Positions 1 through 64,000 of a DNA stretch of 64,000 bases are shown here, one piece after another. Each line of letters opens with the position of its first letter. Position 1 is the stretch's first letter. The notes beneath the pieces were generated by a model, which ran no database searches, was not told the DNA's origin, and saw nothing but the letters and a program-made list of their open reading frames with translations. The stretch comes from Desulfovibrio gilichinskyi (GTDB taxonomy: Bacteria > Desulfobacterota > Desulfovibrionia > Desulfovibrionales > Desulfovibrionaceae): the NCBI RefSeq assembly GCF_900177375.1, contig NZ_FWZU01000001.1, forward strand, positions 930,001-994,000. The letters are read 5' to 3'. Made by a program: the position numbers and the translations under genes.

Positions 1-190
1 GATCGGTTCCGTCAACTTCTTTGCATGTTAGTACTGGCTCATCAGGATTAAAGATCATTGCGCGCCCTAATACGGCTTCATCCATGTCAGTATCTTTATA
101 TGCTTTGAATGGTTCTTCCCGCCCGAAAATAGTCACTTCAACAGCATCAAGACCTATAAAAAAGATATCTAAATCATCATGAATATCCAT
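1..190 (-). CDS. Phage head completion/attachment-like protein, 3' part outside window
   Basis: The reading frame starts at an ATG on the minus strand at 188-190 and runs off the left edge, giving about 63 residues beginning MDIHDDLDIFFIGLDAVEV. The start codon shares one base with the stop of the preceding outer spanin gene (TAATG), so the two are translationally coupled. The size, the acidic start and the position after capsid and lysis genes resemble the lambda gpFII-type head-tail attachment family. That identity is an inference from context, since less than the full protein is visible. Confidence 0.5.
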   Translation of the reverse strand, partial: MDIHDDLDIFFIGLDAVEVTIFGREEPFKAYKDTDMDEAVLGRAMIFNPDEPVLTCKEVDGTD

Positions 191-477
191 TACTCACCTG
201 TGCCTGCTTGAAATTCGTAGCACTCAATAGTGCTTTTAAGCCCTTTGATATAAGCCTTGTTTTCAACTGTATTTTCCATGATGCGGTTTATGTTTTCCTT
301 TGATCCGATATGCAATTCTTCAAGTAACGGTTTAAGTTCCGGTTCTTCAGGGGCAGGACATTTTTCATATTTTGCTACGACTTCAACCCGACGGACTTCA
401 TCAATTTTACTGACTCGCTTGTGAGTGCAAGCCGAGAGTATTGTTAATAAACTCAGTAGCAAGGCGACTGTCTTCAT
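190..477 (-). CDS. Outer-membrane spanin lipoprotein (Rz1-like)
   Basis: A 95-residue protein with an N-terminal signal and a lipobox (LLTILSAC, Cys at residue 17), followed by a charged, proline-containing periplasmic stretch. This is the expected form of an o-spanin, which pairs with the inner-membrane spanin to fuse the inner and outer membranes in the last step of phage lysis. Its first 70 bases overlap the 3' end of the upstream spanin gene in another frame, a hallmark of Rz/Rz1 pairs. The function is assigned from architecture and position, as spanin sequences are poorly conserved. Confidence 0.7.
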   Translation of the reverse strand: MKTVALLLSLLTILSACTHKRVSKIDEVRRVEVVAKYEKCPAPEEPELKPLLEELHIGSKENINRIMENTVENKAYIKGLKSTIECYEFQAGTGE

Positions 478-874
478 TGCTGATAACTCCTGTTGAATTG
501 GTCACGGGATAATTGCGGGCAGAATTTAAAAGCTTCAAAGCTTTGGTCCTTTGAACACGAAACCACTTTGCCGAGTTTTGAACCTTTGCAAGTTGCCCCT
601 GTAAACTTTGAACCACCCGCGTGGACTGACTGCGACTTTGTTTAAGCAAGGTGATTTCCGTTTGCCCTGTTCTTATTTCCAATTTGTAACCGGCTATGTC
701 CGCATTAAGTTCAGCGTTCGCTTTTTCAAGCTTTGCAATGTCGGTGTTAAGGGATGAAATCCACATAGCCACACCCGCAATCGCAACGGTCAGAATAAGG
801 GCAACGACAAGCCCGATTACGAGCTTGCCTTTGCCACCGCTGAAGAAACCTAAAATCAACGATACGGGAATCAT
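407..874 (-). CDS. Inner-membrane spanin (Rz-like)
   Basis: The preferred start is the ATG at 872-874, which overlaps the endolysin stop as ATGA; a longer frame upstream lies inside the endolysin. The 155-residue product has one N-terminal membrane segment (about residues 15-40) followed by a long coiled coil rich in Lys, Glu and Gln. That is the i-spanin plan: the helix anchors it in the inner membrane and the coiled coil reaches to the outer spanin. The Rz1-like gene starts inside its 3' end. It belongs to the order holin, endolysin, i-spanin, o-spanin. Confidence 0.7.
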   Translation of the reverse strand: MIPVSLILGFFSGGKGKLVIGLVVALILTVAIAGVAMWISSLNTDIAKLEKANAELNADIAGYKLEIRTGQTEITLLKQSRSQSTRVVQSLQGQLAKVQNSAKWFRVQRTKALKLLNSARNYPVTNSTGVISNEDSRLATEFINNTLGLHSQASQ

Positions 875-1311
875 GACTTCAGCTCCCAAAGCTTTTCTCT
901 GAATATATCCATGTCTATGTTGGGACACGTCTTGTGGTCATCCAGTTCGTAATGGCCATAAACGGCATCAGGGTCTAAATTGAAATGTCGCAAAAGCTCC
1001 TGCACTTTCTGACAAGCCGCATCCATCTGAGCATTGGTGAAAGAATCCGTCCCGATAAGGCAAAGTCCGACTGAGCGGCTATTATGTCCTTTGCAATGCG
1101 CTCCCACCACATCAAGCGGACGGCCTGATTCAAGTATGCCGTCTTCGGCAGGATTATATTCTGCGCGGCTTGTGCGGTGGCCGTTCAGGAACACCCCATG
1201 ATACCCGATCCCGCTCCACCCTCTCTCCAGATGCCACTGGTTGATTACTGCCGCGTCCCCCCAAGTTGAATCCGAGCAATGGATCACTACCATGTCCACT
1301 AGACGTTCCAT
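871..1311 (-). CDS. Endolysin, N-acetylmuramoyl-L-alanine amidase (Amidase_2)
   Basis: A 146-residue amidase of the T7-lysozyme/PGRP fold that cleaves the amide bond between MurNAc and the peptide stem. Zinc ligands are recognisable: the His of VVIHCSDS near residue 11, the His of VYGHYELDD and the Cys of HKTCPN near the C-terminus. The start at 1311 is chosen because an AGGAG site precedes it; an upstream ATG at 1338 lacks one. There is no signal peptide, so export depends on the holin. Its 5' end lies within the 3' end of the holin frame. Confidence 0.88.
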   Translation of the reverse strand: MERLVDMVVIHCSDSTWGDAAVINQWHLERGWSGIGYHGVFLNGHRTSRAEYNPAEDGILESGRPLDVVGAHCKGHNSRSVGLCLIGTDSFTNAQMDAACQKVQELLRHFNLDPDAVYGHYELDDHKTCPNIDMDIFREKLWELKS

Positions 1312-1753
1312 AACGACTCCTGTTTTGAATCGGATCAAATTCGTCTCTGAATGACTTAATCCGGTCTGTCAGTTGGCGCGGAATGACATGCACATCCATT
1401 TCCGCAAGGTGAACTGAAACACTTAAAAATTCATTTGAAGCTAAATACATAACCAGAAATTCACGGATATAAGCAAAGACAGAAGGCAAGGATTCATCAA
1501 GGGTGATATCAAGCATATTCGCCATGATGATTGCCACGGCATAAACGAAAAACTTGCTTAATCCGTGTCTGAATTTCACACTGCTGTATGAACCATTTTG
1601 CAAGGCTCTAAAAAGCCCAAGCACAAAATCAGACAGATAAAGAATCGCTAAAGCCAGAAGAGCTTTATCGAACCCGCCGAACAGCCATGAGGCCGCAGTG
1701 CAACAACTGGCTAGGCAGGCTTTGATTGTGATATTGTCGAAAAGTTGATTCAT
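1154..1753 (-). CDS. Phage holin family protein
   Basis: The N-terminal 145 residues contain three or four membrane segments (for example ALLALAILYLSDFVLGLF and FFVYAVAIIMANMLDI), in the style of the toxin-secretion/phage-lysis holin family (Phage_holin_4). The rest reads through the start of the endolysin in another frame and is low-complexity Gly/Ser/Arg, so it may not be functional. An in-frame ATG at 1816 would add 21 residues, but the start at 1753 follows a weak GAG-containing site and fits family starts better. The position just upstream of the endolysin supports a lysis-timing role. Confidence 0.65.
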   Translation of the reverse strand: MNQLFDNITIKACLASCCTAASWLFGGFDKALLALAILYLSDFVLGLFRALQNGSYSSVKFRHGLSKFFVYAVAIIMANMLDITLDESLPSVFAYIREFLVMYLASNEFLSVSVHLAEMDVHVIPRQLTDRIKSFRDEFDPIQNRSRYGTSSGHGSDPLLGFNLGGRGSNQPVASGERVERDRVSWGVPERPPHKPRRI

Positions 1754-1818
1754 ATCTGTCTCGAATTCTTCTTTCAGGTCCGAACCGGATAAGCCCGAAT
1801 CCGGACCTGAATTCATAA

Positions 1819-2145
1819 TTAAGCGTTAAGCTTTACTCTTACGGTTGCATCTTCAGCCACAGCTGAAACAAAGGCCACGCCCGCTTTCGTATTTCCACCT
1901 TCTGTCGCTGTGATGCTCTTTCCCGGTGTTAAATAAACCTGTGCGCCCTGCTCAATTGCCGCCGCAGTTTTGGGAAGTTCCCAAACTTCCTCGGTTGCAA
2001 GTTCGCCTGTTGCTCCATTGGGAATATCAATCAGAGCCACGCCCACCAGAGCGCCTACAACAACGGCTGAACCGGACAGAACATCTGCTCCGGTTGAGTT
2101 CGTCCACGTCATGGTTTTACCAATCTGAATGTAATTACCTGCCAT
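1819..2145 (-). CDS. DUF2190 family capsid decoration protein
   Basis: A 108-residue protein opening MAGNYIQIGKTMTWTN and rich in Val, Ala and Gly. It contains the family's 'TGADVLSGSAVVVGALVGVA' stretch, a beta-rich fold known in DUF2190 proteins that act as trimeric capsid cement or decoration proteins. It lies directly after the capsid gene, as is usual, with an AGGAG site before its ATG. The fold and location are well supported; the structural role is known for the family and inferred here. Confidence 0.82.
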   Translation of the reverse strand: MAGNYIQIGKTMTWTNSTGADVLSGSAVVVGALVGVALIDIPNGATGELATEEVWELPKTAAAIEQGAQVYLTPGKSITATEGGNTKAGVAFVSAVAEDATVRVKLNA

Positions 2146-2156
2146 GATAGTTCTCC

Positions 2157-4241
2157 TTATTTGCCGGGGTTCTTCTGGAATCCGCGGTGATCCATAAGCC
2201 CTGCACCAGCTTCGAGACGAACCTTGATTTTAAGGCCGTCTGAATCAAAATCAGGTTCTTCATCAACAAATGGGGATTCAATGCCGTCAAGGAATGCAAC
2301 TTCGATGGTATCCACCTGTGCGGGATCGCCGATCAGGTAAAAAGCATCGGGGTCGACATCATCAAGGCGTGGTTCGGAAATTGGTTCAAGTTTTCCGGCC
2401 CAAGGATTGTGAACACCGGAAGACATGTTTGCATCCGGCAGAGCCGCAGAACGGATAAGCACCTCAGCTTCGGTTTCCTGTGCGACTGGAGTCAGCAGAA
2501 AACGAGGACGCAAATCAAGACGCGCACCATTCGGCCCTTTCTGCATACGCATACCCTTACGGCCAGCATTTAAAGTGGCCGCAGAGACACGCCCTTTAAC
2601 AGTGTCTTCAAGGTTATTGTGCTTGGCATGGAACAGGTTGTAATTATCGCTCATTTTAGGATTAGAAAGCAGCAAACCATAAACAATATCTGCAACCTTG
2701 CGGGCCGAAGCATTACCGAACAATTGCGGAATACGGGTAAAGACTCGCAAATCATCATTAACCATCATTTCACGAGTCAAGCGCACGTTTTTGCCGTAAC
2801 GGGCAATACGGTAGCTTTCCATGGAATCGCTGAACGAACCTGTTTTGTATTCACCATGTTCGTTGATAAGTTCCAGATCAGGAGCTTCGGAAAGGCTTAC
2901 GCCGTGTATCTCTTTAAAATCAGTAGCGGGAATTATGTTTACCCAAGGCCGCCACGTTGCCGGAGCTTCGGCATATGCTTTGAGCAACACTTTATTAGTT
3001 ATTGCCGCAAATATTGACGGAAAATCGCTAGTGGAAGCTCCGAATTGCTGAGGCCTAAGTACTTGTGAAGCAAGCTTTGCCTGTGACATTCCACGAGTTG
3101 AAACACCGCTTCTTTCAAGGATATCCCTTGCAAGATCAGTAAGACGCATAACTCTGAAATCTTCATAGCCCGGTGCGGGTTTTTCTTCCCTTATGCCAGC
3201 ACGGAAAAGCATTCCGGACACAGCCGCATCATGCAATTTTTCACCTTCAGTACGTCCGGCAAGAATATGCCCTGCCGGAGCAAGCGGCTGGTGCTGGGAA
3301 CTCAGTTCCGCCAAAATCAACTTATTCAAATCACTTGTCCCTTTTCCGCCATCAACCAGCTTTTTACGGAAATTCGCAGACAGTCCGAACATTCCAACTT
3401 GCTCATCAATAAAATTAATGCGCTGGCGTTCCGCAAGGGCTACTTGCTGTTCATTAACCTGCAATGGTTGCGGCTGTTCACTTTGGTTAGCCAGAGCTTG
3501 CGGGGTTGGAATTACTGGTTCTACTTTCGAAGCAACAACCCCGCTCATCCATGCAGGTGCATCTTCAAGGTTATTCAGGGCTTCATAATTAAGCCCCATT
3601 TCTTTTAATAGAGTGCGGGCAGAGTCCTCAGTGACATTTTCAAGGCCATTAGCCCGCAGGAAAAGTTTCAACCATTTTTTCATGACTGATTCCTCCGGTT
3701 TAGGTTTTGGCCGTTCATTCATCGCCACGGCCTCGGTAGCTCCATCCGCGCCAAGAACGCAGAAGGAAGTTTCACGCACAAACGACTTGCGCCACACGTA
3801 TAAAGGTCCGGCAAGCTCCTCACCGTTAACAATAACGGTTGCGCCTGCTTTCACTTCTTCAACAGCTTCGGGCCATACTCCAATGGATGCCTGCCACGGG
3901 AATTTTTGATCAGAAAGTTTAATAACTTCCTTGGCATCGTCCGTATCCAAAAAGAATCCTTCCAGCACCAAGCCGCATTCTTCCACGCTGATTGAATCCG
4001 CAATGCCGATCTTTTTGTCAGAATCGTGTTCTTCTAAAATGGGAATGCGGTTTTCTGTACGGATGCCGGAAAGCTCAATTACAAAACTACCCATGAACCG
4101 CTGAACAACTGATCCGGTGTAACCGACAATGTGAAAACGGCGCGGCTTGCCTTCTTCCTGTTCTGAGAGGTTCAGACCAGCCGTTAATTGCAGTGGCGCA
4201 TTTTCATTTTCCGCAAGGTTTAAGGGGAAAAACTTATTCAC
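2157..4241 (-). CDS. Prohead protease / major capsid protein fusion
   Basis: A 694-residue protein. Residues about 30-180 resemble an HK97-type prohead protease (FHIVGYTGSVV, RIPILEEHDSDKKIG, PWQASIGVWPEAVEEV). A Gln/Pro-rich scaffold-like linker follows (about 190-290), then a Mu gpT-like major capsid domain (about 380-690, with SDFPSIFAAITNKVLLKAY and RYGKNVRLTREMMVND). Such fusions place protease, scaffold and coat in one chain and are presumably cleaved during maturation. The start is a GTG with a GGAG site; it overlaps the portal stop by 8 bases (GTGAATAA), which couples their translation. Confidence 0.88.
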   Translation of the reverse strand: MNKFFPLNLAENENAPLQLTAGLNLSEQEEGKPRRFHIVGYTGSVVQRFMGSFVIELSGIRTENRIPILEEHDSDKKIGIADSISVEECGLVLEGFFLDTDDAKEVIKLSDQKFPWQASIGVWPEAVEEVKAGATVIVNGEELAGPLYVWRKSFVRETSFCVLGADGATEAVAMNERPKPKPEESVMKKWLKLFLRANGLENVTEDSARTLLKEMGLNYEALNNLEDAPAWMSGVVASKVEPVIPTPQALANQSEQPQPLQVNEQQVALAERQRINFIDEQVGMFGLSANFRKKLVDGGKGTSDLNKLILAELSSQHQPLAPAGHILAGRTEGEKLHDAAVSGMLFRAGIREEKPAPGYEDFRVMRLTDLARDILERSGVSTRGMSQAKLASQVLRPQQFGASTSDFPSIFAAITNKVLLKAYAEAPATWRPWVNIIPATDFKEIHGVSLSEAPDLELINEHGEYKTGSFSDSMESYRIARYGKNVRLTREMMVNDDLRVFTRIPQLFGNASARKVADIVYGLLLSNPKMSDNYNLFHAKHNNLEDTVKGRVSAATLNAGRKGMRMQKGPNGARLDLRPRFLLTPVAQETEAEVLIRSAALPDANMSSGVHNPWAGKLEPISEPRLDDVDPDAFYLIGDPAQVDTIEVAFLDGIESPFVDEEPDFDSDGLKIKVRLEAGAGLMDHRGFQKNPGK

Positions 4242-5697
4242 TTTTAGTCTCCGTTAAACCCCGTTTCTTGAGGTCGTCATTTTCACGGGCCAACTGTTCA
4301 ACCACTTCGTCATAGTCTTCGCCCCGCTCCGCACAGATTTTACGGCGGGTAGTACAGCCCATATTGAGCAATGACTCTGCGGACTTCGCATCCTTAACAG
4401 GATCAACCCAAGACCAGCCGGGGAACTGACAGCTTGCCGGAACACTAGGGCCAGTCAGTAAAGGTTCAAGCCCGCCCAGCCAGAGCATGCGGCAGAACAT
4501 TTTCCATGTTGGCATTATGGCCTTGCGGCCCATAAGATTTTGCTGAACACGATAACCGCGCCGTTCTTCCAGAGTGGCGGAACGGGCGGACGCAAAGGAG
4601 GCATCTGAATAATCGTTTGAAAAAGCTTCGTAAGACATGCCGAAGCCTGTAGAACTGCCGCGCAAACTTGTTTTTACATACGGTTCATAAGTCGGGCCGG
4701 GGTGCGTGAACTGGGCTTCATGAACCTTAGTTCCTTGCGGCAAGGTCACAATCTGCCCCGGTTCAACGTAATCTGGAATGTACCCTTCCACGCCCTCGGC
4801 CTGATTCATCATTTCGCCGCCTAGCGGATTCATCATTTCCGCATAAGGAGTTTCAACAAAGAATCCGAAAGCCGCCATAAGCCGTGCAACAATACGGTGC
4901 GAGTCCTGAAATTCGCTGAAATCGCGCATTTCCATAACCACCGGAGCCATCCAAGAAATGCCACGGTTCTGACTGGAGCGGACAGGCCGAAAAATATGAC
5001 GCACCCACTGAGCAGAAACACGAATAGATTCACGGCTCAACAAGCGGCGCATATCACCGGGGTGTTCGCTGTATAAATGGTAAGCAACAGGATGCCCTTT
5101 GCGATTGAACTCAACGCCACGCATGGCGTAACCGCCACCCGCTAAAGGCCCATCAACGGAGCTGTCCAGATAGTCGCACTCCAAAAGTTCAACGCCCAAA
5201 GGAGCAAGCCCATGCTTCATAAGGTCAGGATCAGGATAGAAACGGAGAAGGCATTCACCGTCCTGCCAAAGGTGATTCATAATAAGCCGTTGCTTATCTT
5301 CAAAACCGACTTCATCCGCTTCCGCCCAGTCTTTCCAGTGCTGTTCAATTTTGCGGTTAAAGGTGTGGTCAAGATCACCATCCGCATTAAGCTGTGCGGC
5401 CTGCGGTTTGATTCCGGTATAGATAACGTTGTTTGCTATGCGTTCCAGCGCACCGGAAACATGGGCCGAGTTACGCACCAGATCACGAGCACGAGCCACA
5501 ATTAAGGCATGTTCATTTCGTGAAAGAGTATCGGCACTACGGCTGGTAGGTCGCCAACTGGAATTAGGCCCACGACGGGATGCCGCAGAGTAAGCGGAAA
5601 GAGTTGCACGGCTACGGCACCAGCTTGCCGCAGCATCGGGCGAAATTGCACCGACACACTGAGCAACAAAGGAAGTCCAGCCATCATAGACGTTCAT
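4234..5697 (-). CDS. Phage portal protein, lambda family
   Basis: A 487-residue protein with the lambda gpB-like portal pattern: an early region containing SRNEHALIVARARDLVRNS, the middle block HYLYSEHPGD-like 'YHLYSEHPGDMRRLL', and a C-terminal segment on a charged coiled tail. The portal forms the dodecameric ring at the capsid vertex through which DNA is packaged by terminase and to which the tail is joined. Its ATG overlaps the gpW stop (ATGA) and its stop overlaps the capsid start, so gpW, portal and capsid form one coupled translation unit. Confidence 0.88.
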   Translation of the reverse strand: MNVYDGWTSFVAQCVGAISPDAAASWCRSRATLSAYSAASRRGPNSSWRPTSRSADTLSRNEHALIVARARDLVRNSAHVSGALERIANNVIYTGIKPQAAQLNADGDLDHTFNRKIEQHWKDWAEADEVGFEDKQRLIMNHLWQDGECLLRFYPDPDLMKHGLAPLGVELLECDYLDSSVDGPLAGGGYAMRGVEFNRKGHPVAYHLYSEHPGDMRRLLSRESIRVSAQWVRHIFRPVRSSQNRGISWMAPVVMEMRDFSEFQDSHRIVARLMAAFGFFVETPYAEMMNPLGGEMMNQAEGVEGYIPDYVEPGQIVTLPQGTKVHEAQFTHPGPTYEPYVKTSLRGSSTGFGMSYEAFSNDYSDASFASARSATLEERRGYRVQQNLMGRKAIMPTWKMFCRMLWLGGLEPLLTGPSVPASCQFPGWSWVDPVKDAKSAESLLNMGCTTRRKICAERGEDYDEVVEQLARENDDLKKRGLTETKSE

Positions 5698-5903
5698 CTA
5701 CGCCCCCGAAACGAAGCACGGGCAATAAACCCCTTGCCGCCGTTACCAGCAAAAGCAAGGCGCATTTCCACTTTCTCCCGCTCAGAATAAAGCGACTGCA
5801 AAGAACCACGGGTGAGAGTCCGACCATTCAAGGTATAGGACTGTGCGCCGCCTTCAATTGCTTCGATTGCCTTATTTAGAGAGTCCAGCCGTTTCTGGAG
5901 CAT
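5694..5903 (-). CDS. gpW-like head-tail connector protein
   Basis: A 69-residue protein starting MLQKRLDSLNKAIEAIEGG, helical and charged, with the short beta insert 'SYTLNGRTLTR'. This matches the lambda gpW family, which fills the portal channel after packaging. The start at 5903 is chosen over an upstream in-frame ATG at 5936 because CGAGG lies seven bases before it. That ribosome site is in the 3' arm of a 21-bp hairpin, so translation may be structurally controlled. Position between terminase and portal is canonical apart from the inserted cargo. Confidence 0.72.
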   Translation of the reverse strand: MLQKRLDSLNKAIEAIEGGAQSYTLNGRTLTRGSLQSLYSEREKVEMRLAFAGNGGKGFIARASFRGRR

Positions 5904-5904
5904 T

Positions 5905-5961
5905 AAAAAACCTCGATTATTATGGTTGTCCTTCAAGTTGGGACAATCATAACAATCGAGG
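5905..5961 (-). terminator. 21-bp hairpin with T6, overlapping the gpW ribosome site
   Basis: The arms 5911-5931 and 5941-5961 are inverted copies with two differences and a 9-base loop. On the minus strand the 3' arm is followed directly by six T residues (5905-5910), as in a Rho-independent terminator, and then the gpW ATG. The same 3' arm carries the CGAGG ribosome site. It could end transcription arriving from the cargo island, mask gpW translation, or both. Confidence 0.65.
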
Positions 5962-6093
5962 TGGTTATTTTGGAATGGGGTTGTTTACTGGGGTGTAAAA
6001 TTTACTGGGTTGAAAAAATTATTTCTTTACAAGTCTATTTCGAATAATTAGCTTTAAAATAATTTATAAACATTATCAAAACAAGAAGTTACA

Positions 6094-7304
6094 ATGGACG
6101 AAATATTCAAAACTAAAGTTGGATTTACTGTTACTCTACTAGCGGTAATCTTCACAATAAAACCACTTATCGACCAACAAGCCTCTTTAGGGTTTACGAT
6201 TTTCGATTCTGCTATAACAATAAGTTACGCATATAATACTTTTGCTTTATTTTTATGCCTATCAGTATACTGTATTTCTCTCCAGTTCTTAGTCCCTGCA
6301 AGTGTATTACTTCCTAAACTGATTAACACCTTTTATGCCGTTGCGTTAAGTACCCCCCTATTTTTTGTTTTCTTTGGGGTACTACTCTTACATTTAATTG
6401 GATAACCAGCCATCTGCCTCTGATTTCTTCAGAACTTTTAAATTTTATCTCAGGAACCTTTTCTGGAGTTACGGCTTCACTTCTCACTTATATCTTAATA
6501 CACAATTTTAACAAAAGACTTTCTAAAATAGACATCACACAGGAAAGAAAAGAAAGCTTCGAACAACTAAATAGAGCACGAAATTTATTTAAATCTGAAA
6601 TGTACGACTTATCAGTTCTTGAAGCATTCAAAGTAGTTGAATCCACCCTACAAAGATTAACTGAGGCGTATGGAATTCCTCCACAAAAGAACTTCATGAA
6701 TCTTTTAAAAGAATGCGGAAAACGAAACCTACTTGATCAAGTAGACATTAATTTACTTAATGATATTCGCGGTAAAAGAAACGCATCTGCCCACTATATA
6801 GACTCAATCGACAAAGAAACTGCAAATAACATTCTACATATTTCTACAATTTTAATTACAAAACTAGAATCAATACCTAATGCTGACGCCTTTACTTGGC
6901 TCATGTACAATAGGAACAATGTTATCAACTTATTCAAAGAAGGAAATTCTAAAAAATGCAAAGAAGCAATCAACAAATTAAGGACAGCATGGAATAAAAG
7001 AGATGGTGCAGTGTCTGGAGAAATTGGAATATTTTTTGAGACAGCTCTAATTAATGCTCCTCATCTCATAATCGAACTCTTTGATTCAAACGATCAAGAG
7101 TTAGAAAATTGGCTTAGCCAAATTGATTATCAAATTTTCACTGATTTTATAGGAGGACAAACACGTCTTATGCAAAAAACAAAAAATCAGATTATTCAAA
7201 GCCTTGAAACATATATTAGTCATTGTGATAGCCAAAAAAATATAAACAAAGCTACACGAATTTTAAATGCGGTTAAAATTGCTGAAATATATGAGATTGA
7301 TTAA
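6094..7304 (+). pseudogene. Membrane protein with C-terminal HEPN-like domain, split by a frame change near 6400
   Basis: The first frame (6094-6405) encodes 103 residues with three membrane segments and ends in TAA. A second frame, open from 6327 to 7304, reads on without a start codon until ATG 6600. Yet its codons from about 6402 encode a fourth membrane segment (FSGVTASLLTYILI), a charged coil and then the annotated-length domain. Residues around 6640-6860 contain RGKRNASAHY, an R-x4-H motif like HEPN ribonucleases and DUF4145. A -1 shift near 6400 would restore one chain of about 400 residues. It is a pseudogene, a recoded gene, or two genes with an unrecognised start; the domain call is moderate. 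Confidence 0.5.
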
Positions 7305-7345
7305 CTTTACAACATGCCAAAATATAAATAAAAAAAGCACAATAC

Positions 7346-7759
7346 ATGAAAAAGAAAGCCAACAGAGAAAAGGTAATTAAACGCCTATCTAAAGAGAAAT
7401 ATCTATTCGCACCATTAACCTTATTTTCTGCAACATTTTTTTTAGTAATAATGGGTCTTAAGCAAGGGGGAGGAAACTTTCTTATTGAGGCATCAGCACT
7501 TCTATTTGCCTTATCTTTAGGTATTTTTGGGCCATTATCATATGTTTTATTTTTCCGAGAAATAAACTTTGATAAAAAAGTATTATTTAAGACTGAATAC
7601 TATAAATTCGCTTACTTTCTTATGGTATGTGGATACATTAGTGTACCAACAGCGATAGCTATGCTTGTATTATCGGAGTCCTTATTGGCAGGAGGAATTA
7701 CTGTCAGTGTATTTTTTCTTATCATATTCATCTCTACGGATGTGATCAAAGACAAATAA
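7346..7759 (+). CDS. Four-helix membrane protein of unknown function
   Basis: A 137-residue protein with a basic N-terminus (MKKKANREKVIKRLSKEK) and four predicted membrane segments. I do not recognise its family. It follows the split membrane/HEPN-like gene by 41 bases on the same strand and ends at a hairpin, so the two probably form one transcript. There is no convincing ribosome site before its ATG. Base composition is AT-rich compared with the phage structural genes, suggesting separate acquisition. Confidence 0.55.
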   Translation: MKKKANREKVIKRLSKEKYLFAPLTLFSATFFLVIMGLKQGGGNFLIEASALLFALSLGIFGPLSYVLFFREINFDKKVLFKTEYYKFAYFLMVCGYISVPTAIAMLVLSESLLAGGITVSVFFLIIFISTDVIKDK

Positions 7760-7783
7760 GCCCCGCTAAAGCGGGGCTTCTCT
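7760..7783. terminator. GC-rich hairpin between convergent cargo genes
   Basis: GCCCCGC-TAAA-GCGGGGC (7760-7777) directly follows the stop of the membrane protein gene and is followed by a pyrimidine-rich TTCTCTT. It can serve the plus-strand genes and, less well, the minus-strand gene ending at 7806. Confidence 0.65.
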
Positions 7784-7805
7784 TATGTCCTTCGTATCTA
7801 CTTCC

Positions 7806-8045
7806 TTACTTCCGCACTAACTCCAAAACCGCCGCAGGCTTCCCCCTCCGCGCATTCTTCTTTTGCACTTCCACTTCATACATACTGAAAGCTTCGGCCC
7901 CTTCTGAAATTGTCTTTTTGATTAAGCCCAACATAAAAGCTTCGCCATAACGGTGATCATCTTCCAGCTTTTCTTGCAAGTACTCAAGCGTACAGGCCGC
8001 CGACATCATATCCGAAACATGGTGACATAAATCATCTTTAAGCAT
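7806..8045 (-). CDS. Small phage protein of unknown function
   Basis: A 79-residue helical, acidic protein (MLKDDLCHHVSDMMSAAC...). No family is recognised. Its ATG overlaps the last 8 bases of the Rha gene and has a GAGG ribosome site within that gene, so it is translated as the second gene of a two-gene operon. It may be a partner of the Rha-type regulator, but nothing in the sequence proves this. Confidence 0.6.
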   Translation of the reverse strand: MLKDDLCHHVSDMMSAACTLEYLQEKLEDDHRYGEAFMLGLIKKTISEGAEAFSMYEVEVQKKNARRGKPAAVLELVRK

Positions 8046-8913
8046 GACGCACCTCCCCGCAAAGCCCTTGTTCCGCTTCGATCAGGGCATCATAAGCTAA
8101 AAGCATGGCTTGTCTTTCCGGCCTTGGGAGGCTGGACAAGTTTTTAAGCAGGAGTTCTTTGGCGGTGGCAATGCAGGATTCTGGAGAATTCTGGCTATAA
8201 TCAGGATTTGCGGGTGCAGGAAGCTCTAACGGCTCCGATCCTGCCGGAAGCGGATTGTATGGCGCAATGCCCCAAAGCATACGGGGCCGTTCTCCGTTTA
8301 CACGTGGGCGGGTTTCTTTAACGCTTCTTATCATGGCGTACAGGTCAGTAAAAAATCTTGCACGATGCACAGCTCGGCATTGTGTGCGTTTGCAATAAAT
8401 CTGGTAACTTTCGTAAAGCTCAGTTTTTGATACTCTGCCCCATGAGGCCACTTCGCAAGCTTCTTCAATAAAAGCATGCACCGAGTTGTCACGGATCAGG
8501 CAATCCGAGATTGCTTGAATGGTTTCATTTTCTATCGGCCTGTTCCGCACACGCAAAAGTTCCTGCTCCATTGCATTGAAAGCTTCGATATAGCGAATCT
8601 TCCATTGCATGGCCTTCTTTCCGGTGAAGCCCATTACTAGCAGGGTGAAGCCGTCACGGGTTATGTTGTATGCGGGTCTGGCTTCGCCCTTGGCATCTAA
8701 ATATTCAACGGGCTGAAAATTCAGCTCGTTAAATTTAACCGGAACTTCCAGTTTATCAATGGACTGTAAAACATTCTTATGCTGTTTGCCAAAATGATCG
8801 GCAATTGTAAGAGACGAAACAACGGGCTTACCATTCGTAATGATAAGCGTAGGGGAACCGACAACTGAACTGTTGTCAGAAGTGATTGAATTGGCTAAGT
8901 TCTGTTCAGCCAT
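8038..8913 (-). CDS. Rha family phage regulatory protein with primase-type C-terminal domain
   Basis: Residues about 20-120 match the pRha domain (PTLIITNGKPVVSSLTIADH, RPAYNITRDGFTLLVMGFTG, KIRYIEAFNAME), known in phage proteins that interfere with growth of strains lacking integration host factor and thought to bind DNA. Residues about 140-215 closely resemble the C-terminus of this prophage's primase-helicase: both end in ETRPRV-x-G-x-R-x-RM-x-x-GI. The 291-residue protein therefore joins a Rha head to a D5-type C-terminal module. It has a GGAGG site and is followed by an overlapping small gene. Confidence 0.82.
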   Translation of the reverse strand: MAEQNLANSITSDNSSVVGSPTLIITNGKPVVSSLTIADHFGKQHKNVLQSIDKLEVPVKFNELNFQPVEYLDAKGEARPAYNITRDGFTLLVMGFTGKKAMQWKIRYIEAFNAMEQELLRVRNRPIENETIQAISDCLIRDNSVHAFIEEACEVASWGRVSKTELYESYQIYCKRTQCRAVHRARFFTDLYAMIRSVKETRPRVNGERPRMLWGIAPYNPLPAGSEPLELPAPANPDYSQNSPESCIATAKELLLKNLSSLPRPERQAMLLAYDALIEAEQGLCGEVRHA

Positions 8914-8990
8914 AACGCACCTCCAGTAAGGTCGTTTGTGGTTAGGCTCGGTTCTGGTGTTGTCGCACCGTTCCGGGCCGTTTTTATGGG

Positions 8991-9155
8991 CTACTTTTCT
9001 TCTTTCTTTTTCTTTTCTGCTTCGGCTATTCTTCTTTCCATTTCCTCTATGAATATCTCTTTAAAAGTTATTTCATGCTCCACGGCGTATAGTTTGTAAC
9101 GCTTGTGGTCTGCCTTATCTATTCTAATGTTAAACGCTGTTGTTTCATTCGCCAT
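8991..9155 (-). CDS. Small ribbon-helix-helix-like DNA-binding protein
   Basis: A 54-residue protein starting MANETTAFNIRIDKADHKRYKLYAV, a beta strand plus helix pattern typical of Arc/CopG-like repressors, ending in a Lys/Glu-rich tail. The ATG at 9155 fits the family better than an in-frame ATG at 9179. A perfect palindromic pair GTACA-CA-TGTAC lies 3 bases upstream and could be an autoregulatory operator. No ribosome site is obvious, so translation may be weak or leaderless. Confidence 0.55.
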   Translation of the reverse strand: MANETTAFNIRIDKADHKRYKLYAVEHEITFKEIFIEEMERRIAEAEKKKKEEK

Positions 9156-9157
9156 AA

Positions 9158-9169
9158 GTACACATGTAC
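9158..9169. promoter_or_regulatory. Palindrome GTACA-N2-TGTAC before the RHH-like gene
   Basis: This short perfect inverted repeat lies immediately upstream of the small DNA-binding protein gene. RHH repressors commonly bind such sites in their own promoter; the assignment here is inference. Confidence 0.35.
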
Positions 9170-9287
9170 ACGCATACATAAAAATGTCAAGTGGGGATTA
9201 TATTTATGGGTTGAAAAATATATCGCTTCCCAAAAAAAAGGACGGCTAAGAATTGAGCCATCCTTAAAGTCTAAAATATTTTTCCCA

Positions 9288-9893
9288 TTATACGGTCACC
9301 TGAGTGCGTATTTGATCTTTCATTATACTTTCCACTTTATCTAGTCTTTCAAAAAACTCTCTGACTGCTTCATCTGCAGTACGTGAAGAAGTATCGTCTC
9401 CAAATTTATGATTAAAAATCAAACTTAATGCTTCATCAAATTCATTTTTAGCTTCACCTGACAAAATAGCTCCCCACGTCGACATATAATTAAGAAGCAT
9501 GTCCTCTATACGAGGAAAATCTTGGATAGTTTCAGAACAAACCTCTCCCCAGTCTTTACCAGGGAAATCATTCCTTGGGTTAACTTTAATACTCAAAGCA
9601 ATAAATGCTGAAGCAGCTTCTAATTCCAGTCGGAACAAAATTTCAGACTTCTGATATTTCATTTTTACAGACTCTGTCTGTTGAATTAAGTTGTTTTTAA
9701 AATCTTCAGTCTGTTGAACTAAATCATTTTTTAAAACTTCTAAATCTTTATTGTAGCGAGCTTTCTCTTTTTCCATCAGTCGATCAGCCCAAATTTTCCC
9801 CAACCAACTTGAACAAGCTGCTATGATTGCAGCACCGCCACCAAATGAGACTACAACTGCCGAAGCAATACCCATAGCTTCACCAAATTCCAT
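9288..9893 (-). CDS. Membrane-anchored coiled-coil protein of unknown function
   Basis: A 201-residue protein with one N-terminal membrane segment (GIASAVVVSFGGGAAIIAAC) followed by a coiled coil (about residues 38-80, with the repeated motif LVQQTEDFKNN / LIQQTESVKMK) and a helical domain. Proteins of this shape occur widely on prophages and mobile elements without known function; membrane anchoring would fit a superinfection or defence role, but that is speculation. AAGGAG precedes the ATG. It is separated from the next upstream gene by a terminator, so it is its own unit. Confidence 0.6.
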   Translation of the reverse strand: MEFGEAMGIASAVVVSFGGGAAIIAACSSWLGKIWADRLMEKEKARYNKDLEVLKNDLVQQTEDFKNNLIQQTESVKMKYQKSEILFRLELEAASAFIALSIKVNPRNDFPGKDWGEVCSETIQDFPRIEDMLLNYMSTWGAILSGEAKNEFDEALSLIFNHKFGDDTSSRTADEAVREFFERLDKVESIMKDQIRTQVTV

Positions 9894-9943
9894 ACTTACT
9901 CCTTACATAAAAACTAAAACGAAATTTAAAAAACGCAACAACA

Positions 9944-9968
9944 AAGCCCGCCAGAAGGCGGGCTTTTT
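9944..9968. terminator. Rho-independent terminator after the zinc-ribbon protein gene
   Basis: GCCCGCC-AGAA-GGCGGGC (9946-9963) has T-rich flanks on both sides (TTTTT on plus, TTTGTTGTT on minus). It separates the gene starting at 10426 from the gene starting at 9893. Confidence 0.75.
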
Positions 9969-9973
9969 ATAAA

Positions 9974-10426
9974 CTATAAGGATCGTTTTTTTCTTTTTCG
10001 GTTAGTTTGTATAGCTCTATAGTATTCAGGCCTCTGATACTGTTGGTTGCAGTTATTACAAGTAAACCTACGATCTTCAACTTGAAGAGGTATATATTTA
10101 CCCTCAGTATGACATTTTAAACAATACCTAACAAATTTACCTTCTATTTCAGTTTCATAAACGCCATAGTTTTCATTAAATGTAAGCTCACTGTCCCGTT
10201 TTAATCGATCTTCAAGCTCTTTAATCTTATTATCTTTTTCTAAAAGAACGTCTTTCACATCAGCAAACTGTATCTTTGCATCCGCCAAAGCTTCAATCAA
10301 ATTTGCTAACTGCAACTTCAAATCTGCCTGTTTAATTGCATCACTAACTTCGCTAATTTTCTTAGTAATATCAATCGCAGTTTTAATTCCTGCCTGTGCT
10401 GCTTTTATGATCGCAATAGATTCCAT
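9974..10426 (-). CDS. Coiled-coil protein with C-terminal zinc ribbon
   Basis: A 150-residue protein. Residues 1-95 form helices and a coiled coil (KDVLLEKDNKIKELEDRL). Residues about 105-135 hold two Cys pairs, CLKC and CNNC, that suggest a zinc ribbon, and a basic tail follows (RKRKKRS). Proteins of this plan are common on prophages and plasmids without an assigned role. A GGAG site precedes the ATG. Confidence 0.6.
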   Translation of the reverse strand: MESIAIIKAAQAGIKTAIDITKKISEVSDAIKQADLKLQLANLIEALADAKIQFADVKDVLLEKDNKIKELEDRLKRDSELTFNENYGVYETEIEGKFVRYCLKCHTEGKYIPLQVEDRRFTCNNCNQQYQRPEYYRAIQTNRKRKKRSL

Positions 10427-10494
10427 TCAAAAGTCTCCAATTACTTATCTAATCTAGATACATACAAAATTAAATTCGATTAGTTCTTAACGGC

Positions 10495-11151
10495 CTATTC
10501 GATGGGTTCACAATCAGCACATTGAGTAAACCAATGTTCCTCACTAACAATATAAATTTCACTGCCCTGATCCCGCAAATCGATAGCCTTCTCAATCTTG
10601 CGCCCATAAGAAGAATGCTTCCAGTTCGGGCTGGAAAGGTCACCAATAACAAGGTAATCAACAAGCTTACTTACGCCACTTTTTACTTCACCACCTCGAC
10701 TTGTAATCATATCCGCAACCTTATTGCGGACTCCAGTTGCAAACTTACCAGTGACTACAAAAATTTCATTTTCAAAAACCATAGATGGTTCTGGAATTGT
10801 AAGCGGCAACGTTGTTGCACCGGAACGGGGTATAGCTTCCCCCTCTACGGACTCCACACCCACAACCTTTCTAGCCAACTCGCAAAAGTTTTCCTGTTCT
10901 TCTTCTGTCCAAACATCATCAGCAAGATATTCTTCAAGCCGTTCTTTAAGAATCCGACCATGCCAATGACACAGGCAAGTATCATGCTCATCAATCCAAT
11001 TCAGTAAAAAACGAGCTTCGGCTTCGACCACAACGCCATCAGCTAAAAGTCCACGGCACAAGCCGATAAGCTCATCAGCATCACGGTCGTCGCGCATGGC
11101 AATATTAAAACGTGAAATCAACGCCTCGTCACGATCATCAAAATTATTCAT
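10495..11151 (-). CDS. BRCT domain protein with TerB-like N-terminal domain
   Basis: The last 80-90 residues form a BRCT domain like that of bacterial NAD-dependent DNA ligase: FVVTGKFATGVRNKVADMI, then SRGGEVKSGVSKLVDYLVIGD and a closing EEHWF. The N-terminal 100 residues (ADELIGLCRGLLADGVVVEA and EARFLLNWI) resemble helical TerB-type modules. BRCT domains bind phosphoproteins or DNA ends, so a DNA-repair or phage-host interaction role is possible. The start at 11151 follows GGGGG-TGCTTG; the TTG one codon earlier is less likely. No ligase catalytic domain is present. Confidence 0.78.
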   Translation of the reverse strand: MNNFDDRDEALISRFNIAMRDDRDADELIGLCRGLLADGVVVEAEARFLLNWIDEHDTCLCHWHGRILKERLEEYLADDVWTEEEQENFCELARKVVGVESVEGEAIPRSGATTLPLTIPEPSMVFENEIFVVTGKFATGVRNKVADMITSRGGEVKSGVSKLVDYLVIGDLSSPNWKHSSYGRKIEKAIDLRDQGSEIYIVSEEHWFTQCADCEPIE

Positions 11152-11238
11152 CAAGCACCCCCATTATTGAAATTGTTAATGAGAGTGTTATATAAAATAT
11201 ATAAGAGGATCAAGGCAGGATTGAAGATTAGGCATGAA

Positions 11239-11261
11239 AAAGCCCGCCGGAGGGCGGGCTG
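11239..11261 (-). terminator. Terminator downstream of the 86-residue hypothetical gene
   Basis: AGCCCGCC-N4-GGCGGGCT (11241-11260) is followed on the minus strand by TTTTT. It ends the transcript of the gene at 11400-11660 and insulates the BRCT gene. Confidence 0.75.
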
Positions 11262-11399
11262 TAGCATTGCGCTTTTTTAGAGATTTCTTATGAAGTAAAT
11301 GTCATCTAAAAATTGTATTATATATTTTCTATAAAATTATATCAATGTATTATCTATAAGTATATCAAGTGTGCTACAGCATAAAGTAAAATCAACGAA

Positions 11400-11660
11400 T
11401 TAGTTGTCGAGGATGCTAAAGACGATTGAATCATGTTTTACATCATCAATTCTAAATTCAATTGCATCCGGTTTACCTAAACCAAATTCAATTTCTAAAT
11501 AACAATTCTTGTTTTCGTATTCAGTTTCAAAGCTATAAATTCCATGTGGAAGACTTTCCAATGCTTCATCTGTTGGTAAACTAGAATCTAATTCAGGGAA
11601 TGAAAATACAATCTTTTCTCGAGAATCAAGTGAATTTGGAAAAACGGCTATCGTTTTCAT
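11400..11660 (-). CDS. Hypothetical acidic protein
   Basis: An 86-residue, acidic, beta-rich protein (MKTIAVFPNSLDSREKIVFSF...), family unknown. A strong AGGAGG site precedes its ATG and a terminator lies 140 bases downstream, so it is expressed alone. The region between stop and terminator (11265-11399) is AT-rich and holds nothing else I can identify. Confidence 0.5.
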   Translation of the reverse strand: MKTIAVFPNSLDSREKIVFSFPELDSSLPTDEALESLPHGIYSFETEYENKNCYLEIEFGLGKPDAIEFRIDDVKHDSIVFSILDN

Positions 11661-11782
11661 AATTCCTCCTAGGATAAAGGGTTAAGATATCTTGGACAAT
11701 CCAAGACTCAATCACATTAATCACTTTTTTTAGATAAGCAAGATCTAATTCGAAAAATTAAGATACACTACGCTACTCCCTC

Positions 11783-11810
11783 TTGACAACAAACAACAAA
11801 AATATACAAT
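11783..11810 (+). promoter_or_regulatory. Sigma-70 promoter of brnTA
   Basis: TTGACA (11783-11788) and TACAAT (11805-11810) are spaced by 16 bases. The expected transcription start falls on or next to the BrnT ATG at 11817, implying a leaderless or nearly leaderless mRNA. Confidence 0.65.
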
Positions 11811-11816
11811 ACAGGT

Positions 11817-12077
11817 ATGCAGTTTGAATACGATGAAAACAAAAGTGCATCCAATTTAGAAAAACATGGGATTGACTTCAAACAGGCGCAAGCCCTTTGG
11901 AATGATCCTAACTTGCTGGAAATTCCGGCACGTACTCAAGACGAACCCCGTATTTTCTTTATTGGAATTATGAACGGCAAACACTGGTCAGCCGTAACAA
12001 CTCCACGCAATGGAGTTACCCGCATTATATCAGTGCGCCGTTCCAGAAAAAAGGAGGTGGAACTTTATGAAAGCTAA
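11817..12077 (+). CDS. brnT: BrnT family toxin
   Basis: An 86-residue protein of the BrnT ribonuclease-toxin family, recognised by FEYDENKSASNLEKHGIDF at the start, the central EPRIFFIG, and the C-terminal TRIISVRRSRKKE. BrnT toxins have a RelE-like fold and cut RNA until neutralised by BrnA. The start matches family N-termini, yet no ribosome site precedes it and the promoter -10 box ends 6 bases upstream. brnA overlaps its 3' end by 11 bases. As prophage cargo it could stabilise the prophage or act in abortive infection. Confidence 0.88.
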   Translation: MQFEYDENKSASNLEKHGIDFKQAQALWNDPNLLEIPARTQDEPRIFFIGIMNGKHWSAVTTPRNGVTRIISVRRSRKKEVELYES

Positions 12078-12303
12078 AGAATTTGATGATGCTTTTGAAT
12101 CAGATCAGGACATAACTGAACAACTGGACTTATCCAAAGCCACCAGACCGAATAAAGACATTAAACGGGTGAACGTAGATTTCCCCGCATGGATGATAAT
12201 AGCTTTGGATCGTGAAGCTGAAAGACTTGGTATAAATAGACAGGCTGTAATCAAAACATGGATTGCAAACCGCATAGACTCACAACACCCAACAGAACAT
12301 TAA
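12067..12303 (+). CDS. brnA: BrnA family antitoxin
   Basis: A 78-residue antitoxin; the start at 12067 has a strong AGGAGGTGG site inside brnT. The C-terminal half (KRVNVDFPAWMIIALDREAE, then RLGINRQAVIKTWIANR) is the ribbon-helix-helix DNA-binding domain of BrnA, while the acidic N-terminal half should wrap the toxin. BrnA dimers are known to repress their own promoter with BrnT as co-repressor. The far stronger ribosome site than that of brnT fits the need for antitoxin excess. A terminator follows. Confidence 0.87.
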   Translation: MKAKEFDDAFESDQDITEQLDLSKATRPNKDIKRVNVDFPAWMIIALDREAERLGINRQAVIKTWIANRIDSQHPTEH

Positions 12304-12307
12304 TATA

Positions 12308-12327
12308 CCCCGCTTCGGCGGGGTTTT
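12308..12327 (+). terminator. Terminator after brnTA
   Basis: CCCCGC-TTCG-GCGGGG with a TTTT tail lies five bases past the brnA stop; it closes the toxin-antitoxin unit and the right side of the cargo island. Confidence 0.8.
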
Positions 12328-12564
12328 CTATTCCCCCTGAATACTCTTAACCCCCTGCCCCATCTGAGCCAACAAGCACCCATGCTCCTTACACTTATGA
12401 TACCGAATCTTAATCCCCCCATCCCACTTAGGCGATGAAGTAACCGGAATCCGCACAGCTCCACACCACGGACACACCGCGCCATCCTTGGGGCTGAATA
12501 TTACGCCCTCTTTCGCTTTAGCCATTGCCGCCGCTATTAACTTGGCTGACATACTATCTACCAC
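12328..12564 (-). CDS. Small zinc-finger protein at the terminase end
   Basis: A 78-residue protein whose start overlaps the large terminase stop by 11 bases. It has a CPWC pair, a basic middle part and a second Cys pair (CKEHGC), in the manner of Ogr/Delta-like or Com-like zinc fingers of phages. Its role is not known; such proteins regulate late genes in P2 and Mu, which would suit its position at the end of the terminase unit, but the homology is not secure. Confidence 0.62.
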   Translation of the reverse strand: MVDSMSAKLIAAAMAKAKEGVIFSPKDGAVCPWCGAVRIPVTSSPKWDGGIKIRYHKCKEHGCLLAQMGQGVKSIQGE

Positions 12565-14521
12565 CGTTAGTGTAAGGATTAACTTTCTTTCTAGGGGCTT
12601 GCATCTTAGTTTTCATACCCGCTTGCTTGTAAGACTTAACGCCCAGCAAATCCGCAGCCGCAAGGTTGTATCCGGCAATATCCCATGCATGGTTGGGCCG
12701 CCCTTTCGGACACTCCCAAAACCCCTTTTCATTCACGTATTCAGCGGTCATTTCCCGCGCCCACGCATCCGAAACTTCGCTGTGCAGGTGATACGCTCCC
12801 GGATCAGCGGGATTAATGGCAAGGCGATTGGATAAAGCGTTCTTGTAATGCGTCACATTCACCCGCAAAAGCTTAAGGCCGCCGGGAATCGGTTTGTTTG
12901 AACCGGGGTAAATATCAATCTGGCTGTATGAAAACGGGCGGGCCATTGTCTGTTCACCTTTCAACGGCAGTATTCGCCCCCGATTAAGTCGGCAAAAATC
13001 GTAAACTTCATCTGTCCGATGCCCCATTGCATCTATTAGAGCCAAGCGCACAATATAAGGATTGCCTTCTGCGTCCTTGTATTCCCGTTCCCAAAGAACC
13101 TCAGCAAGTGCTTCAAAGCTGTCTACTTCACCATCAGCAATAAGCCACGATTCATGCACCATGCCGTAACCCCATGCACGAATTTCATAAGGGAAATATC
13201 CGCCCCTGCCGGACTGCGTATCAATGGCGGCAGTGAGACAGGCCACCACGTCACCACTCGGAACAAGCAAGCGAGGGCGATCATCTTTAAGCGCAAGAAC
13301 CTTATCTTCACTGCGTTCCTGCTGATAGTTAACCCACGGTTCCGCCTTGTGAGAGTTCATAAAGTCCTTTAATTTTTCACGCCATTCAGGATTAAGGCCG
13401 GACTTCTGACCCCTCAAAAATGCGGCGGCTACTTCGGATAGAGAAACGAATCTCGACAGCCAACTAGGAATATGAAAGCCGATTTTCTTAGGCCGCTTCG
13501 ATTTAAGGTAAGCTTCAAGCGGAGTGCCGGAAACACGATCAAACCATGCGCCAAAACTTACGGCCTTATCCCGTGTTCCATCATCCCACTTGCAACCCAT
13601 GTTCGGGCATTCATACCACGCCAGCTTTTCGGCCTCGACCCGTTCGGCATGTTGGGAAGGATCGGCCTTTTCTCTTTCCGGCCATTTAATCTGGTCAAAA
13701 TTCATTTCATGCTCATAACCGCAAATCGGGCAACGCACCTTATAGCCGAAAACAACCTGCGCTTCGATATTCAGAGCCGTCCAGATAGGGCCGCTTTCAT
13801 TTGTCGGTGTAGAAATTTTCAAAAATTTGCGGTTGCGATAAGTACGCCCGCGCTTTTCCGCCAGACTGAGCGGATCGGCTTCTTTCTTGTTTGTGGAAGT
13901 GGGATATTTATCAATCTCATCAAAGAAAACATACCGGATAGGCTTGGATGCCAGACGGGATGCAGAGTGCGCCCAGCCCATATAGATCGGCATGTGCCGT
14001 AAATTTATGCGGAGCGAGGCTTCATCATCCGTTGAGCCAGTCAGATACTTTGTAAGTTTCGGTGAAGTTTTGAGCATGGGCAGAACTCTATCCCTGCTCG
14101 AATCCTTCGCCGCTGTCATATCGGGATAGATAATCATTGCCGGACTCGGTTCACGATCCACGGCATAGCCCAGCGCATTAAGCAGCACTTCGGTTTTACC
14201 AACCTGCGGAGCGGCACAGACAACAACGGTTTGAACTCCGCTATGGAAAAGGCTGTCCATTATGTCGGTAAGGTAAGGCGTTACATCATTGCGCCACATG
14301 CCCGGTAAGGAACTGGATTCAGGAACCAGAATGCGCGACTGCTCCGCCCATCTGCTTACCTTGATCTTTTTACGCTTCCGCAAAATCTGCTTTTCACCCC
14401 TGCTGAATGAAAAGGTGAACCGCTTCCCAATCATTTCCGGCGATATTGAAAAGCGACCGACCGGAACTGGTACAGCCCTTCCGTTACCTACCAGATTTTT
14501 AACTATCGAACTGGTTTCCAC
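12554..14521 (-). CDS. Terminase large subunit, GpA family
   Basis: A 655-residue DNA-packaging motor. The ATPase domain has a Walker A-like CAAPQVGKTEVLLN (about residue 100-113) and a Walker B YVFFDEIDKYP (about 190-200). Two Cys pairs (VRCPICGYE, WYECPNMGC) are seen in the middle, as in GpA proteins, and the nuclease domain follows (CLTAAIDTQSGRGGYF, ALIDAMGHRTDEVYDF). It cuts concatemeric DNA and drives it into the capsid through the portal. The start overlaps the small subunit gene by 23 bases. The gene is full length. Confidence 0.92.
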   Translation of the reverse strand: METSSIVKNLVGNGRAVPVPVGRFSISPEMIGKRFTFSFSRGEKQILRKRKKIKVSRWAEQSRILVPESSSLPGMWRNDVTPYLTDIMDSLFHSGVQTVVVCAAPQVGKTEVLLNALGYAVDREPSPAMIIYPDMTAAKDSSRDRVLPMLKTSPKLTKYLTGSTDDEASLRINLRHMPIYMGWAHSASRLASKPIRYVFFDEIDKYPTSTNKKEADPLSLAEKRGRTYRNRKFLKISTPTNESGPIWTALNIEAQVVFGYKVRCPICGYEHEMNFDQIKWPEREKADPSQHAERVEAEKLAWYECPNMGCKWDDGTRDKAVSFGAWFDRVSGTPLEAYLKSKRPKKIGFHIPSWLSRFVSLSEVAAAFLRGQKSGLNPEWREKLKDFMNSHKAEPWVNYQQERSEDKVLALKDDRPRLLVPSGDVVACLTAAIDTQSGRGGYFPYEIRAWGYGMVHESWLIADGEVDSFEALAEVLWEREYKDAEGNPYIVRLALIDAMGHRTDEVYDFCRLNRGRILPLKGEQTMARPFSYSQIDIYPGSNKPIPGGLKLLRVNVTHYKNALSNRLAINPADPGAYHLHSEVSDAWAREMTAEYVNEKGFWECPKGRPNHAWDIAGYNLAAADLLGVKSYKQAGMKTKMQAPRKKVNPYTNGGR

Positions 14522-15068
14522 TTACAAACTCCATTGTGATTTCATCAGTACGCGCAAACTCGCTCAGTAATTCGTCTAGCTCGTCATTCAAAAGCTGAAT
14601 GAAAGCGTCTTCATGTTCCGGATTCCCTTCAACAGCATGGATTAATTCACGCCCTTTCATCAAAAACAGTTGGCGAAGGCCCGTATCCAGTACCGAAGTT
14701 TTACCCGCCATAAGCATTTCCACGCTTTCACGGTCAATGAGCTTGCCTTGTGTCTGCTCAAGTTTCAGCCGCCTAAGCTCCGCTTCGTATTCCTTGTCCT
14801 TGGCTTTCGCTTCCTGAAAACGCTTTGCCGCATCACCAGTTAATCCTTCCTCGTCCGGCTGTTCCGCTTCCACTTTTTTACCAACGGGAACCCAGCCGAG
14901 TTGCAGGGCAAGTTCTGAGATATCACTTTCGTAATATTTGCCGCCAATGGGCTTCACCTGTTTATCCTTCCCGACGTAATTGAAGAACGTACGCCGCGAA
15001 ATCTGCCAGCCTTCCTGCCCGAACTTAATCCAAGCTTGATTTATAGAATTGTAAAATTTTTCAGCCAT
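14499..15068 (-). CDS. Terminase small subunit (Nu1-like)
   Basis: A 189-residue protein with an N-terminal helix-turn-helix region (KFGQEGWQISRRTFFNYVGK), a charged central coiled coil (AKDKEYEAELRRLKLEQ) and a helical C-terminus. This is the plan of Nu1-like small subunits, which recognise the packaging site and recruit the large subunit through the C-terminus. It overlaps the large subunit start. The roughly 100 bases upstream hold no gene. Confidence 0.82.
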   Translation of the reverse strand: MAEKFYNSINQAWIKFGQEGWQISRRTFFNYVGKDKQVKPIGGKYYESDISELALQLGWVPVGKKVEAEQPDEEGLTGDAAKRFQEAKAKDKEYEAELRRLKLEQTQGKLIDRESVEMLMAGKTSVLDTGLRQLFLMKGRELIHAVEGNPEHEDAFIQLLNDELDELLSEFARTDEITMEFVSGNQFDS

Positions 15069-15168
15069 TTAAGTAGCACCTGAATTGTGAAAGTGACACG
15101 TTTGATACAGTTTGTGCAGTGTGCATATTTTTTAAAACATTCCGTGTGCAAAAGACTCGAGCCTCACG

Positions 15169-15603
15169 TTACCCGTGTTTCGGGGATCGCTGGGGAGTAC
15201 CTAAAGGCAACATGGTGCTGATAATTTTCTTTGGTGGTTCGTCACCGTGAAAAGGTAAGCGATTCAGGTAGCATAAACAGATCAACGGCGCGGCTTGCTC
15301 AAACAGCTCCCACATTTGCCACACGGTTTCACCATTCGCCTTGCCCCATGCTTCATCAATCACCACGACCAGCTCATCCGCCTTGTTTCGTTTGACCATA
15401 AACATCTGCCGATGCTCCCGAATCAATACGCCTAGCTTCTTCATTGCCTTGTGTCCGATTTCAAATGACTGCCAATGCCGATTGAATTCATCTTCGGATA
15501 TAGGTTCAACTTCTTCCTGTTGGCATAACCGTTTGAACTTATTGAAAGCTGTTTCCGGTTCACCCTTTTTGTATTTGCTTTGAAGCTTTGCCAGTGCATT
15601 CAT
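15169..15603 (-). CDS. Phage protein of unknown function
   Basis: A 144-residue, mostly helical protein with many Lys and Trp residues (MNALAKLQSKYKKGEPE..., EAWGKANGETVWQMWELFE). Family not recognised. It lies between the terminase genes and the replication gene on the same strand. The ribosome site is poor. The C-terminal 20 residues are basic and proline-rich. Confidence 0.5.
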   Translation of the reverse strand: MNALAKLQSKYKKGEPETAFNKFKRLCQQEEVEPISEDEFNRHWQSFEIGHKAMKKLGVLIREHRQMFMVKRNKADELVVVIDEAWGKANGETVWQMWELFEQAAPLICLCYLNRLPFHGDEPPKKIISTMLPLGTPQRSPKHG

Positions 15604-15972
15604 TTCGGTACCATGTCCAAGTCTTGTCCCGGGTCGATTAAAACCGAAAACAATTGATAACTCTTATTTTTTTAACATCTGTCCAAGTGGTCCGTGTACC
15701 AGACCATAAAACCAAATGCTCAGAGTCTCGCGTGCGGGTACATATACGCGCACACGCACGTAAGGAGATTTCTGAATTGACGTGGACCGTTGGTACCACG
15801 TGGACAGAGCCAGTATTCATGCGGGTTTGCAAAATTACATGCGGGACCGAATGGACCGGACACATGGACCGTCTCGCCAAGGGAGCGGATATTTGCATAC
15901 ATGAATCAAAATGTCCGGCAAACGAGGCGCGGCCACGCTGCCGATTTGAAAGGGGTGCGGGGAAAACAGACA
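15604..15972. repeat. Gene-free region with repeated GGACC/GGACA motifs, candidate replication origin
   Basis: The 369 bases downstream of the primase gene carry no convincing gene. TGGACC or its reverse complement occurs at about 15688, 15783, 15852 and 15865, with GGACA or GGGACC variants at 15801, 15843 and 15858. The direct repeat TGTCCAAGT appears near 15614 and 15680. A GC-rich inverted stretch (CGTGCG...CGCACG) lies at about 15730-15760. Iterons beside a D5-type primase-helicase are typical of P4-like origins; the function is inferred. Confidence 0.45.
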
Positions 15973-18342
15973 TCATGAAGCCGTCAACTCAAACTTAGTT
16001 TTAATGCCAGTAATCATGCGACAACGCCGACCATCTACACGTGGCCGTGTCTCTCTGAGAGTCTTGACCGCTGAATAGAGTTCTCTGAAAAAGTTCTCCT
16101 TATGCATGGGCTGATAGCCATTCTTACCGCTGTAATCACGATAGGATTTATAGAGCGAGTCCTTCGATTCCTTAACCCCGTCTGATATCTCGCAGGTATC
16201 CTCGACAAATGCCTGAACAGGATTGTTGAGCCGTCTGTAATCCATTAGCAGATCAATTGTTTCATCCGATGCCGTAAACCGCCCCTGCTCGTACAGACGA
16301 TGCAGACCGACCAACGCCCAATGAAATATTTCCGACAGCTCGTTCTCTTTGAGTTCTTTGAATAGATTTGGATTGCGATCAGGATCACCTTCGAGATATT
16401 GCCGCTTAAATTTGATAGGCAACATGCGCCTGAAAAAGCCGTCCGTATTATCCAGAACACGAGGCAGTTTATTAGCCGCAAATGCCAGCTTACAGAACGG
16501 CGGGAACTCAAATGAATCTTTATGCTTAAATGCGCCCTGAATAGTGTCACCGGAAACAACAGCCTTAAAGGTAGGTGTTTCCATAGCGGCAGAGCCTATT
16601 TCAGTAGAAATATTGAGAAGCTTGTTATAGAGGCTGGCGCGTCGGAACTGATCTTCCAAATCCTGAAACGCCACCGCCGAACAGTTTGCAGGGGCAACAA
16701 GCTCCCGCGCAATTTTCAGGTATGTTGATTTACCATCCGAACCGTCACCGAGAAGCAACAGACATTTTTCATAATGCACGTCACGAGTCAGACAATAGCC
16801 CATGAACTCTTGGAGCTGAGCAATAGGTTCGGGAGTCTGAACCGTTTCATCAAGAAACTTAAGCCAACGGTCACACCTAGAAGCTGAATCCGGATTAAAC
16901 GATACACCGAGGCAGATTGTAGAATAGTAATCAGGTTCATGCGATTTAAGCTCAAGCGTTTTTAAATTGAGCATGCCGTTTTGCAGACACACCCATTCAC
17001 CACGGTCATTAACTTCCCGACCATGCGGAAGATTCGCAAGGTTAATGGCTAACGACGTGGCATCGTTCACACGTGCGGTTGTGGCTTCTATGCCGAGGTA
17101 ATTGGTAGCCGCCTGTTGCAGGTTGCCCCGTGAAATTTGTTCCCAGTATTTGCCGTTCCAGCGATAGAGCAATCCTGTAAGGTCGTCATAAAGCAAAGGC
17201 TGATCCTGAAGCAGTTGATCCGCCAAAAGCCGAGGCTTGAAAGTACGCTCCCGAAAAAACGCCCATTCTCCGCCACTTTCACCCGCTTTTGCAACCTCAA
17301 CCTTGCGAGCAGATGCAAACAACGCTTGTAGAGCTTTTGCATTCTGCTTGAACTTCACAAAGTAATCTGTCAGGTCCATCCCTTCTTTTTCGGGCAATGA
17401 ACCATCTTGATTGCGGCCCATGAAGTCCGGCCATTCGATTATGCGGACAGACCTTGCGACTTGAACCAGACAGCGAGCCGCATTATCTGCATGTTCCTGC
17501 CCCGGTTGATCCGCATCATAAGCAATAATTACATCACGCCCATTAAAAGGCTGTAAATGCTCATTTGACCATCTGGCGGTCTTTGATGTTTGAGTAATGG
17601 CATTGAAACCGTAAGACAGAGCGCAAATAGTATCCGGCTCCCCTTCGCACAAAAGCACAGGGCCGGACTTACCAAGCAAAGCAGGAGCCGGAAACAAACG
17701 AGCGTTTCCGTATCCCCTGCCCCATGACATAATCTTTTTTTGCAGATTAGTGCCGGGCTTGCGATACAAGCGGATATTATGAAGCTCACCGTTATTGTCA
17801 CGAATAGGAATAGCAACACGCATGGATTGACCGTTGATTGGGCGAACCTTGTTCTCCTTGTCCCTGAACACCATCTGCATACGCAAATCAAGCCGCTTGA
17901 TGATATCAGGATTCCAGCCACGCTCTTTTTGCAACAGCTTGAACCAATCATCCGGCAACAGGTGCATGTAACCCCAAATATCTTCGGGGATAACAGCACC
18001 ACCGCCACGCTTAGATTCCTTGCGCTTTGCTTGAACCGTCTGCTTTACCTTTGGCGCATCATTAACGCCATGCCCGTATTTATCTTTAAATTCTTTAAAG
18101 GCTAGCTCATTAGGCAAACCTGTAACCAGACTATAAAGCTTAATCAGGTCGCCACAGTCGGTGCATCCTGCTAAACATTTGAAATAATCTTCTGTAAAAT
18201 TATACCCGAAAGATGGATTATCATCTGAATGAAGAGGACACTTGCCATTCAGCCAGTCGCCTGATTCTTCCGAGACTTCAAAAAGAGTACGAGCAATGCT
18301 CGCTCGTTCTTCTGCAGAAAGATTTGTTCCGGCCCAGCCCAT
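15973..18342 (-). CDS. DNA primase-helicase, CHC2 zinc finger plus D5-type helicase
   Basis: A 789-residue replication protein. The N-terminus carries a CHC2-like zinc finger (CPLHSDDNPSFGYN, then FKCLAGCTDCGDLI). A TOPRIM domain follows (VLLCEGEPDTICALSYG, VIIAYDADQPGQEHA), giving primase activity. Then come a D5_N-like region and an SF3-type helicase with Walker A LLGDGSDGKSTYLK. The last 90 residues are a winged-helix-like module shared with the Rha protein. Both primase and helicase activities are expected in one chain, as in phage P4 alpha. A GAGG site precedes the ATG, 2 bases after the CII-like gene. Confidence 0.9.
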   Translation of the reverse strand: MGWAGTNLSAEERASIARTLFEVSEESGDWLNGKCPLHSDDNPSFGYNFTEDYFKCLAGCTDCGDLIKLYSLVTGLPNELAFKEFKDKYGHGVNDAPKVKQTVQAKRKESKRGGGAVIPEDIWGYMHLLPDDWFKLLQKERGWNPDIIKRLDLRMQMVFRDKENKVRPINGQSMRVAIPIRDNNGELHNIRLYRKPGTNLQKKIMSWGRGYGNARLFPAPALLGKSGPVLLCEGEPDTICALSYGFNAITQTSKTARWSNEHLQPFNGRDVIIAYDADQPGQEHADNAARCLVQVARSVRIIEWPDFMGRNQDGSLPEKEGMDLTDYFVKFKQNAKALQALFASARKVEVAKAGESGGEWAFFRERTFKPRLLADQLLQDQPLLYDDLTGLLYRWNGKYWEQISRGNLQQAATNYLGIEATTARVNDATSLAINLANLPHGREVNDRGEWVCLQNGMLNLKTLELKSHEPDYYSTICLGVSFNPDSASRCDRWLKFLDETVQTPEPIAQLQEFMGYCLTRDVHYEKCLLLLGDGSDGKSTYLKIARELVAPANCSAVAFQDLEDQFRRASLYNKLLNISTEIGSAAMETPTFKAVVSGDTIQGAFKHKDSFEFPPFCKLAFAANKLPRVLDNTDGFFRRMLPIKFKRQYLEGDPDRNPNLFKELKENELSEIFHWALVGLHRLYEQGRFTASDETIDLLMDYRRLNNPVQAFVEDTCEISDGVKESKDSLYKSYRDYSGKNGYQPMHKENFFRELYSAVKTLRETRPRVDGRRCRMITGIKTKFELTAS

Positions 18343-18344
18343 AG

Positions 18345-18812
18345 TTATTCCTCAACCAGTGCTTTGATGCCGTTACGCCAATGCAGAGCCGCAGAAATGA
18401 ACTCCATCATTTCTTTTTCAAATTCTGCAAATTCATGCGGTTCAATCCGTCCATCTTCCATAATTGAGGCAAACTTAACCACGGCATCGCTGAACTCTTT
18501 AGTTGTCCGGTTCATGTCGTTTTCCAAGTGCCCTGTAAAAATGCCCGCTTCCGGCAACGGAAAAACCACCATATTCATCTGGTGGGCAATTGCCTCAAGC
18601 GGCGTAATTGAACCGCATGTTTTCATAAGCGGCACAAGGTCCAAAACACCCATTTTTGCGGTAGAATCTTCGGGGTTCAGTTCCTTGTATAAAGTCCAAT
18701 GGCTTTTAGCAGACCCGAAAGTCTGTTCGCTTATTTGCTCAACCGATAAAGTCCGATGCCGTAGCACCATATTTTGAATTTCTAAGGCTACGCTTTTACG
18801 TGAATTATTCAT
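18345..18812 (-). CDS. Phage regulatory protein CII (CP76 family)
   Basis: A 155-residue protein with an N-terminal helix-turn-helix stretch (LSVEQISEQTFGSAKSHW, then TLYKELNPEDSTAKMGV) and the motif LVPLMKTCGSITPLEAIA that marks the CII/CP76 family of phage 186-like regulators. Such proteins promote establishment of lysogeny. It has a GGGGAAG ribosome site and is the first gene of the unit that continues into the primase-helicase. Confidence 0.8.
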   Translation of the reverse strand: MNNSRKSVALEIQNMVLRHRTLSVEQISEQTFGSAKSHWTLYKELNPEDSTAKMGVLDLVPLMKTCGSITPLEAIAHQMNMVVFPLPEAGIFTGHLENDMNRTTKEFSDAVVKFASIMEDGRIEPHEFAEFEKEMMEFISAALHWRNGIKALVEE

Positions 18813-18922
18813 GACTTCCCCTTATGTCTTCCAAAGCAAATCTTTATCTGTAGTAGATAGAGCGTTACTCCGGTGCTATTCTGTCTTTGCTATTGTTAAT
18901 CCGATCTTTGACATTGCCTTTC

Positions 18923-18989
18923 GGAGCCTCCTTCTGATATCGAATTTAACAACACTAATTCTTAAACCTTTAATCAGAAGGAAGACTCC
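18923..18989 (+). promoter_or_regulatory. Hairpin masking the ribosome site of the 66-residue protein gene
   Basis: TCCTTCTGAT (18929-18938) is a perfect inverted copy of ATCAGAAGGA (18973-18982), with an outer GGAG/CTCC pair (18923-18926 and 18986-18989). The right arm contains the AAGGA ribosome site of the gene at 18993, so the folded RNA would block its translation. Confidence 0.5.
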
Positions 18990-18992
18990 CAA

Positions 18993-19193
18993 ATGGCTAA
19001 TAAAAAATTCTGTCCAATACTCGGTGAAGACATCAATGAAGATGGCGAAAAACCAGACAGCTGTGACCATGAAAATTGCAAATTCAACGTTTATATAAAT
19101 AACATTGGTAGAATTTGCGTTTTATTTCGGTCATACGTGTTGGATAAACGTATGAAGTCACAAATCGATGGTATTGAACACAAACTTAGATAA
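18993..19193 (+). CDS. Small cysteine-containing prophage protein
   Basis: A 66-residue protein (MANKKFCPILGEDINEDGEK...) with Cys residues at CPILG, SCDHENC and ICVLF that could bind a metal. Family unknown. A good AGAAGGAAGA site precedes it, inside a hairpin. It sits between the divergent CII-like gene and the convergent gene ending at 19196. Confidence 0.55.
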   Translation: MANKKFCPILGEDINEDGEKPDSCDHENCKFNVYINNIGRICVLFRSYVLDKRMKSQIDGIEHKLR

Positions 19194-19195
19194 CC

Positions 19196-19549
19196 CTAAA
19201 AATAGTCATTTCTTACTTCGAGCTTAGATAGAGCATGGAGAGAAGCATCTTCTTCAGAAAAGCCGACCTCTTTGAAAACACGGATATATCCTTCAAGCTT
19301 TGCTTTGAATTCCGCACACTCTTCTGGTAGCTCTCGTTCACTGGTAGATTCACGCAGGCTTTCGCTTTTGGTGAAGGCCTGTGTTTTACCCTTTTCCACA
19401 AACTCTGAATGAAACTTGGCATGCAGTGCGTAAAGAGCCGTTTCTAACAGCACTACCTGCCCTTTAGTCGCATCTGAGGGTAGAGTAATAATATAACCAC
19501 CGTTTTTCAGTTCAAGAACTTGTCCATCAATGGCTGTAAAAATATGCAT
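19196..19549 (-). CDS. Prophage protein of unknown function
   Basis: A 117-residue protein (MHIFTAIDGQVLELKNGGY...) with a beta-rich start and a helical, acidic C-terminus. No family is recognised. An AAGGAG site lies 10 bases before the ATG. It is the second gene after the Cro-like gene on the early leftward transcript. Confidence 0.5.
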   Translation of the reverse strand: MHIFTAIDGQVLELKNGGYIITLPSDATKGQVVLLETALYALHAKFHSEFVEKGKTQAFTKSESLRESTSERELPEECAEFKAKLEGYIRVFKEVGFSEEDASLHALSKLEVRNDYF

Positions 19550-19670
19550 CGTGACTTTCTCCTTTACTTTTAACTGGGCATACGCGCCCTACAATCATAA
19601 GTTTAATTATATCCAGATGCCGGACATGAGTAAGCCGAGTCAGGTCCGGTTTATTGCTTAATGATATTTT

Positions 19671-19892
19671 TTATGGAGCCTCCGGTGGTGGAGGATTTGC
19701 GGGCAAAGGAAATTTTTCGGGATATGCTATATGCTGAGCTAAGCGAACAACTGTAGAATCAGCTCGATTTGAGGATTTAATACGGCGAAAGGATGCAGGA
19801 TGGATTGATAGCGCATCGGCTACATTACCCTTGCCTAACTTTTCCTCTAACTGGGAGATTAAATCTTGTGAGAATGGTTCGCTTCGTTTCAT
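19671..19892 (-). CDS. Cro-like DNA-binding protein
   Basis: A 73-residue basic protein with a helix-turn-helix-like part (KLGKGNVADALSIHPASFRR) and a Pro-rich tail (ANPPPPEAP). It is transcribed divergently from the CI-like gene, with the operator region between them, so a Cro-type role is likely. A promoter with -35 TTGGCA and -10 TAGAAT separated by 18 bases places the transcription start at or next to the ATG, and no ribosome site exists. This predicts a leaderless mRNA. Confidence 0.6.
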   Translation of the reverse strand: MKRSEPFSQDLISQLEEKLGKGNVADALSIHPASFRRIKSSNRADSTVVRLAQHIAYPEKFPLPANPPPPEAP

Positions 19893-19902
19893 GGGGACAT
19901 TC

Positions 19903-19919
19903 TAGCGCAATTTACACTA
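19903..19919. promoter_or_regulatory. Immunity operator, copy 1 (TAGCGCAATTTACACTA)
   Basis: This 17-bp imperfect palindrome lies in the spacer and -10 edge of the leftward Cro-like promoter. A degenerate copy (AAGTGCAATTTTCAAAC) follows at 19927-19943. The same element recurs at 22338, so it is a likely binding site of the prophage repressor. Confidence 0.6.
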
Positions 19920-19950
19920 GATTGCCAAGTGCAATTTTCAAACTTACTAC

Positions 19951-19969
19951 TTAGGCGATTTTCGCCTAA
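19951..19969. promoter_or_regulatory. Perfect inverted repeat before the CI-like gene
   Basis: TTAGGCGA-TTT-TCGCCTAA is a perfect 8-bp inverted repeat ending 9 bases before the CI-like ATG. It differs in sequence from the 17-bp operators, so a second regulator or autoregulation is possible. Confidence 0.5.
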
Positions 19970-19978
19970 TCATAAACA

Positions 19979-20299
19979 ATGAGCGCAGAACTATTTGAAC
20001 AAACAGTTGTTGAGGAAATTTGCCGCATTGCGGACGAAAAAGAAATCAACCATAGCCAGCTTGCAAAAGCTGCATTTGGTGATGCGGAAAAATCAATAAC
20101 TAGATGGAGGCAGATTAGGCTTCCGAGAAAGACCACTGGCAAACCTCAAGCTCTGACAGTGGCAGATACATATAGATTATGTGAGGGACTAGGTATTGAA
20201 CTAGGAACATTAATGTTTAGAGCTAGTGAACGATTTAAAATGAAGCAAACCTCGCCAAATATTCAATCTAAAAACGTGCTAAAAACTGCACCCAACTAA
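19979..20299 (+). CDS. CI-like phage repressor with helix-turn-helix
   Basis: A 106-residue protein with an XRE-like helix-turn-helix (EKEINHSQLAKAAFGDAEKS, then ITRWRQIRLPRK) and a second helical part (VADTYRLCEGLGIELGTLMF). It has no C-terminal LexA-like peptidase domain, so induction would not be by self-cleavage. It is divergent from the Cro-like gene across the operator region. No ribosome site is present before the ATG. TcmP follows on the same strand, so the cargo pair may be expressed in the lysogen. Confidence 0.68.
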   Translation: MSAELFEQTVVEEICRIADEKEINHSQLAKAAFGDAEKSITRWRQIRLPRKTTGKPQALTVADTYRLCEGLGIELGTLMFRASERFKMKQTSPNIQSKNVLKTAPN

Positions 20300-20339
20300 T
20301 ATTCGAATAATAGCGTTCTAATTTAAAGGGGGAGAAACA

Positions 20340-21509
20340 ATGAAAAAGACTTCACCATTACTTGATCTTTGCAATTTCACCACTTCAAAAAAAAAGAATG
20401 TTAACAAGCGAAAAACAAAAACATTTTTTAATAAATTTGATCAAGGAACTGAACTTAAACTTGATTTATTTGAAAAAACTATCAAATCATGGATCCCTGT
20501 ATTCACAAGCCAAAACTATATCACCACTATTAATATTATAGATTTTTTCGCAGGTGAAGGTAAGGATTCTTTAGGCAAAAAGGGAAGCCCTCTAAAAGTA
20601 CTGGATACAATCAAATCATACAAAAATTTAATAAGAAATCGAAGCTCACCTTTAAAGATAAAACTCCATCTAAATGACGATAAGCCTATAATTACTTCAG
20701 CACTTAAGGCTCACTTAAATGAAATTTTAAAAACAACTCCAGATTATCTAGACATTAGTATTTCAACTAAGCCTTTCCAAGATATTTTTTACGAGCTTCT
20801 ACCTCAATTACAAAAACCAGATGTAGCCAACTTTCTTTTCATTGACCCCTTTGGTTTAGCCTTAACAAAAAAACTTTTCCAGCAAATCTCTTCTCTAAAA
20901 CGAACTGATTTTATTTTATTCACTCCAGTAACAAATGTACAAAGATTTTGCGAACAAGACGGCTTCGCAAATCATTTCCCTGGATTAAAAAGGTCTCATT
21001 TTGAAAACCCCAAAACTGCACATCGAAAACTCTGCGATTATATGCAAGAAAATTGGGCTGACAGTGGATACTATTTACACGCGTTTGCAATTCAAAAAGA
21101 GACTGGCAATAGACACTGTCTAATCTTCGGAAGTAGCAACCAATTAGGAGTATATAAATTTATTGAAACTTGCTGGAAAGAAGATCAAGAAAATGGAGAA
21201 TCAAACTTTGCTTTTGAGGGAGATTTAAAAACAAGTGAGTGCCTTATAATCCCAGAATTAGCTGGTTCAAAAAAAGTTAAAAATTTTAAAGAAAGTTTAG
21301 AAAATCTAATTAAAGCAAAAAAAATAAAATCAAATAAAGACATATTTGATTATGCATTAAAAGCTGGATTTCACCCTCCATCAAAACATATTAAATCTAC
21401 TCTAAAAACGCTCAAAAACAATAAAATTATAAATAATAATTTAACAAGATTTGGACTTTCCTATGCGAGCGTCATGAAGGGGGTTGTGGACCTAGAATTT
21501 ATATCTTAA
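20340..21509 (+). CDS. tcmP: Three-Cys-motif partner protein TcmP
   Basis: A 389-residue protein of the TcmP family, which is known for being encoded beside three-Cys-motif (DUF5131) proteins, as here. Motifs seen are IIDFFAGEGKDSLG (about residues 62-75, methyltransferase-like), FLFIDPFGLALTKK (about 165) and a charged C-terminal helical region. The biochemical role of the pair has not, to my knowledge, been established. A GGGGGAG site precedes the ATG. The gene is strongly AT-rich compared with the surrounding prophage genes, suggesting recent transfer. Confidence 0.85.
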   Translation: MKKTSPLLDLCNFTTSKKKNVNKRKTKTFFNKFDQGTELKLDLFEKTIKSWIPVFTSQNYITTINIIDFFAGEGKDSLGKKGSPLKVLDTIKSYKNLIRNRSSPLKIKLHLNDDKPIITSALKAHLNEILKTTPDYLDISISTKPFQDIFYELLPQLQKPDVANFLFIDPFGLALTKKLFQQISSLKRTDFILFTPVTNVQRFCEQDGFANHFPGLKRSHFENPKTAHRKLCDYMQENWADSGYYLHAFAIQKETGNRHCLIFGSSNQLGVYKFIETCWKEDQENGESNFAFEGDLKTSECLIIPELAGSKKVKNFKESLENLIKAKKIKSNKDIFDYALKAGFHPPSKHIKSTLKTLKNNKIINNNLTRFGLSYASVMKGVVDLEFIS

Positions 21510-21518
21510 GAGAGTCGT

Positions 21519-22235
21519 ATGGCTTTAACTAAAATAGAATGGACAGAAGCAAGCTGGAACCCAATGACGGGCTGTTCCAAAATAAGTGCAGGCTGCAAAA
21601 ACTGTTATGCAGAACGCATGGCTTTAAGGCTGCAAGCAATGGGTAGTGACAACTATTCAAATGGATTTGATCTAACAATGCACAAGCATGTTTTACTTAA
21701 ACCTTTTGAATGGAAAAAACCTCAAATGATATTTGTAAATTCGATGAGCGACATTTTTCATGAGAATGCTCCTTTTGAATTCATAAAAAGCATATTCGCC
21801 ACAATGCACATGGCTAACTGGCACACATACCAACTACTTACTAAACGATCAGGTAGGCTCAAACAACTAGCCACAAAGCTATCTTGGGCCAACAATATTT
21901 GGATGGGAGTTACAGTCGAATCTGCTGAATATAAACATCGAATTGACAACCTACGAGAAACACCTGCAAAAACAAAATTTCTATCATTAGAACCCCTATT
22001 AGGCCCAATAGGTGAATTGAACCTTGATGGCATTGATTGGGTTATTGTTGGTGGAGAATCCGGACCCAATTCACGACCAATGGAAGAAGCTTGGGTTCTT
22101 GATATTAAAAACCAATGCTTAGCTCAAAAAACTCATTTCTTTTTTAAGCAATGGGGCGGAAAAAACAAAAAGAAAACTGGCAGAAAACTCGAAGGGACAA
22201 CTTGGGATCAAATGCCCACGCCAGTATCAATATAA
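21519..22235 (+). CDS. Phage Gp37/Gp68 family (DUF5131) three-Cys-motif protein
   Basis: A 238-residue protein. Near the N-terminus it has C19-x6-C26-x2-C29 (in GCSKISAGCKNCYAERMA), the three-Cys motif that resembles a radical-SAM cluster site, followed by a barrel-like sequence with IFVNSMSDIFHE, YQLLTKRSGRL, WMGVTVES, FLSLEPLLGPI and DWVIVGGESGP. The family is widespread on phages and mobile elements, nearly always with TcmP. It starts 9 bases after the tcmP stop and a strong terminator follows. Radical-SAM chemistry is inferred from the motif only. Confidence 0.87.
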   Translation: MALTKIEWTEASWNPMTGCSKISAGCKNCYAERMALRLQAMGSDNYSNGFDLTMHKHVLLKPFEWKKPQMIFVNSMSDIFHENAPFEFIKSIFATMHMANWHTYQLLTKRSGRLKQLATKLSWANNIWMGVTVESAEYKHRIDNLRETPAKTKFLSLEPLLGPIGELNLDGIDWVIVGGESGPNSRPMEEAWVLDIKNQCLAQKTHFFFKQWGGKNKKKTGRKLEGTTWDQMPTPVSI

Positions 22236-22251
22236 CTTCTAAAAAAATTAT

Positions 22252-22275
22252 CCCCGTTAAAACGGGGTTTTTTTT
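22252..22275 (+). terminator. Terminator closing the repressor-tcmP-DUF5131 unit
   Basis: CCCCGTT-AA-AACGGGG (22252-22267) followed by eight T residues lies 16 bases past the DUF5131 stop. Confidence 0.88.
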
Positions 22276-22337
22276 GTTCAAAAATCATCATCTATAAACC
22301 ACCGCTTTAACAACAAAATAACACCACTCCTACACAA

Positions 22338-22387
22338 TAGTGCAATTTACACTATTTTTATATTGACATATAGAGCAATTTGCACCA
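22338..22387 (+). promoter_or_regulatory. Repressible promoter with two immunity operators, upstream of the integrase-side genes
   Basis: A near-exact operator copy, TAGTGCAATTTACACTA (22338-22354), contains a -35-like TTTACA (22346-22351). A TATAGA -10 box follows after 17 bases (22369-22374), and a variant operator TAGAGCAATTTGCACCA covers 22371-22387. Repressor bound here would block rightward transcription into the genes from 22504 to the integrase. Confidence 0.55.
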
Positions 22388-22503
22388 CCATCATTTCTAA
22401 CACAACGACCACAAGCCCGAACGCACCGCGCGAAACATCCGGAGCAAGTACGCCTTGAATCAGCGTGTTAATTGTTAATAATGGCAAATTAGGAGTGTTT
22501 AAA

Positions 22504-22692
22504 ATGAGTGAAGAATTCGACCCTGCACCAACTCACAGGGCATGTAGCATTGCCTTAAAAATGGTCAAAGTCCTTAAAGATGAAGATGTGACATGTTCCT
22601 TCACAAGAGAGAATATATGTCTTCTCGTAATAATTATGGTCTGCGGTCATCACGGCCTTAGTAACATCAAGAAATCATTGTTTGATAAATGA
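22504..22692 (+). CDS. Small prophage protein of unknown function
   Basis: A 62-residue protein (MSEEFDPAPTHRACSIALKM...) with several Cys and His residues toward the C-terminus (LLVIIMVCGHHGLSNIKK). An AGGAG site precedes the ATG at 22504, preferred over an in-frame ATG at 22465. It is first in the rightward unit and its 3' end overlaps the convergent gene ending at 22667. Confidence 0.5.
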   Translation: MSEEFDPAPTHRACSIALKMVKVLKDEDVTCSFTRENICLLVIIMVCGHHGLSNIKKSLFDK

Positions 22693-23095
22693 TAGGGAAA
22701 AAATCTGTCAGAGCCTTGCTTATAAGAGCTCTTCCCGCATCAGCGGAACCGTCTTTTAAAATTTTAAGCAAGTTGTCTCCGACCGACATTTTCCCATCAA
22801 TTGAAGAAGGAACTAGCTTCATAAGCTCAAGCCCCTTAGCGGAAAGGGTAGCATTATATGCACTTCTAGCATCAGTTTTAGAAGCATTAATAAATCCTGC
22901 TTCAACTAACCATAAAATAGTACTCCCAGCTATTTTGGTTTCGAAATCAGGTTCTTCAAATCCTTGCTCGTTTTCTATGAGCTTTCCACCGGAAAGACGA
23001 ACATCAACGAGCCACATGGGAACAGGGAAAGATTCGTAAAGTTCTGTAAAAATTTTGGCCGTATACTGATTAAAAAGTTCAATATTAGTAGACAT
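22667..23095 (-). CDS. Prophage protein, possibly winged-helix-like
   Basis: A 142-residue protein (MSTNIELFNQYTAKIFTEL...). The part EPDFETKIAGSTILWLVEAG, then FINASKTDARSAYNATLSAKG, has the helix-helix-strand pattern of small winged-helix proteins; family not identified. The start at 23095 has a GGAG site; an upstream ATG at 23194 has none. It runs against the flanking genes, with a 170-base divergent gap to 23266. Confidence 0.52.
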   Translation of the reverse strand: MSTNIELFNQYTAKIFTELYESFPVPMWLVDVRLSGGKLIENEQGFEEPDFETKIAGSTILWLVEAGFINASKTDARSAYNATLSAKGLELMKLVPSSIDGKMSVGDNLLKILKDGSADAGRALISKALTDFFPIIYQTMIS

Positions 23096-23265
23096 ATGCT
23101 TATCTCCTTTTATTGAAACTTCTAACCAAAATAACTGAAAGTCAAATAGTTTTCGAAGTCTGTGAAGGGCTACATGGATATAGACACCTCCCACAACTTG
23201 GGTGTGCCGGAACTCCCCTTTCCGGCCCCCTCACAGGCTTCGAAAAAGAAAAAGGAGATAACAGT

Positions 23266-23487
23266 ATGTCTCTACATGTAATCTTTCACCGCAAGGTAAC
23301 TTTTGAAGCGAAATGTACTTACTGCGGAGCGCACGAATGGTTAACCAGTGCGGAAGCTGTGACCAAGTTCACCCATGACCACGAAGCCTGTAATAAGCTT
23401 TATGAAGCGGAGTTTGAACAATCCTTGTGTGCACAAGAAATTCAGGAGGCAATCAATGCTGAAACCCGGAATGCGAGTGCAGATTAA
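23266..23487 (+). CDS. Small zinc-knuckle-like prophage protein
   Basis: A 73-residue protein (MSLHVIFHRKVTFEAKCTYC...) with CTYC and later HDHEAC, a possible metal site. The start at 23266 follows a GGAG site. The next gene starts inside its last 32 bases. Function unknown. Confidence 0.55.
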   Translation: MSLHVIFHRKVTFEAKCTYCGAHEWLTSAEAVTKFTHDHEACNKLYEAEFEQSLCAQEIQEAINAETRNASAD

Positions 23488-23671
23488 ACGCAAGTATAAA
23501 CATCCGGCAGTGGTTGAAATTGACCGCTTTGATTCGCGCGGCTTCTGGATAGGATTTAAAATAGTAAATGGCCGTATAGACCGAAGCTGGTTGCGACTAT
23601 TCAAATCAAAAGACGTAACCGCCGTTATGACCGAATGCGGTTTGCGGTGTATATTCCAAGAAGTTTTATAA
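23456..23671 (+). CDS. Small basic prophage protein
   Basis: A 71-residue basic protein (MLKPGMRVQIKRKYKHPAVV...) with a beta-barrel-like, Arg-rich composition, preceded by AGGAGG. Its start lies within the preceding gene in a different frame. No family recognised; the basic charge would suit nucleic-acid binding. Confidence 0.52.
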   Translation: MLKPGMRVQIKRKYKHPAVVEIDRFDSRGFWIGFKIVNGRIDRSWLRLFKSKDVTAVMTECGLRCIFQEVL

Positions 23672-23690
23672 AAAAACAAGAGCAATTCAA

Positions 23691-24080
23691 ATGACATTAA
23701 CAAGCACCCTTCAATCCCACTTAGGCCGCCGCTACTCTACCGAAGATGTAGCAATTGCATTTGCGAAATCCAAAAACTGGGTTTATAGAAATGCTGCCGC
23801 TATCGGCGGCGTTCGCATGGGAAAAGAATGGGTGTTCTTTGAAATAAACATGGTCAATTGCCTCACCAGAGGAACAGACGATGCCAATACAGCGAAAAAA
23901 CAAGACCACAGAGAAGAAGGAATGGTTTGCAAGGATAACCTTGCCGAATGGAAAGCAGAAAGAAAAGAAAACTACGACCAAAAAGGAAGCCTTAGATTGG
24001 GAATGTATGATGAGGCAGAGGTTAAGCGAATTATCGACAACCCCGACCCTTTCAATCTCCTTACACAGTCTCACCACTAG
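23691..24080 (+). CDS. Excisionase-like helix-turn-helix protein
   Basis: The N-terminal 60 residues (YSTEDVAIAFAKSKNWVYRN, then GGVRMGKEWVFFE) have a winged helix-turn-helix pattern like MerR/Xis-type proteins, which steer the integrase toward excision. The remaining 65 residues overlap the integrase start in another frame by 200 bases and look like read-through sequence, so only the first part may matter. It sits directly before the integrase. Confidence 0.5.
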   Translation: MTLTSTLQSHLGRRYSTEDVAIAFAKSKNWVYRNAAAIGGVRMGKEWVFFEINMVNCLTRGTDDANTAKKQDHREEGMVCKDNLAEWKAERKENYDQKGSLRLGMYDEAEVKRIIDNPDPFNLLTQSHH

Positions 24081-25017
24081 GCACCTTGAAGCACAACTTG
24101 CCAAGGGAATCAGCCCCCGCTGGTTTCAGGATAAAAAAATGGTGCTTAAGGAGCTTCTTAACGCTTCCGGAGTAAAGCCGCTTGAACCTGCGGTTAATCT
24201 GGATCACGAAACCGTCCGCAAATTCCTTGATCAAATCGCCTCTCTTAAAAGTGGACATAGAGCCAACAGATACCGCCGCCATATTCTTAGAATGTGGGCA
24301 TGGGGTTGCAAGGCGGGACTGACTAAGGGTGACTGCCCTTGGGAAGTAGAAAGGTATAAGGAAATACGAAACCCTCGCTATATCCCTACAGAAGACGATT
24401 TCTGGAAACTCTACGAATCAGCGGATCATGTTTCAGATGGTTCTACCCATTCAACAGGTATTTACCAACTGGAGCCGCACCGCAAAACGCTTTTGCTTAC
24501 CTTCCTGCATACTGCGGGTAGAAAATCCGAAATTCTGAATCTGAAAAAAGAAGACCTCGACTTCTCAGCCCGTAAAATACGTCTATGGACTGCCAAGCGT
24601 GATGGAGGCGTTGAGTATGACTGGATTCCTATGACTCAGATTCTGCATGATGAACTTATAAAACATCTTGCACGGCAAAAGGTTAACTTCCCGTTTACTG
24701 AATATGTATTTGTTAATCCGGCAACTGGACGGAACTATTCAAGCGTAAACAAGATGATGGAACGCATGTGTAAACAGGCAGGAGTAAAGCCTTTCGGATT
24801 TCACGCTATCCGCCACCTCACCGCCTCTATTCTGGATAATAAAATGGTTCCTATGGCAGACATTCAAGCAATCTTGCGTCACAAGTCACCGGAAACAACC
24901 GCAAGGTATATCCATTCAATTAGAGGCGCAAAAGTGGCACTGGATGAAGTGTTTGGAACAGGAAAAGTTATTCCGCTGAAGAGCAAAAGAAAAGCCTCCG
25001 CAAAAGCGAAGGCTTGA
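23881..25017 (+). CDS. int: Tyrosine recombinase, phage integrase
   Basis: A 378-residue integrase. The catalytic set is complete: Arg214 (TAGRKSEIL), a Lys near 239 (TAKRDGG), His308 and Arg311 (FHAIRHLT), His334 (ILRHKSP) and the nucleophile Tyr343 (ARYIHS). The N-terminus has an arm-binding-like basic region and a SAM-like core-binding domain (about 60-160). The gene ends 71 bases from the 3' end of tRNA-Arg, the usual arrangement for insertion into a tRNA gene. The start at 23881 gives a normal family N-terminus but lies within the Xis-like frame. Confidence 0.92.
   Translation: MPIQRKNKTTEKKEWFARITLPNGKQKEKKTTTKKEALDWECMMRQRLSELSTTPTLSISLHSLTTRHLEAQLAKGISPRWFQDKKMVLKELLNASGVKPLEPAVNLDHETVRKFLDQIASLKSGHRANRYRRHILRMWAWGCKAGLTKGDCPWEVERYKEIRNPRYIPTEDDFWKLYESADHVSDGSTHSTGIYQLEPHRKTLLLTFLHTAGRKSEILNLKKEDLDFSARKIRLWTAKRDGGVEYDWIPMTQILHDELIKHLARQKVNFPFTEYVFVNPATGRNYSSVNKMMERMCKQAGVKPFGFHAIRHLTASILDNKMVPMADIQAILRHKSPETTARYIHSIRGAKVALDEVFGTGKVIPLKSKRKASAKAKA
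24991..25014 (-). terminator. Hairpin at the integrase 3' end, terminator for leftward tRNA transcript
   Basis: The GCCTCCGC/GCGAAGGC hairpin overlaps the last codons of the integrase. On the minus strand it is followed by TTTTCTTTT, so it fits termination of transcription coming from tRNA-Arg. Confidence 0.5.
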
Positions 25018-25021
25018 AAAA

Positions 25022-25062
25022 AAGTGAGTAAAAAGGTGAGTAAGGCTTACAACGAACTCACT
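25022..25062. repeat. GTGAGTA repeats between integrase and tRNA, candidate integrase arm sites
   Basis: GTGAGTAA occurs twice in direct orientation (about 25024 and 25037), with ACTCAC inverted near 25056. Short repeats flanking the core att site are typical arm-type binding sites; this use is inferred. Confidence 0.4.
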
Positions 25063-25088
25063 ATTTAACTCTAACCTATTGAAATAAT

Positions 25089-25165
25089 TGGTGGGCAATG
25101 CAAGATTCGAACCTGCGACCTTCAGCTCCGGAGGCTGACACTCTATCCAACTGAGCTAATTGCCC
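25089..25165 (-). tRNA. tRNA-Arg(CCG), prophage attachment site
   Basis: A 77-base cloverleaf on the minus strand, including an encoded CCA end. The anticodon loop CTCCGGA gives anticodon CCG (codon CGG). The acceptor stem GGGCAAT pairs with ATTGCCC and the T loop is GGTTCGAATC. Its 3' end faces the integrase, so the att core is expected in its 3' half, with a matching copy at the other prophage end, outside this window. Confidence 0.95.
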
Positions 25166-25326
25166 TCAGCGATTGGTTTGATATACATCAGCACCACTTG
25201 CTGTCAAGGAAAAACGCTTTCAAAGCTTATATTTAAAGTCTAATTACGCGGCTAAGCTCTTTTAATTTTATAATAATTAACAGCTGTAACCTTGAGCATC
25301 AGATTACGTAAAAATATAATATAAAT

Positions 25327-25728
25327 TTAACTTTTTCTAAACCTGAATGAAAGTGCAGCAATCACTAAAAACACTACATCTCGTGCTATTGTCCGCACCA
25401 TGTCAGATGTTATGCTTGCATCGGTTGAGAAGCAACCGCACGCTACATCTATGCCACGGTAGAGGTTGGCGGAAAGGAACGCTATGAAGAGCAATAACAG
25501 AGCTGTGATGATTGCTAATGCTGTTTCAGTCAGCACCCCGCACACCAGCAGTGCGCCGCACACAAATTCCAGCCACGGCAGAAAATGAGCTACCGGCACG
25601 ATTAAGATATCCGGTAATATCTGATAATTTTTTATTATATCGCCAAACGCAACAGGATCGATAATTTTATCTACACATGCTACAATAAAGATCAGCCCTA
25701 AGATTATGCGCGGTAAAGATTTCATCAT
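25327..25728 (-). CDS. MauE/DoxX-like membrane protein
   Basis: A 133-residue protein with four membrane segments. It opens with a MauE/DoxX signature (RIILGLIFIVACVDKIIDP, then AFGDIIKNYQILPD) and has a Cys pair in VACGCFSTDA between helices. MauE-like proteins help form disulfides in periplasmic enzymes, while DoxX proteins take part in quinone-linked sulfur oxidation. Its start directly follows the rhodanese gene stop, suggesting a two-gene sulfur-handling operon. Confidence 0.75.
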   Translation of the reverse strand: MMKSLPRIILGLIFIVACVDKIIDPVAFGDIIKNYQILPDILIVPVAHFLPWLEFVCGALLVCGVLTETALAIITALLLLFIAFLSANLYRGIDVACGCFSTDASITSDMVRTIARDVVFLVIAALSFRFRKS

Positions 25729-26196
25729 TTAATTGCCCTCCAGATCTCTACCGAGACTGAGCCATCCATCAAGCCCGTCAGTGTAAACAAAAACGTTATC
25801 AAATCCTTTTTCAATCAGCTTGCGCGCAACTATTATACTTTTGCCGCACAACGCTCCGTCGCAATATACAACTATCGTTTTATCCTTGGGAATGCCTGTT
25901 ATCAAACCGTCCAGTTCTTCATGAACCGCCCAGTAAGGCAGGTTGTACGCTCCGGGTATGTGGCCCATTGCGAATTCTGAATCGCTGCGCCCGTCAACAA
26001 AAAAAGCGTTGCCGGAATCAAAATATTTAATAGCCTGCTCACCGTCAATTTCAGTTAATTCCGGTTGCTGCATCACTGTGCTGTTATTATCTGCCGGAAC
26101 CGGACGTGAATAATTAAATGACCACGCAAGCCCTGCTGATATCCCGCAAATTAAAAGTATCTTTAAGATAAAAGCTGTTTTCTTTCCTATTTTCAT
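25729..26196 (-). CDS. Membrane-anchored rhodanese-like sulfurtransferase
   Basis: A 155-residue protein with an N-terminal membrane anchor (AFILKILLICGISAGLAW) and one rhodanese domain. The domain is marked by FVDGRSDSEFAMGHIPGAYN and the active-site loop VVYCDGALCGKS, whose first Cys is the expected persulfide carrier. It is probably periplasmic and coupled to the MauE/DoxX-like protein directly downstream. The substrate is not evident. Confidence 0.87.
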   Translation of the reverse strand: MKIGKKTAFILKILLICGISAGLAWSFNYSRPVPADNNSTVMQQPELTEIDGEQAIKYFDSGNAFFVDGRSDSEFAMGHIPGAYNLPYWAVHEELDGLITGIPKDKTIVVYCDGALCGKSIIVARKLIEKGFDNVFVYTDGLDGWLSLGRDLEGN

Positions 26197-26440
26197 TAAA
26201 TAAACCTTATAAATTTAACTTTGACTTGAATTTCTAACAGTCTCAACTTGGTAATTTTGTTCTGCGGATAAACATCGTACAGAACCTTTCAAAAATAAAG
26301 TAATAAAAGAGCCTGCGAAGCATATAAATCCGCAAATGTTGGACGCCATCTGGAAATATCCTGAATCGAAAGCAAGATTTATCGCCGGATAATTATCTCT
26401 GACAGAGTAGTCCGGCAGTGTTCTTTTAACAATAAAAAAA

Positions 26441-26463
26441 GGCGTGTTCGTTACGAACACGCC
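26441..26463 (-). terminator. Terminator of the SRP RNA
   Basis: GGCGTGTTCG-TTA-CGAACACGCC is a perfect hairpin followed on the minus strand by seven T residues. Confidence 0.92.
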
Positions 26464-26470
26464 TTTCTTC

Positions 26471-26561
26471 CAGCGAGACCAGACACCCGGGATAAACCGT
26501 TACCGCTGCTTCCTTTCGGACCTGACGGGGTTCACAGCGCACCCGCCGTCTGGCCTCTCTG
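26471..26561 (-). ncRNA. ffs: Small signal recognition particle RNA (4.5S)
   Basis: The minus strand contains the conserved SRP RNA apical core GTCAGGTCCGAAAGGAAGCA and a long stem closed by CAGAGAGGCCAGAC paired with GTCTGGTCTCGCTG. It is about 91 bases, the usual short bacterial form, and is followed by a perfect terminator. It binds Ffh and acts in cotranslational membrane targeting. Confidence 0.93.
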
Positions 26562-26751
26562 TAAAAACAATTCGTCTCAAGGACGAAGAAAATGTCTATT
26601 GACTTGGTCTCAAATTGTCAAGTGATATCAACAAAAAATTTAAGATTCTGATCAATAATATTTTTAGGTTCTTGATTCTTACAACCATAAAAACTAAACT
26701 GCTTTCTCCAGTTAATAAAATAACTAACATTCAATATCATGGAGATTTTAA

Positions 26752-27150
26752 ATGAAAGCTAAGAATGTAAAAGACGTTGAAGGCGTTAAGGTTGATAAGG
26801 CATCATACAAAGGTAAAGATTACGAAGTAAAAGGTGTTACCATCCGCTGGCTCTCTAAATCCGGAAAAGATGCCAATGGACAGCCTGAATACGGCCTCAG
26901 ACACTTTACGGTTGAACCAGGCGGAGAGATTCCGGCACATAACCACTTTTATTTACAGACCGTATATATAGAAAAAGGAAATTTTGAATGTTTCAGCTAT
27001 GATCCTGAAACAGATGAAGTTGCGGAAAGTAAAATTTGCGGCCCCGGTGACTGGGTATATGCAGAAAGCATGGAGCCGCACGGCATGAAGAATATAAGCG
27101 AAACAGAATCTGCAACATTTCTGTGCTGCATCTGTAATGTTTATGAATAG
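26752..27150 (+). CDS. Cupin domain protein
   Basis: A 132-residue single-cupin protein. Metal ligands are suggested by GGEIPAHNHFYLQTVYIEKG (motif 1) and by CGPGDWVYAESMEPHGMKNI (motif 2, final His). Small cupins of this kind are common in anaerobes; the substrate is unknown. Two Cys near the C-terminus (FLCCICNVYE) are unusual. It is monocistronic, with a GGAG site and a terminator. Confidence 0.82.
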   Translation: MKAKNVKDVEGVKVDKASYKGKDYEVKGVTIRWLSKSGKDANGQPEYGLRHFTVEPGGEIPAHNHFYLQTVYIEKGNFECFSYDPETDEVAESKICGPGDWVYAESMEPHGMKNISETESATFLCCICNVYE

Positions 27151-27164
27151 TCTTTGTATGTAGA

Positions 27165-27193
27165 AAGCCTGCCGGAAATCCGGCAGGCTTTTA
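27165..27193 (+). terminator. Terminator after the cupin gene
   Basis: AAGCCTGCCGG-AAAT-CCGGCAGGCTT is a strong hairpin with a TTTT tail. Confidence 0.88.
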
Positions 27194-27269
27194 TATTAAT
27201 CGTCGGTGTTGATTCAGGTGCCGATTTTGAATCAAATATAAAGTCTATTCCAGAAAGGAAAGCCTGATA

Positions 27270-27923
27270 CTAACAGGCTTTTTGCTCAAACTGTAAGCGA
27301 TATTCAATGATGTCATCAACGGTCAAAACAGGAATCCCGAACTTTTTACCAAGGTCTACGATTTCCGGAAGTCTGGCCATTGAACCGTCGTAATTAGTAA
27401 CTTCGCAAAGAACTCCGCAAGGTTTAAGCCCTGCCAAAGTCATCATATCGACAGTTGCTTCGGTATGTCCCTGCCTTTCAAGAACTCCGCCTGATTTAGC
27501 GCGCAAAGGAAAAACATGCCCCGGCCTGTGCAGGTCGGAAGGTTTTGCATTATCGGCAATAGCGGCTTTAACAGTAGCAACACGGTCAGCGGCGGAAACA
27601 CCGGTAGTAACCCCTTCAGCAGCTTCAATAGTGACAGTAAAGCCGGTCTGGTTACGACAGGTATTGTCAGTAACCATCATGGGGATATCAAGTTGACTTA
27701 GTTTGTCTTCAGTCAGACACAGGCAGACAATACCGCTGCACTGCCTGATGAGCATAGCCATTTGGGTATCAGTCAAATGTTCAGCCGAAAAAATAAGATC
27801 TCCCTCATTTTCACGGTCTTCATTGTCTGTGATAAGTACACCTTTACCCTCTTTCAAGGCTAAAAGTCCCTTTTCTACTCTTTGAATGGAATTTCCGAAT
27901 TGAGATAATAGATTCTGATTCAT
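27270..27923 (-). CDS. ribB: 3,4-dihydroxy-2-butanone 4-phosphate synthase
   Basis: A 217-residue stand-alone RibB that converts ribulose 5-phosphate to DHBP and formate in riboflavin synthesis. Signatures include [18 protein letters not shown] (metal and substrate site), [19 protein letters not shown] and [15 protein letters not shown]-like '[18 protein letters not shown]'. No GTP cyclohydrolase II domain is fused. The ATG follows ACGGAG. The gene lies behind an FMN riboswitch, so it is shut down when flavin is plentiful. Confidence 0.95.
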
Positions 27924-28033
27924 GGTAAATCTCCGTAATTAGGTACCAGAATCAGGGCGTAAGAATGACAGCTGCTTTACAGACGAAAGCAGCCACGCCA
28001 TAGACTCTATGTGAGTTATGACGGGTTTTATAC

Positions 28034-28189
28034 TGTCGCATCCTCTTCCATCCGGACTGTAACCGTCGGCCCTGGAATCACACCAGATCTGCTGACCCTT
28101 TCTCACAACGAGAAAAGCGCTCGCGGGCTTTCTTTAAATATGATTAAAGAATCACCGCCGGTGGGGAATTGCACCCCGCCCTGAGAATT
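28034..28189 (-). promoter_or_regulatory. FMN riboswitch (RFN element) upstream of ribB
   Basis: The minus strand shows the conserved RFN blocks: TTCTCAGGGCGGGG, ATTCCCCACCGGCGGT, GTCAGCAGATCTGG, TGATTCCAGGGCCGACGG and ACAGTCCGGATGGAAGAG. The leader between it and the ribB ATG (27924-28033) holds a GCTGCTTT/AAAGCAGC hairpin near 27970-27995 that may be part of the expression platform. The rest of the gap to 28367 is AT-rich promoter sequence. Confidence 0.95.
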
Positions 28190-28367
28190 AACAAAGTCCT
28201 TTTATAATATGATCAGCCGATTAGTCAATGAAACCATACATTTTTTTCAAAAAAAGATATGAAACTCAAAAGACTTATAAAAATGTGTACATGAAAAATT
28301 AATTTATGTATTAAAAATAGTAAGAAAGATTGTTTTAAAAACTATACTTTATTACAAGGCAATTCGC

Positions 28368-30356
28368 ATGCTAAAATTGAAAACGCGGCTTACTTTTTTT
28401 CAAATTACAGCACTGATAATTTCAATTGCCACATTATGCATAATTTTTATTTATCAGATTAATAAATATGCACTTAATGAAATGAATGAGTATCGTACTG
28501 TAATGTATAATCAAAAAATTTATGAATTAACAGAGCTTGTAAACATGGCTGAAAAGACAGTTCAGTCAGATTATGATAAATCGCAAAACATAGAACTGCT
28601 TAAAAAGACTCAGGCAAAATCTCTAAAAGACACTATTGATTCTATCGCGAGTCAGTTATCCGCTTTTTACTTAGCAAATCACAATAAGCTTTCCGCAACT
28701 GAACTGGAAAAAGAAATTAAAGAATTAGTTAGAGCCATTCGTTACGACGGCAATAATTATATTTGGATAAATGATATGCAGGCAAAAATCATCATGCATC
28801 CAATCTCTCCGGAGCTTGAGGGTAAAAATCTTTCCGGCATGACCGACAGTTCCGGAAAACATCTTTTTAGAGAAATGGTTGAAGTCTGCCGCCAAAACGG
28901 CGAAGGGGCTGTTTCATATATATGGAAAAAAGAGGATACGGGGAAGGATACTCAAAAAATTTCGTATGTTAAGCTTATTCCGCAGCTGAACTGGATAATC
29001 GGCACCGGAGCATGGCTTGATGATATTACTAACGAAATGAAGGAAAAAGCTCTTGCACAACTTGCAGAAATGCGGCTGAGAGACGGAAACTATTTCTGGG
29101 TAAATGACACTGACATGAATATGATTATGAACCCGGCAACTCCATCTTTAAATGGCAAAAGCGTTGCTGACTTAAAAGACGCAAAGGGTAAACTTATATT
29201 CAAAGAGATTGTTGATATCTGCAAAAGCAAAGGAGAAGGGACTATCTCATACTGGTGGACAAAAGCCGGAAAAAGCGGCGATTTCCCCAAACTGTCATAT
29301 GTTAAATTGTTTAAGCCGTGGAACTGGATAATCGGCATGGGAATATACACCGATGACATCGACAGAGCTCTGCACGATAAACAAATCAAGCTGAATAAGA
29401 CCATTCACAGTATGATCATATTAATCGTTGCGGTTGCTCTGCTGCTTGGAGTTATTGTTACTGTGGCAGCAACTTTCTTCGCTAATAAAATTACCGCCAC
29501 CATCGGCGCTGAACCGGAAGAACTTTCCGGCATTGCTGGACAGATGTCCAACGGGTATCTGGATTTTGAAAAATTATCAGACACTCCGCGCGGTGCATAT
29601 GCATCAATGGAAAATATGGTTGAAAATTTAAAAAATGTTGTCAACGAAGTTCAGGTGGCGACTGAAAATGTTTCTGCCGGAAGTGAAGAGCTGGCGGCAT
29701 CTGCGGAAAATCTGTCACAAGGTGCAAACGATCAGGCTGCTGCGGTTGAAGAATTAAGCTCATCAATTGAAGAAATCAGCGTCAGCATCCGAAGCAATGC
29801 TGAAAACACAAGAAAAACAGAGCTGATTGCAAACACCGTTGCAAAAAACACAGAGAAAGGCAGCCAAGATGTTAAACGGAACCTTGCAGCTATGACTGAA
29901 ATTACTCAAAAAATAAGCATCATAGAAGAAATCGCCCGCCAGACAAATCTTCTTGCGCTAAATGCGGCAATTGAAGCTGCCCGCGCAGGAGAACATGGTA
30001 AAGGTTTTGCTGTAGTTGCTGCGGAAGTTAGAAAACTGGCTGAGAAAAGCAGGGTTGCGGCAACGGAAATCGGAGAGTTATCATCCAGCACCCTCTCCAT
30101 CGCGCAAGAAACACATGAAGAGTTAGATGCATTAGTTCCTGAGATTGAACAAACAGCCAAGCTGATAAAAGAGATAGCACTGGCTTGTGAAGAACAGAAT
30201 TCAGGGATTAAACTTATCCAGAAATCTTCTGTTCAGCTGGATACAGTCATTCAACAGAATGCATCTGCTTCAGAAGAAGTTGCCGCCACTTCAGAAGAAC
30301 TTTCAAGTCAGGCGCAGGAACTCCATGCAGCAATGATGTTTTTTAAAATCAAATAG
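28368..30356 (+). CDS. Methyl-accepting chemotaxis protein with tandem Cache domains
   Basis: A 662-residue chemoreceptor. Its N-terminal membrane helix (about 10-30) is followed by two sCache_2-type periplasmic domains, shown by repeated motifs [12 protein letters not shown] and [11 protein letters not shown], and by [13 protein letters not shown] and [14 protein letters not shown] second membrane helix (about 345-370) and a short, weak HAMP region come next. The cytoplasmic signalling tip has [21 protein letters not shown]. Cache pairs of this type often sense small organic acids; the ligand here is unknown. It is monocistronic with a terminator. Confidence 0.93.
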
Positions 30357-30380
30357 TATAAAAAAATATCTATAAAAAAA

Positions 30381-30410
30381 GTCCTGCTTCGTGAAAAGCA
30401 GGACTTTTTA
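30381..30410 (+). terminator. Terminator after the chemoreceptor gene
   Basis: GTCCTGCT/AGCAGGAC hairpin with T-rich ends on both strands, so it may also serve the convergent SLOG-like gene. Confidence 0.83.
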
Positions 30411-30429
30411 AGTTTATTCCCGAAAAAAT

Positions 30430-30981
30430 CTATTTAAAGCTATCAGCAAACAACTTTTCTATAGCCTTTTTACCGCAATCTTCAAGAAAGCGTGTTCCGG
30501 TTGCGGTAAAATGTCTATGCCTGATCACAGGAGCATTACACTCGGCCCAGCGTTCCTTCTGCCATGTAAACCAGCATTCTTTATCCTGCGAAAATACATA
30601 AAGAGGCTTATTACATATTTTAGCAAATTCAGCCCCCCATCCTGTTCCGCCTTTAACGGTGCCGTCTTCTAAAATATTACCGACAATAAAAATTTCATGT
30701 CCGCTGTTAACCTGCCAGCAAATACTCTGAAGGACTTTGCGAAAAATCGGCGCGCGGGTAAAAGTTCTGTTCATCAGCTTTGAAACATATGTAAGGCTGA
30801 CATCTTTACTTTCGAGTTCTTTTTCGGTGAGAACCCGCAATCCGCGCTGACGAGCGATTTGCCGCCCATCGAAACTGAAGCTTACTTCTTGAAGTCCATA
30901 TTTTTCAGCGTTGACTCCAAATTCACTCTCAGTGCCGGGAGCTCCGCCGCTATATAAAATGAATTCTTTAGGATTACTCAC
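30430..30981 (-). CDS. SLOG-like Rossmann-fold protein
   Basis: A 183-residue protein. FILYSGGAPGTESEFGVNAE near the N-terminus, IFIVGNILEDGTVKGGTGWG in the middle and ALYVFSQDKE-like 'PLYVFSQDKECWFTW' later match the SLOG superfamily (DprA/LOG-like), whose members bind nucleotides. The start is a GTG at 30981 with a perfect GGAGG site; the ATG at 31023 has none. No neighbour suggests a pathway. Specific function unknown. Confidence 0.62.
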   Translation of the reverse strand: MSNPKEFILYSGGAPGTESEFGVNAEKYGLQEVSFSFDGRQIARQRGLRVLTEKELESKDVSLTYVSKLMNRTFTRAPIFRKVLQSICWQVNSGHEIFIVGNILEDGTVKGGTGWGAEFAKICNKPLYVFSQDKECWFTWQKERWAECNAPVIRHRHFTATGTRFLEDCGKKAIEKLFADSFK

Positions 30982-31023
30982 TTGTTTCCTCCAGTGTTGA
31001 GCGTGTGTGCGATTTCGTTCCAA

Positions 31024-31510
31024 TTCAATAACTAAAAAACATCAAGTTCACAATCACGAATCATTCTATTAATTTCTGATTATTCTTTACCATATTTTTT
31101 TTCAGGAGTGCAAAACTTTTCTAAAACGCAAAACCATACAAACGATAACAAACAGTATAATAAACTTTAAAAATACTACTTAGTAGAATTTTTAATTTAT
31201 TATTTATTATTACACAGTGTAATTTAAAGCAACTAGACAAATATTACATATAATCATTTCTGTTAAAAGAACGTATAAACATTGTTAGTGAAAAAAATAA
31301 CTATCACTGCATTGTGTATTTTAATTTTTGCTTTTACTTATTTTTAATATCTTCATATTTATAAATGTAAAATATTAATGTAACATGACTGTAATCTTAC
31401 TCAGTAACTTTCAGCAATGGGCTATAGACAAAATTTATATTTAGTGTATAGTATCTTTGTTGATTCCGGCTGGAAAATCTCAAAACGAAAGTAGCTAACG
31501 CCAAAACGTA
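31024..31510. other. AT-rich intergenic region with palindromes
   Basis: This long gap holds no gene I can support. It is very AT-rich. AAAATACTAC-TTA-GTAGAATTTT (about 31170-31193) and TTACAC-A-GTGTAA (31210-31222) are inverted repeats that could be operators for the small gene at 31523 or parts of an untranslated RNA. Confidence 0.35.
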
Positions 31511-31522
31511 ATGGAGGTTTTT

Positions 31523-31696
31523 ATGAATAAAGACACAGGAACAAGAGAAAAATCCGACCCTTTCAAGAAAATGGAAAAGAACGATCTTTTTAAATTTCGT
31601 TCAATCAGCAACAACATTGCTGCCATGGTCAAATCTCTGGATGATCAGGAAAAAGCCGACTCTCTGAAATCAGACTCTGACCAAGAAGAAGTTTAA
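31523..31696 (+). CDS. Small charged protein
   Basis: A 57-residue, strongly charged and probably disordered protein (MNKDTGTREKSDPFKKMEKN...), Ser/Asp/Lys-rich at the C-terminus. The ATG at 31523 follows ATGGAGG, which is a better start than the ATG at 31511. Family unknown. It stands alone behind a long AT-rich upstream region. Confidence 0.55.
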   Translation: MNKDTGTREKSDPFKKMEKNDLFKFRSISNNIAAMVKSLDDQEKADSLKSDSDQEEV

Positions 31697-31779
31697 GCAT
31701 CTGCCTCATTCTTATCTCACTTTCCGAATAACAAAATAGCAGTTCTCGCATCCGCACCCGTAATCAATTTCAGCGTGCA

Positions 31780-33219
31780 TTAATGAGAATCAAGCCACGC
31801 GGATATACTGCTGACAAAATCCCCGGACAATGAATCAATAGATTCAAGGTCTGTCCCCGCCTCAAACGAAGAGGCTTTATCCAGCATAACAAGCTGATGG
31901 GGGGCAGACTGTATGCCGGAAAGCATTATCGAAACCTTATCTTCCCAACTGCGACTGACATTTCTAAGCCCGATAAACAGTGGGATATTTTCCGGTATAA
32001 CGGCTGCGACCATTTCAGGATAAAAGTATCTGTCCGGCGTATCAATGGTCAGCAACGCAAAATCAAACATTTGCAAGGACCTCGGCATTTTGGGAATTGA
32101 TTGCGGTTTATACCCTCTAAACCAGATCCCGACACGACCGAAATCAACCTTTGCTGTATGACGCAATTTTTCAGCTATAGCGTTAAGTTCTTCGTTGTCC
32201 GGACTGCTACGCAGGTACACGATCTGAACAACTACGCCTTTACCTGCCAAATGGCGTGCAACCTCATCGAATTGATCATCCGGTATTGCTGCACCGAACC
32301 TTACAATAACAATGGCCGGAAACACTCCTTCAGATTCCGGAATAAATAAACTATCCGTTTTTACTTTTTTAGATACCCTGACTTCATTTACACGCCCTTT
32401 ATTCGGATATTCCGCTGCGGCGTGGGCTGGAAGCCACATAAAACGGTTTATGAAATGTTCATCTCCCGGCAAAAATACCACTGATCCTTCGACAGGAAAA
32501 TCCTCATCAAACGATGGACCGTAAGTATAGATAAAATCTCCGTAGCCGGCCTTTTTTAGCTTACGGGTAAGTCCTGTTTTCTGATCATGTAAAACAAGCC
32601 TCCCCTGCTCCTGCCGAGCATCAATAATAGAAATATTTCTTCCTGTTTCAGTTTCATAATGTCCACGGAAGTCATCTTCATTAAATGAATACGCCGCCAA
32701 CTTATCAAATGTGCGTCCTTCTGAACCGCGCTTTAAGACTATAGTTTCATTACCGACCGTAACAAGCTTACCCTGTTTCAGCACAATGGCATTTTTATTT
32801 TGAGCGACATTACTTTCAATTGCAGAAGATACGGCAACAGGCGGCTTGTTTTTAGGCAATGAAGTTTTAGATTGCAGTGATTCAGCGGTATTTGCAGACG
32901 TATGAGAAGGCTTAGCTTTCGCCTTAACTTGCGAATTATCGGGAATATCTTTTGTCGAAAACTTATTTCGACGGGATACGGGATGCTTTGCGTGCTTTGT
33001 GGATTTTGTCTGCTTTACAGGTTTTAGATTCTTTTCTTCAGGCTGAACAGGTTCTTTCAACTTCGGTTCCGGATTAACTTTCTTAAGAACTGCCGGACTG
33101 ACTAATTCAATATTAATCATGCTCACAATCTTTTCCGGTATCGGAAAAATATTATTGCAAAGTATGAGCACAATTAAAACATGCACAAAAATAGACAGCA
33201 TGGCAGCAATGTACTTCAA
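31780..33219 (-). CDS. TonB-like N-terminal anchor fused to an esterase/hydrolase-like domain
   Basis: A 479-residue protein. The N-terminus is one membrane helix with the spacing S-x3-H (MLSIFVHVLIVLIL) seen in TonB/TolA anchors. A long Lys/Pro/Gln-rich periplasmic spacer (about 45-145) follows. The C-terminal 200 residues have an alpha/beta pattern (VFPAIVIVRFGAAIPDD, VVVQIVYLRSSPDN, FALLTIDTP) like a hydrolase, but no clear G-x-S-x-G nucleophile, so catalysis is doubtful. The start is TTG with AGGAGG. No ExbB/ExbD genes are nearby. Confidence 0.55.
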   Translation of the reverse strand: MKYIAAMLSIFVHVLIVLILCNNIFPIPEKIVSMINIELVSPAVLKKVNPEPKLKEPVQPEEKNLKPVKQTKSTKHAKHPVSRRNKFSTKDIPDNSQVKAKAKPSHTSANTAESLQSKTSLPKNKPPVAVSSAIESNVAQNKNAIVLKQGKLVTVGNETIVLKRGSEGRTFDKLAAYSFNEDDFRGHYETETGRNISIIDARQEQGRLVLHDQKTGLTRKLKKAGYGDFIYTYGPSFDEDFPVEGSVVFLPGDEHFINRFMWLPAHAAAEYPNKGRVNEVRVSKKVKTDSLFIPESEGVFPAIVIVRFGAAIPDDQFDEVARHLAGKGVVVQIVYLRSSPDNEELNAIAEKLRHTAKVDFGRVGIWFRGYKPQSIPKMPRSLQMFDFALLTIDTPDRYFYPEMVAAVIPENIPLFIGLRNVSRSWEDKVSIMLSGIQSAPHQLVMLDKASSFEAGTDLESIDSLSGDFVSSISAWLDSH

Positions 33220-33414
33220 AACACCTCCTGTACTGCCTTACATGCTATTCCTGATTCAGACTCTTTTCAACCGATTGAATAAATTATTCATTTCATCCCA
33301 AGCAGATATAGTTTAAAAAACACAACTCACCACAATAACTATGAGATTACAATAGCATATCACATTTTAAGTTGACAGTGACCAGAAATGGGAATAAATC
33401 CTCATAACTCGAGT

Positions 33415-33491
<77 letters not shown>

Positions 33492-33512
33492 CGATTAAAA
33501 AAAATCCCTACT

Positions 33513-33540
33513 AAGCCACTGATAATTCAGTGGCTTTTTT
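33513..33540 (+). terminator. Terminator after tRNA-Pro
   Basis: AGCCACTGA/TCAGTGGCT hairpin with a TTTTTT tail, 22 bases after the tRNA. Confidence 0.85.
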
Positions 33541-33548
33541 ATTTTAAA

Positions 33549-33588
33549 ACAAAAAAACTCATACATATAATATGCATGAGTTTTTTCA
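33549..33588 (-). terminator. Terminator of EF-hand gene 1, part of a duplicated element
   Basis: AACTCATACATATAATATGC-ATGAGTT forms an imperfect hairpin with T7 on the minus strand. A nearly identical element follows EF-hand gene 2 at 34743. Confidence 0.8.
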
Positions 33589-33624
33589 CATTTCGAAAAC
33601 AACAAAAACTTTTCTATCTTCGAA

Positions 33625-34416
33625 CTATGCCACGACTCCCAACGGATTCATGCCAGTACCGTCATTCTGAGTCTGATAAGCTTTCATAGCCATGCGACTA
33701 AGTGGAGACTGCCCGTTCTGCCCTTCTGACTCAGAAGATTTTCCAACCACATCAGCCAGGCTCTCATCACCATTATTAAACGCCTGCAAAAGTTCGTCAG
33801 CAGTTACAACACCGTCTTCATTCAGATCATAAGCATCATAAGTTTCTTCATCTTCATCTTCGTCAGAGCTTGATGAAGATGCGGAAACTTCCGATCCTGA
33901 TGAGGCAGAGGATGCCGCGGTAGCAACGGAAGCCTGTTCAGTCGCATCAGGCGGAGTCATAGCGGCATCAAGCTCTTCACCTGAAATGCTGCCATCACTA
34001 TCTGCATCAAGTACTGAAAACAATTCATCATTAAGTCCGGTTTCTTCCTGACTTAAAAGACTGTCTCCATCAATATCCATGTTATTCATTAAAGTTTCAG
34101 TAAGGCTCATCCCACTGTTTGCGCCACCTTGCATAAACACGCTAAGCTCGCCCATCATACCTTGATTCTCAAGATCTGCGAGCAGCTCTTCTTGCGAAGC
34201 CTGACCGTCACTATCAGCGTCGATAGTATTAAACAGATCAGAGGACATTCCAGATTCTTTAAGACTGAGCAATCCATCACCATCTCCATCATTATCAGCA
34301 ACCATGGAGCTTACAAAATCTTCCGCGCTGCTTCCTTTGCGGGCCTCGCGCATCTGTGCGATAATATCAGAATTAGCTCCTGAAATCATAGAACTGTCAA
34401 CACCGGAAATACTCAT
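33625..34416 (-). CDS. EF-hand calcium-binding protein, paralogue 1
   Basis: A 263-residue acidic protein with at least five EF-hand loops: DNDGDGDGLLSLKE, DADSDGQASQEE, DIDGDSLLSQEE, DADSDGSISGEE and DLNEDGVVTADE. A Ser/Asp/Glu-rich low-complexity linker precedes the last. It has no signal peptide. The C-terminus ends in GMNPLGVVA, matching PLGVVV in paralogue 2. The start at 34416 follows AGGAGG. A sigma-54 type promoter and a leader hairpin precede it. Calcium sensing or buffering is inferred; the partner is unknown. Confidence 0.82.
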   Translation of the reverse strand: MSISGVDSSMISGANSDIIAQMREARKGSSAEDFVSSMVADNDGDGDGLLSLKESGMSSDLFNTIDADSDGQASQEELLADLENQGMMGELSVFMQGGANSGMSLTETLMNNMDIDGDSLLSQEETGLNDELFSVLDADSDGSISGEELDAAMTPPDATEQASVATAASSASSGSEVSASSSSSDEDEDEETYDAYDLNEDGVVTADELLQAFNNGDESLADVVGKSSESEGQNGQSPLSRMAMKAYQTQNDGTGMNPLGVVA

Positions 34417-34453
34417 AGCTTTTTCCTCCTTGTTCAAAACCTTGCTGTGAACA

Positions 34454-34470
34454 ACGGCAATATGTGCCGT
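34454..34470 (-). promoter_or_regulatory. Conserved leader hairpin of EF-hand gene 1
   Basis: ACGGCA-N5-TGCCGT lies 38 bases before the start codon. The same hairpin, the same preceding A6 run on the minus strand and the downstream TTTTGAACAAGGA are found in the leader of paralogue 2. Confidence 0.55.
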
Positions 34471-34492
34471 TTTTTGCCTTTGCGTATTCCGC

Positions 34493-34508
34493 AGCAAGTT
34501 ATGCCCCA
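34493..34508 (-). promoter_or_regulatory. Sigma-54 type promoter of EF-hand gene 1
   Basis: TGGGGCATAACTTGCT on the minus strand has GG and GC at the -24/-12 spacing and a full TTGC. The paralogue has TGGAATATAGTTTGCA at the same place relative to its leader hairpin. Confidence 0.6.
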
Positions 34509-34742
34509 AACAATATTAAGAAAAATTAAGTATCTATATGTAAATATTACGCTATTTTTTTTGTTTGAAATTTCAAAAAGATGCATCATCTAATAACATG
34601 TAAATCATTACACAAATGTTGGATTAAAATAAAAAGAACTGACCAGAGTCGGCAGAAAAGACATACTTACATAAGCTATTACTGTTTTACCGATAAAAAT
34701 TCGGCTTAAAATCATACGAAAAACTTAGTCAGCTTTTAAACG

Positions 34743-34785
34743 CAAAAAAACTCATACATATAGCATGCATGAGTTTTTTTGCGTG
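34743..34785 (-). terminator. Terminator of EF-hand gene 2
   Basis: AACTCATACATATAGCATGC-ATGAGTT with T7 on the minus strand, nearly the same as the element at 33549. Between it and the EF-hand 1 promoter (34509-34742) the sequence is AT-rich with nothing else recognised. Confidence 0.8.
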
Positions 34786-34820
34786 TTGCGAACAACAAAA
34801 ATATATTTAAGACAGCAAAA

Positions 34821-35420
34821 TTATACAACTACGCCTAAGGGACTTCTCCCTGCGGCTGCACTCTGTGCTTGATATGCACTGACTGCCCTTTGCATTAGAG
34901 CCGATTTGCCGCTGTTTTTGCCTGATTCTTTCGGCTTTCCGACTACTTCCGCAAGGCTCTGATCACCGGCCTCAAAAGCCTGCAAAAATTCATTTCCGGT
35001 AACAATGCCATCTTTATTCAGATCATAAACATCATAGCTTGTTTCATCATCCTGAGAACCTGATTTATCAGAAGAGGATTTTTTTGCACTGACATTAACT
35101 TGCGGGCTGCCACTTTCATCTTGCATACGCACTGCAAGATCGCCCATCATGCCCTTTTGCTGTTGCAGTTTTTCTATTCCCTTAGACAGCTCCTCTGCCG
35201 AAGCAAGTCCGTCTCCATTTGTATCAATGGATTTGAATAAACTACCGTTAAGCCCGGTCTCTTTGGCACTGAGGAAGCCGTCACCGTCTCCATCATTCTC
35301 TTGAATCATGGAGCTTACGAACTCTTCGTTGCCCCCCTCTTTGCGAGCCTCCTGCATCTGGGCTATCATATCAGAAGAACCTTCTGAATTCATATAACTG
35401 CCGATACTTGAAACACTCAT
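34821..35420 (-). CDS. EF-hand calcium-binding protein, paralogue 2
   Basis: A 199-residue acidic protein with EF-hand loops ENDGDGDGFLSAKE, DTNGDGLASAEE and DLNKDGIVTGNE. It shares with paralogue 1 the N-terminal motif SDMIAQM-x-EARK, the loop pattern, the closing SLAEVVGK segment and the terminal PLGVV. It is shorter because the middle pair of hands and the long linker are missing. The start at 35420 has a GGATGGG site. The promoter and leader also match, so the whole transcription unit was duplicated. Confidence 0.82.
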   Translation of the reverse strand: MSVSSIGSYMNSEGSSDMIAQMQEARKEGGNEEFVSSMIQENDGDGDGFLSAKETGLNGSLFKSIDTNGDGLASAEELSKGIEKLQQQKGMMGDLAVRMQDESGSPQVNVSAKKSSSDKSGSQDDETSYDVYDLNKDGIVTGNEFLQAFEAGDQSLAEVVGKPKESGKNSGKSALMQRAVSAYQAQSAAAGRSPLGVVV

Positions 35421-35459
35421 AATTTCCCATCCTTGTTCAAAATATGTCTGCATTAATAG

Positions 35460-35474
35460 CGGCAATATATGCCG
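35460..35474 (-). promoter_or_regulatory. Conserved leader hairpin of EF-hand gene 2
   Basis: CGGCA-N5-TGCCG, 40 bases before the start, with an A6 run on its 5' side; counterpart of the hairpin at 34454. Confidence 0.55.
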
Positions 35475-35497
35475 TTTTTTCTATTAACAAAACTTAA

Positions 35498-35513
35498 TGC
35501 AAACTATATTCCA
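35498..35513 (-). promoter_or_regulatory. Sigma-54 type promoter of EF-hand gene 2
   Basis: TGGAATATAGTTTGCA on the minus strand has the -24 GG and -12 TTGC spacing. Its distance to the leader hairpin equals that in paralogue 1 within one base. Confidence 0.6.
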
Positions 35514-35609
35514 AACAATTCAAGGAAATCAGCTACCATGCCACATACGACAACATACTGATTACATTTATTTTTTTATCAATGTAATCTATCTAAACCT
35601 GTAAAGATA

Positions 35610-36560
35610 TTATACAGAGCAAGGGATAATACCGAGAGGGCTGGCCAAACCAGGCAAACATGGCCTACTCATAAAGCTATGCCCAGCAACAGGAACACTG
35701 ACACCCGGCAAATCCGGATTCTGAGTTATTTTCACATACTCATCAGTAAAATCAATATGCATGGGAACGACTTCTGTTTCACCTTCACCGCAAATGCTTT
35801 CGCGGTGCAGCGGAGTGAATACACTTTTTTTGCCGTCCTTATCCGTTGCTATTATGCTGGTTAAAGTAGTTGCAATATGAGTGACCGATCCGTCTTCTCC
35901 GAAGACAAGTGAATTATGATCTGCATGAATTCCTACTGCATCAGAATCATATGCAAGAATTTCTCCTGCAAAAGTTTTTATGGATGAAGGAACACCCGGC
36001 TCAACAGACTCTAATCTACCCTCCGGAGAAAAACTGAACCCTACCCGCGATTTAACTATTCCGACAGGGGTAGGAACTTCAACAATCTCGCCCGGCCACA
36101 AGGTAACACTGCGCAAGGCTTCATTTTCATAAAAACTCATCCCGATAATTTTAGTGCGGATCAAACCGATTGGAGTCATTAACTCAATCGGATCAGCTAA
36201 ACCGGCTTCATCTTCCTGACTCCAATAACCGGAAAGCTTGCCGTTTAAAGGAAAAACTCTGCTGATTCCGCCACCTGGATGAAAAGTAACCAACTCTACA
36301 ACAATATCACCTATCGGAGTTTTAACTAAGGTCTTTTCTTCCAAAGGCACAGATTTGGGAAGTCCTGACTCATAAAAAGATAAGGCTTGAACAGTTTTTC
36401 GTCTGAGATCATCGGTCGAATACTGAGGCACAAGTTTACCTACAGGTGTTTCAAGAACACATGCTCCGGAAGGTGAACAAATATGGACAGATCCATTCGC
36501 GTACATTTCTATAGGCCCTGCAACAGGAACATCACCTAATCTTGTTTTGCATAAATCCAT
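35610..36560 (-). CDS. Beta-repeat protein of unknown function beside the nif cluster
   Basis: A 316-residue protein built of at least five imperfect repeats of about 50-55 residues. Each has a TP-V/I-G motif (TPVGKL, TPIGDI, TPIGLI, TPVGIV) and a strand pair such as LSFYESGLPKSV, VTFHPGGGISRV, MSFYENEALRSV or FSFSPEGRLESV, reminiscent of MORN/YwqK-type repeats. There is no signal peptide or membrane segment. The start at 36560 has a GGGAG site; a TTG at 36581 is less likely. It is next to nifV on the same strand, but the 100-base AT-rich gap gives no proof of co-regulation. Confidence 0.6.
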   Translation of the reverse strand: MDLCKTRLGDVPVAGPIEMYANGSVHICSPSGACVLETPVGKLVPQYSTDDLRRKTVQALSFYESGLPKSVPLEEKTLVKTPIGDIVVELVTFHPGGGISRVFPLNGKLSGYWSQEDEAGLADPIELMTPIGLIRTKIIGMSFYENEALRSVTLWPGEIVEVPTPVGIVKSRVGFSFSPEGRLESVEPGVPSSIKTFAGEILAYDSDAVGIHADHNSLVFGEDGSVTHIATTLTSIIATDKDGKKSVFTPLHRESICGEGETEVVPMHIDFTDEYVKITQNPDLPGVSVPVAGHSFMSRPCLPGLASPLGIIPCSV

Positions 36561-36667
36561 GTCCAATCTCCCTTCTAACAACTAAAAATTATGCTGAATT
36601 AGTTAAAATACACTATATGAGATATTACATTTAAATGTTTACATGCTATTTTCACTCATGCTTATTT

Positions 36668-37786
36668 CTATTTTTCAGAATTCAAGGTCAACTCAACGAG
36701 CTCTCCTTTGGTGAGCGGACGCATTAATTCACATGAAAGTTTTCGCACAGCCTGCGTAAGAGCGGAAAGATTACGCTCAGAAAAATCTTTTACAAGCGGC
36801 GCAATTTCACCGTCGCTTAATGCCGAAGCGACTGCTGACTTACCGCTCTTACCGCCGACTGCGAGCTTACGGGTTTTCCCTACAAGCTCAGGATTATATG
36901 GTTCAAAGAGTTCAGGTGATTTACTTAATGCATGTGCGTGCAAACCGGATTCACAGGCGAAAATATCAGTTCCAACTACCGCTTTAGTCCGCGCGATAGT
37001 CACTCCGGCCGCGCTGGAAACAAAGCTGCAAAGATCCACAAGCCCTTCTGTAGAATATGGATGGTTCTCATTATTAAGCGAAAGATATGCAATCAACTCT
37101 TCCGTGGCGGAGATGCCGGACCGCTCACCTATTCCCAGCACGCTTACATCCACATATTTTGCACCGGCCCCAAGGGCAGTTACCGCATTTGCGGTCGCCA
37201 TACCGAAATCGTCATGGCAGTGGACGGCAAAATCAATATTGATCTGACTGCTGAACAACTGCACCAGATTTTCAGTAGCTTTCGGAGTAAGTTGCCCGAG
37301 TGAATCCGCAAGACGAATGCGCGAAGCTCCCGACACTTTTGCAAGTAACGCCACGGTCAGAGCAAAAGCTTCATCAGCTCTTGAAAGGTCTTCCAGTCCG
37401 ATAGAAACATATCTAAGACCGTGGTTCTTAGCCGTCTCAACCGTTTTAGTTAGTTTTTTGAGTAATCCTGCCCGATCAAGGCCAAGCCTCTTCTCTATAT
37501 GAAGGTCTGAAACCGGAACACCTATATTAATGCGGTCAACAGGAAGCTTTGAAACTGTAATAACATCTTCTTCGCGGCAGGGACTCCAGACACTGAATTT
37601 TGTATTACCGTTTAATGAGCGTCCATATTCTGCAAGTTCCTGCAAATCTTCCTGCCCTACCCAGCCCAGTTCTACTTCATCTATTCCAAGAGCTACAAGC
37701 CCTGCGACAATGCGTTTACGAGTATCAATATTAAAATATGCGCCGAACAACTGTGCGCCTTCTCTGAGTGTTGTATCTATCAACAT
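36668..37786 (-). CDS. nifV: Homocitrate synthase
   Basis: A 372-residue enzyme of the DRE-TIM metallolyase family that joins acetyl-CoA and 2-oxoglutarate to homocitrate, the organic ligand of FeMo-co. The metal/substrate motif DTTLREGAQ is at the N-terminus, the second metal motif HCHDDFGMATAN near residue 195, and GIGERSGISATEEL about 30 residues on. It is shorter than isopropylmalate synthases and lacks the regulatory domain, as NifV proteins do. The start at 37786 follows AGGAG. It diverges from nifH and has its own sigma-54 type promoter. Confidence 0.9.
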   Translation of the reverse strand: MLIDTTLREGAQLFGAYFNIDTRKRIVAGLVALGIDEVELGWVGQEDLQELAEYGRSLNGNTKFSVWSPCREEDVITVSKLPVDRINIGVPVSDLHIEKRLGLDRAGLLKKLTKTVETAKNHGLRYVSIGLEDLSRADEAFALTVALLAKVSGASRIRLADSLGQLTPKATENLVQLFSSQINIDFAVHCHDDFGMATANAVTALGAGAKYVDVSVLGIGERSGISATEELIAYLSLNNENHPYSTEGLVDLCSFVSSAAGVTIARTKAVVGTDIFACESGLHAHALSKSPELFEPYNPELVGKTRKLAVGGKSGKSAVASALSDGEIAPLVKDFSERNLSALTQAVRKLSCELMRPLTKGELVELTLNSEK

Positions 37787-37824
37787 GTCATGGCTCCTTG
37801 TCGTTAGTAGATAATCATTACTAA

Positions 37825-37839
37825 GCACAATCAATGCCA
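37825..37839 (-). promoter_or_regulatory. Sigma-54 type promoter of nifV
   Basis: TGGCATTGATTGTGC on the minus strand has the -24 GG and -12 GC at the right spacing, though GTGC replaces TTGC. The transcription start would be about 27 bases before the nifV ATG. Confidence 0.55.
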
Positions 37840-37901
37840 ATGGGCGCCATTCGTATATTATCTTGTAATAATACGCTTATTTTAAAAACACATCCTACTT
37901 C

Positions 37902-37975
37902 AATCTACATACATTTTTGTAGGAAACTACACTAACGTATGTAGTTTATGTCGCTACCCACGTTTTATGTAGATT
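37902..37975. promoter_or_regulatory. Cluster of CTACA/TGTAG motifs between nifV and nifH
   Basis: Five CTACA or TGTAG copies lie at 37905, 37918, 37927, 37940 and 37968. AATCTACATA (37902-37911) is inverted as TATGTAGATT (37966-37975), and CTACA-N8-TGTAG is at 37927-37944. They lie 65-140 bases upstream of the nifH promoter, an enhancer distance. No canonical NifA site (TGT-N10-ACA) was found in this gap. Confidence 0.5.
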
Positions 37976-38040
37976 CTTTCTAGGCCCCGTTGAATGAATT
38001 AATACCGTTATATTAGATAGTTAACTTGCAAAACCTAATT

Positions 38041-38056
38041 TGGCACGCCAATTGCC
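38041..38056 (+). promoter_or_regulatory. Sigma-54 promoter of the nifH operon
   Basis: TGGCACGCCAATTGCC is a full match to the -24/-12 consensus (TGGCACG-N4-TTGC). The transcription start is expected near 38067, 45 bases before the nifH ATG. Confidence 0.93.
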
Positions 38057-38087
38057 TTATGTGAATCAGCATCAACGTAAATTTTAA

Positions 38088-38951
<864 letters not shown>

Positions 38952-39004
38952 CACTTACCCCTTTTAAAAAACATTATATTCAAATCGCACCATAGGAGAG
39001 CCAA

Positions 39005-39352
39005 ATGATGATCATGGTAAGAGCAATAGTTAGACCGGAAAAAGCAGACGCAGTTCTGGCAGCACTCATGGACAACGGATTTCCGGCTGTAACAAAATAT
39101 TCAGTAGCAGGTCGCGGTAAACAACGCGGTATCAAAATCGGCGAAGTTACCTACGACGAAATTCCTAAAACCATGCTCATGAGCGTTGTTAAGGCTGAAG
39201 ATAAAGATTTCGTCATCAGCACCATCATGGACGCTGCAAGATCAGGAACCAAGGGAGCTTTCGGAGACGGTAAGATTTTCGTTTCAGAAGTTGGCGATGT
39301 CTACACTATCAGTTCCGGCGTAAAGGAAGGCGCTGCAGAGGGAGAGGCATAA
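39005..39352 (+). CDS. nifI1: Nitrogen regulatory PII-like protein NifI1
   Basis: A 115-residue GlnB/PII family protein whose T-loop region (RGKQRGIKIGEVTYDEIPKT) differs from GlnB. It is placed after nifH, the hallmark of NifI1. In methanogens, NifI1 and NifI2 form a complex that binds the MoFe protein and switches off nitrogenase when ammonium is present, relieved by 2-oxoglutarate. The C-terminal GTKGAFGDGKIFVSEVGDVY is the PII B/C-loop. It ends TAATG, coupling it to nifI2. Confidence 0.95.
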   Translation: MMIMVRAIVRPEKADAVLAALMDNGFPAVTKYSVAGRGKQRGIKIGEVTYDEIPKTMLMSVVKAEDKDFVISTIMDAARSGTKGAFGDGKIFVSEVGDVYTISSGVKEGAAEGEA

Positions 39353-39726
39353 TGCAGGAAATCATCGCCATTGTGCGGATGAACATGATGAACCGCACCA
39401 AAGCAGCACTTGATGAAGCAGGCGTAGATGCCTACTTCGCTCACGAAGCTCAAGGCCGGGGAAAAGGATTCGTTAACTCAGCGGTCCTTGAAGGAGCAGA
39501 AAGCGGATACGAAGAAGCCGCAGCTGTTCTCGGTGAAAAAGGTAAGCTTTACCCTAAACGCATATTAACAGTTGTCGTTCCAGATGACCTCGTCGATGAC
39601 ATTGTTGAAGCTATCATCAAAGCTAACCAGACCGGAAAACCCGGTGACGGCAAAATCTTTGTAACTCCTCTCGGAGATGCAGTACGCGTCAGAACCGCTG
39701 AAAAAGGCAAAAAAGCTATCGTTTAG
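39352..39726 (+). CDS. nifI2: Nitrogen regulatory PII-like protein NifI2
   Basis: A 124-residue PII family protein with the C-terminal motif TGKPGDGKIFVTPLGDAVRV and a longer T-loop (GRGKGFVNSAVLEGAESGYEE-like, residues about 35-60) typical of NifI2, the partner of NifI1 in post-translational control of nitrogenase. Its ATG shares one base with the nifI1 stop, supporting equimolar synthesis. Confidence 0.94.
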   Translation: MQEIIAIVRMNMMNRTKAALDEAGVDAYFAHEAQGRGKGFVNSAVLEGAESGYEEAAAVLGEKGKLYPKRILTVVVPDDLVDDIVEAIIKANQTGKPGDGKIFVTPLGDAVRVRTAEKGKKAIV

Positions 39727-39744
39727 TTCCAAGGAGATTGCAAG

Positions 39745-41382
39745 ATGACAAAAACGACAAAAATGGTGCAGTGGAGCCCCACTGATATTAAGGACGAGCT
39801 TCTCAAGAAGTATCCTCCTAAAGTGGCCCGCAAACGCGCCAAACAGATAATGATTAATGAAGCGGTCGGCGCTGATACATCCCCTGAAATCGTAGCCAAC
39901 GTTCGTACCATTCCAGGCATCATCACAATGCGCGGCTGTACTTACGCAGGTTGTAAGGGCGTTATCATGGGACCGACCCGTGACATCGTAAATATCGTCC
40001 ACGGTCCTATCGGTTGCAGCTTTTACGCATGGCTTACCAGACGTAACCAGACTGATGCTGGAAAAGACGGCGAAAACTATATTCCATACTGTTTTTCAAC
40101 AGATATGCAGGATCAGGATATTATCTTCGGCGGGGAAAAGAAGCTCGAAGCAGCGATTATTGAAGCTTACGAACTGTTCCACCCTAAAGGTATCTGTATT
40201 TTCGCAACATGTCCTGTCGGCCTGATCGGTGATGACATTCACGCTGTAGCAAGAAAGCTGTCTGCCCAGTATGAAGATTGTAACATTTTTGCTTTCTCCT
40301 GCGAAGGATACAAAGGTGTTTCTCAGTCAGCCGGTCACCATATTGCTAACAACCAGGTCTTCACTCACCTTGTAGGTGAAAATAAAAAATCTCCTGAAGG
40401 TGAATATAAAATCAACCTTCTCGGTGAATACAACATCGGCGGTGATGGTTTTGAGATTGACCGTATTTTCAAAAAATGCGGCATCACAAACATCTCAACC
40501 TTCTCCGGTAACTCAACATACGACCAGTTTGCCTCTGCTCAGCATGCCGACCTAAGCTGCGTAATGTGTCACAGATCTATTAACTACGTAGCGGACATGC
40601 TGGAAACTAAATACGGCATTCCATGGATCAAAGTTAACTTTATCGGCGCACGAAGCACTGCTAAGTCTCTGCGCAAAATTGGTGAATACTTCGGCGACCC
40701 TAAACTCATCAAAAGAATTAATGATGTAATCGCTGAAGAAATGCCTGAAGTTGAAGCAGTAGCAGAAGAAGTACGCACCCGTACCAACGGCAAGACTGCT
40801 ATGATCTTCGTAGGTGGTTCACGTGCACATCACTATCAGGATCTGTTCGCTGAAATGGGTATGAAAACCATCTCTGCCGGATATGAATTCGCTCATCGTG
40901 ATGACTACGAAGGACGTGAAGTAATACCAAGCCTGAAAGTAGACTCTGATTCACGTAACATTGAAGAATTAACTGTTGAAGCTGATGAAAAACTCTTTAA
41001 AGCGCGTAAAACTCCTGACGAAGTTAAAGCCCTTGAAGAAGCAGGATTCAAGTTCAAGCATTACGAAGGTCTTAATAAAGACATGGATAACGGTTCCATC
41101 ATTGTTGATGACCTTAACCAGTATGAAGCCGAAAAACTTGTTGAAATACTTAAACCTGATGTTTTCTGCGCCGGTATTAAAGAGAAATTCTCAATACAGA
41201 AACTGGGCGTGCCTATGAAGCAGTTGCACAGCTATGACTCCGGCGGACCTTATGCAGGATTCAAGGGAGCGGTTAACTTCTACAAAGAAATCGACCGCCT
41301 CGTCGGCAGCAAGGTCTGGAGCTACATGAAAGCTCCTTGGCAGAAGAACCCCGAACTCACCGCTACGTTCGTGTGGGAATAA
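39745..41382 (+). CDS. nifD: Nitrogenase MoFe protein alpha chain
   Basis: A 545-residue NifD. P-cluster ligands are in RGCTYAGCKGV, VHGPIGCSFYAW and FATCPVGLIGDD. The FeMo-co ligands are the Cys of ADLSCVMCHRSIN-type sequence (about residue 270) and the His of KQLHSYDSGGPYAGF (about 495). It carries an insertion near residues 400-460 (RKTPDEVKALEEAGFKFKHY), as in anaerobe NifD proteins. It forms the alpha2beta2 MoFe protein with NifK. AAGGAG precedes the ATG. Confidence 0.97.
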   Translation: MTKTTKMVQWSPTDIKDELLKKYPPKVARKRAKQIMINEAVGADTSPEIVANVRTIPGIITMRGCTYAGCKGVIMGPTRDIVNIVHGPIGCSFYAWLTRRNQTDAGKDGENYIPYCFSTDMQDQDIIFGGEKKLEAAIIEAYELFHPKGICIFATCPVGLIGDDIHAVARKLSAQYEDCNIFAFSCEGYKGVSQSAGHHIANNQVFTHLVGENKKSPEGEYKINLLGEYNIGGDGFEIDRIFKKCGITNISTFSGNSTYDQFASAQHADLSCVMCHRSINYVADMLETKYGIPWIKVNFIGARSTAKSLRKIGEYFGDPKLIKRINDVIAEEMPEVEAVAEEVRTRTNGKTAMIFVGGSRAHHYQDLFAEMGMKTISAGYEFAHRDDYEGREVIPSLKVDSDSRNIEELTVEADEKLFKARKTPDEVKALEEAGFKFKHYEGLNKDMDNGSIIVDDLNQYEAEKLVEILKPDVFCAGIKEKFSIQKLGVPMKQLHSYDSGGPYAGFKGAVNFYKEIDRLVGSKVWSYMKAPWQKNPELTATFVWE

Positions 41383-41400
41383 CCAGAAGAGAGAATTAAT

Positions 41401-42774
41401 ATGTTACTCAGACACACCCCCACAGAAATTACTGAACGTAAGGCCCTGATGATCAATCCGGCTAAAACATGCCAGCCTATCGGCGCCATGTATGCGGCTC
41501 TGGGCATCCACGGATGTCTACCTCACAGTCACGGTTCACAGGGTTGCTGCGCTTACCACAGATCAGCTTTAACAAGACATTATAAAGAGCCTATTTCTGC
41601 TGCAACAAGCTCCTTCACCGAAGGTGCATCAGTATTCGGCGGACAGGCAAACCTGCTTCAGGCAATTGATAACATCTTCACTGTTTACGAACCGGAAGTA
41701 ATTGCTGTGCACACAACCTGCTTATCTGAAACAATCGGTGACGACCTTAAGCAGATCGCCGACAAAGCTCAGAAAGAAGGCAAAATTCCCGAAGGCAAAT
41801 TTGTCATCGGAGCACCTACTCCAAGTTACGTCGGTTCTCATGTTACGGGATTCAGCAACATGGTCAAAGCAATGGCCCAGCTTGCAACACCCGGCACCAA
41901 AAAGAACGGTAAAGTGAACGTCATTCCCGGATGGGTTGAACCTTCAGACATGGAAGAAATCAAACGCCTCGCATCTGTTGTCGGCGTTGATATCACCCTC
42001 TTCCCTGACACTTCCGGAGTTCTCAACGCTCCTCTGACCGGAGAATACAAAATGTTCCCCGACGGCGGAGTAACAATGAAGGAATTGATGAACACAGGCG
42101 GAGCCATGGGAACACTCGCTTTAGGCGAATGGTGTTCCGCAGATGCCGCCCGCTGGCTTGATTCCAAGTGTAAAGTCCCTTGCACCGTTCTGGACATGCC
42201 TTTCGGACTTAACGCAACAGACCGTTTCATTGATGTTCTTCGCACAGTAGCAGGCGTAACCGTCCCTGAAGCAATTGACGTTGAACGCGGTCAGCTCGTT
42301 GATATGATCTCTGACATGCACCAGTACTTCTACGGCAAGAAAGTAGCTATCTTCGGTGACCCTGATCAGCTCATTTCCATGTGTGAATTCCTTCGTGCCC
42401 TTGATATGCAGCCAGTGCATGTCATCACAGGAACACCGGGTAAAGAGTTTGAAAGACGCATCAAAGAAATCACTGCCGACATGCCTTGTGAAGTTAACGT
42501 TAAAGCCAAAGGCGACATGTTCCTGCTTCACCAGTGGATCAGAAATGAGCCTGTCGATCTGCTCATCGGCAACACATACGGAAAGTATATTGCCCGTGAC
42601 GAAGACATTCCATTCCTTCGCTGGGGATTCCCGATCCTCGACCGTCAGGGACATCAGTACTTCCCGACAGTCGGTTACAAAGGCGGACTTCGCCTTCTTG
42701 AAAAGATTCTCGGCCTGCTTCTGGATCGTAAAGATCGTGACGAACCTGAAGAAAGCTTCGAATTAGTTCTTTAA
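41401..42774 (+). CDS. nifK: Nitrogenase MoFe protein beta chain
   Basis: A 457-residue NifK, short because it lacks the N-terminal extension of aerobic proteobacterial NifK, as in other anaerobes. P-cluster ligands are seen in KTCQPIGAMYAALG, SHGSQGCCAYHRS and TTCLSETIGDDL. It pairs with NifD. The gap after nifK contains a palindromic repeat before the NifB-like gene. Confidence 0.97.
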   Translation: MLLRHTPTEITERKALMINPAKTCQPIGAMYAALGIHGCLPHSHGSQGCCAYHRSALTRHYKEPISAATSSFTEGASVFGGQANLLQAIDNIFTVYEPEVIAVHTTCLSETIGDDLKQIADKAQKEGKIPEGKFVIGAPTPSYVGSHVTGFSNMVKAMAQLATPGTKKNGKVNVIPGWVEPSDMEEIKRLASVVGVDITLFPDTSGVLNAPLTGEYKMFPDGGVTMKELMNTGGAMGTLALGEWCSADAARWLDSKCKVPCTVLDMPFGLNATDRFIDVLRTVAGVTVPEAIDVERGQLVDMISDMHQYFYGKKVAIFGDPDQLISMCEFLRALDMQPVHVITGTPGKEFERRIKEITADMPCEVNVKAKGDMFLLHQWIRNEPVDLLIGNTYGKYIARDEDIPFLRWGFPILDRQGHQYFPTVGYKGGLRLLEKILGLLLDRKDRDEPEESFELVL

Positions 42775-42779
42775 AAAAA

Positions 42780-42850
42780 CAAGACCTCCGGCGTCCGGGA
42801 GAACTTTTTTAAAAAGTTCCCCCGGGCCCTTAAAAAAATTTTATTAGGCT
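42780..42850. repeat. REP-like palindromic element after nifK
   Basis: CCGGGAGAACTTTTT / AAAAAGTTCCCCCGG forms a long hairpin (about 42796-42828) flanked by CCTCCGGCG on the left and a CCCTTAAAAAAATTTTATT stretch on the right. The form resembles intergenic palindromes that recur in Desulfovibrio-type genomes. Only one copy lies in this window. It could act as an mRNA-stability or partial termination point inside the nif operon. Confidence 0.5.
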
Positions 42851-42891
42851 CCACCGCAAAAGAACTTTTAAAGCAGGAACTGAAAACAGCC

Positions 42892-44037
42892 ATGACAGAG
42901 TCAAGTTCAACATATTCATCGCACCCCTGCTTCGGGTCAGCTGCCCGCAAGACAGTAGACCGGATACATCTGCCTGTAGCTCCAAGGGCAAATTCACGCA
43001 TCAAATACAGTTCTATGCAGATCATGCAGGAAGCTATTCAGCCTGAAGCGGCTTTAGCATGGCTGGATGACGTCATCGCCGAAGGACGCAAAATTGATGT
43101 TGTCGGAATCACCGGCCCCGGCGATCCATTAGTTCTGCCGGACCTGACTTTCCGCACCTTGGAACTGGTCAAAGCAAAGTATCCAAGTATGTCTCTTTGC
43201 GTAACCACTCTTGGAATCGGAGCCGCTAATCATGCAGAGACACTTGCAAAAATTGGTGTATCCCACGTTACGCTCTTAGTGGATGCCGTATCCAGATCAG
43301 TAATTGAAGAACTTTACGCCTGGATCAGACCTTCCAAGAAAAATGTTCCTTTGGAAGATGCTTCTTCAATCCTGCTCAGCGAACAGTCCGCAGCGGTCAA
43401 AGCTCTTAAAGCCGCAGGTATCACTGTAAAAATCAACACGACAGTATACCCTTCAAATGCTGACCATGTAGGTGAAATTGCTGAAACAATGAAAGCTCTC
43501 GGCGCAGACATTATGGCAATTATTCCTTTCATACCTAAAGATGACGAACAGGAAATTCTGCTTAAAAAAACTGACAGCATCACAATGGCAGCAGCCCGTG
43601 ATCTGGCGGCAAGACACATGGAACTTATGCCGGAATGGGAAGAGTGCGGCGCAGCAGTAAAGACTGAAACAACTTCACTTCTTCCGAAACCGACAAAATC
43701 AAGACCGAATGTTGCGGCTGTAAGTTCCAACGGTATGGAAGTGGACATGCACCTTGGACACGCAGAAAAGATTTTAATCTACGGACCGCGTGATGACGGC
43801 TTAGCCTGCCTGCTTGAAACACGCACAGCCCCGAAAGCCGGTGGCGGCACAGCAAGATGGGAAGAACTGGCAGGAACTCTCAGCGACTGTTTTATCATCC
43901 TTGCTGCCAGTGCCGGAGACAGTCCAAAACAAATTTTGAGCCGACACGGCTTATATGTCGCAGTTACAGACGGCGAAATCGAAGGCACCGTTGATTCACT
44001 CTACGGTGGTGGCAAGAAAAAAAAGTGCAAGAAATAA
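42892..44037 (+). CDS. NifB-like protein without radical-SAM cysteines, with C-terminal NifX-type domain
   Basis: A 381-residue paralogue of the NifB encoded 3.6 kb downstream. It keeps the start HPCF and HLPVAP (residues 26-31), the GITGPGDPL motif, SHVTLLVDAV, KAAGITVKINT and IIPFIP. But the CxxxCxxC radical-SAM motif is replaced: positions 33, 37 and 40 are Ala, Ile and Ser. The HCKRC site of NifB is also lost. The C-terminal 120 residues form a dinitrogenase cofactor-binding (NifX/NafY) domain (VDMHLGHAEKILIYG, LLETRTAPKAGGG). It cannot do radical-SAM chemistry; a role as cofactor carrier, scaffold or NifB partner is inferred. Confidence 0.85.
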   Translation: MTESSSTYSSHPCFGSAARKTVDRIHLPVAPRANSRIKYSSMQIMQEAIQPEAALAWLDDVIAEGRKIDVVGITGPGDPLVLPDLTFRTLELVKAKYPSMSLCVTTLGIGAANHAETLAKIGVSHVTLLVDAVSRSVIEELYAWIRPSKKNVPLEDASSILLSEQSAAVKALKAAGITVKINTTVYPSNADHVGEIAETMKALGADIMAIIPFIPKDDEQEILLKKTDSITMAAARDLAARHMELMPEWEECGAAVKTETTSLLPKPTKSRPNVAAVSSNGMEVDMHLGHAEKILIYGPRDDGLACLLETRTAPKAGGGTARWEELAGTLSDCFIILAASAGDSPKQILSRHGLYVAVTDGEIEGTVDSLYGGGKKKKCKK

Positions 44038-44080
44038 TCGATAACAAAAATCGAGAATCAACACCAAAAGGAGTTTAAAA

Positions 44081-44383
44081 ATGGCTACACCGGAAAGAAT
44101 GATAATATGCTGTCAGAGTTTTCGCACATCAGGAAGCCCCAAAGGAATCTGTCACAAATCAACTGAAGGCTTTCTCCAATATATCGAAGAAGAGCTGCTG
44201 GATCGCGGTCTTGATGCAATAGTCGTTGCTACCACCTGCCTTAAACAGTGTGAATCAGGCCCGATCATGGTTGTTCAGCCTGAAAACTGGTGGTTCAAAG
44301 GAGTTGAATCCGAAGGCGCAATTGATGAGATTCTCGACAGCCTTGAAGACGGCGAACCCTGCGAAAAATATTTACTTAGTTAA
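44081..44383 (+). CDS. Thioredoxin-like [2Fe-2S] ferredoxin
   Basis: A 100-residue ferredoxin of the Shethna-I type. Its Cys residues at 10 or 11, 24, 53 and 57 (IICCQSF, GICHKS, TTCLKQCESGPIMVV) match the thioredoxin-fold [2Fe-2S] pattern, and PENWWFKGV follows. Proteins of this family occur in nif operons and are proposed to give electrons to cofactor assembly or nitrogenase. The gene follows AAGGAG and is between the NifB-like gene and the GNAT gene. Confidence 0.88.
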   Translation: MATPERMIICCQSFRTSGSPKGICHKSTEGFLQYIEEELLDRGLDAIVVATTCLKQCESGPIMVVQPENWWFKGVESEGAIDEILDSLEDGEPCEKYLLS

Positions 44384-44397
44384 TCCAGAGAAGACTC

Positions 44398-44853
44398 ATG
44401 CCGGGCACAATTAAAATACGAACCGCAATTCGCGAAGATCTAAGCAGTCTCGCTGACCTGCTGGAAATGCTCTTTTCCATTGAAGCAGACTTTTGCGCAG
44501 ACAGAAAAAGACAACTGCGCGGACTTGCAATGCTGCTTGAAACCAATCGGGGATGTATTCTGGTCGCTGAGGCTGGAAATATTGTGGTCGGCATGTGCTC
44601 TGGACAATTTATGATTTCCACTGCTGAAGGCGGATTATCAGTACTGGTGGAAGATGTGGTTGTACACAAAGACTGGCAGGGGCGCGGCATAGGTAGAATG
44701 CTAATGGACAGTATCGGAACATATGCGAAAGACAACAACGCATCACGTTTGCAACTGCTTGCAGACAGCGAAAATATTCCGGCACTTAACTTCTATAAAA
44801 ATCTCGGGTGGGAACCTACCCGGCTCATTTGTCTGAGAAAGCGTCATTCATAA
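44398..44853 (+). CDS. GNAT family N-acetyltransferase
   Basis: A 151-residue acetyltransferase with the acetyl-CoA loop VVVHKDWQGRGIGRMLMDS (about residues 88-106) and the following LQLLADSENIPALNFYKNLG. The substrate is unknown. It is 14 bases after the ferredoxin and 10 before nifE, with no promoter between, so it is part of the nif transcript. Modification of a Nif protein or small molecule is possible but unproven. Confidence 0.85.
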   Translation: MPGTIKIRTAIREDLSSLADLLEMLFSIEADFCADRKRQLRGLAMLLETNRGCILVAEAGNIVVGMCSGQFMISTAEGGLSVLVEDVVVHKDWQGRGIGRMLMDSIGTYAKDNNASRLQLLADSENIPALNFYKNLGWEPTRLICLRKRHS

Positions 44854-44863
44854 AGGTGAAGCC

Positions 44864-46249
44864 ATGACTAGTGCCATATTAGAAGAAAGAAAAGATCAGA
44901 TACATAGAACAGGACAGGGCGACATTGATATAGCCTGTAACCGTGAATCTCTTGCCGGAGCTGTCAGTCAGCGTGCTTGTGTTTTCTGCGGTTCCCGCGT
45001 TGTTCTTTACCCCATTGCTGACGCACTGCATCTGGTGCACGGCCCCATCGGTTGTGCAGTTTATACATGGGACATTCGCGGCTCTCTTTCAAGCGGACCG
45101 GAACTGCACAGAATGTCCTTTTCAACAGACCTTCAGGAAGTTGATGTCATATTCGGCGGAGAGAAAAAGCTTGAAGCTGCTCTTGACGAACTCATAGACA
45201 GGCACAGCCCCAAAGCGGCATTCGTTTATTCCACATGCATCGTCGGAATAATCGGTGATGACCTTGAAGCTGTATGCAGAAAAATGACTGAGAAGAAAGG
45301 AATCCCTGTTCTTCCTGTCATGTCTGAAGGATTTAAAGGCAGTAAACGCGAAGGTTATCTTGCTGCGTGTAAAGCCATGTTTAAACTTGTCGGAACAGAA
45401 GATGTATCCGATATATCACCGGTTTCAGTCAATATTTTAGGTGATTTCAACCTCGCCGGAGAAATCTGGATTGTAAGAGAATACTTTAGACGCATGGGCG
45501 TAGAAGTCGTTGCCAATATCACCGGTGACGGACGAGTTAAAGATGTCGGTCGCAGTCATGGTGCGGCTTTAAATCTAGTTCAATGTTCGGGTGCGACTCT
45601 CGATTTGGCAAAAATGATAAAAGAAAAGTATGGCAAACCATTCATCCGTGTCTCCTACCTAGGCATTGAAGATATGGCTGAGTCTCTTTATCAGGTGGCT
45701 GATTTCTTTAAGGATATCGACCCGAACATTGTTCAACGCACTCAGGACCTTGTTAAAGATGAACTTTCAAAGCTCATGCCGGAGATTGCCCGCTACCGCA
45801 AAGATCTTGAAGGCAAAAAAGTTGCCATGTATGTCGGTGGATCTTTCAAAGCATTCTCATTGCTCAAAGCATTTCGGCACCTTGGAATGAAAGTCGTTAT
45901 GGTAGGCTCGCAGACCGGAACCAAGGAAGATTATGAAGAGCTGGCTCAGATTGCTGACCCCGGCACAATTTTAGTCGATGATGCCAACCCGCTGGAACTT
46001 TCCGCATTTATCAAGGAAAAAGATGTGGATGTCTTTGTCGGCGGCGTAAAAGAACGCCCTATCGCATTCAAAATGGGTGTCGGCTTCTGCGATCATAACC
46101 ATGAACGCAAAGAAGCACTTGAAGGGTTCGAAGGAATGTTAAATTTTGCCCGTGAAATTCATTCCTCAGTAATGAGTCCGGTATGGTCATTTGTACCGAG
46201 ACGCTCCAACCGCAGAAGTAAGATAGTAAAGGAGGCAGGCAATGAGTAA
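44864..46249 (+). CDS. nifE: FeMo-cofactor scaffold protein NifE
   Basis: A 461-residue NifD homologue. It keeps cluster Cys residues in RACVFCGSRVVL, VHGPIGCAVYTWD and YSTCIVGIIGDD, the block FGGEKKLEAALDEL, and a later CSGATLDLAKMI. It lacks NifD's FeMo-co His in its usual context. With NifN it forms the scaffold on which the NifB cofactor is matured with Mo and homocitrate. Its last 8 bases overlap nifN. Confidence 0.95.
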   Translation: MTSAILEERKDQIHRTGQGDIDIACNRESLAGAVSQRACVFCGSRVVLYPIADALHLVHGPIGCAVYTWDIRGSLSSGPELHRMSFSTDLQEVDVIFGGEKKLEAALDELIDRHSPKAAFVYSTCIVGIIGDDLEAVCRKMTEKKGIPVLPVMSEGFKGSKREGYLAACKAMFKLVGTEDVSDISPVSVNILGDFNLAGEIWIVREYFRRMGVEVVANITGDGRVKDVGRSHGAALNLVQCSGATLDLAKMIKEKYGKPFIRVSYLGIEDMAESLYQVADFFKDIDPNIVQRTQDLVKDELSKLMPEIARYRKDLEGKKVAMYVGGSFKAFSLLKAFRHLGMKVVMVGSQTGTKEDYEELAQIADPGTILVDDANPLELSAFIKEKDVDVFVGGVKERPIAFKMGVGFCDHNHERKEALEGFEGMLNFAREIHSSVMSPVWSFVPRRSNRRSKIVKEAGNE

Positions 46250-47615
46250 CGTTAAAACTAAAGTGGAAAGAGCTAATTTTGTTTCCACCACCAACGCCTG
46301 CAAGCTTTGCACGCCACTCGGGGCCTCACTGGCTTTCCGCGGAGTTGAAGGAGCCATCCCGTTCCAGCACGGTTCACAGGGATGCTCAACATATATGAGA
46401 CGATATATTATCAGTCATTTCCGCGAACCGGTTGATATTGCTTCGTCTGCACTCGGCGAAAAAAATGCCATTTACGGCGGCGGACCGAATCTTAAAAAAG
46501 GCATCTTGAATGTCATGAAAAAGTACGATCCGCAGCTTATCGGTATCGCAACAACCTGCCTTACCGAAACCATCGGCGATGACGTTCCAAGAATTCTATT
46601 TGAATTCCGCAAGGAATTCGGTGATCTTAACCTGCCTGAATTAGTCAGTGTTTCGACCCCGAGTTACAACGGAACGCACATGGACGGCTGGCATGGAGCT
46701 GTATGTTCATTAGTCGAACAGCTCTGCACAGAGCAGGCTGAAAAAGACGGCAGTGTGAACATTCTTCCGAACATGATTTCCTGTGAAGATATTCGTGAAC
46801 TGCGCGATATTTGTGAAAGATTTGATGTAGAAGCTACTATTTTACCTGACATTTCTGAAACTCTGGACGCTCCGGCACTTGAGGATTATGTAAAAATTCC
46901 TACAGGCGGAACCCCGATTAAGAGCATTAAAGAAATGTCAGGAGCCAGTGCGACAATCGAATTCGGTCGCTGCCTTGGAGATAAAACCGGCGGTGTTGCT
47001 CTTGAAAAGAAATTCGGAGTCAAAAATTATCGCATAGGCATTCCTATGGGGCTGCGTGAAACAGACGCACTCTTTGATACACTTGAAGAAATAACCGGAA
47101 CCCCTACTCCGCGTCGTTATGAACTGGAACGCGGTCGTTTGATCGACGCATATGTCGATGGACACAAATATGTTTTTGGAAAGCGCGCAATTGTTTACGG
47201 CGAAGAAGATCTGGTGACAGGACTCTGCTCTTTCCTGAGTGAAATAGGAGTCGAAGTTGTGCTCGCCGGAACCGGAGCACGCGGCAAAGGTCTGGCAAAA
47301 GCAATTGCTGCTGCAACCGAAGGCGTAGCCAGAAAAATGCCTATAGTTCGCGAAGGCGTAGACTTTCACGACATAGCTGACGAGGCTGAAGAATTGAAAC
47401 CGGACCTGATGATCGGTCATTCCAAGGGTTATAAATACGCAAAAGCATGGAATATCCCGCTTATCCGCGTAGGTTTCCCGATTCATGACCGTTTCGGAGG
47501 TCAGCGCATTCTTCATATCGGATACAGCGGAGCACTCTCACTTTTCGATAAAATCGTAAACTCCGTACTTGAAAAGAAACAGAGCGACAGCGATATCGGC
47601 TACGGATACCTGTAA
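46242..47615 (+). CDS. nifN: FeMo-cofactor scaffold protein NifN
   Basis: A 457-residue NifK homologue with NACKLCTPLGASLAFRGVEG, FQHGSQGCSTYMRRY and TTCLTETIGDDV. The motif SHFREPVDIASSALGEKN is typical of NifN. It starts within the nifE end (8-base overlap), which favours equal synthesis of the two scaffold chains. No NifX domain is fused, unlike some NifN-B or NifN-X forms. Confidence 0.94.
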   Translation: MSNVKTKVERANFVSTTNACKLCTPLGASLAFRGVEGAIPFQHGSQGCSTYMRRYIISHFREPVDIASSALGEKNAIYGGGPNLKKGILNVMKKYDPQLIGIATTCLTETIGDDVPRILFEFRKEFGDLNLPELVSVSTPSYNGTHMDGWHGAVCSLVEQLCTEQAEKDGSVNILPNMISCEDIRELRDICERFDVEATILPDISETLDAPALEDYVKIPTGGTPIKSIKEMSGASATIEFGRCLGDKTGGVALEKKFGVKNYRIGIPMGLRETDALFDTLEEITGTPTPRRYELERGRLIDAYVDGHKYVFGKRAIVYGEEDLVTGLCSFLSEIGVEVVLAGTGARGKGLAKAIAAATEGVARKMPIVREGVDFHDIADEAEELKPDLMIGHSKGYKYAKAWNIPLIRVGFPIHDRFGGQRILHIGYSGALSLFDKIVNSVLEKKQSDSDIGYGYL

Positions 47616-47666
47616 AAAAGTTTAATCAGTAAAATAATCGGGAATTTCACAGTAGGAGCCAAGACA

Positions 47667-48935
47667 ATGAAAGATACAACCAAGCACCCATGCTTCAACA
47701 AGGAAACAGCAGGCTCATGCGGCCGTGTACATCTCCCCGTCGCACCTAAGTGTAATATTCAGTGCAACTACTGTAATAGAAAATATGATTGCGTAAATGA
47801 ATCACGCCCGGGCGTAACCAGCGGAGTGCTGAAGCCGTTTCAGGCCGCAGAATATATGGATCAGGTTCTTACAAAAGAACCGCGTATCACGGTTGCAGGC
47901 ATCGCCGGCCCCGGTGACCCTTTTGCAAACCCTGCTGAAACACTTGAGACGATGCGTCTGCTCAACAAAAAACATCCGCATCTTCTTTTCTGTCTGTCCT
48001 CCAACGGCATGGGCATACTGCCTTATCTGGATGACATCAAAGAACTTGGAGTATCACACGTAACTATTACCATCAGCGCAGTAGACCCTAAAATCGGTGC
48101 AAAACTTTATGCATGGGTTAAAGACGGAAATGTTGTGTACCGCGGCGAACAAGGTGCTGAAGTACTCTTAGAACGCCAGCTTGCAGCAATCAAAGGACTT
48201 AAGGAACGCGGAATTATCGTTAAAATAAACTCTATCGTTGTTCCCGGTATTAACGAAGACCATCTGGTTGAAGTTGCAAAAGTCGTTTCAGAGCTAGGAG
48301 CGGACATCCAGAACATGATTCCCCTTAAGCCGACAGCAGATACTCTTTTTGCAGACGTGAAAGAGCCAGGGCATGAAATAATCGGACCTCTGCGCAAAGA
48401 AGCAGGTAAAGTCATCGATCAGATGACGCATTGCAAGCGTTGCCGCGCTGACGCTGTTGGACTTCTCGGTGATGATCAGTCCGCATCTCTTTGCGGAACT
48501 CTTCAGGCATGTTCTAAGCTTACTCCGATTGAACCTAAAGCTGCGCGTCCCTACGTTGCTGTTGCCAGCCGTGAAGGAATGCTGATTAATCAGCACTTAG
48601 GTGAAGCTAAATCATTTTATATCTGGGGTGAAGGCGAAAATGGAACCTATCGTCTTATAGAAGAACGTCAGGCACCTAAATCCGGCTGCGGTCCGAAACG
48701 CTGGGCAGACCTTGCCGCGGCACTTAAAGATTGCCGCGCAGTTTTATGCGCCGCAGTAGGCCAGACACCGCAGCTCGCCCTTGAAGAAAACGGAATCGAC
48801 TGCCATGTCGTAAGCGGGTTTGTTGAAGATGGATTAACCGCTGTCTACACTTCAGGTGATCTAAGTAAATTAAGCGGTCGCAGAGGCGGAATCGCAGGCG
48901 GCTGTTGCACCGGAACAGGTACAAGCTGCGGCTAG
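47667..48935 (+). CDS. nifB: Radical-SAM NifB cofactor synthase with NifX domain
   Basis: A 422-residue NifB. HPCF starts the protein, then the intact CxxxCxxC motif (KCNIQCNYCNRKYDC) binds the SAM cluster. GIAGPGDPF is the SAM-binding GGE-equivalent, and HCKRCRADAVG carries ligands for the additional clusters. The C-terminal 120 residues (ASREGMLINQHLGEAKSFYI, RQAPKSGCGPKRW) are a NifX-type carrier domain. It fuses two 4Fe-4S units and adds carbide to form NifB-co. It is last in the operon; a terminator follows. Confidence 0.96.
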   Translation: MKDTTKHPCFNKETAGSCGRVHLPVAPKCNIQCNYCNRKYDCVNESRPGVTSGVLKPFQAAEYMDQVLTKEPRITVAGIAGPGDPFANPAETLETMRLLNKKHPHLLFCLSSNGMGILPYLDDIKELGVSHVTITISAVDPKIGAKLYAWVKDGNVVYRGEQGAEVLLERQLAAIKGLKERGIIVKINSIVVPGINEDHLVEVAKVVSELGADIQNMIPLKPTADTLFADVKEPGHEIIGPLRKEAGKVIDQMTHCKRCRADAVGLLGDDQSASLCGTLQACSKLTPIEPKAARPYVAVASREGMLINQHLGEAKSFYIWGEGENGTYRLIEERQAPKSGCGPKRWADLAAALKDCRAVLCAAVGQTPQLALEENGIDCHVVSGFVEDGLTAVYTSGDLSKLSGRRGGIAGGCCTGTGTSCG

Positions 48936-48967
48936 GGCTGATCAAAACAATTAATATATTAGCGAAT

Positions 48968-49006
48968 AACCCCGCCGGAATTAATATTCGGCGGGGTTAA
49001 TTTTTG
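48968..49006 (+). terminator. Terminator of the nif operon
   Basis: AACCCCGCCG-N11-CGGCGGGGTT hairpin with TTTTT, 32 bases after the nifB stop. Confidence 0.9.
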
Positions 49007-49043
49007 TAGATATTCTGAGTTAATAATAGCAAATTACTAAAAA

Positions 49044-49074
49044 AATCCGGCTGGAGATATTCCAGCCGGATTTA
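49044..49074 (-). terminator. Terminator of nifA
   Basis: AAATCCGGCTGGA/TCCAGCCGGATTT hairpin, T-rich on the minus strand, 31 bases beyond the nifA stop. Confidence 0.87.
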
Positions 49075-49105
49075 AAAATACATATAACTTGCTATAAAAT
49101 TTTAC

Positions 49106-50725
49106 TTATTCACCGTCTTTCATCCGTCTAAGCCGCGCGCGCCCTTCTGCGATCATGGATTCAAGGCCGTATCTTTTGACTCGATACCCCATCTGACGGG
49201 CAGACAAACCTAAAGTATCCGCCGCCTTGTACTGAATCCAGCCGCTTCTTTCGAGTGCTGCAACAACCTCATTACGTTCAACTTCTTTAAGTGAAGTACA
49301 GTGAGGAGGTTCGTCACTGTTTTTTTGAGCATCGTGTGAAATTCCATTCTGCACAGGACTCTGCCCCGGTGCGAGATATGATTTCAAAAATTCCAAAGTA
49401 ATATACTCGCTGTCGGACATGATTACGAGCCGCTCAATAAGATTCTGCATCTCACGAACATTGCCCGGCCAATCATATTTGATCAGAGCGTCCAGAGCAG
49501 CCGGCGTAAAAAACATCTGCCGACCGTAATCTTCTGACATTTTCTGGAGAAAATGATTGAGCAAACCTGTAATATCTTCCTTGCGCTCCCTTAAAGGCGG
49601 AACCAGAATCGGAAAGATATTTAAGCGATAGTACAAATCAAGCCTGAATTCGTTGCGCTCAACCAGTTCGCCTAGATCTCGGTTTGTTGCCGCCAGAATG
49701 CGGACATCAATAGTGCGGGTACGATTTGAGCCGAGCCTTTCAAGCTCTTTTTCCTGCAATACGCGAAGCAGTTTAGCCTGCAGAATCATCGGAAACTCGC
49801 CGATTTCATCTAAAAAGATAGTACCGCAATCAGCTTCTTCAAATCGCCCGCTACGAGATCCTGTCGCGCCTGTAAAAGCACCTTTCTCGTAACCGAACAA
49901 TTCAGATTCCAACAAATTTTCCGGAATAGACGCACAGTTAATTTTAATAAAAGGATGACCTTTTCTATCAGACAGCTCATGAATGATGCGCGCAATTAAT
50001 GTTTTACCGACACCGGACTCACCAAGCAGCAAAACTGTTGCACGGGTAGGAGACACTTTTTCAATCTGCCTCTGAACCTCCACCATCGCCGAACTTTGCC
50101 CAACGATATACGGCCCTTTATTATTCTTAGCTATCTGGTACTTAAGCGAAGTATTTTCACGCTTAAGGACTGCTTCCCGTTCCATAATCTTTTCATTGAG
50201 ACTTATAAACTGTCCTATGAGAGTCGCGACAATTTTAAGAAAATCTATGTCTTCCTCAAAAGCAACTTCATCTTCAAACAACCTGTCAACGTTAAGCACA
50301 CCTATAGATTCACCGTGCAAAAGAATAGGAACGCCCAGAAAAGAGATCAGACCGCGCCGGATTTTACGGGAACCTGTTTTATCCAGAAACAATGGCTCTT
50401 TTGTTATATCAGGTACATAATATGGTTCCTTAGTTCGAAAAATTCGTCCGGTGACACCTTCGTCAAGGCGATAGACACCGCGCTGTTTCTCCTCATGAGT
50501 TAAACCGTATGACGCATTAATGGAAAGCTGTCCGGTTTCAGGATCATGCAACGTTACCGTCGCTCGCTGCATACTTAATTTCTCGGACAGAATGCAAAGA
50601 ACTCCATCTAAAGCAGATTCAAGATTAAGTGCTTGGTCGATGGCTTGGCAAATGGCCAGTAACGCCGAAAGTTTCAGTCCGTGTAAATGTGGATACATAC
50701 CCTTACTAAGCAAACAAAGTGCCAT
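49106..50725 (-). CDS. nifA: NifA-type sigma-54-dependent transcriptional activator
   Basis: A 539-residue activator. A GAF domain (about residues 20-170, [40 protein letters not shown]) is followed by an AAA+ domain with Walker [13 protein letters not shown], the sigma-54 contact loop GAFTGA and Walker [14 protein letters not shown] Fis-type helix-turn-helix is at the C-terminus ([20 protein letters not shown]). Position and architecture fit NifA, activating the nifH and nifV sigma-54 promoters. The start could instead be the ATG at 50698, which has AAGGG close by; neither ribosome site is ideal. Confidence 0.88.
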
Positions 50726-50816
50726 GTTTCAGTTTTGCAATAGTATGTTATTTAAACATGTTACACTTTAGCCACCCAAAAAAACATTACAAATATGTAA
50801 ATTACTTACTAAGAGT

Positions 50817-50842
50817 CTACATATTTGCTAATTTTACCTACA
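50817..50842. promoter_or_regulatory. CTACA motif pair upstream of nifA
   Basis: CTACATA (50817) and CTACAA (50838) resemble the motifs clustered before nifH. The 50726-50875 gap has no sigma-54 match. The motif is short, so chance is possible. Confidence 0.3.
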
Positions 50843-50874
50843 ACAGCGACGGCACCAAACAGAACAGTTCAAAC

Positions 50875-50917
50875 AAAAAAAGAAGCCTCATACCTTTAAA
50901 TAAGGTATAAGGCTTCT
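50875..50917 (-). terminator. Terminator downstream of the gene at 50969
   Basis: AGAAGCCTCATACCTT/AAGGTATAAGGCTTCT forms a long hairpin with T-rich flanks on both strands (T6 on minus). Confidence 0.87.
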
Positions 50918-50968
50918 TTTTTTGAGCAAATATTTACTTACATATTATCTAAACTTGTTTGATTAAGC

Positions 50969-51232
50969 TTATGCAGCAATTTTTCTAATCAAAAGCTGGT
51001 AGTGAGCATCAACTCCGTCAAGTTTCGGGATACGCTCAGAATCAATTACAAGATATGTATTCACTGTTCCGCTTGCCAGTTCATGTATAATTGTATCTTT
51101 AGGTTCAATATTCAAATCAATCTCAAATGTAATAATTCTCTGGGTAGAGATTACAGACTTAATTCCTTCGAACTTTTCACCGTTTTCTTTAACCAGAGTA
51201 ACAATATCTTTAGCCATACATGGTAGAATCAT
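50969..51232 (-). CDS. Hypothetical protein
   Basis: An 87-residue beta-rich protein (MILPCMAKDIVTLVKENGEK...), closing with HYQLLIRKIAA. No family is recognised. The ATG at 51232 follows GAGGA; a TTG at 51247 is less likely and an ATG at 51217 would give a slightly shorter protein. It is a single-gene unit with its own terminator. Confidence 0.55.
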   Translation of the reverse strand: MILPCMAKDIVTLVKENGEKFEGIKSVISTQRIITFEIDLNIEPKDTIIHELASGTVNTYLVIDSERIPKLDGVDAHYQLLIRKIAA

Positions 51233-51301
51233 TATCTTTCCTCGCAATTTTTAATGTTTATGCGGCATCATAGTAGTGTGCGGAGGAAAGTCAAACACTC
51301 A

Positions 51302-51889
51302 TCACATATTGAATCGTTTTCTAAGAAAAGCTAGCCCGCCAAGCCCGCTTCCAAGCAAAAGCAAAGCGGAAGGAAGAGGTGTTGGACTGCCTTTAGCTTG
51401 TACTTCAGAAACTGAATACATACCATCACCGGAAAGTGCGGAGATTTTAAGTTTATCAGAGACAATATTCAAATCAGAACCTGATTCGCGAAGAACAAGC
51501 CCGGGCACATAATTATGCTCTTTATCTTTTACATTAGCTACGGTCCAAGCATGTTGCCATGAGCTTGAAGCTTTATCCCAGTAATCAACTTGATACGCAT
51601 CATTACTGTCAGCCTGTATAGAAAGGGAGCTTATCTTCGTCACCCCATGTAAATCTATTTCAATAGAGGGATTAAGCCCCAACCACGCAACTGATTTCGT
51701 GCTCCATTGAGTTCCCTCCTTAACCTGACCATCCGTTAACAAGGAACTGTCACCTTTCATAAAAAAGCCATTCAAAGAAATGGTTGAATCTGCGAGAGGA
51801 TTGAATGACGAGGCTTGTGATACGGCCGGGATCAAAAGAATCAGTGTCAGACACACTGTGGAAGCATAATAAAGTATCTTTTTTTTCAT
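51302..51889 (-). CDS. Secreted protein with PEP-CTERM-like sorting tail
   Basis: A 195-residue exported protein. The signal peptide (ILYYASTVCLTLILLIPAV, Ala-x-Ala-like SQASS) is followed by a discoidin-like beta domain (TKISSLSIQADSNDAYQVDYW). The C-terminus is a sorting signal: PTPLPSALLLLGSGLGGLAF followed by RKR. The motif is a PLP variant of VPEP/PEP-CTERM, which exosortase/EpsH systems process. The start at 51889 is preferred over 51934. No exosortase gene is in the window. Confidence 0.75.
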   Translation of the reverse strand: MKKKILYYASTVCLTLILLIPAVSQASSFNPLADSTISLNGFFMKGDSSLLTDGQVKEGTQWSTKSVAWLGLNPSIEIDLHGVTKISSLSIQADSNDAYQVDYWDKASSSWQHAWTVANVKDKEHNYVPGLVLRESGSDLNIVSDKLKISALSGDGMYSVSEVQAKGSPTPLPSALLLLGSGLGGLAFLRKRFNM

Positions 51890-52126
51890 AACGAATTCCC
51901 CAGTATTCAGTGTGTTGCTGTGATTTGAAATCAATATTTATTAATATTTACAGCGACAATTATAGTCAATATAAATTTGAAGATTATAATCCGCTATCAG
52001 TCTTTTCGTCTAAACTATCCATTTTTTATCAACTATTTTTGATTTGACTTGTAACTTTGAGAATAATATCGAAAATGAGGAATTTTTGAATATTCATCAT
52101 AAATAATACGAAAGTGGAAATTGCTC

Positions 52127-53233
52127 ATGAATAAAAGACTTTACTTCCTCGATAATCTCCGTGGAATCACTATTTTAATGGTTGTACTTCTCCATGTTTA
52201 CCTTTGTTATATGAAATATGCTCCGAGCTGGTGGTATGTTATCGATCCGCAGCAAAGTATGTTTTTTACTTACGGCGTTATCTTGATAGATGTACCGCTC
52301 ATGCCGATTATGTTTTTTATTGCCGGATATTTTTCTCTGCCATCTCTGCAAAAGTACGGTGTGTACGATTTTTGGGCAGGAAAATTTCGGCGGCTAATTA
52401 TACCATGGGTGCTTGGAGTTTTTTTTCTGGCACCGCCCTCTATGTATATGATTCTTCTTTCAAGAGGTAAGGCTTCAGGCTATATGGGCTTTTGGTTTGG
52501 AAATTTCTGGACGACTATGTTCAGTCAATCCGTATTCTGGTTTTTGGGGATTCTTGTTGTATGTCACCTGATTTTAACTATTTCATACACCAAATTTTTT
52601 AGTTTAAGAAGTCTAAGGCGAACATCAAAGAAACCGAACGTGATGCTGCCGATTTTATTCATAGCTGTCACTTCCGCTATTTTCTTGGGAATGAACCGAT
52701 TTTACCCTGTTGATACGTGGGTTACTGACTACTATATTATCATTTTCCAGCCTGTACGGATTTTTATTTATCTGCTCTACTTCGGACTTGGAGTTCTTGC
52801 ATGGAAACGCAGATGGTTTGAAACATCAGGATTCACACCAAAACTTATCCCTTGGTCAGTGCTTTCTGTCTGTTCCGCCATAGTATATATCCAGTTTAAA
52901 ATGCTGATGGCAACCCGAAGCACGGAACTTGCGATTCAGGCCGGAAACTCAATTGGATTCAATATATTCTCATTCACAACAATGATGGCGTGTTTTGCCA
53001 TATTCAAATATTTTTTCAACAGCGACAGCCCGCTCTGGAAATCCTTTTCATCCTGCTCCTATGGAATTTATCTTTTCCATTCAATTCCAGTTTATTACGG
53101 AGCATATTTCCTGCTGAATATGGACGCTTCTCCGTTTGTAAAGGCTCCTATTTTATTCATCTCTTCAATAATTATTTGCTGGGGCCTTACGCTGGTACTT
53201 AAGAAAAACAGAATTATAGCTCAAATTATTTAG
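52127..53233 (+). CDS. Acyltransferase 3 family membrane protein
   Basis: A 368-residue integral membrane protein with about ten membrane segments. It opens with RLYFLDNLRGITILMVVLLH, the Acyl_transf_3 signature with the catalytic His, followed by IMFFIAGYFS. Family members O-acylate or succinylate glycans such as osmoregulated glucans (OpgC-like). The acceptor is unknown. The ATG at 52127 is chosen over a TTG two codons earlier. It ends at a bidirectional terminator. Confidence 0.87.
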   Translation: MNKRLYFLDNLRGITILMVVLLHVYLCYMKYAPSWWYVIDPQQSMFFTYGVILIDVPLMPIMFFIAGYFSLPSLQKYGVYDFWAGKFRRLIIPWVLGVFFLAPPSMYMILLSRGKASGYMGFWFGNFWTTMFSQSVFWFLGILVVCHLILTISYTKFFSLRSLRRTSKKPNVMLPILFIAVTSAIFLGMNRFYPVDTWVTDYYIIIFQPVRIFIYLLYFGLGVLAWKRRWFETSGFTPKLIPWSVLSVCSAIVYIQFKMLMATRSTELAIQAGNSIGFNIFSFTTMMACFAIFKYFFNSDSPLWKSFSSCSYGIYLFHSIPVYYGAYFLLNMDASPFVKAPILFISSIIICWGLTLVLKKNRIIAQII

Positions 53234-53238
53234 ATTAA

Positions 53239-53278
53239 TTTTAGCCCCTCACAATCGATGTTGTGAGGGGCTAAAATT
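53239..53278. terminator. Bidirectional terminator between convergent genes
   Basis: TTTTAGCCCCTCACAA/TTGTGAGGGGCTAAAA is a 16-bp perfect stem whose ends are T-rich on both strands. Confidence 0.92.
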
Positions 53279-53798
53279 ACTTTGTGGCCAAATCTATAAT
53301 GGCGCGGCAGAAGGCAGGCAGATCATCCGGCTTGCGTGATGACACCTGATTCCGGTCAACCACTACTTCCTCATCAACCCAAGTTGCTCCGGCATTTATA
53401 AGGTCATCTTTTATCCCGGGGGTTGAGGTACAGGTAAAACCTTTCATTATTCCGGCGGAAATAGGAATCCACCCAGCATGGCAGACATGCGCTACAACTT
53501 TACCGGCTTCGTGTATCTCACGGGTAAGTTCCAGAACTTTAGGATCACGCCTCAGTTTATCAGGAGCAAAACCGCCTGCAATTACAAGCAAGTCAAAATC
53601 CTTTGCCTGCTGATCCGCAATGGCGGCGGTAGAACGGAAAGGATAACCGTTTTTACCTTTATAAACGGTTCCAGCTTCAGGTCCGGCAACCACAACCTCC
53701 GCTCCTTCCTCTATCAACCGATAGTAAGGATACAGAAGTTCCATGTCCTCAAAAACATTTTCCACAAACATCAAAACACGCATACCTTTCATTTTCAT
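53277..53798 (-). CDS. DJ-1/PfpI family protein
   Basis: A 173-residue DJ-1/PfpI protein. The nucleophilic elbow AHVCHAGWIPIS holds the Cys followed by His, and the glutamate of VENVFEDMELLYPYYRL is the partner residue. DLLVIAGGFAPDKLRRD is the other family block. Members act as intracellular proteases, deglycase-like or chaperone proteins; activity here is not defined. The ATG at 53798 is preferred over a TTG at 53801, with a CGGAG site. Confidence 0.9.
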   Translation of the reverse strand: MKMKGMRVLMFVENVFEDMELLYPYYRLIEEGAEVVVAGPEAGTVYKGKNGYPFRSTAAIADQQAKDFDLLVIAGGFAPDKLRRDPKVLELTREIHEAGKVVAHVCHAGWIPISAGIMKGFTCTSTPGIKDDLINAGATWVDEEVVVDRNQVSSRKPDDLPAFCRAIIDLATK

Positions 53799-54090
53799 CA
53801 AAAACTCCGGTTCGTCTAATTCGTAGTTAACTTGGATGAAAGCAAGTAGTGATCGTCACTGTAATTGCTGATTCAATCTTCTTTAAATATCATGAAACGG
53901 TTGGTGGTCACAAGGTTGGAGGGCTATTCTAAGATATAAAAGTAAATATACCGCCGCAACAACATCCCCATTCCTTTTTCGACAATTTAATCAACACTGT
54001 TCCTGCTCAATCAATTGTGCTAATACACTGCAAGCTAATGATTCTTTAAATATGTTTATGAATAACCAACACGAATCATAAGGAGATATT

Positions 54091-54441
54091 ATGCCTAATT
54101 TTCTATTTGTACTGAGCAAAAATGACAACGAAGCGGCAACACGCTGTTTCCAATTTGCAAAAATTGCTCACAGTAAAGGACATCATGTTGATATGTTTTT
54201 CATTGATGGCGGTGTGGACTGGGCTGTTTCCGGCAAAGACCTGACCCAGAAGACTGTTACCGGAGATTGCCCTCAAGACTACTTGCCATACTTGGTGGAA
54301 AATGAAGTTAAGGTCGGCGTATGCACACCATGTGCTAACAATCGCGGACTGGATGAAGCAACCTTCCATTCGAATATGCTGCTAGACGGCGGCCCTCATC
54401 TGATCGACATGGCCGCAGAAGCGAAAATTTTCAATTTTTAA
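54091..54441 (+). CDS. DsrE-like sulfur-relay family protein
   Basis: A 116-residue protein of the DsrE/DsrF-like fold: NFLFVLSKNDNEAATRCFQF, then HVDMFFIDGGVDWAV and VGVCTPCANNRG, where the CxxC-like CTPC might carry sulfane sulfur. Such proteins serve sulfur transfer in sulfate reducers and other bacteria. AAGGAG precedes the ATG. The 292-base gap upstream (53799-54090) holds no further gene or clear signal. Confidence 0.8.
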   Translation: MPNFLFVLSKNDNEAATRCFQFAKIAHSKGHHVDMFFIDGGVDWAVSGKDLTQKTVTGDCPQDYLPYLVENEVKVGVCTPCANNRGLDEATFHSNMLLDGGPHLIDMAAEAKIFNF

Positions 54442-54594
54442 AATATTTTTAAATACGAAATAGTCCCCAATTGCATAACATAATCATTAAACACCATTTT
54501 AATTATATAAAGACTTAAGCAGCAATTTTTTACAATACGCCATATTATGAAGAGTCATAGTCTGCATTTATTCAGTTTGATAAGGAGTAATTTC

Positions 54595-55539
54595 ATGCGG
54601 TTATGGCAACAGACTATGACTGGCTTGGCCCGCAGCGAAGCTGCGACCAATTTTATGCAGGGCTCCCGGCTCATGAGCCGATTCTCCAGCCAATTCACTG
54701 GCGGAAAAAACGTGCGGGAAGCTGCAGACCGAGCAAGGGAAATGTTTATGCAAGGCATCACCTCTTCCCTGTTCGTGCTCGGGGAGTACGAAGATGTAGA
54801 AGAGAACGCTACAGCCATGGTCAAAGAATTGGAAGCTATACTTCCATTGCTAGTGGAACGCGGGATTGATTCTCACCTCTCCGTTGACCCCACCCAGATA
54901 GGGTCCATGGTGTCATGGGATGTGTGCCGAAAAAACGCGGCTCGACTTGGACAAGCTGTAAAGAACATAGAGTCTGATCGTCGCAAAGTACTAATGGTGG
55001 ACATGGAGGATTCCTCGGTCACACAGAATACTTTGGATCTCTACTACGAACTTAAAATGCAACAAATTCCAGTTGCGATCACCATTCAGGCATACCTGAA
55101 ACGCAGCAAGAAGGATATTGAAGGAATAGTTGCCTCAGGAGGCATGGTCCGACTGGTTAAGGGAGCGTTTGCGGAAAACAAAGACGTAGCACTAACCTAG
55201 CGCACAGATATTGACCGGAATTACAGGGAGCTTGTTGATTTAATATTCAGCGAGCAGGCACGCAAAACCGGAGTGTATCCGGTCATCGGCAGTCACGATC
55301 ATAATATAATCGAATTTGCCGCGAATTTGGCCCGTGAACGGGGATGGAGTGCGGACCAATGGGAAGTGGAAATGCTGCTAGGCGTGCGCCCTGATTATCA
55401 GCGGGAACTGATACGGCAAGGCATCTCCGTCCGTGTCTACCTTCCGTACGGAGAAAAATGGTGGCCTTACAGCGTGCGTCGCATTGGCGAAAATCCTCGT
55501 AATTTATGGTTCGTATTGCGGTCTATTTTGAAGGTTTAA
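54595..55539 (+). pseudogene. Proline dehydrogenase interrupted by one in-frame TAG
   Basis: A proline dehydrogenase-like chain starts at ATG 54595 (AAGGAG) and ends at TAG 55198-55200, after 201 residues. The same frame continues without another stop to 55539, through RTDIDRNYRELVDLIFSEQA, then PVIGSHDHNIIEFA, GVRPDYQRELIRQG and the substrate-binding block RVYLPYGEKWWPY. Conserved motifs lie on both sides (MVRLVKGAFAEN before). Without the TAG it would be a full 314-residue PRODH that oxidises proline with FAD. It is a recent nonsense mutant, a suppressed or recoded stop, or a sequence error. The downstream part may start at a GTG (55273) but has no ribosome site. Confidence 0.85.
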
Positions 55540-55571
55540 GGATTCTATACAGCTAGCATCTTATAAAAAAA

Positions 55572-55597
55572 GGGCCAGTCTCAATCGAGATTGGCCC
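55572..55597. terminator. Hairpin after the interrupted PRODH gene
   Basis: GGGCCAGTCTC-AATC-GAGATTGGCCC is a strong stem. The T7 run lies on the minus-strand side, so its strength in the plus direction is uncertain. Confidence 0.6.
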
Positions 55598-55730
55598 ACC
55601 TTAAACAATAAGAAACGAAAGCTCTACTATGGTACGGGTTTGAATTCGTCAAAAGTAATTATACTTATCACATTACAAAATCAAAATACCAGTAGTTGAC
55701 ATAAAATCACACACTATATACGCAGTTAAT

Positions 55731-55752
55731 ATTACAATAACAATGTTGTAAT
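55731..55752. promoter_or_regulatory. Inverted repeat ATTACAA-N8-TTGTAAT upstream of the secreted protein
   Basis: A perfect 7-bp inverted repeat, 28 bases before the next start codon, possibly an operator. A TTGACA at 55697 lies upstream, without a clear -10 at ideal spacing. Confidence 0.3.
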
Positions 55753-55779
55753 TTAACTATTAATTACGGAGAGATGATT

Positions 55780-56286
55780 ATGAAAAGTTTGATGAAGGCG
55801 TGTGTGTTGTCAGTGGCGATGCTGGTGTTGATGTGCGGGGCTGCGGGGGCGGTGGATAATTTCAATGCACAAGGAAGTGCCTTGGTTCCTAGCATTTTGT
55901 ATTACTATGAAAATCCAGACAAACTTAATTATCCATATATTATTTTGACTAATATCACTGGTAATACTGTGCAATGTCGAGTTGTTATATACGATGGAGA
56001 CGGTAATAATCTTACTGCTTTTAGCCAACTAATTAAAGGTGGAGTAAATTGGACGTCTACTTATGGTATAAGTGATTTTGAGATTCCTGCCCATTCTTCA
56101 CGCATGTTTGCTCTAAATAAAGCTAATGCTATGATTCATACAATTGGATATGCTGTAATAGAGTGGAAGTCTGACGATCCTCAATTAAGAAAGGCCCTTA
56201 TCGGAGGAGTTCAGTTGCACAGAAAAGATGGTCCAGCACTTATTACTAATTCTCATTTTCTCATCAACAATGGTGACCCCTTCTAA
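55780..56286 (+). CDS. Secreted protein of unknown function
   Basis: A 168-residue protein with a clear signal peptide (SVAMLVLMCGAAGA, cleavage at AGA-VD) and a beta-rich mature part (YPYIILTNITGNTVQCRVVI, FEIPAHSSRMFALNKA) of the kind seen in periplasmic or surface beta-sandwich proteins. No family is named. The ATG at 55780 follows GGAGAG. It is monocistronic. Confidence 0.65.
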   Translation: MKSLMKACVLSVAMLVLMCGAAGAVDNFNAQGSALVPSILYYYENPDKLNYPYIILTNITGNTVQCRVVIYDGDGNNLTAFSQLIKGGVNWTSTYGISDFEIPAHSSRMFALNKANAMIHTIGYAVIEWKSDDPQLRKALIGGVQLHRKDGPALITNSHFLINNGDPF

Positions 56287-56395
56287 GCCCTTACACCCAA
56301 GTCACACTTTACAAGGGCAAGGCTCACAGCTTGGCCTTTTTTACTTACTTCAGCCTATATCTTCATATATACAGCTTAAAAACCAAATACGAAAA

Positions 56396-56425
56396 AGCCC
56401 CTCACAACTTTCGTTGTAAGGGGCT
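56396..56425 (-). terminator. Terminator of tRNA-Ser
   Basis: AGCCCCTCACAAC/GTTGTAAGGGGCT hairpin, T5 on the minus strand, 14 bases beyond the tRNA 3' end. Confidence 0.83.
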
Positions 56426-56438
56426 GTATAAACCTAGC

Positions 56439-56528
56439 TGGCGGAGAGGAGAGGATTCGAACCTCCGTTAGTGTTACCTAAACACGCTTTCCAGGCGTGC
56501 TCCTTAAGCCGTACTCGGACACCTCTCC
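56439..56528 (-). tRNA. tRNA-Ser(GGA)
   Basis: A 90-base minus-strand tRNA with a long variable arm, as in serine tRNAs, and an encoded CCA. The anticodon stem CACGC/GCGTG holds loop CTGGAAA, anticodon GGA (codon UCC). The acceptor is GGAGAGG/CCTCTCC and the T loop is GGTTCGAATCC. Confidence 0.95.
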
Positions 56529-56623
56529 GCTTGGGTGAAAAAGGGTTTAGCTAAATCAGAGTAGCTTGGCAAGCTCTTTTTCACTTTTTATTCAATTATT
56601 TTAAATAACATGAAATAAAATGC

Positions 56624-57541
56624 TTATTTAGGCAATTTCAAGCTTCCGCGGAACTCATCAAGCGATTTTGCGTTAATTCTTTCTAACACTTTCGGAAGCT
56701 CTTCTGCGATTTTAAAAGCCGTATCAGGGCTTAAGAAATTCGCTGTACCGATCTGAACAGCCGTAGCACCTACCAGCAGAAACTCTGCGGCGTCTTCTGC
56801 TGATGAGATACCGCCAAGCCCTATTACGGGGATCTTAACCGCATTTACGGCCTGAAATACACATCTTAAGGCTACGGGCTTAACCGCTGGGCCGGAAAGA
56901 CCGCCTATAACGTTAGTTAAACGCGGCGCGCGCCTTTCAATATCAACCGCCATCCCGGAAAGTGTATTGATGAGCGATATTCCGTCAGCTCCGCCGGCTT
57001 CAGCGGCCCTTGCGCAAGTGGCTATGTCCGTTACGTTAGGCGAAAGTTTGATAATTACTGGCTTATTGCCAGCATTTTTTTTAACGGCCTCAGCAACTTT
57101 TGTAATCTGGCTCGGGTCCTGACCGAAGGCGATTCCGCCCTCTTTAACATTAGGACAGGATACATTGACTTCAAGCGCGGCAACGCCCTCTTCGGCTGAA
57201 AGAACTTTTGCAAGTTCACCGAACTCGGTCGCATCCGTGGCATAGAGGTTTACTAATACAGGCAAAGTTTTCCACGGCAGTTTAGGCAGTCTATCTTTCA
57301 AAAACACTTCAACACCGGGATTCTGAATTCCGATGGCATTTAACATACCGCACGGAGTTTCAGCAATTCTCGGCATGGGATTGCCTTCTCTCGGCTTAAG
57401 AGAAAGGCCTTTTACAATGATACCGCCAAGGGATTCAAGATCACCGAATCTTTTAAATTCCAGTCCGAAACCGAATGTGCCTGAAGCTGTGAGTATGGGG
57501 TTTTTTAACTTCAGTCCGGCAAAATCAACTGACATATCCAT
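56624..57541 (-). CDS. pyrD: Dihydroorotate dehydrogenase B, catalytic subunit
   Basis: A 305-residue class 1B enzyme that oxidises dihydroorotate to orotate with FMN. Seen are LKNPILTASGTFGFG, the catalytic-loop region EVNVSCPNVKEGG with its Cys, GADGISLINTLSGMAVD and the FMN phosphate site VIGLGGISSAEDAAEFL. It starts 2 bases after pyrK stops, so the two subunits, which make a PyrD2PyrK2 complex passing electrons to NAD, are co-expressed. Confidence 0.95.
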   Translation of the reverse strand: MDMSVDFAGLKLKNPILTASGTFGFGLEFKRFGDLESLGGIIVKGLSLKPREGNPMPRIAETPCGMLNAIGIQNPGVEVFLKDRLPKLPWKTLPVLVNLYATDATEFGELAKVLSAEEGVAALEVNVSCPNVKEGGIAFGQDPSQITKVAEAVKKNAGNKPVIIKLSPNVTDIATCARAAEAGGADGISLINTLSGMAVDIERRAPRLTNVIGGLSGPAVKPVALRCVFQAVNAVKIPVIGLGGISSAEDAAEFLLVGATAVQIGTANFLSPDTAFKIAEELPKVLERINAKSLDEFRGSLKLPK

Positions 57542-57543
57542 AA

Positions 57544-58338
57544 TTAATCCTCCAGACTGATATCTGTAGCTTTAAAGATCGGTCCGGTTGTACATACCTG
57601 CGTATGGTGTCCGGTACTGTCCTTTGTTACGCAGCCAAGACATGCGCCGACTCCGCAGGCCATGCGGTTCTCCAGCGAAAGTTCTGCTTCGACGCCGTAT
57701 TTAATTGAAGCGCAGCGGACGGTACGCAGAAAAGGAGTGGGACCGCAGGCGACGATCAGCCCTTTTTTTTCAGCATATTCCTTAACAAGTTCATCAATTC
57801 GTGCAATAATATTTAGAATATCTTCGGGCTTTCTTTCGCGTATATCTTCCACTTCTATCTTCTCAGATATGGAATTATATGGATAATTTTCAAGCGGAGG
57901 ACGGTGTGCAAAAAAGAGTTTTAAATTTTCAGGCTGATCATGGGAGTCGACATAACCGCAAAAGGGCGCTATGCCCATCCCTCCGGCGAGCATAAGTACA
58001 GGGCGGTCTTTCGGTTTGCTGAAAAAAGAACCGAGCGGACCCCATATATTAACGTTGTCGCCTGTGGTAAGTTTCGCAAGACGTTTTGTTCCACGCCCGA
58101 CAACTTGAAAAAGAATAGTCAGGGTGGTGTCGTCTGCGTTACAAATGGAAAATGGACGTCCCCATATAAGGTCAAGCGGCCACGAAACGGGTCTGATCAT
58201 AACAAACTGGCCAACGCGCCAGCCGGAGTCCCAGCCCGGATATTCGAGCTTGAGTTCGATTATTTCCTCATCCGGTGAGGAGTGCCCGAGGGGCTTAACG
58301 TCAATGACTTTTACAGCCCTGCAATTGTTTGCACTCAT
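57544..58338 (-). CDS. pyrK: Dihydroorotate dehydrogenase B, electron transfer subunit
   Basis: A 264-residue FAD and [2Fe-2S] protein. The FAD-binding front (GQFVMIRPVSWPLDLIWGRP) is followed by the NAD-binding fold (VLMLAGGMGIAPFCGYVDSH) and the C-terminal cluster site (MACGVGACLGCVTKDS and a final QVC). It passes electrons from PyrD to NAD. It is divergent from the U32 gene by about 55 bases. Confidence 0.94.
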   Translation of the reverse strand: MSANNCRAVKVIDVKPLGHSSPDEEIIELKLEYPGWDSGWRVGQFVMIRPVSWPLDLIWGRPFSICNADDTTLTILFQVVGRGTKRLAKLTTGDNVNIWGPLGSFFSKPKDRPVLMLAGGMGIAPFCGYVDSHDQPENLKLFFAHRPPLENYPYNSISEKIEVEDIRERKPEDILNIIARIDELVKEYAEKKGLIVACGPTPFLRTVRCASIKYGVEAELSLENRMACGVGACLGCVTKDSTGHHTQVCTTGPIFKATDISLED

Positions 58339-58393
58339 GATTTAATCCTATAGATTTTTGCTGTCCGCACTATGCGGCAAAGCGTGATACACT

Positions 58394-60370
58394 ATGACAA
58401 AACATAAACCAGAAATTCTTGCCCCGGCGGGCGATAAATCATCTTTCCTTGCTGCAATCGCAGCCGGAGCAGATGCGGTATACGCCGGACTTAAACATTT
58501 TTCCGCACGTATGGAAGCTGATAACTTCTCTACTACCGAACTTGCAGCTCTTGTTCAGCTCGGTAAGGAAAATGGCGTTAAGACCTATATCCCCATGAAC
58601 ACATTGATTAAACCTGACGATGTAGATTCCGCAGCCAGATTGCTGGACCGTGTCGCCCGGGAGGTCAAACCTGACGGAATTATTGTTCAAGACCTTGCAA
58701 TGCTTAATATTGCTAAGCAAATCGGTTATGAAGGACAAATAATTCTATCGACTCTCGCCAATGTGAGCCACCCTGAGGCACTTAAGGTTGCCGCTGAAAT
58801 GGGTGCATCCCGCGTTGTTCTTCCAAGAGAACTTAATCTGGAAGAAGTTAAACAGATGGCTGACGCCTGCCCTGAATCCATTACTCTTGAAACATTTGTT
58901 CACGGCGCCCTTTGCTACAGCGTTTCAGGACGCTGCTACTGGAGCTCATACTTCGGCGGAAAAAGCAGCCTTCGCGGACGCTGCGTTCAGCCATGCCGCA
59001 GGCTTTATGGAACCTCTTCCCGTAAAGATCAACCTAAACGTCTGTTCTCCTGCCTAGATTTAAGTCTGGACGTACTGACCAAACCTCTGCTTTCAATCCC
59101 TGAAGTTACTTCATGGAAAATTGAAGGTCGTAAAAAAGGCCCCCACTACGTTTATTATACTGTCACAGGTTATCGCATGCTGCGCGATCATCCTAATGAT
59201 GCTAAAATCCGTAAAACCGCAATGGAATTGCTGGAACTTGCTCTCAGCAGACCATCATCACATTCAACATTTCTGCCGCAGCGTCCGTTTATTCCGCTTG
59301 ATCCTAATAATGAGACCGCTTCCGGCTTTCTTATCGGTGTTACCAAGCAGGAAAAGAACGGAAAACCTTACTTCGAATGCCGTCAGGAACTTCTGAACGG
59401 CGATTTTCTGCGTATCGGTTATCAGGACCAGCCCGGACATCAGACCTTAAAAATCAAACGTCCTGTTCCAAAGCGCGGTAAAGTCTCTATTCCTGTTCAA
59501 GGTCTCGCCCGTTTAAAATCAGGAACCAGAGTTTTTCTGATTGACCGTCGCGAAGAAGGTCTGGTCAACGCTCTCAAGAAACTGGAAACAGCTCTTTCAA
59601 AAATTAAAGTTCCTGCAAAAACTTCCAGCTCGGTGCAGGTGGATCTTCCACATCCTTACTCCTCCACTGAACGTGTTCAGACTCTTTCTCTGCAAAGGAA
59701 TCCTCCGCGCGGAAAGAATAAGTACGGAACAGGCATCTGGCTTTCCGCCAATGCCCTCGACCGCACACCTAAACCGCTTGTATCAAAGATCTGGTGGCAC
59801 CTTCCTCCGGTCATCTGGCCTAATGAAGAATCTGAAATCAAACAGCTTGTCGCTTATTGCCTCGGACACGGAGCAACGGAATTTGTTCTCGGTTCACCGT
59901 GGCAGATCGGCCTTTTCCCTAAAGATGAAAATTTACATTTTCACGCCAGCCCGTTCTGTAATATGTCCAACCCGCTTGCACTGATGGAGCTTTATGAAAT
60001 GGGCTTCACTTCTGCATTTGTCAGCCCTGAGCTTTCAAAAGCGGATTATATGGCACTGCCGGAACACAGCCCGCTTCCTTTGGGGATCATTACTTCCGGC
60101 TTATGGCCGCTTGGTATTTCAAGGATCGTTGCTGAAGAAACTGAGCTTATGAGTCCTATCTACAGCCAGAAAAAAGAAGTCTGCTGGGTCAGAAAATATG
60201 GCCAGACCTATTGGGTTTACCCCGGCTGGGAACTGGACTTAGGAATTGTGACCAAGAAACTTGAAAGCGCAGGCTATTCAATGTTTCTGCAAATCACGGA
60301 ATCATGGCCTAAAGCCGTTCCGACTCCTAACAGAACCAGTACTTTCAATTGGGATCTGTCCTTGCTCTAA
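58394..60370 (+). CDS. U32 family peptidase
   Basis: A 658-residue protein with the U32 core: PEILAPAGDKSSFLAAIAAG at the N-terminus and the signature ETFVHGALCYSVSGRCYWSS with GRCVQPCRRLY, whose Cys residues may bind an Fe-S cluster. KIEGRKKGPHYVYYTVTGYR follows. Long U32 proteins with a C-terminal extension include RlhA, which hydroxylates 23S rRNA, and others linked to tRNA or ubiquinone hydroxylation; which role applies here is open. It is a single-gene unit with a terminator. Confidence 0.9.
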   Translation: MTKHKPEILAPAGDKSSFLAAIAAGADAVYAGLKHFSARMEADNFSTTELAALVQLGKENGVKTYIPMNTLIKPDDVDSAARLLDRVAREVKPDGIIVQDLAMLNIAKQIGYEGQIILSTLANVSHPEALKVAAEMGASRVVLPRELNLEEVKQMADACPESITLETFVHGALCYSVSGRCYWSSYFGGKSSLRGRCVQPCRRLYGTSSRKDQPKRLFSCLDLSLDVLTKPLLSIPEVTSWKIEGRKKGPHYVYYTVTGYRMLRDHPNDAKIRKTAMELLELALSRPSSHSTFLPQRPFIPLDPNNETASGFLIGVTKQEKNGKPYFECRQELLNGDFLRIGYQDQPGHQTLKIKRPVPKRGKVSIPVQGLARLKSGTRVFLIDRREEGLVNALKKLETALSKIKVPAKTSSSVQVDLPHPYSSTERVQTLSLQRNPPRGKNKYGTGIWLSANALDRTPKPLVSKIWWHLPPVIWPNEESEIKQLVAYCLGHGATEFVLGSPWQIGLFPKDENLHFHASPFCNMSNPLALMELYEMGFTSAFVSPELSKADYMALPEHSPLPLGIITSGLWPLGISRIVAEETELMSPIYSQKKEVCWVRKYGQTYWVYPGWELDLGIVTKKLESAGYSMFLQITESWPKAVPTPNRTSTFNWDLSLL

Positions 60371-60398
60371 TCGTCCTGACGCTTAGCAAAAATTGTTC

Positions 60399-60436
60399 CC
60401 GATGCGAATTTATAAATTCGCATCGGGATTTTTTTG
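60399..60436 (+). terminator. Terminator after the U32 gene
   Basis: CCCGATGCGAATTT/AAATTCGCATCGGG perfect hairpin followed by TTTTTTT, overlapping the end of the convergent gene's non-coding flank. Confidence 0.92.
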
Positions 60437-60437
60437 C

Positions 60438-60782
60438 TTAAAAAGTCCGCCCGTTCCACCCGAACATGGAACGTTCAAGATCACGAAATTCAATAAAAAC
60501 TCTAGTTCCCGGCACAGAAAATTCTGCGGTGATAAATTCACAAACAGATCTTGAAAGTTCTAAACATTTATCAGATTGCAATGAAATACTGGCCAGAGAA
60601 ACAAACACCGCCGGCTCATTACTGCCGGACAGAGACATACTTGCGTTTTGATGCAGTATTGCAGTCACGTAAATTTCCGGCTTACCCAGTATGACGGATA
60701 CAAATTTTGAAAGCTTCAAAACAAAGGCATCAGCCTCAGCTGTTTCAACTTTCAGATTTGTTTCAACTCTTATAAAAGGCAT
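60438..60782 (-). CDS. MIF-like tautomerase superfamily protein
   Basis: A 114-residue protein of macrophage migration inhibitory factor length. It starts MPFIRVETN, placing Pro2 as the catalytic base after Met removal. ILGKPEIYVTAILHQNASMS and SSNEPAVFVSLASIS-like 'GSNEPAVFVSLASIS' follow the MIF pattern, and it closes with MFGWNGRTF, where MIF has NVGWNNSTF. Known members are phenylpyruvate/dopachrome tautomerases. The natural substrate in bacteria is unclear. It lies 14 bases from the XRE gene on the same strand. Confidence 0.82.
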   Translation of the reverse strand: MPFIRVETNLKVETAEADAFVLKLSKFVSVILGKPEIYVTAILHQNASMSLSGSNEPAVFVSLASISLQSDKCLELSRSVCEFITAEFSVPGTRVFIEFRDLERSMFGWNGRTF

Positions 60783-60796
60783 ATATTACCTCCCGG

Positions 60797-61684
60797 TTAC
60801 GACCCTGCTTCCTGAATAAGTTTTTTTAAAAAAGCGGCGGCTGCCGGTCCTTTCAGAGATCTATCCCAAAGCTCGGTCACCATTTTTTCATGAAGAGCAA
60901 GTGCTTCCGGAGCAGATGTAATCATTGCTACGCCTAAACGAACGTTTGGGAATTCTCCAAGTCTGAACGGGCTGATAGCAAGTGTGGAACTTCCCGGCTG
61001 CCGGAAAATTTGAAAACTTGTACTTGGTATAGAATCCCGAAGTATTCCGATTTGAACACCGATAGGCTGTTTTTCCAGCATGTCGAGCACATTTTCCAAC
61101 TCTCGGCGAGCAATGGCCTTTCGCTCTTTTATTATATCCGGCGGTAAATCGTACGTACCGATAAAACCGTTTCGTAAGAATCTTTCAAGTTCTGCGGCAG
61201 AAACCAAACTGACAATACTCGGTTTGCGTTTTTGATAAGCTTTCTTGCGTTCTTTCAAAATTGCTAAAATTTCATCAACAGCTCTTCGAGCCTGACGTAA
61301 ATCAGGCAGTCCAGATGATAGACCTTCTTTTAAAACAACCGACAAGACTTCATCAAATTCATCTGTAGTAAGTAGATATGAAACCGGTCCGAACATGACA
61401 AATAAATGTTCCGAGACTGACTCCGCCTGCCTCATTCTTTCAAAAAAACTCACTGCAGACGAAACGTATTCAACCCCGACTCCCATTAATGATGTCAACG
61501 AGACTCCAAGAAGTTCAGCAATACTTTCAAGTGTTTCAAGCTTAGGAGGATCTCCTTTTTCATAACGGTAAAGAGCCGCGCGGGAAATACCTATCTTCGA
61601 AGCAATGTCTTCCGCGCTGTATTCACTACCGAGCCTGAAGGCCTTAAGTCTGTGTCCAATTTCTGTGGAGCTCAGTTCACCCAT
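60797..61684 (-). CDS. XRE family transcriptional regulator
   Basis: A 295-residue regulator. The N-terminal 70 residues form an XRE helix-turn-helix (YSAEDIASKIGISRAALYRY, then EKGDPPKLETLESIAELLG). The 220-residue C-terminal part probably senses a ligand; family not named (FMFGPVSYLLTTDEFDEVL-like, LPDLRQARRAVDEIL). It diverges from the TRAP transporter genes across 215 bases and likely controls them. The MIF-like gene is in the same unit. Confidence 0.85.
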   Translation of the reverse strand: MGELSSTEIGHRLKAFRLGSEYSAEDIASKIGISRAALYRYEKGDPPKLETLESIAELLGVSLTSLMGVGVEYVSSAVSFFERMRQAESVSEHLFVMFGPVSYLLTTDEFDEVLSVVLKEGLSSGLPDLRQARRAVDEILAILKERKKAYQKRKPSIVSLVSAAELERFLRNGFIGTYDLPPDIIKERKAIARRELENVLDMLEKQPIGVQIGILRDSIPSTSFQIFRQPGSSTLAISPFRLGEFPNVRLGVAMITSAPEALALHEKMVTELWDRSLKGPAAAAFLKKLIQEAGS

Positions 61685-61899
61685 TACATATCTCCATTAT
61701 ACTATATTAATAAGGCCACAAATGCTAAAGTAATTATAAGTTCTTTTGCCATCTTTGTGATCAATAATTACCCATATTCTCATTTTTGTGAATAGTTTTT
61801 TTATTTGTATCAAAAATAAGAATTTTCTTGACAATAAACGTTTTTATAATCCAATTTGTCTTATTCAAACCATTGCTGTTTTAATCAGGAGGCTACAAA

Positions 61900-62919
61900 A
61901 TGAAAATTTCAAAACGTATTGTTTCTATTGTGATGGCCATGTGCATGCTGCTCGGCGGTGTAATCTCTGCCAACGCTGCAAAATACGAAGCTCGCATCGG
62001 ACATCTCGAGTCCGCTCAGCAGCCACGTAACATAGGACTGTTAAAAGTCGCTAAACTTGTAAAAGAACGCACCAACGGTGACGTTGAATTTAAAATTTTC
62101 CCTTCTTCACAGCTTGGCAATCAGCGTCAGATGAACGAAGGCGTTCAGTTCGGTACTATTGAAGGTACAGTTTCTCCGGCTGCATTTCTTGGCGGATTCA
62201 ATCCTGCTGTATCTATTATGGACCTTCCTTTCCTGCTTCCTACCGACCGCGCTCAGGCACAGGAAATTCGTCAGGGTGCTTTAGGTAAAGCTCTTTTAAA
62301 AAGTTTCGATTCACGTGGTTTTAAAGCTGTTGCAACATGGCCTGACGGACGTAAAAACTTTACATCCAACAAGCCTCTTACAACTGTTGAATCATATAAA
62401 GGACAGCGTTTCCGTGTAATGGATTCCAAAATCCTGATTGAACAGTTTGCTGCAATCGGAGCATCTGCAATTGCTCTGCCTTTCGGAGAACTTTATACAT
62501 CACTCCAGAACGGCGTTATTGACGGTGAAGAAAATCCTCTTGATACCATCGCCAGCATGAAGTTTTATGAAGTTCAGAAATACCTTGTACTTTCAGAACA
62601 CGGCGCAATGGAAGATTTCTTCCTCTTTAACCCTGCATGGTGGAACAGCCTTCCTGAAAATTATCAGAAAATCATCGTTGATACTTTGATGGAAGTTATG
62701 CCCAGCGTTGAAGCCAATAAAGAACAGGCTCAGAAAGACGCTCTTGTCGTAATCAAAAAAGCAGGCGTAAAAGTCAGCCCCCTTTCAGATGCAGACCGCG
62801 AAACCATGCGCAATCTTATGTACCCCAAAACGAAAGCTGCCTACCTTGAACGTGCAGGTAGCGAAGGCGAAGAACTCATCAAACTATACGAATCAGAATA
62901 TAAACGTATTGTAAAATAA
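61900..62919 (+). CDS. TRAP transporter substrate-binding protein (DctP family)
   Basis: A 339-residue periplasmic binding protein with a signal peptide (MAMCMLLGGVISANAA). The DctP pattern includes KVAKLVKERTNGDVEFKIFP, SSQLGNQRQMNEGVQFGTIE and the carboxylate-binding segment KGQRFRVMDSKILIEQFAAIG, with NGVIDGEENPLDTI. The Arg of RFRVMDS is expected to hold the substrate's carboxylate. It captures an organic acid for the DctQM permease. GGAGG precedes the start. Expression relative to the permease may be raised by the hairpin after it. Confidence 0.94.
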   Translation: MKISKRIVSIVMAMCMLLGGVISANAAKYEARIGHLESAQQPRNIGLLKVAKLVKERTNGDVEFKIFPSSQLGNQRQMNEGVQFGTIEGTVSPAAFLGGFNPAVSIMDLPFLLPTDRAQAQEIRQGALGKALLKSFDSRGFKAVATWPDGRKNFTSNKPLTTVESYKGQRFRVMDSKILIEQFAAIGASAIALPFGELYTSLQNGVIDGEENPLDTIASMKFYEVQKYLVLSEHGAMEDFFLFNPAWWNSLPENYQKIIVDTLMEVMPSVEANKEQAQKDALVVIKKAGVKVSPLSDADRETMRNLMYPKTKAAYLERAGSEGEELIKLYESEYKRIVK

Positions 62920-62932
62920 TTGAGTTTAATAA

Positions 62933-62968
62933 AGGCGGGAAAGACTTGTCTTTCCCGCCTCTTTTTTT
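62933..62968 (+). terminator. Hairpin terminator between dctP and dctQ genes
   Basis: AGGCGGGAAAGAC-TT-GTCTTTCCCGCCT followed by T7 lies within the transporter operon. Partial termination here would give more binding protein than permease. The dctQ ribosome site AGGAG follows at once. Confidence 0.88.
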
Positions 62969-62980
62969 CAGGAGAAAATT

Positions 62981-63502
62981 ATGCGAAAGACACTGAATTC
63001 CATAATCGCAGGAATCAGGGCCGTTGAACGACTTCTTGTTATTTCTATAAATTTGATCATGGTCGCCCTCTATACTTTTAATGTATTGGTAAGAGAGATC
63101 TTTCCACAATATTCAAGTACTTTCGCATGGATAGATGAAGCCACCCGCTTGCTTATGGTCTGGGCTATATTCCTGTCTCTCGGCCTTGCTCTGGAACGCG
63201 GAAGACATGTAGCAGTAACAACTCTGCTTGAAAAACTTCCTGATATTCCTAAAAAAGTTATCTGCTTTGTTATCAACACTACCGGCATTGTCTTCAGCTG
63301 CTATCTTGCATGGCTCGGAGTTGCCCTTGTTAAGTTTGTTATGGGCACAGGACAGGTCAGCCCGACTCTGGGACTGCCCATGTACTGGCTCTACGTTGCG
63401 CCGACAATCGGTTTTGTACTTTTAGCTCTCAGATACGGACTTGAACTTGCCGGTATAAATGACCGCCACAATAAACCTATTACTATTGATCAAGCTAACT
63501 AA
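62981..63502 (+). CDS. TRAP transporter small permease (DctQ family)
   Basis: A 173-residue protein with four membrane segments and the DctQ pattern: WIDEATRLLMVWAIFLSLGL and ALERGRHVAVTTLLEKLPD. It forms the permease with DctM and receives the loaded binding protein. An AGGAG site precedes the ATG, after the hairpin. Confidence 0.92.
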   Translation: MRKTLNSIIAGIRAVERLLVISINLIMVALYTFNVLVREIFPQYSSTFAWIDEATRLLMVWAIFLSLGLALERGRHVAVTTLLEKLPDIPKKVICFVINTTGIVFSCYLAWLGVALVKFVMGTGQVSPTLGLPMYWLYVAPTIGFVLLALRYGLELAGINDRHNKPITIDQAN

Positions 63503-63516
63503 GGCGGTAAGATAAG

Positions 63517-64000
63517 ATGACTCCTGTAATAATTCTAATTGCTCTGACAATGCTCGTTTGCGGCTTTGAAATGCTGCTTGTTTTAGGTGTGCCTGCATTT
63601 TTAACCAAAGCTTTTCTTTTTCCAAGAATCCCTGATCCGGTACTCATTCAAAAACTGGTCGGCGGAATCAACGTTTCTACTCTGCTTGCTATTCCTTTTT
63701 TCATTTTTGCGGCAGAACTTATGGCCTCTGGACAGATTGCAAAAAGACTTACAGATCTGATCAAACATTTCACTGCTCATAGACTGGGCGGGATAGGTCA
63801 TACTACGGTTGTCGGCTCAATGGCCTTCGGTTCTGTTTCAGGATCAGCTCCGGCAACAGTCGCCGCCATGGGTAAACTCATGTATCCTGAACTGCGTAAA
63901 ACCGGATTCAGCGAGAAATTCAGTCTCGGGTTGATAGTTTCCAGCGCAGAAACAGCGTTACTCATTCCTCCAAGCATCACCCTGATTATTTACGGGTGGA
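63517..64000 (+). CDS. TRAP transporter large permease (DctM family), 5' part
   Basis: The first 161 residues of a DctM-type permease, cut by the window edge. The frame begins at ATG 63517 (AAGGCGGTAAG before it) and shows IPFFIFAAELMASGQIAKRL, VVGSMAFGSVSGSAPATVAA and AETALLIPPSITLIIYG, all typical of DctM. It carries the sodium-coupled transport activity. It follows dctQ by 14 bases. Confidence 0.93.
   Translation, partial: MTPVIILIALTMLVCGFEMLLVLGVPAFLTKAFLFPRIPDPVLIQKLVGGINVSTLLAIPFFIFAAELMASGQIAKRLTDLIKHFTAHRLGGIGHTTVVGSMAFGSVSGSAPATVAAMGKLMYPELRKTGFSEKFSLGLIVSSAETALLIPPSITLIIYGW

Follow-up and report, generated by a model that had tools for sequence, protein, structure and literature searches.

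We describe a gene in the nitrogenase operon of Desulfovibrio gilichinskyi that encodes a NifB-derived protein of 381 amino acids without the cysteines of the radical-SAM cluster, and we find that it belongs to a conserved clade of such proteins. The gene occupies positions 42892..44037 on the plus strand (as do the genes and protein features given below) of the 64,000-nucleotide stretch that was analyzed, hereafter the window. The protein is probably a non-catalytic carrier or helper for the nitrogenase cofactor and not an enzyme: as its sequence lacks a SAM cluster, it would not be expected to synthesize NifB-co from two [4Fe-4S] clusters and SAM. The best explanation, which we hold with moderate confidence, is that it serves NifB-co or FeMo-co as an escort or a docking protein.

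The open reading frame begins with ATG and runs without an internal stop, and its product shares 32% identity over 397 columns with the complete NifB encoded at 47667-48935. The Pfam Radical_SAM model matches at 32.6 bits, above its gathering threshold, in an alignment that begins after the site of the cluster motif, and Nitro_FeMo-Co (PF02579) scores 32.9 bits against a gathering threshold of 26.3. On the NifB model TIGR01290 the protein reaches 170.4 bits, below the cut-off of 343.65, and three other paralogues reach 118.9-171.5 bits. The NifX model TIGR02663 returned no match for the window protein and 24.1 bits, against a cut-off of 112, for one paralogue (L079); no NCBIfam model scored above its cut-off among the four SAM-less paralogues scanned. 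When the genome was searched with the window protein, only the protein itself and the complete NifB were found. A preliminary description made from the sequence had called the gene an intact NifB homologue of 381 codons with a NifX-type C-terminal domain and the motifs HPCF, HLPVAP and GPGDP, and all of this stands.

Three parts can be distinguished. Residues 1-252 (42892..43647) form a radical-SAM-like barrel of the NifB type without CxxxCxxC, and about residues 273-370 (43708..44001) form a NifX-like (Nitro_FeMo-Co) domain. The lysine-rich tail GGGKKKKCKK (44005..44034) is common in the clade, a GGGKKxK form being widespread among the paralogues. NifBs of these bacteria usually end in a Cys/Gly-rich tail (48870-48935 in the window), whereas that of the paralogue is lysine-rich. 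Modeled alone with AlphaFold2 from a 57-row alignment, the window protein gave a mean pLDDT of 90.6 and a pTM of 0.86, and Foldseek placed the model closest to NifB 6y1x (E 7.2e-22, TM 0.84 on the target), followed by 7bi7 and 7jmb. The predicted fold is NifB-like.

According to the available text of PMC7145814 and PMC6053413, NifB of Methanosarcina acetivorans (MaNifB) holds its SAM cluster by C50, C54 and C57, its K1 cluster by C30, C63, C129 and His43, and its K2 cluster by C264, C274 and C277. We scored 15 positions in MaNifB numbering, with C264 left out, in an alignment of 155 proteins in which gapped rows leave the K2 region uncertain; all 15, including the three SAM-cluster cysteines, are invariant in 65/65 NifBs. 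In the window protein the former CxxxCxxC site (residues 33-40, 42988..43011) reads A33, I37 and S40, the K1 ligand C63 has disappeared with the stretch that carried it, and the second cluster site, HCxxC in NifB, reads EWEEC (residues 248-252, 43633..43647), with C274 lost and the C277 equivalent, Cys252, as its sole cysteine. The preliminary description had noticed the replacement of both motifs; its statement that all cluster ligands were lost is wrong, because the window protein keeps Cys13 (42928..42930, equivalent to the K1 ligand C30), His26 (42967..42969, the K1 nitrogen ligand His43) and Cys103 (43198..43200, the K1 ligand C129) as well as Cys252. Measured against the NifB motif list in the portion of PMC5715403 at hand (HPC, ExRP, AGPG, TxTxN, Cx2CRxDAxG and Cx3Cx2C), the protein has HPC (H11-P12-C13), has lost ExRP in the deleted stretch, reads TGPG for AGPG with GPG retained, reads EWEECGAA with a single Cys for Cx2CRxDAxG, and reads TLLVD for TxTxN, a motif whose Asn is also absent from the complete NifB of the window (TITIS).

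The same losses run through a set of 90 distinct paralogues, the window's included, which comprises sequences of at least 300 amino acids that were told apart from NifB by whichever BLAST score was the better. Two short frames (L053, L036) and three duplicate rows were dropped from the initial set, and further short or duplicate rows from the 155-protein alignment; paralogues collected later (L147-L154, L158, L162, L163, L168) stand outside the ligand and conservation counts. Neither CxxxCxxC nor HCxxC occurs in any of the 90. None of the SAM-cluster cysteines is present in 87, and a single one is present in the other three (L071, L084, L110); C63 is missing in all 90 and C274 in 89.

The part of the protein that has been kept best is the NifX-like domain. 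Its profile matches NafY 1p90 (E 9.3e-8) and NifX 9ian_E (E 8.8e-6), and counting along these alignments places His287 (43750..43752) at residue 35 of the NifX chain and at chain residue 23 of 1p90, the position of H121 given that C125 is chain residue 27. In the accessible text of PMC13128457, NifX H35 coordinates NifB-co in the NifENX cryo-EM structure, and in that of PMC8496260, NafY H121 is the key FeMo-co ligand while C166, to which Cys333 corresponds by the same count, is unimportant for FeMo-co binding. His287 sits in HLG, at the HFG motif of the NifX/NafY family; it is kept in 90/90 paralogues, as are Cys333 and Trp323, and HLG recurs in 12 paralogues collected later (in L148, which was cut at 520 residues in the ligand-scoring alignment, it was read separately). 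At a level of at least 90% conservation, the 90 paralogues retain 26 of 252 barrel positions and 41 of 106 in the NifX-like domain, and the 65 NifBs 106 of 262 and 35 of 108. In the paralogues the focus of conservation has shifted out of the barrel and into the NifX-like domain, a comparison that holds within each set because the two sets differ in diversity.

A carrier role fits best because the best conserved part is the NifX-like domain with its cofactor-ligand histidine. We propose that a full-length two-domain NifB, barrel and NifX-like domain together, was duplicated and gave rise to a non-catalytic cofactor escort. His287 would hold an 8Fe species, either NifB-co received from NifB or finished FeMo-co, much as NifX H35 and NafY H121 do, and the cofactor would be handed on to NifEN or apo-NifDK. 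The dead barrel would act as a docking and shielding body, and the lysine-rich tail may favor an anionic cluster or the surface of a partner. That the protein descends from NifB suggests NifEN as this partner. The place of the gene suggests NifDK by analogy, since in Azotobacter and Klebsiella nifY also comes right after nifK. The C-terminus of NifX binds a positive patch on NifE in the NifENX structure (PMC13128457, in the text available); the lysine-rich tail is opposite in charge, so the paralogue cannot dock as NifX does. Several observations count against the escort reading: TIGR02663 is unmatched, other PF02579 carriers may exist, full operons occur without the gene, and NifB itself has the same histidine and NifX-like domain. 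The linkage to a ferredoxin gene could also point to a redox role instead.

The leading alternative, which we regard as possible but rather unlikely, is a structural partner or regulator of the true NifB or of NifEN, in which the dead barrel would join a hetero-complex to tune or stabilize it and cofactor holding would be secondary. Clostridial NifN-B fusions provide a precedent for association of NifB with NifEN, and the barrel keeps its predicted fold and is under purifying selection of its own (YN00 dN/dS 0.12 in the window pair). Among the positions invariant in the 57-row paralogue alignment are W144, R146, P147, H287, R322, W323 and C333; W144, R322, W323 and C333 are common to NifB and P147 is not. 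The string W144-x-R146-P147 is invariant in 76/76 paralogues, and its P147 site is Asp in 30/33 NifBs. Such features would not be needed if the barrel were a mere linker. However, strong conservation falls mostly in the NifX-like domain, with the 26 of 252 barrel positions noted above, and the gene does not adjoin nifB. A bolder version of the escort reading, which we consider rather doubtful, would make the protein a duplicated cofactor synthase turned dedicated receiver, and with it a class of nitrogenase assembly protein absent from the papers searched: it would take the 8Fe core from NifB on its NifX-like domain, keep the core pressed to what is left of the K1 site in the dead barrel and pass it to NifEN or apo-NifDK, with the ferredoxin as redox partner.

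The leftover ligands raise an alternative that applies to Desulfovibrionaceae, namely that C13, H26, C103 and C252 hold one K1-type [4Fe-4S] cluster, which would be stored or donated to NifB. Under the assignments cited above, three of these residues correspond to K1 ligands of MaNifB. Taken singly, the ligand residue is kept in 56 of the 90 paralogues at C30, in 52 at His43, in 53 at C129 and in 59 at C277; all four occur together in 43, the window's among them, and none in 20. These counts suggest correlated loss, but only 4-5 independent pairs, too few for a test, lie on well-supported branches, and we did not retain that pattern. All 90 paralogues lack C63, the third cysteine of K1, and the four-ligand site is not a shared function because the set has been lost in many members outside Desulfovibrionaceae and some inside. 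We consider such a residual scaffold unlikely.

Turning to the operon, the gene lies, as the preliminary description had placed it, between nifK (41401..42774, identified by its match to nif genes annotated in N. vulgaris) and a gene for a 2Fe-2S ferredoxin (44081..44383, assigned from a match to NF041612 below cut-off and from synteny). A GNAT acetyltransferase gene (44398..44853, PF00583), often next in the operon, is followed by nifE (44864..46249), nifN (46242..47615) and the complete nifB (47667..48935; TIGR01290 388.9 bits, above cut-off), which has every scored ligand. This GNAT acetyltransferase gene is conserved in many such operons. We compared 65 paralogue loci of at least 8 kb, with the window included and two duplicates excluded. 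nifK lies at most 500 bp upstream of the paralogue in 62/65, and a 2Fe-2S ferredoxin gene at most 500 bp downstream in 65/65. Counting contig ends as misses, the GNAT gene is found within 1.5 kb downstream in 46/65, nifE within 3 kb in 47/65 and nifB within 7 kb in 47/65. The three loci without an adjacent nifK come from Candidatus Electrothrix (L035, L040) and a member of Desulfobulbaceae (L038), and in each of them the paralogue, ferredoxin and GNAT genes are grouped away from nifK; in L035 a homocitrate-synthase-like gene comes next after this group. The gene is accessory, outside the minimal nif set, because several full operons do without it: nifK adjoins the ferredoxin gene directly in seven genomes (L080, L082, L083, L157, L160, L164, L167) and in two N. 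vulgaris plasmid records with a full nif operon.

This constancy of the ferredoxin gene, directly downstream in 65/65 loci even where nifK is elsewhere (L035, L038, L040), could mean that the two proteins form a redox or protection module for nitrogenase to which descent from NifB is incidental. The ferredoxin gene, however, also occurs in the paralogue-free operons, and we judge this reading quite unlikely. Two further roles were considered and set aside. No separate nifX gene was seen in the window operon, and the idea that the paralogue substitutes for a missing NifX is unsupported: at this locus, nothing separates nifK from the ferredoxin gene in the paralogue-free operons either. The genome has six PF02579 matches, some of them weaker and unlisted; of three that are listed, contig C2 carries two and contig C4 one, at a distance from the operon, so other cofactor carriers may exist. 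Cofactor sorting for an alternative nitrogenase was rejected, as AnfG/VnfG exceeds its cut-off in 22 of the 257 genomes of the family, the window's not being one of them; there is no general link, because only 8 of the 22 are among the paralogue carriers identified by profile search or by reading of loci.

Two features of the intergenic DNA were also recorded. In the gap between nifK and the paralogue gene (42790-42829), a hairpin with GAACTTTTTTAAAAAGTTC has a predicted fold of -28.8 kcal/mol (z -1.77, with 12 of 200 shuffles as good); it is single in the window, and the intergenic stretch is unrepeated in the genome. At 38041-38056, TGGCAC-N5-TTGC forms a -24/-12-like site 55 bases before nifH with one mismatch to the pattern, yet the number of such sigma-54 sites in the window equals that expected by chance, and the pattern was set aside.

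The paralogue evolves faster than the core nif genes. In the closest pair it is 89% identical, compared with 92% for the GNAT gene and 95-99% for nifH, nifD, nifK, nifE, nifN and nifB. It is nevertheless constrained: over nine pairs (seven SAM-less and two of the sister branch described below, partly non-independent since L094 is used twice), NG86 dN/dS ranges over 0.07-0.33 for the gene and 0.03-0.16 for nifB in the same pairs, and all seven SAM-less pairs are well below 1. For the window and its closest relative, the gene has a dN/dS of 0.156 (NG86) or 0.125 (YN00), with similar YN00 values for the barrel (0.122) and the NifX-like domain (0.126). The view of a retained non-catalytic paralogue put forward in the preliminary description is therefore upheld by selection, by a conserved place and by membership in one clade; the same evidence rules out a passing mutant or pseudogene. 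If the gene were a dispensable copy, or one in slow decay that merely travels with the operon, its faster evolution and its absence from some operons would be explained. This is very improbable, since every pair has a dN/dS below 1, the listed paralogues are free of internal stop codons and the gene has persisted for long in one place and across several families.

The trees show that the SAM-less paralogues form one clade, a grouping that the preliminary description had proposed to check. With 57 paralogues (a set thinned by similarity) and 27 NifBs, all paralogues fall on one side of a branch with support of 100/100; in a tree of 32 of the 57 with an outgroup of five NifBs from other phyla they form a clade (100/99), whose first two branches consist entirely of family f1 with the other families nested inside. 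Family and genus labels such as f1 and g1 are codes, and f1 is Desulfovibrionaceae because named records are identical to f1 loci. We infer from these sequences a duplication in or near Desulfovibrionaceae, with later transfer of the gene together with the operon.

According to the preliminary description, CxxxCxxC at this place in close relatives would make the gene a passing mutant copy. Genes that keep it do occur in the same nifK-ferredoxin interval in four genomes of two other genera (G093 and G268 of g13, G244 and G234 of g36), but these form a sister branch, only distantly related to the window gene, in which further ligands of NifB are lacking. Their four proteins (L145, L146, L155, L161) are excluded from the counts of 90 paralogues and 65 NifBs. 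Ligand scoring, which covers three of the four genomes, shows that G093 and G268 have lost the C30 and C129 equivalents and kept C63, His43, C274 and C277, and that G244 has kept C63 and lost C30, His43, C129, C274 and C277; in L155 K2 ligands are gone besides K1 ligands. The histidine of the NifX-like domain is kept in all four proteins, and Cys333 is not kept in G244. The NifB ligand set was thus dismantled in different ways, as the sister branch keeps CxxxCxxC yet has lost other ligands. In a further tree, with 21 of the 57 paralogues, L158, L154 and three sister-branch proteins, the three are the sister group of the paralogues (these 26 rows together 100/99, sister group 100/99, paralogues 99/94), with a bootstrap not fully settled and L154 as a long branch.

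The gene is widespread among sulfate reducers and bacteria related to them. An order-level search found a match at E 1e-20 or better in 157 of 297 genomes. A profile search of 257 family genomes found one in 142; the best match is at least 372 bits in 61 and at most 363 in the next, and reading the loci identified nine more carriers below this gap (G084, G053, G110, G269, G287, G211, G236, G116 and, in part, G267). In G282 the paralogue is interrupted by a contig end. A phylum-level search gave matches in 88 of 395 genomes, and the paralogue type (at least 40% identity to the L036 query) occurs in families f20, f21, f69, f82, f84 and f107 in addition to f1. Named carriers include Desulfobulbus rhabdoformis, Desulfopila, Desulfocapsa, Desulforhopalus and the cable bacterium Candidatus Electrothrix; four named records bear other taxon labels (L054 Pseudomonadota, L047 and L048 Proteobacteria, L051 Deltaproteobacteria). 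Some frames are unusually long. In genus g3 (G011, G016, G026, G031, G059), NifB-like matches lie within open frames of 928-963 codons, perhaps fusions, and in L156 and L157, which have long frames, NifN and NifB are separate and unfused. Paralogues of genus g2 (L147, L148, L150-L153) have stop-to-stop frames of 462-674 codons, compared with 448 in L158 of the same genus.

The route of NifB-co from NifB to NifEN and the delivery of FeMo-co to NifDK are active questions, studied mainly in Azotobacter. A conserved NifB free of catalysis is a natural separation-of-function protein, in which, in anaerobic bacteria, cofactor holding and docking can be studied apart from radical chemistry. The sister branch, with its CxxxCxxC retained, offers intermediates on the way from a radical-SAM enzyme to a pseudoenzyme. 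There is also a warning for annotation: the paralogues partially match NifB models, and surveys that deduce diazotrophy from gene content should not take them for NifB. In titles and abstract openings, in a search mostly of openly accessible papers, we found no description of a conserved SAM-less NifB. The available text of PMC5715403 reports that 390 putative NifBs were cut to 289 by motif, and that most of those set aside were without Cx3Cx2C, all had a NifX domain and were taken for NifX; SAM-less paralogues may be among them, though none is described in that text.

Compared with known systems, the paralogue is closest to two-domain NifB (TIGR01290), which it resembles in full-length homology, in its domains and their order and in predicted fold. 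Unlike NifB, it has no SAM-cluster motif and its K1 and K2 sites are incomplete, and it scores well under the model's cut-off. The extra NifB copies of Paenibacillus, NifB3 and NifB4, are thought inactive, and two NifB3 are without Cx2CRxDAxG; unlike the paralogues, they have Cx3Cx2C among their conserved motifs, pseudogenes are suggested, and the text available of PMC8287671 describes no conserved SAM-less clade. The pseudo-SAM/SPASM proteins of TIGR04347, compared by name only, are likewise radical-SAM relatives called pseudo-SAM, but are by name of the SPASM type, with nothing there that points to nitrogenase. With NifX, the NifB-co carrier, the paralogue shares a homologous domain in which H35 aligns with His287; NifX, however, is small and barrel-free with a C-terminal anchor to NifE in the structural report cited above, whereas the paralogue combines a dead barrel with a lysine-rich tail. 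NafY/NifY, the chaperone of FeMo-co and apo-NifDK, is alike in its homologous core domain, in H121 aligned to His287 and in being a two-domain escort, and differs in its N-terminal domain, which in NafY is something other than a radical-SAM barrel.
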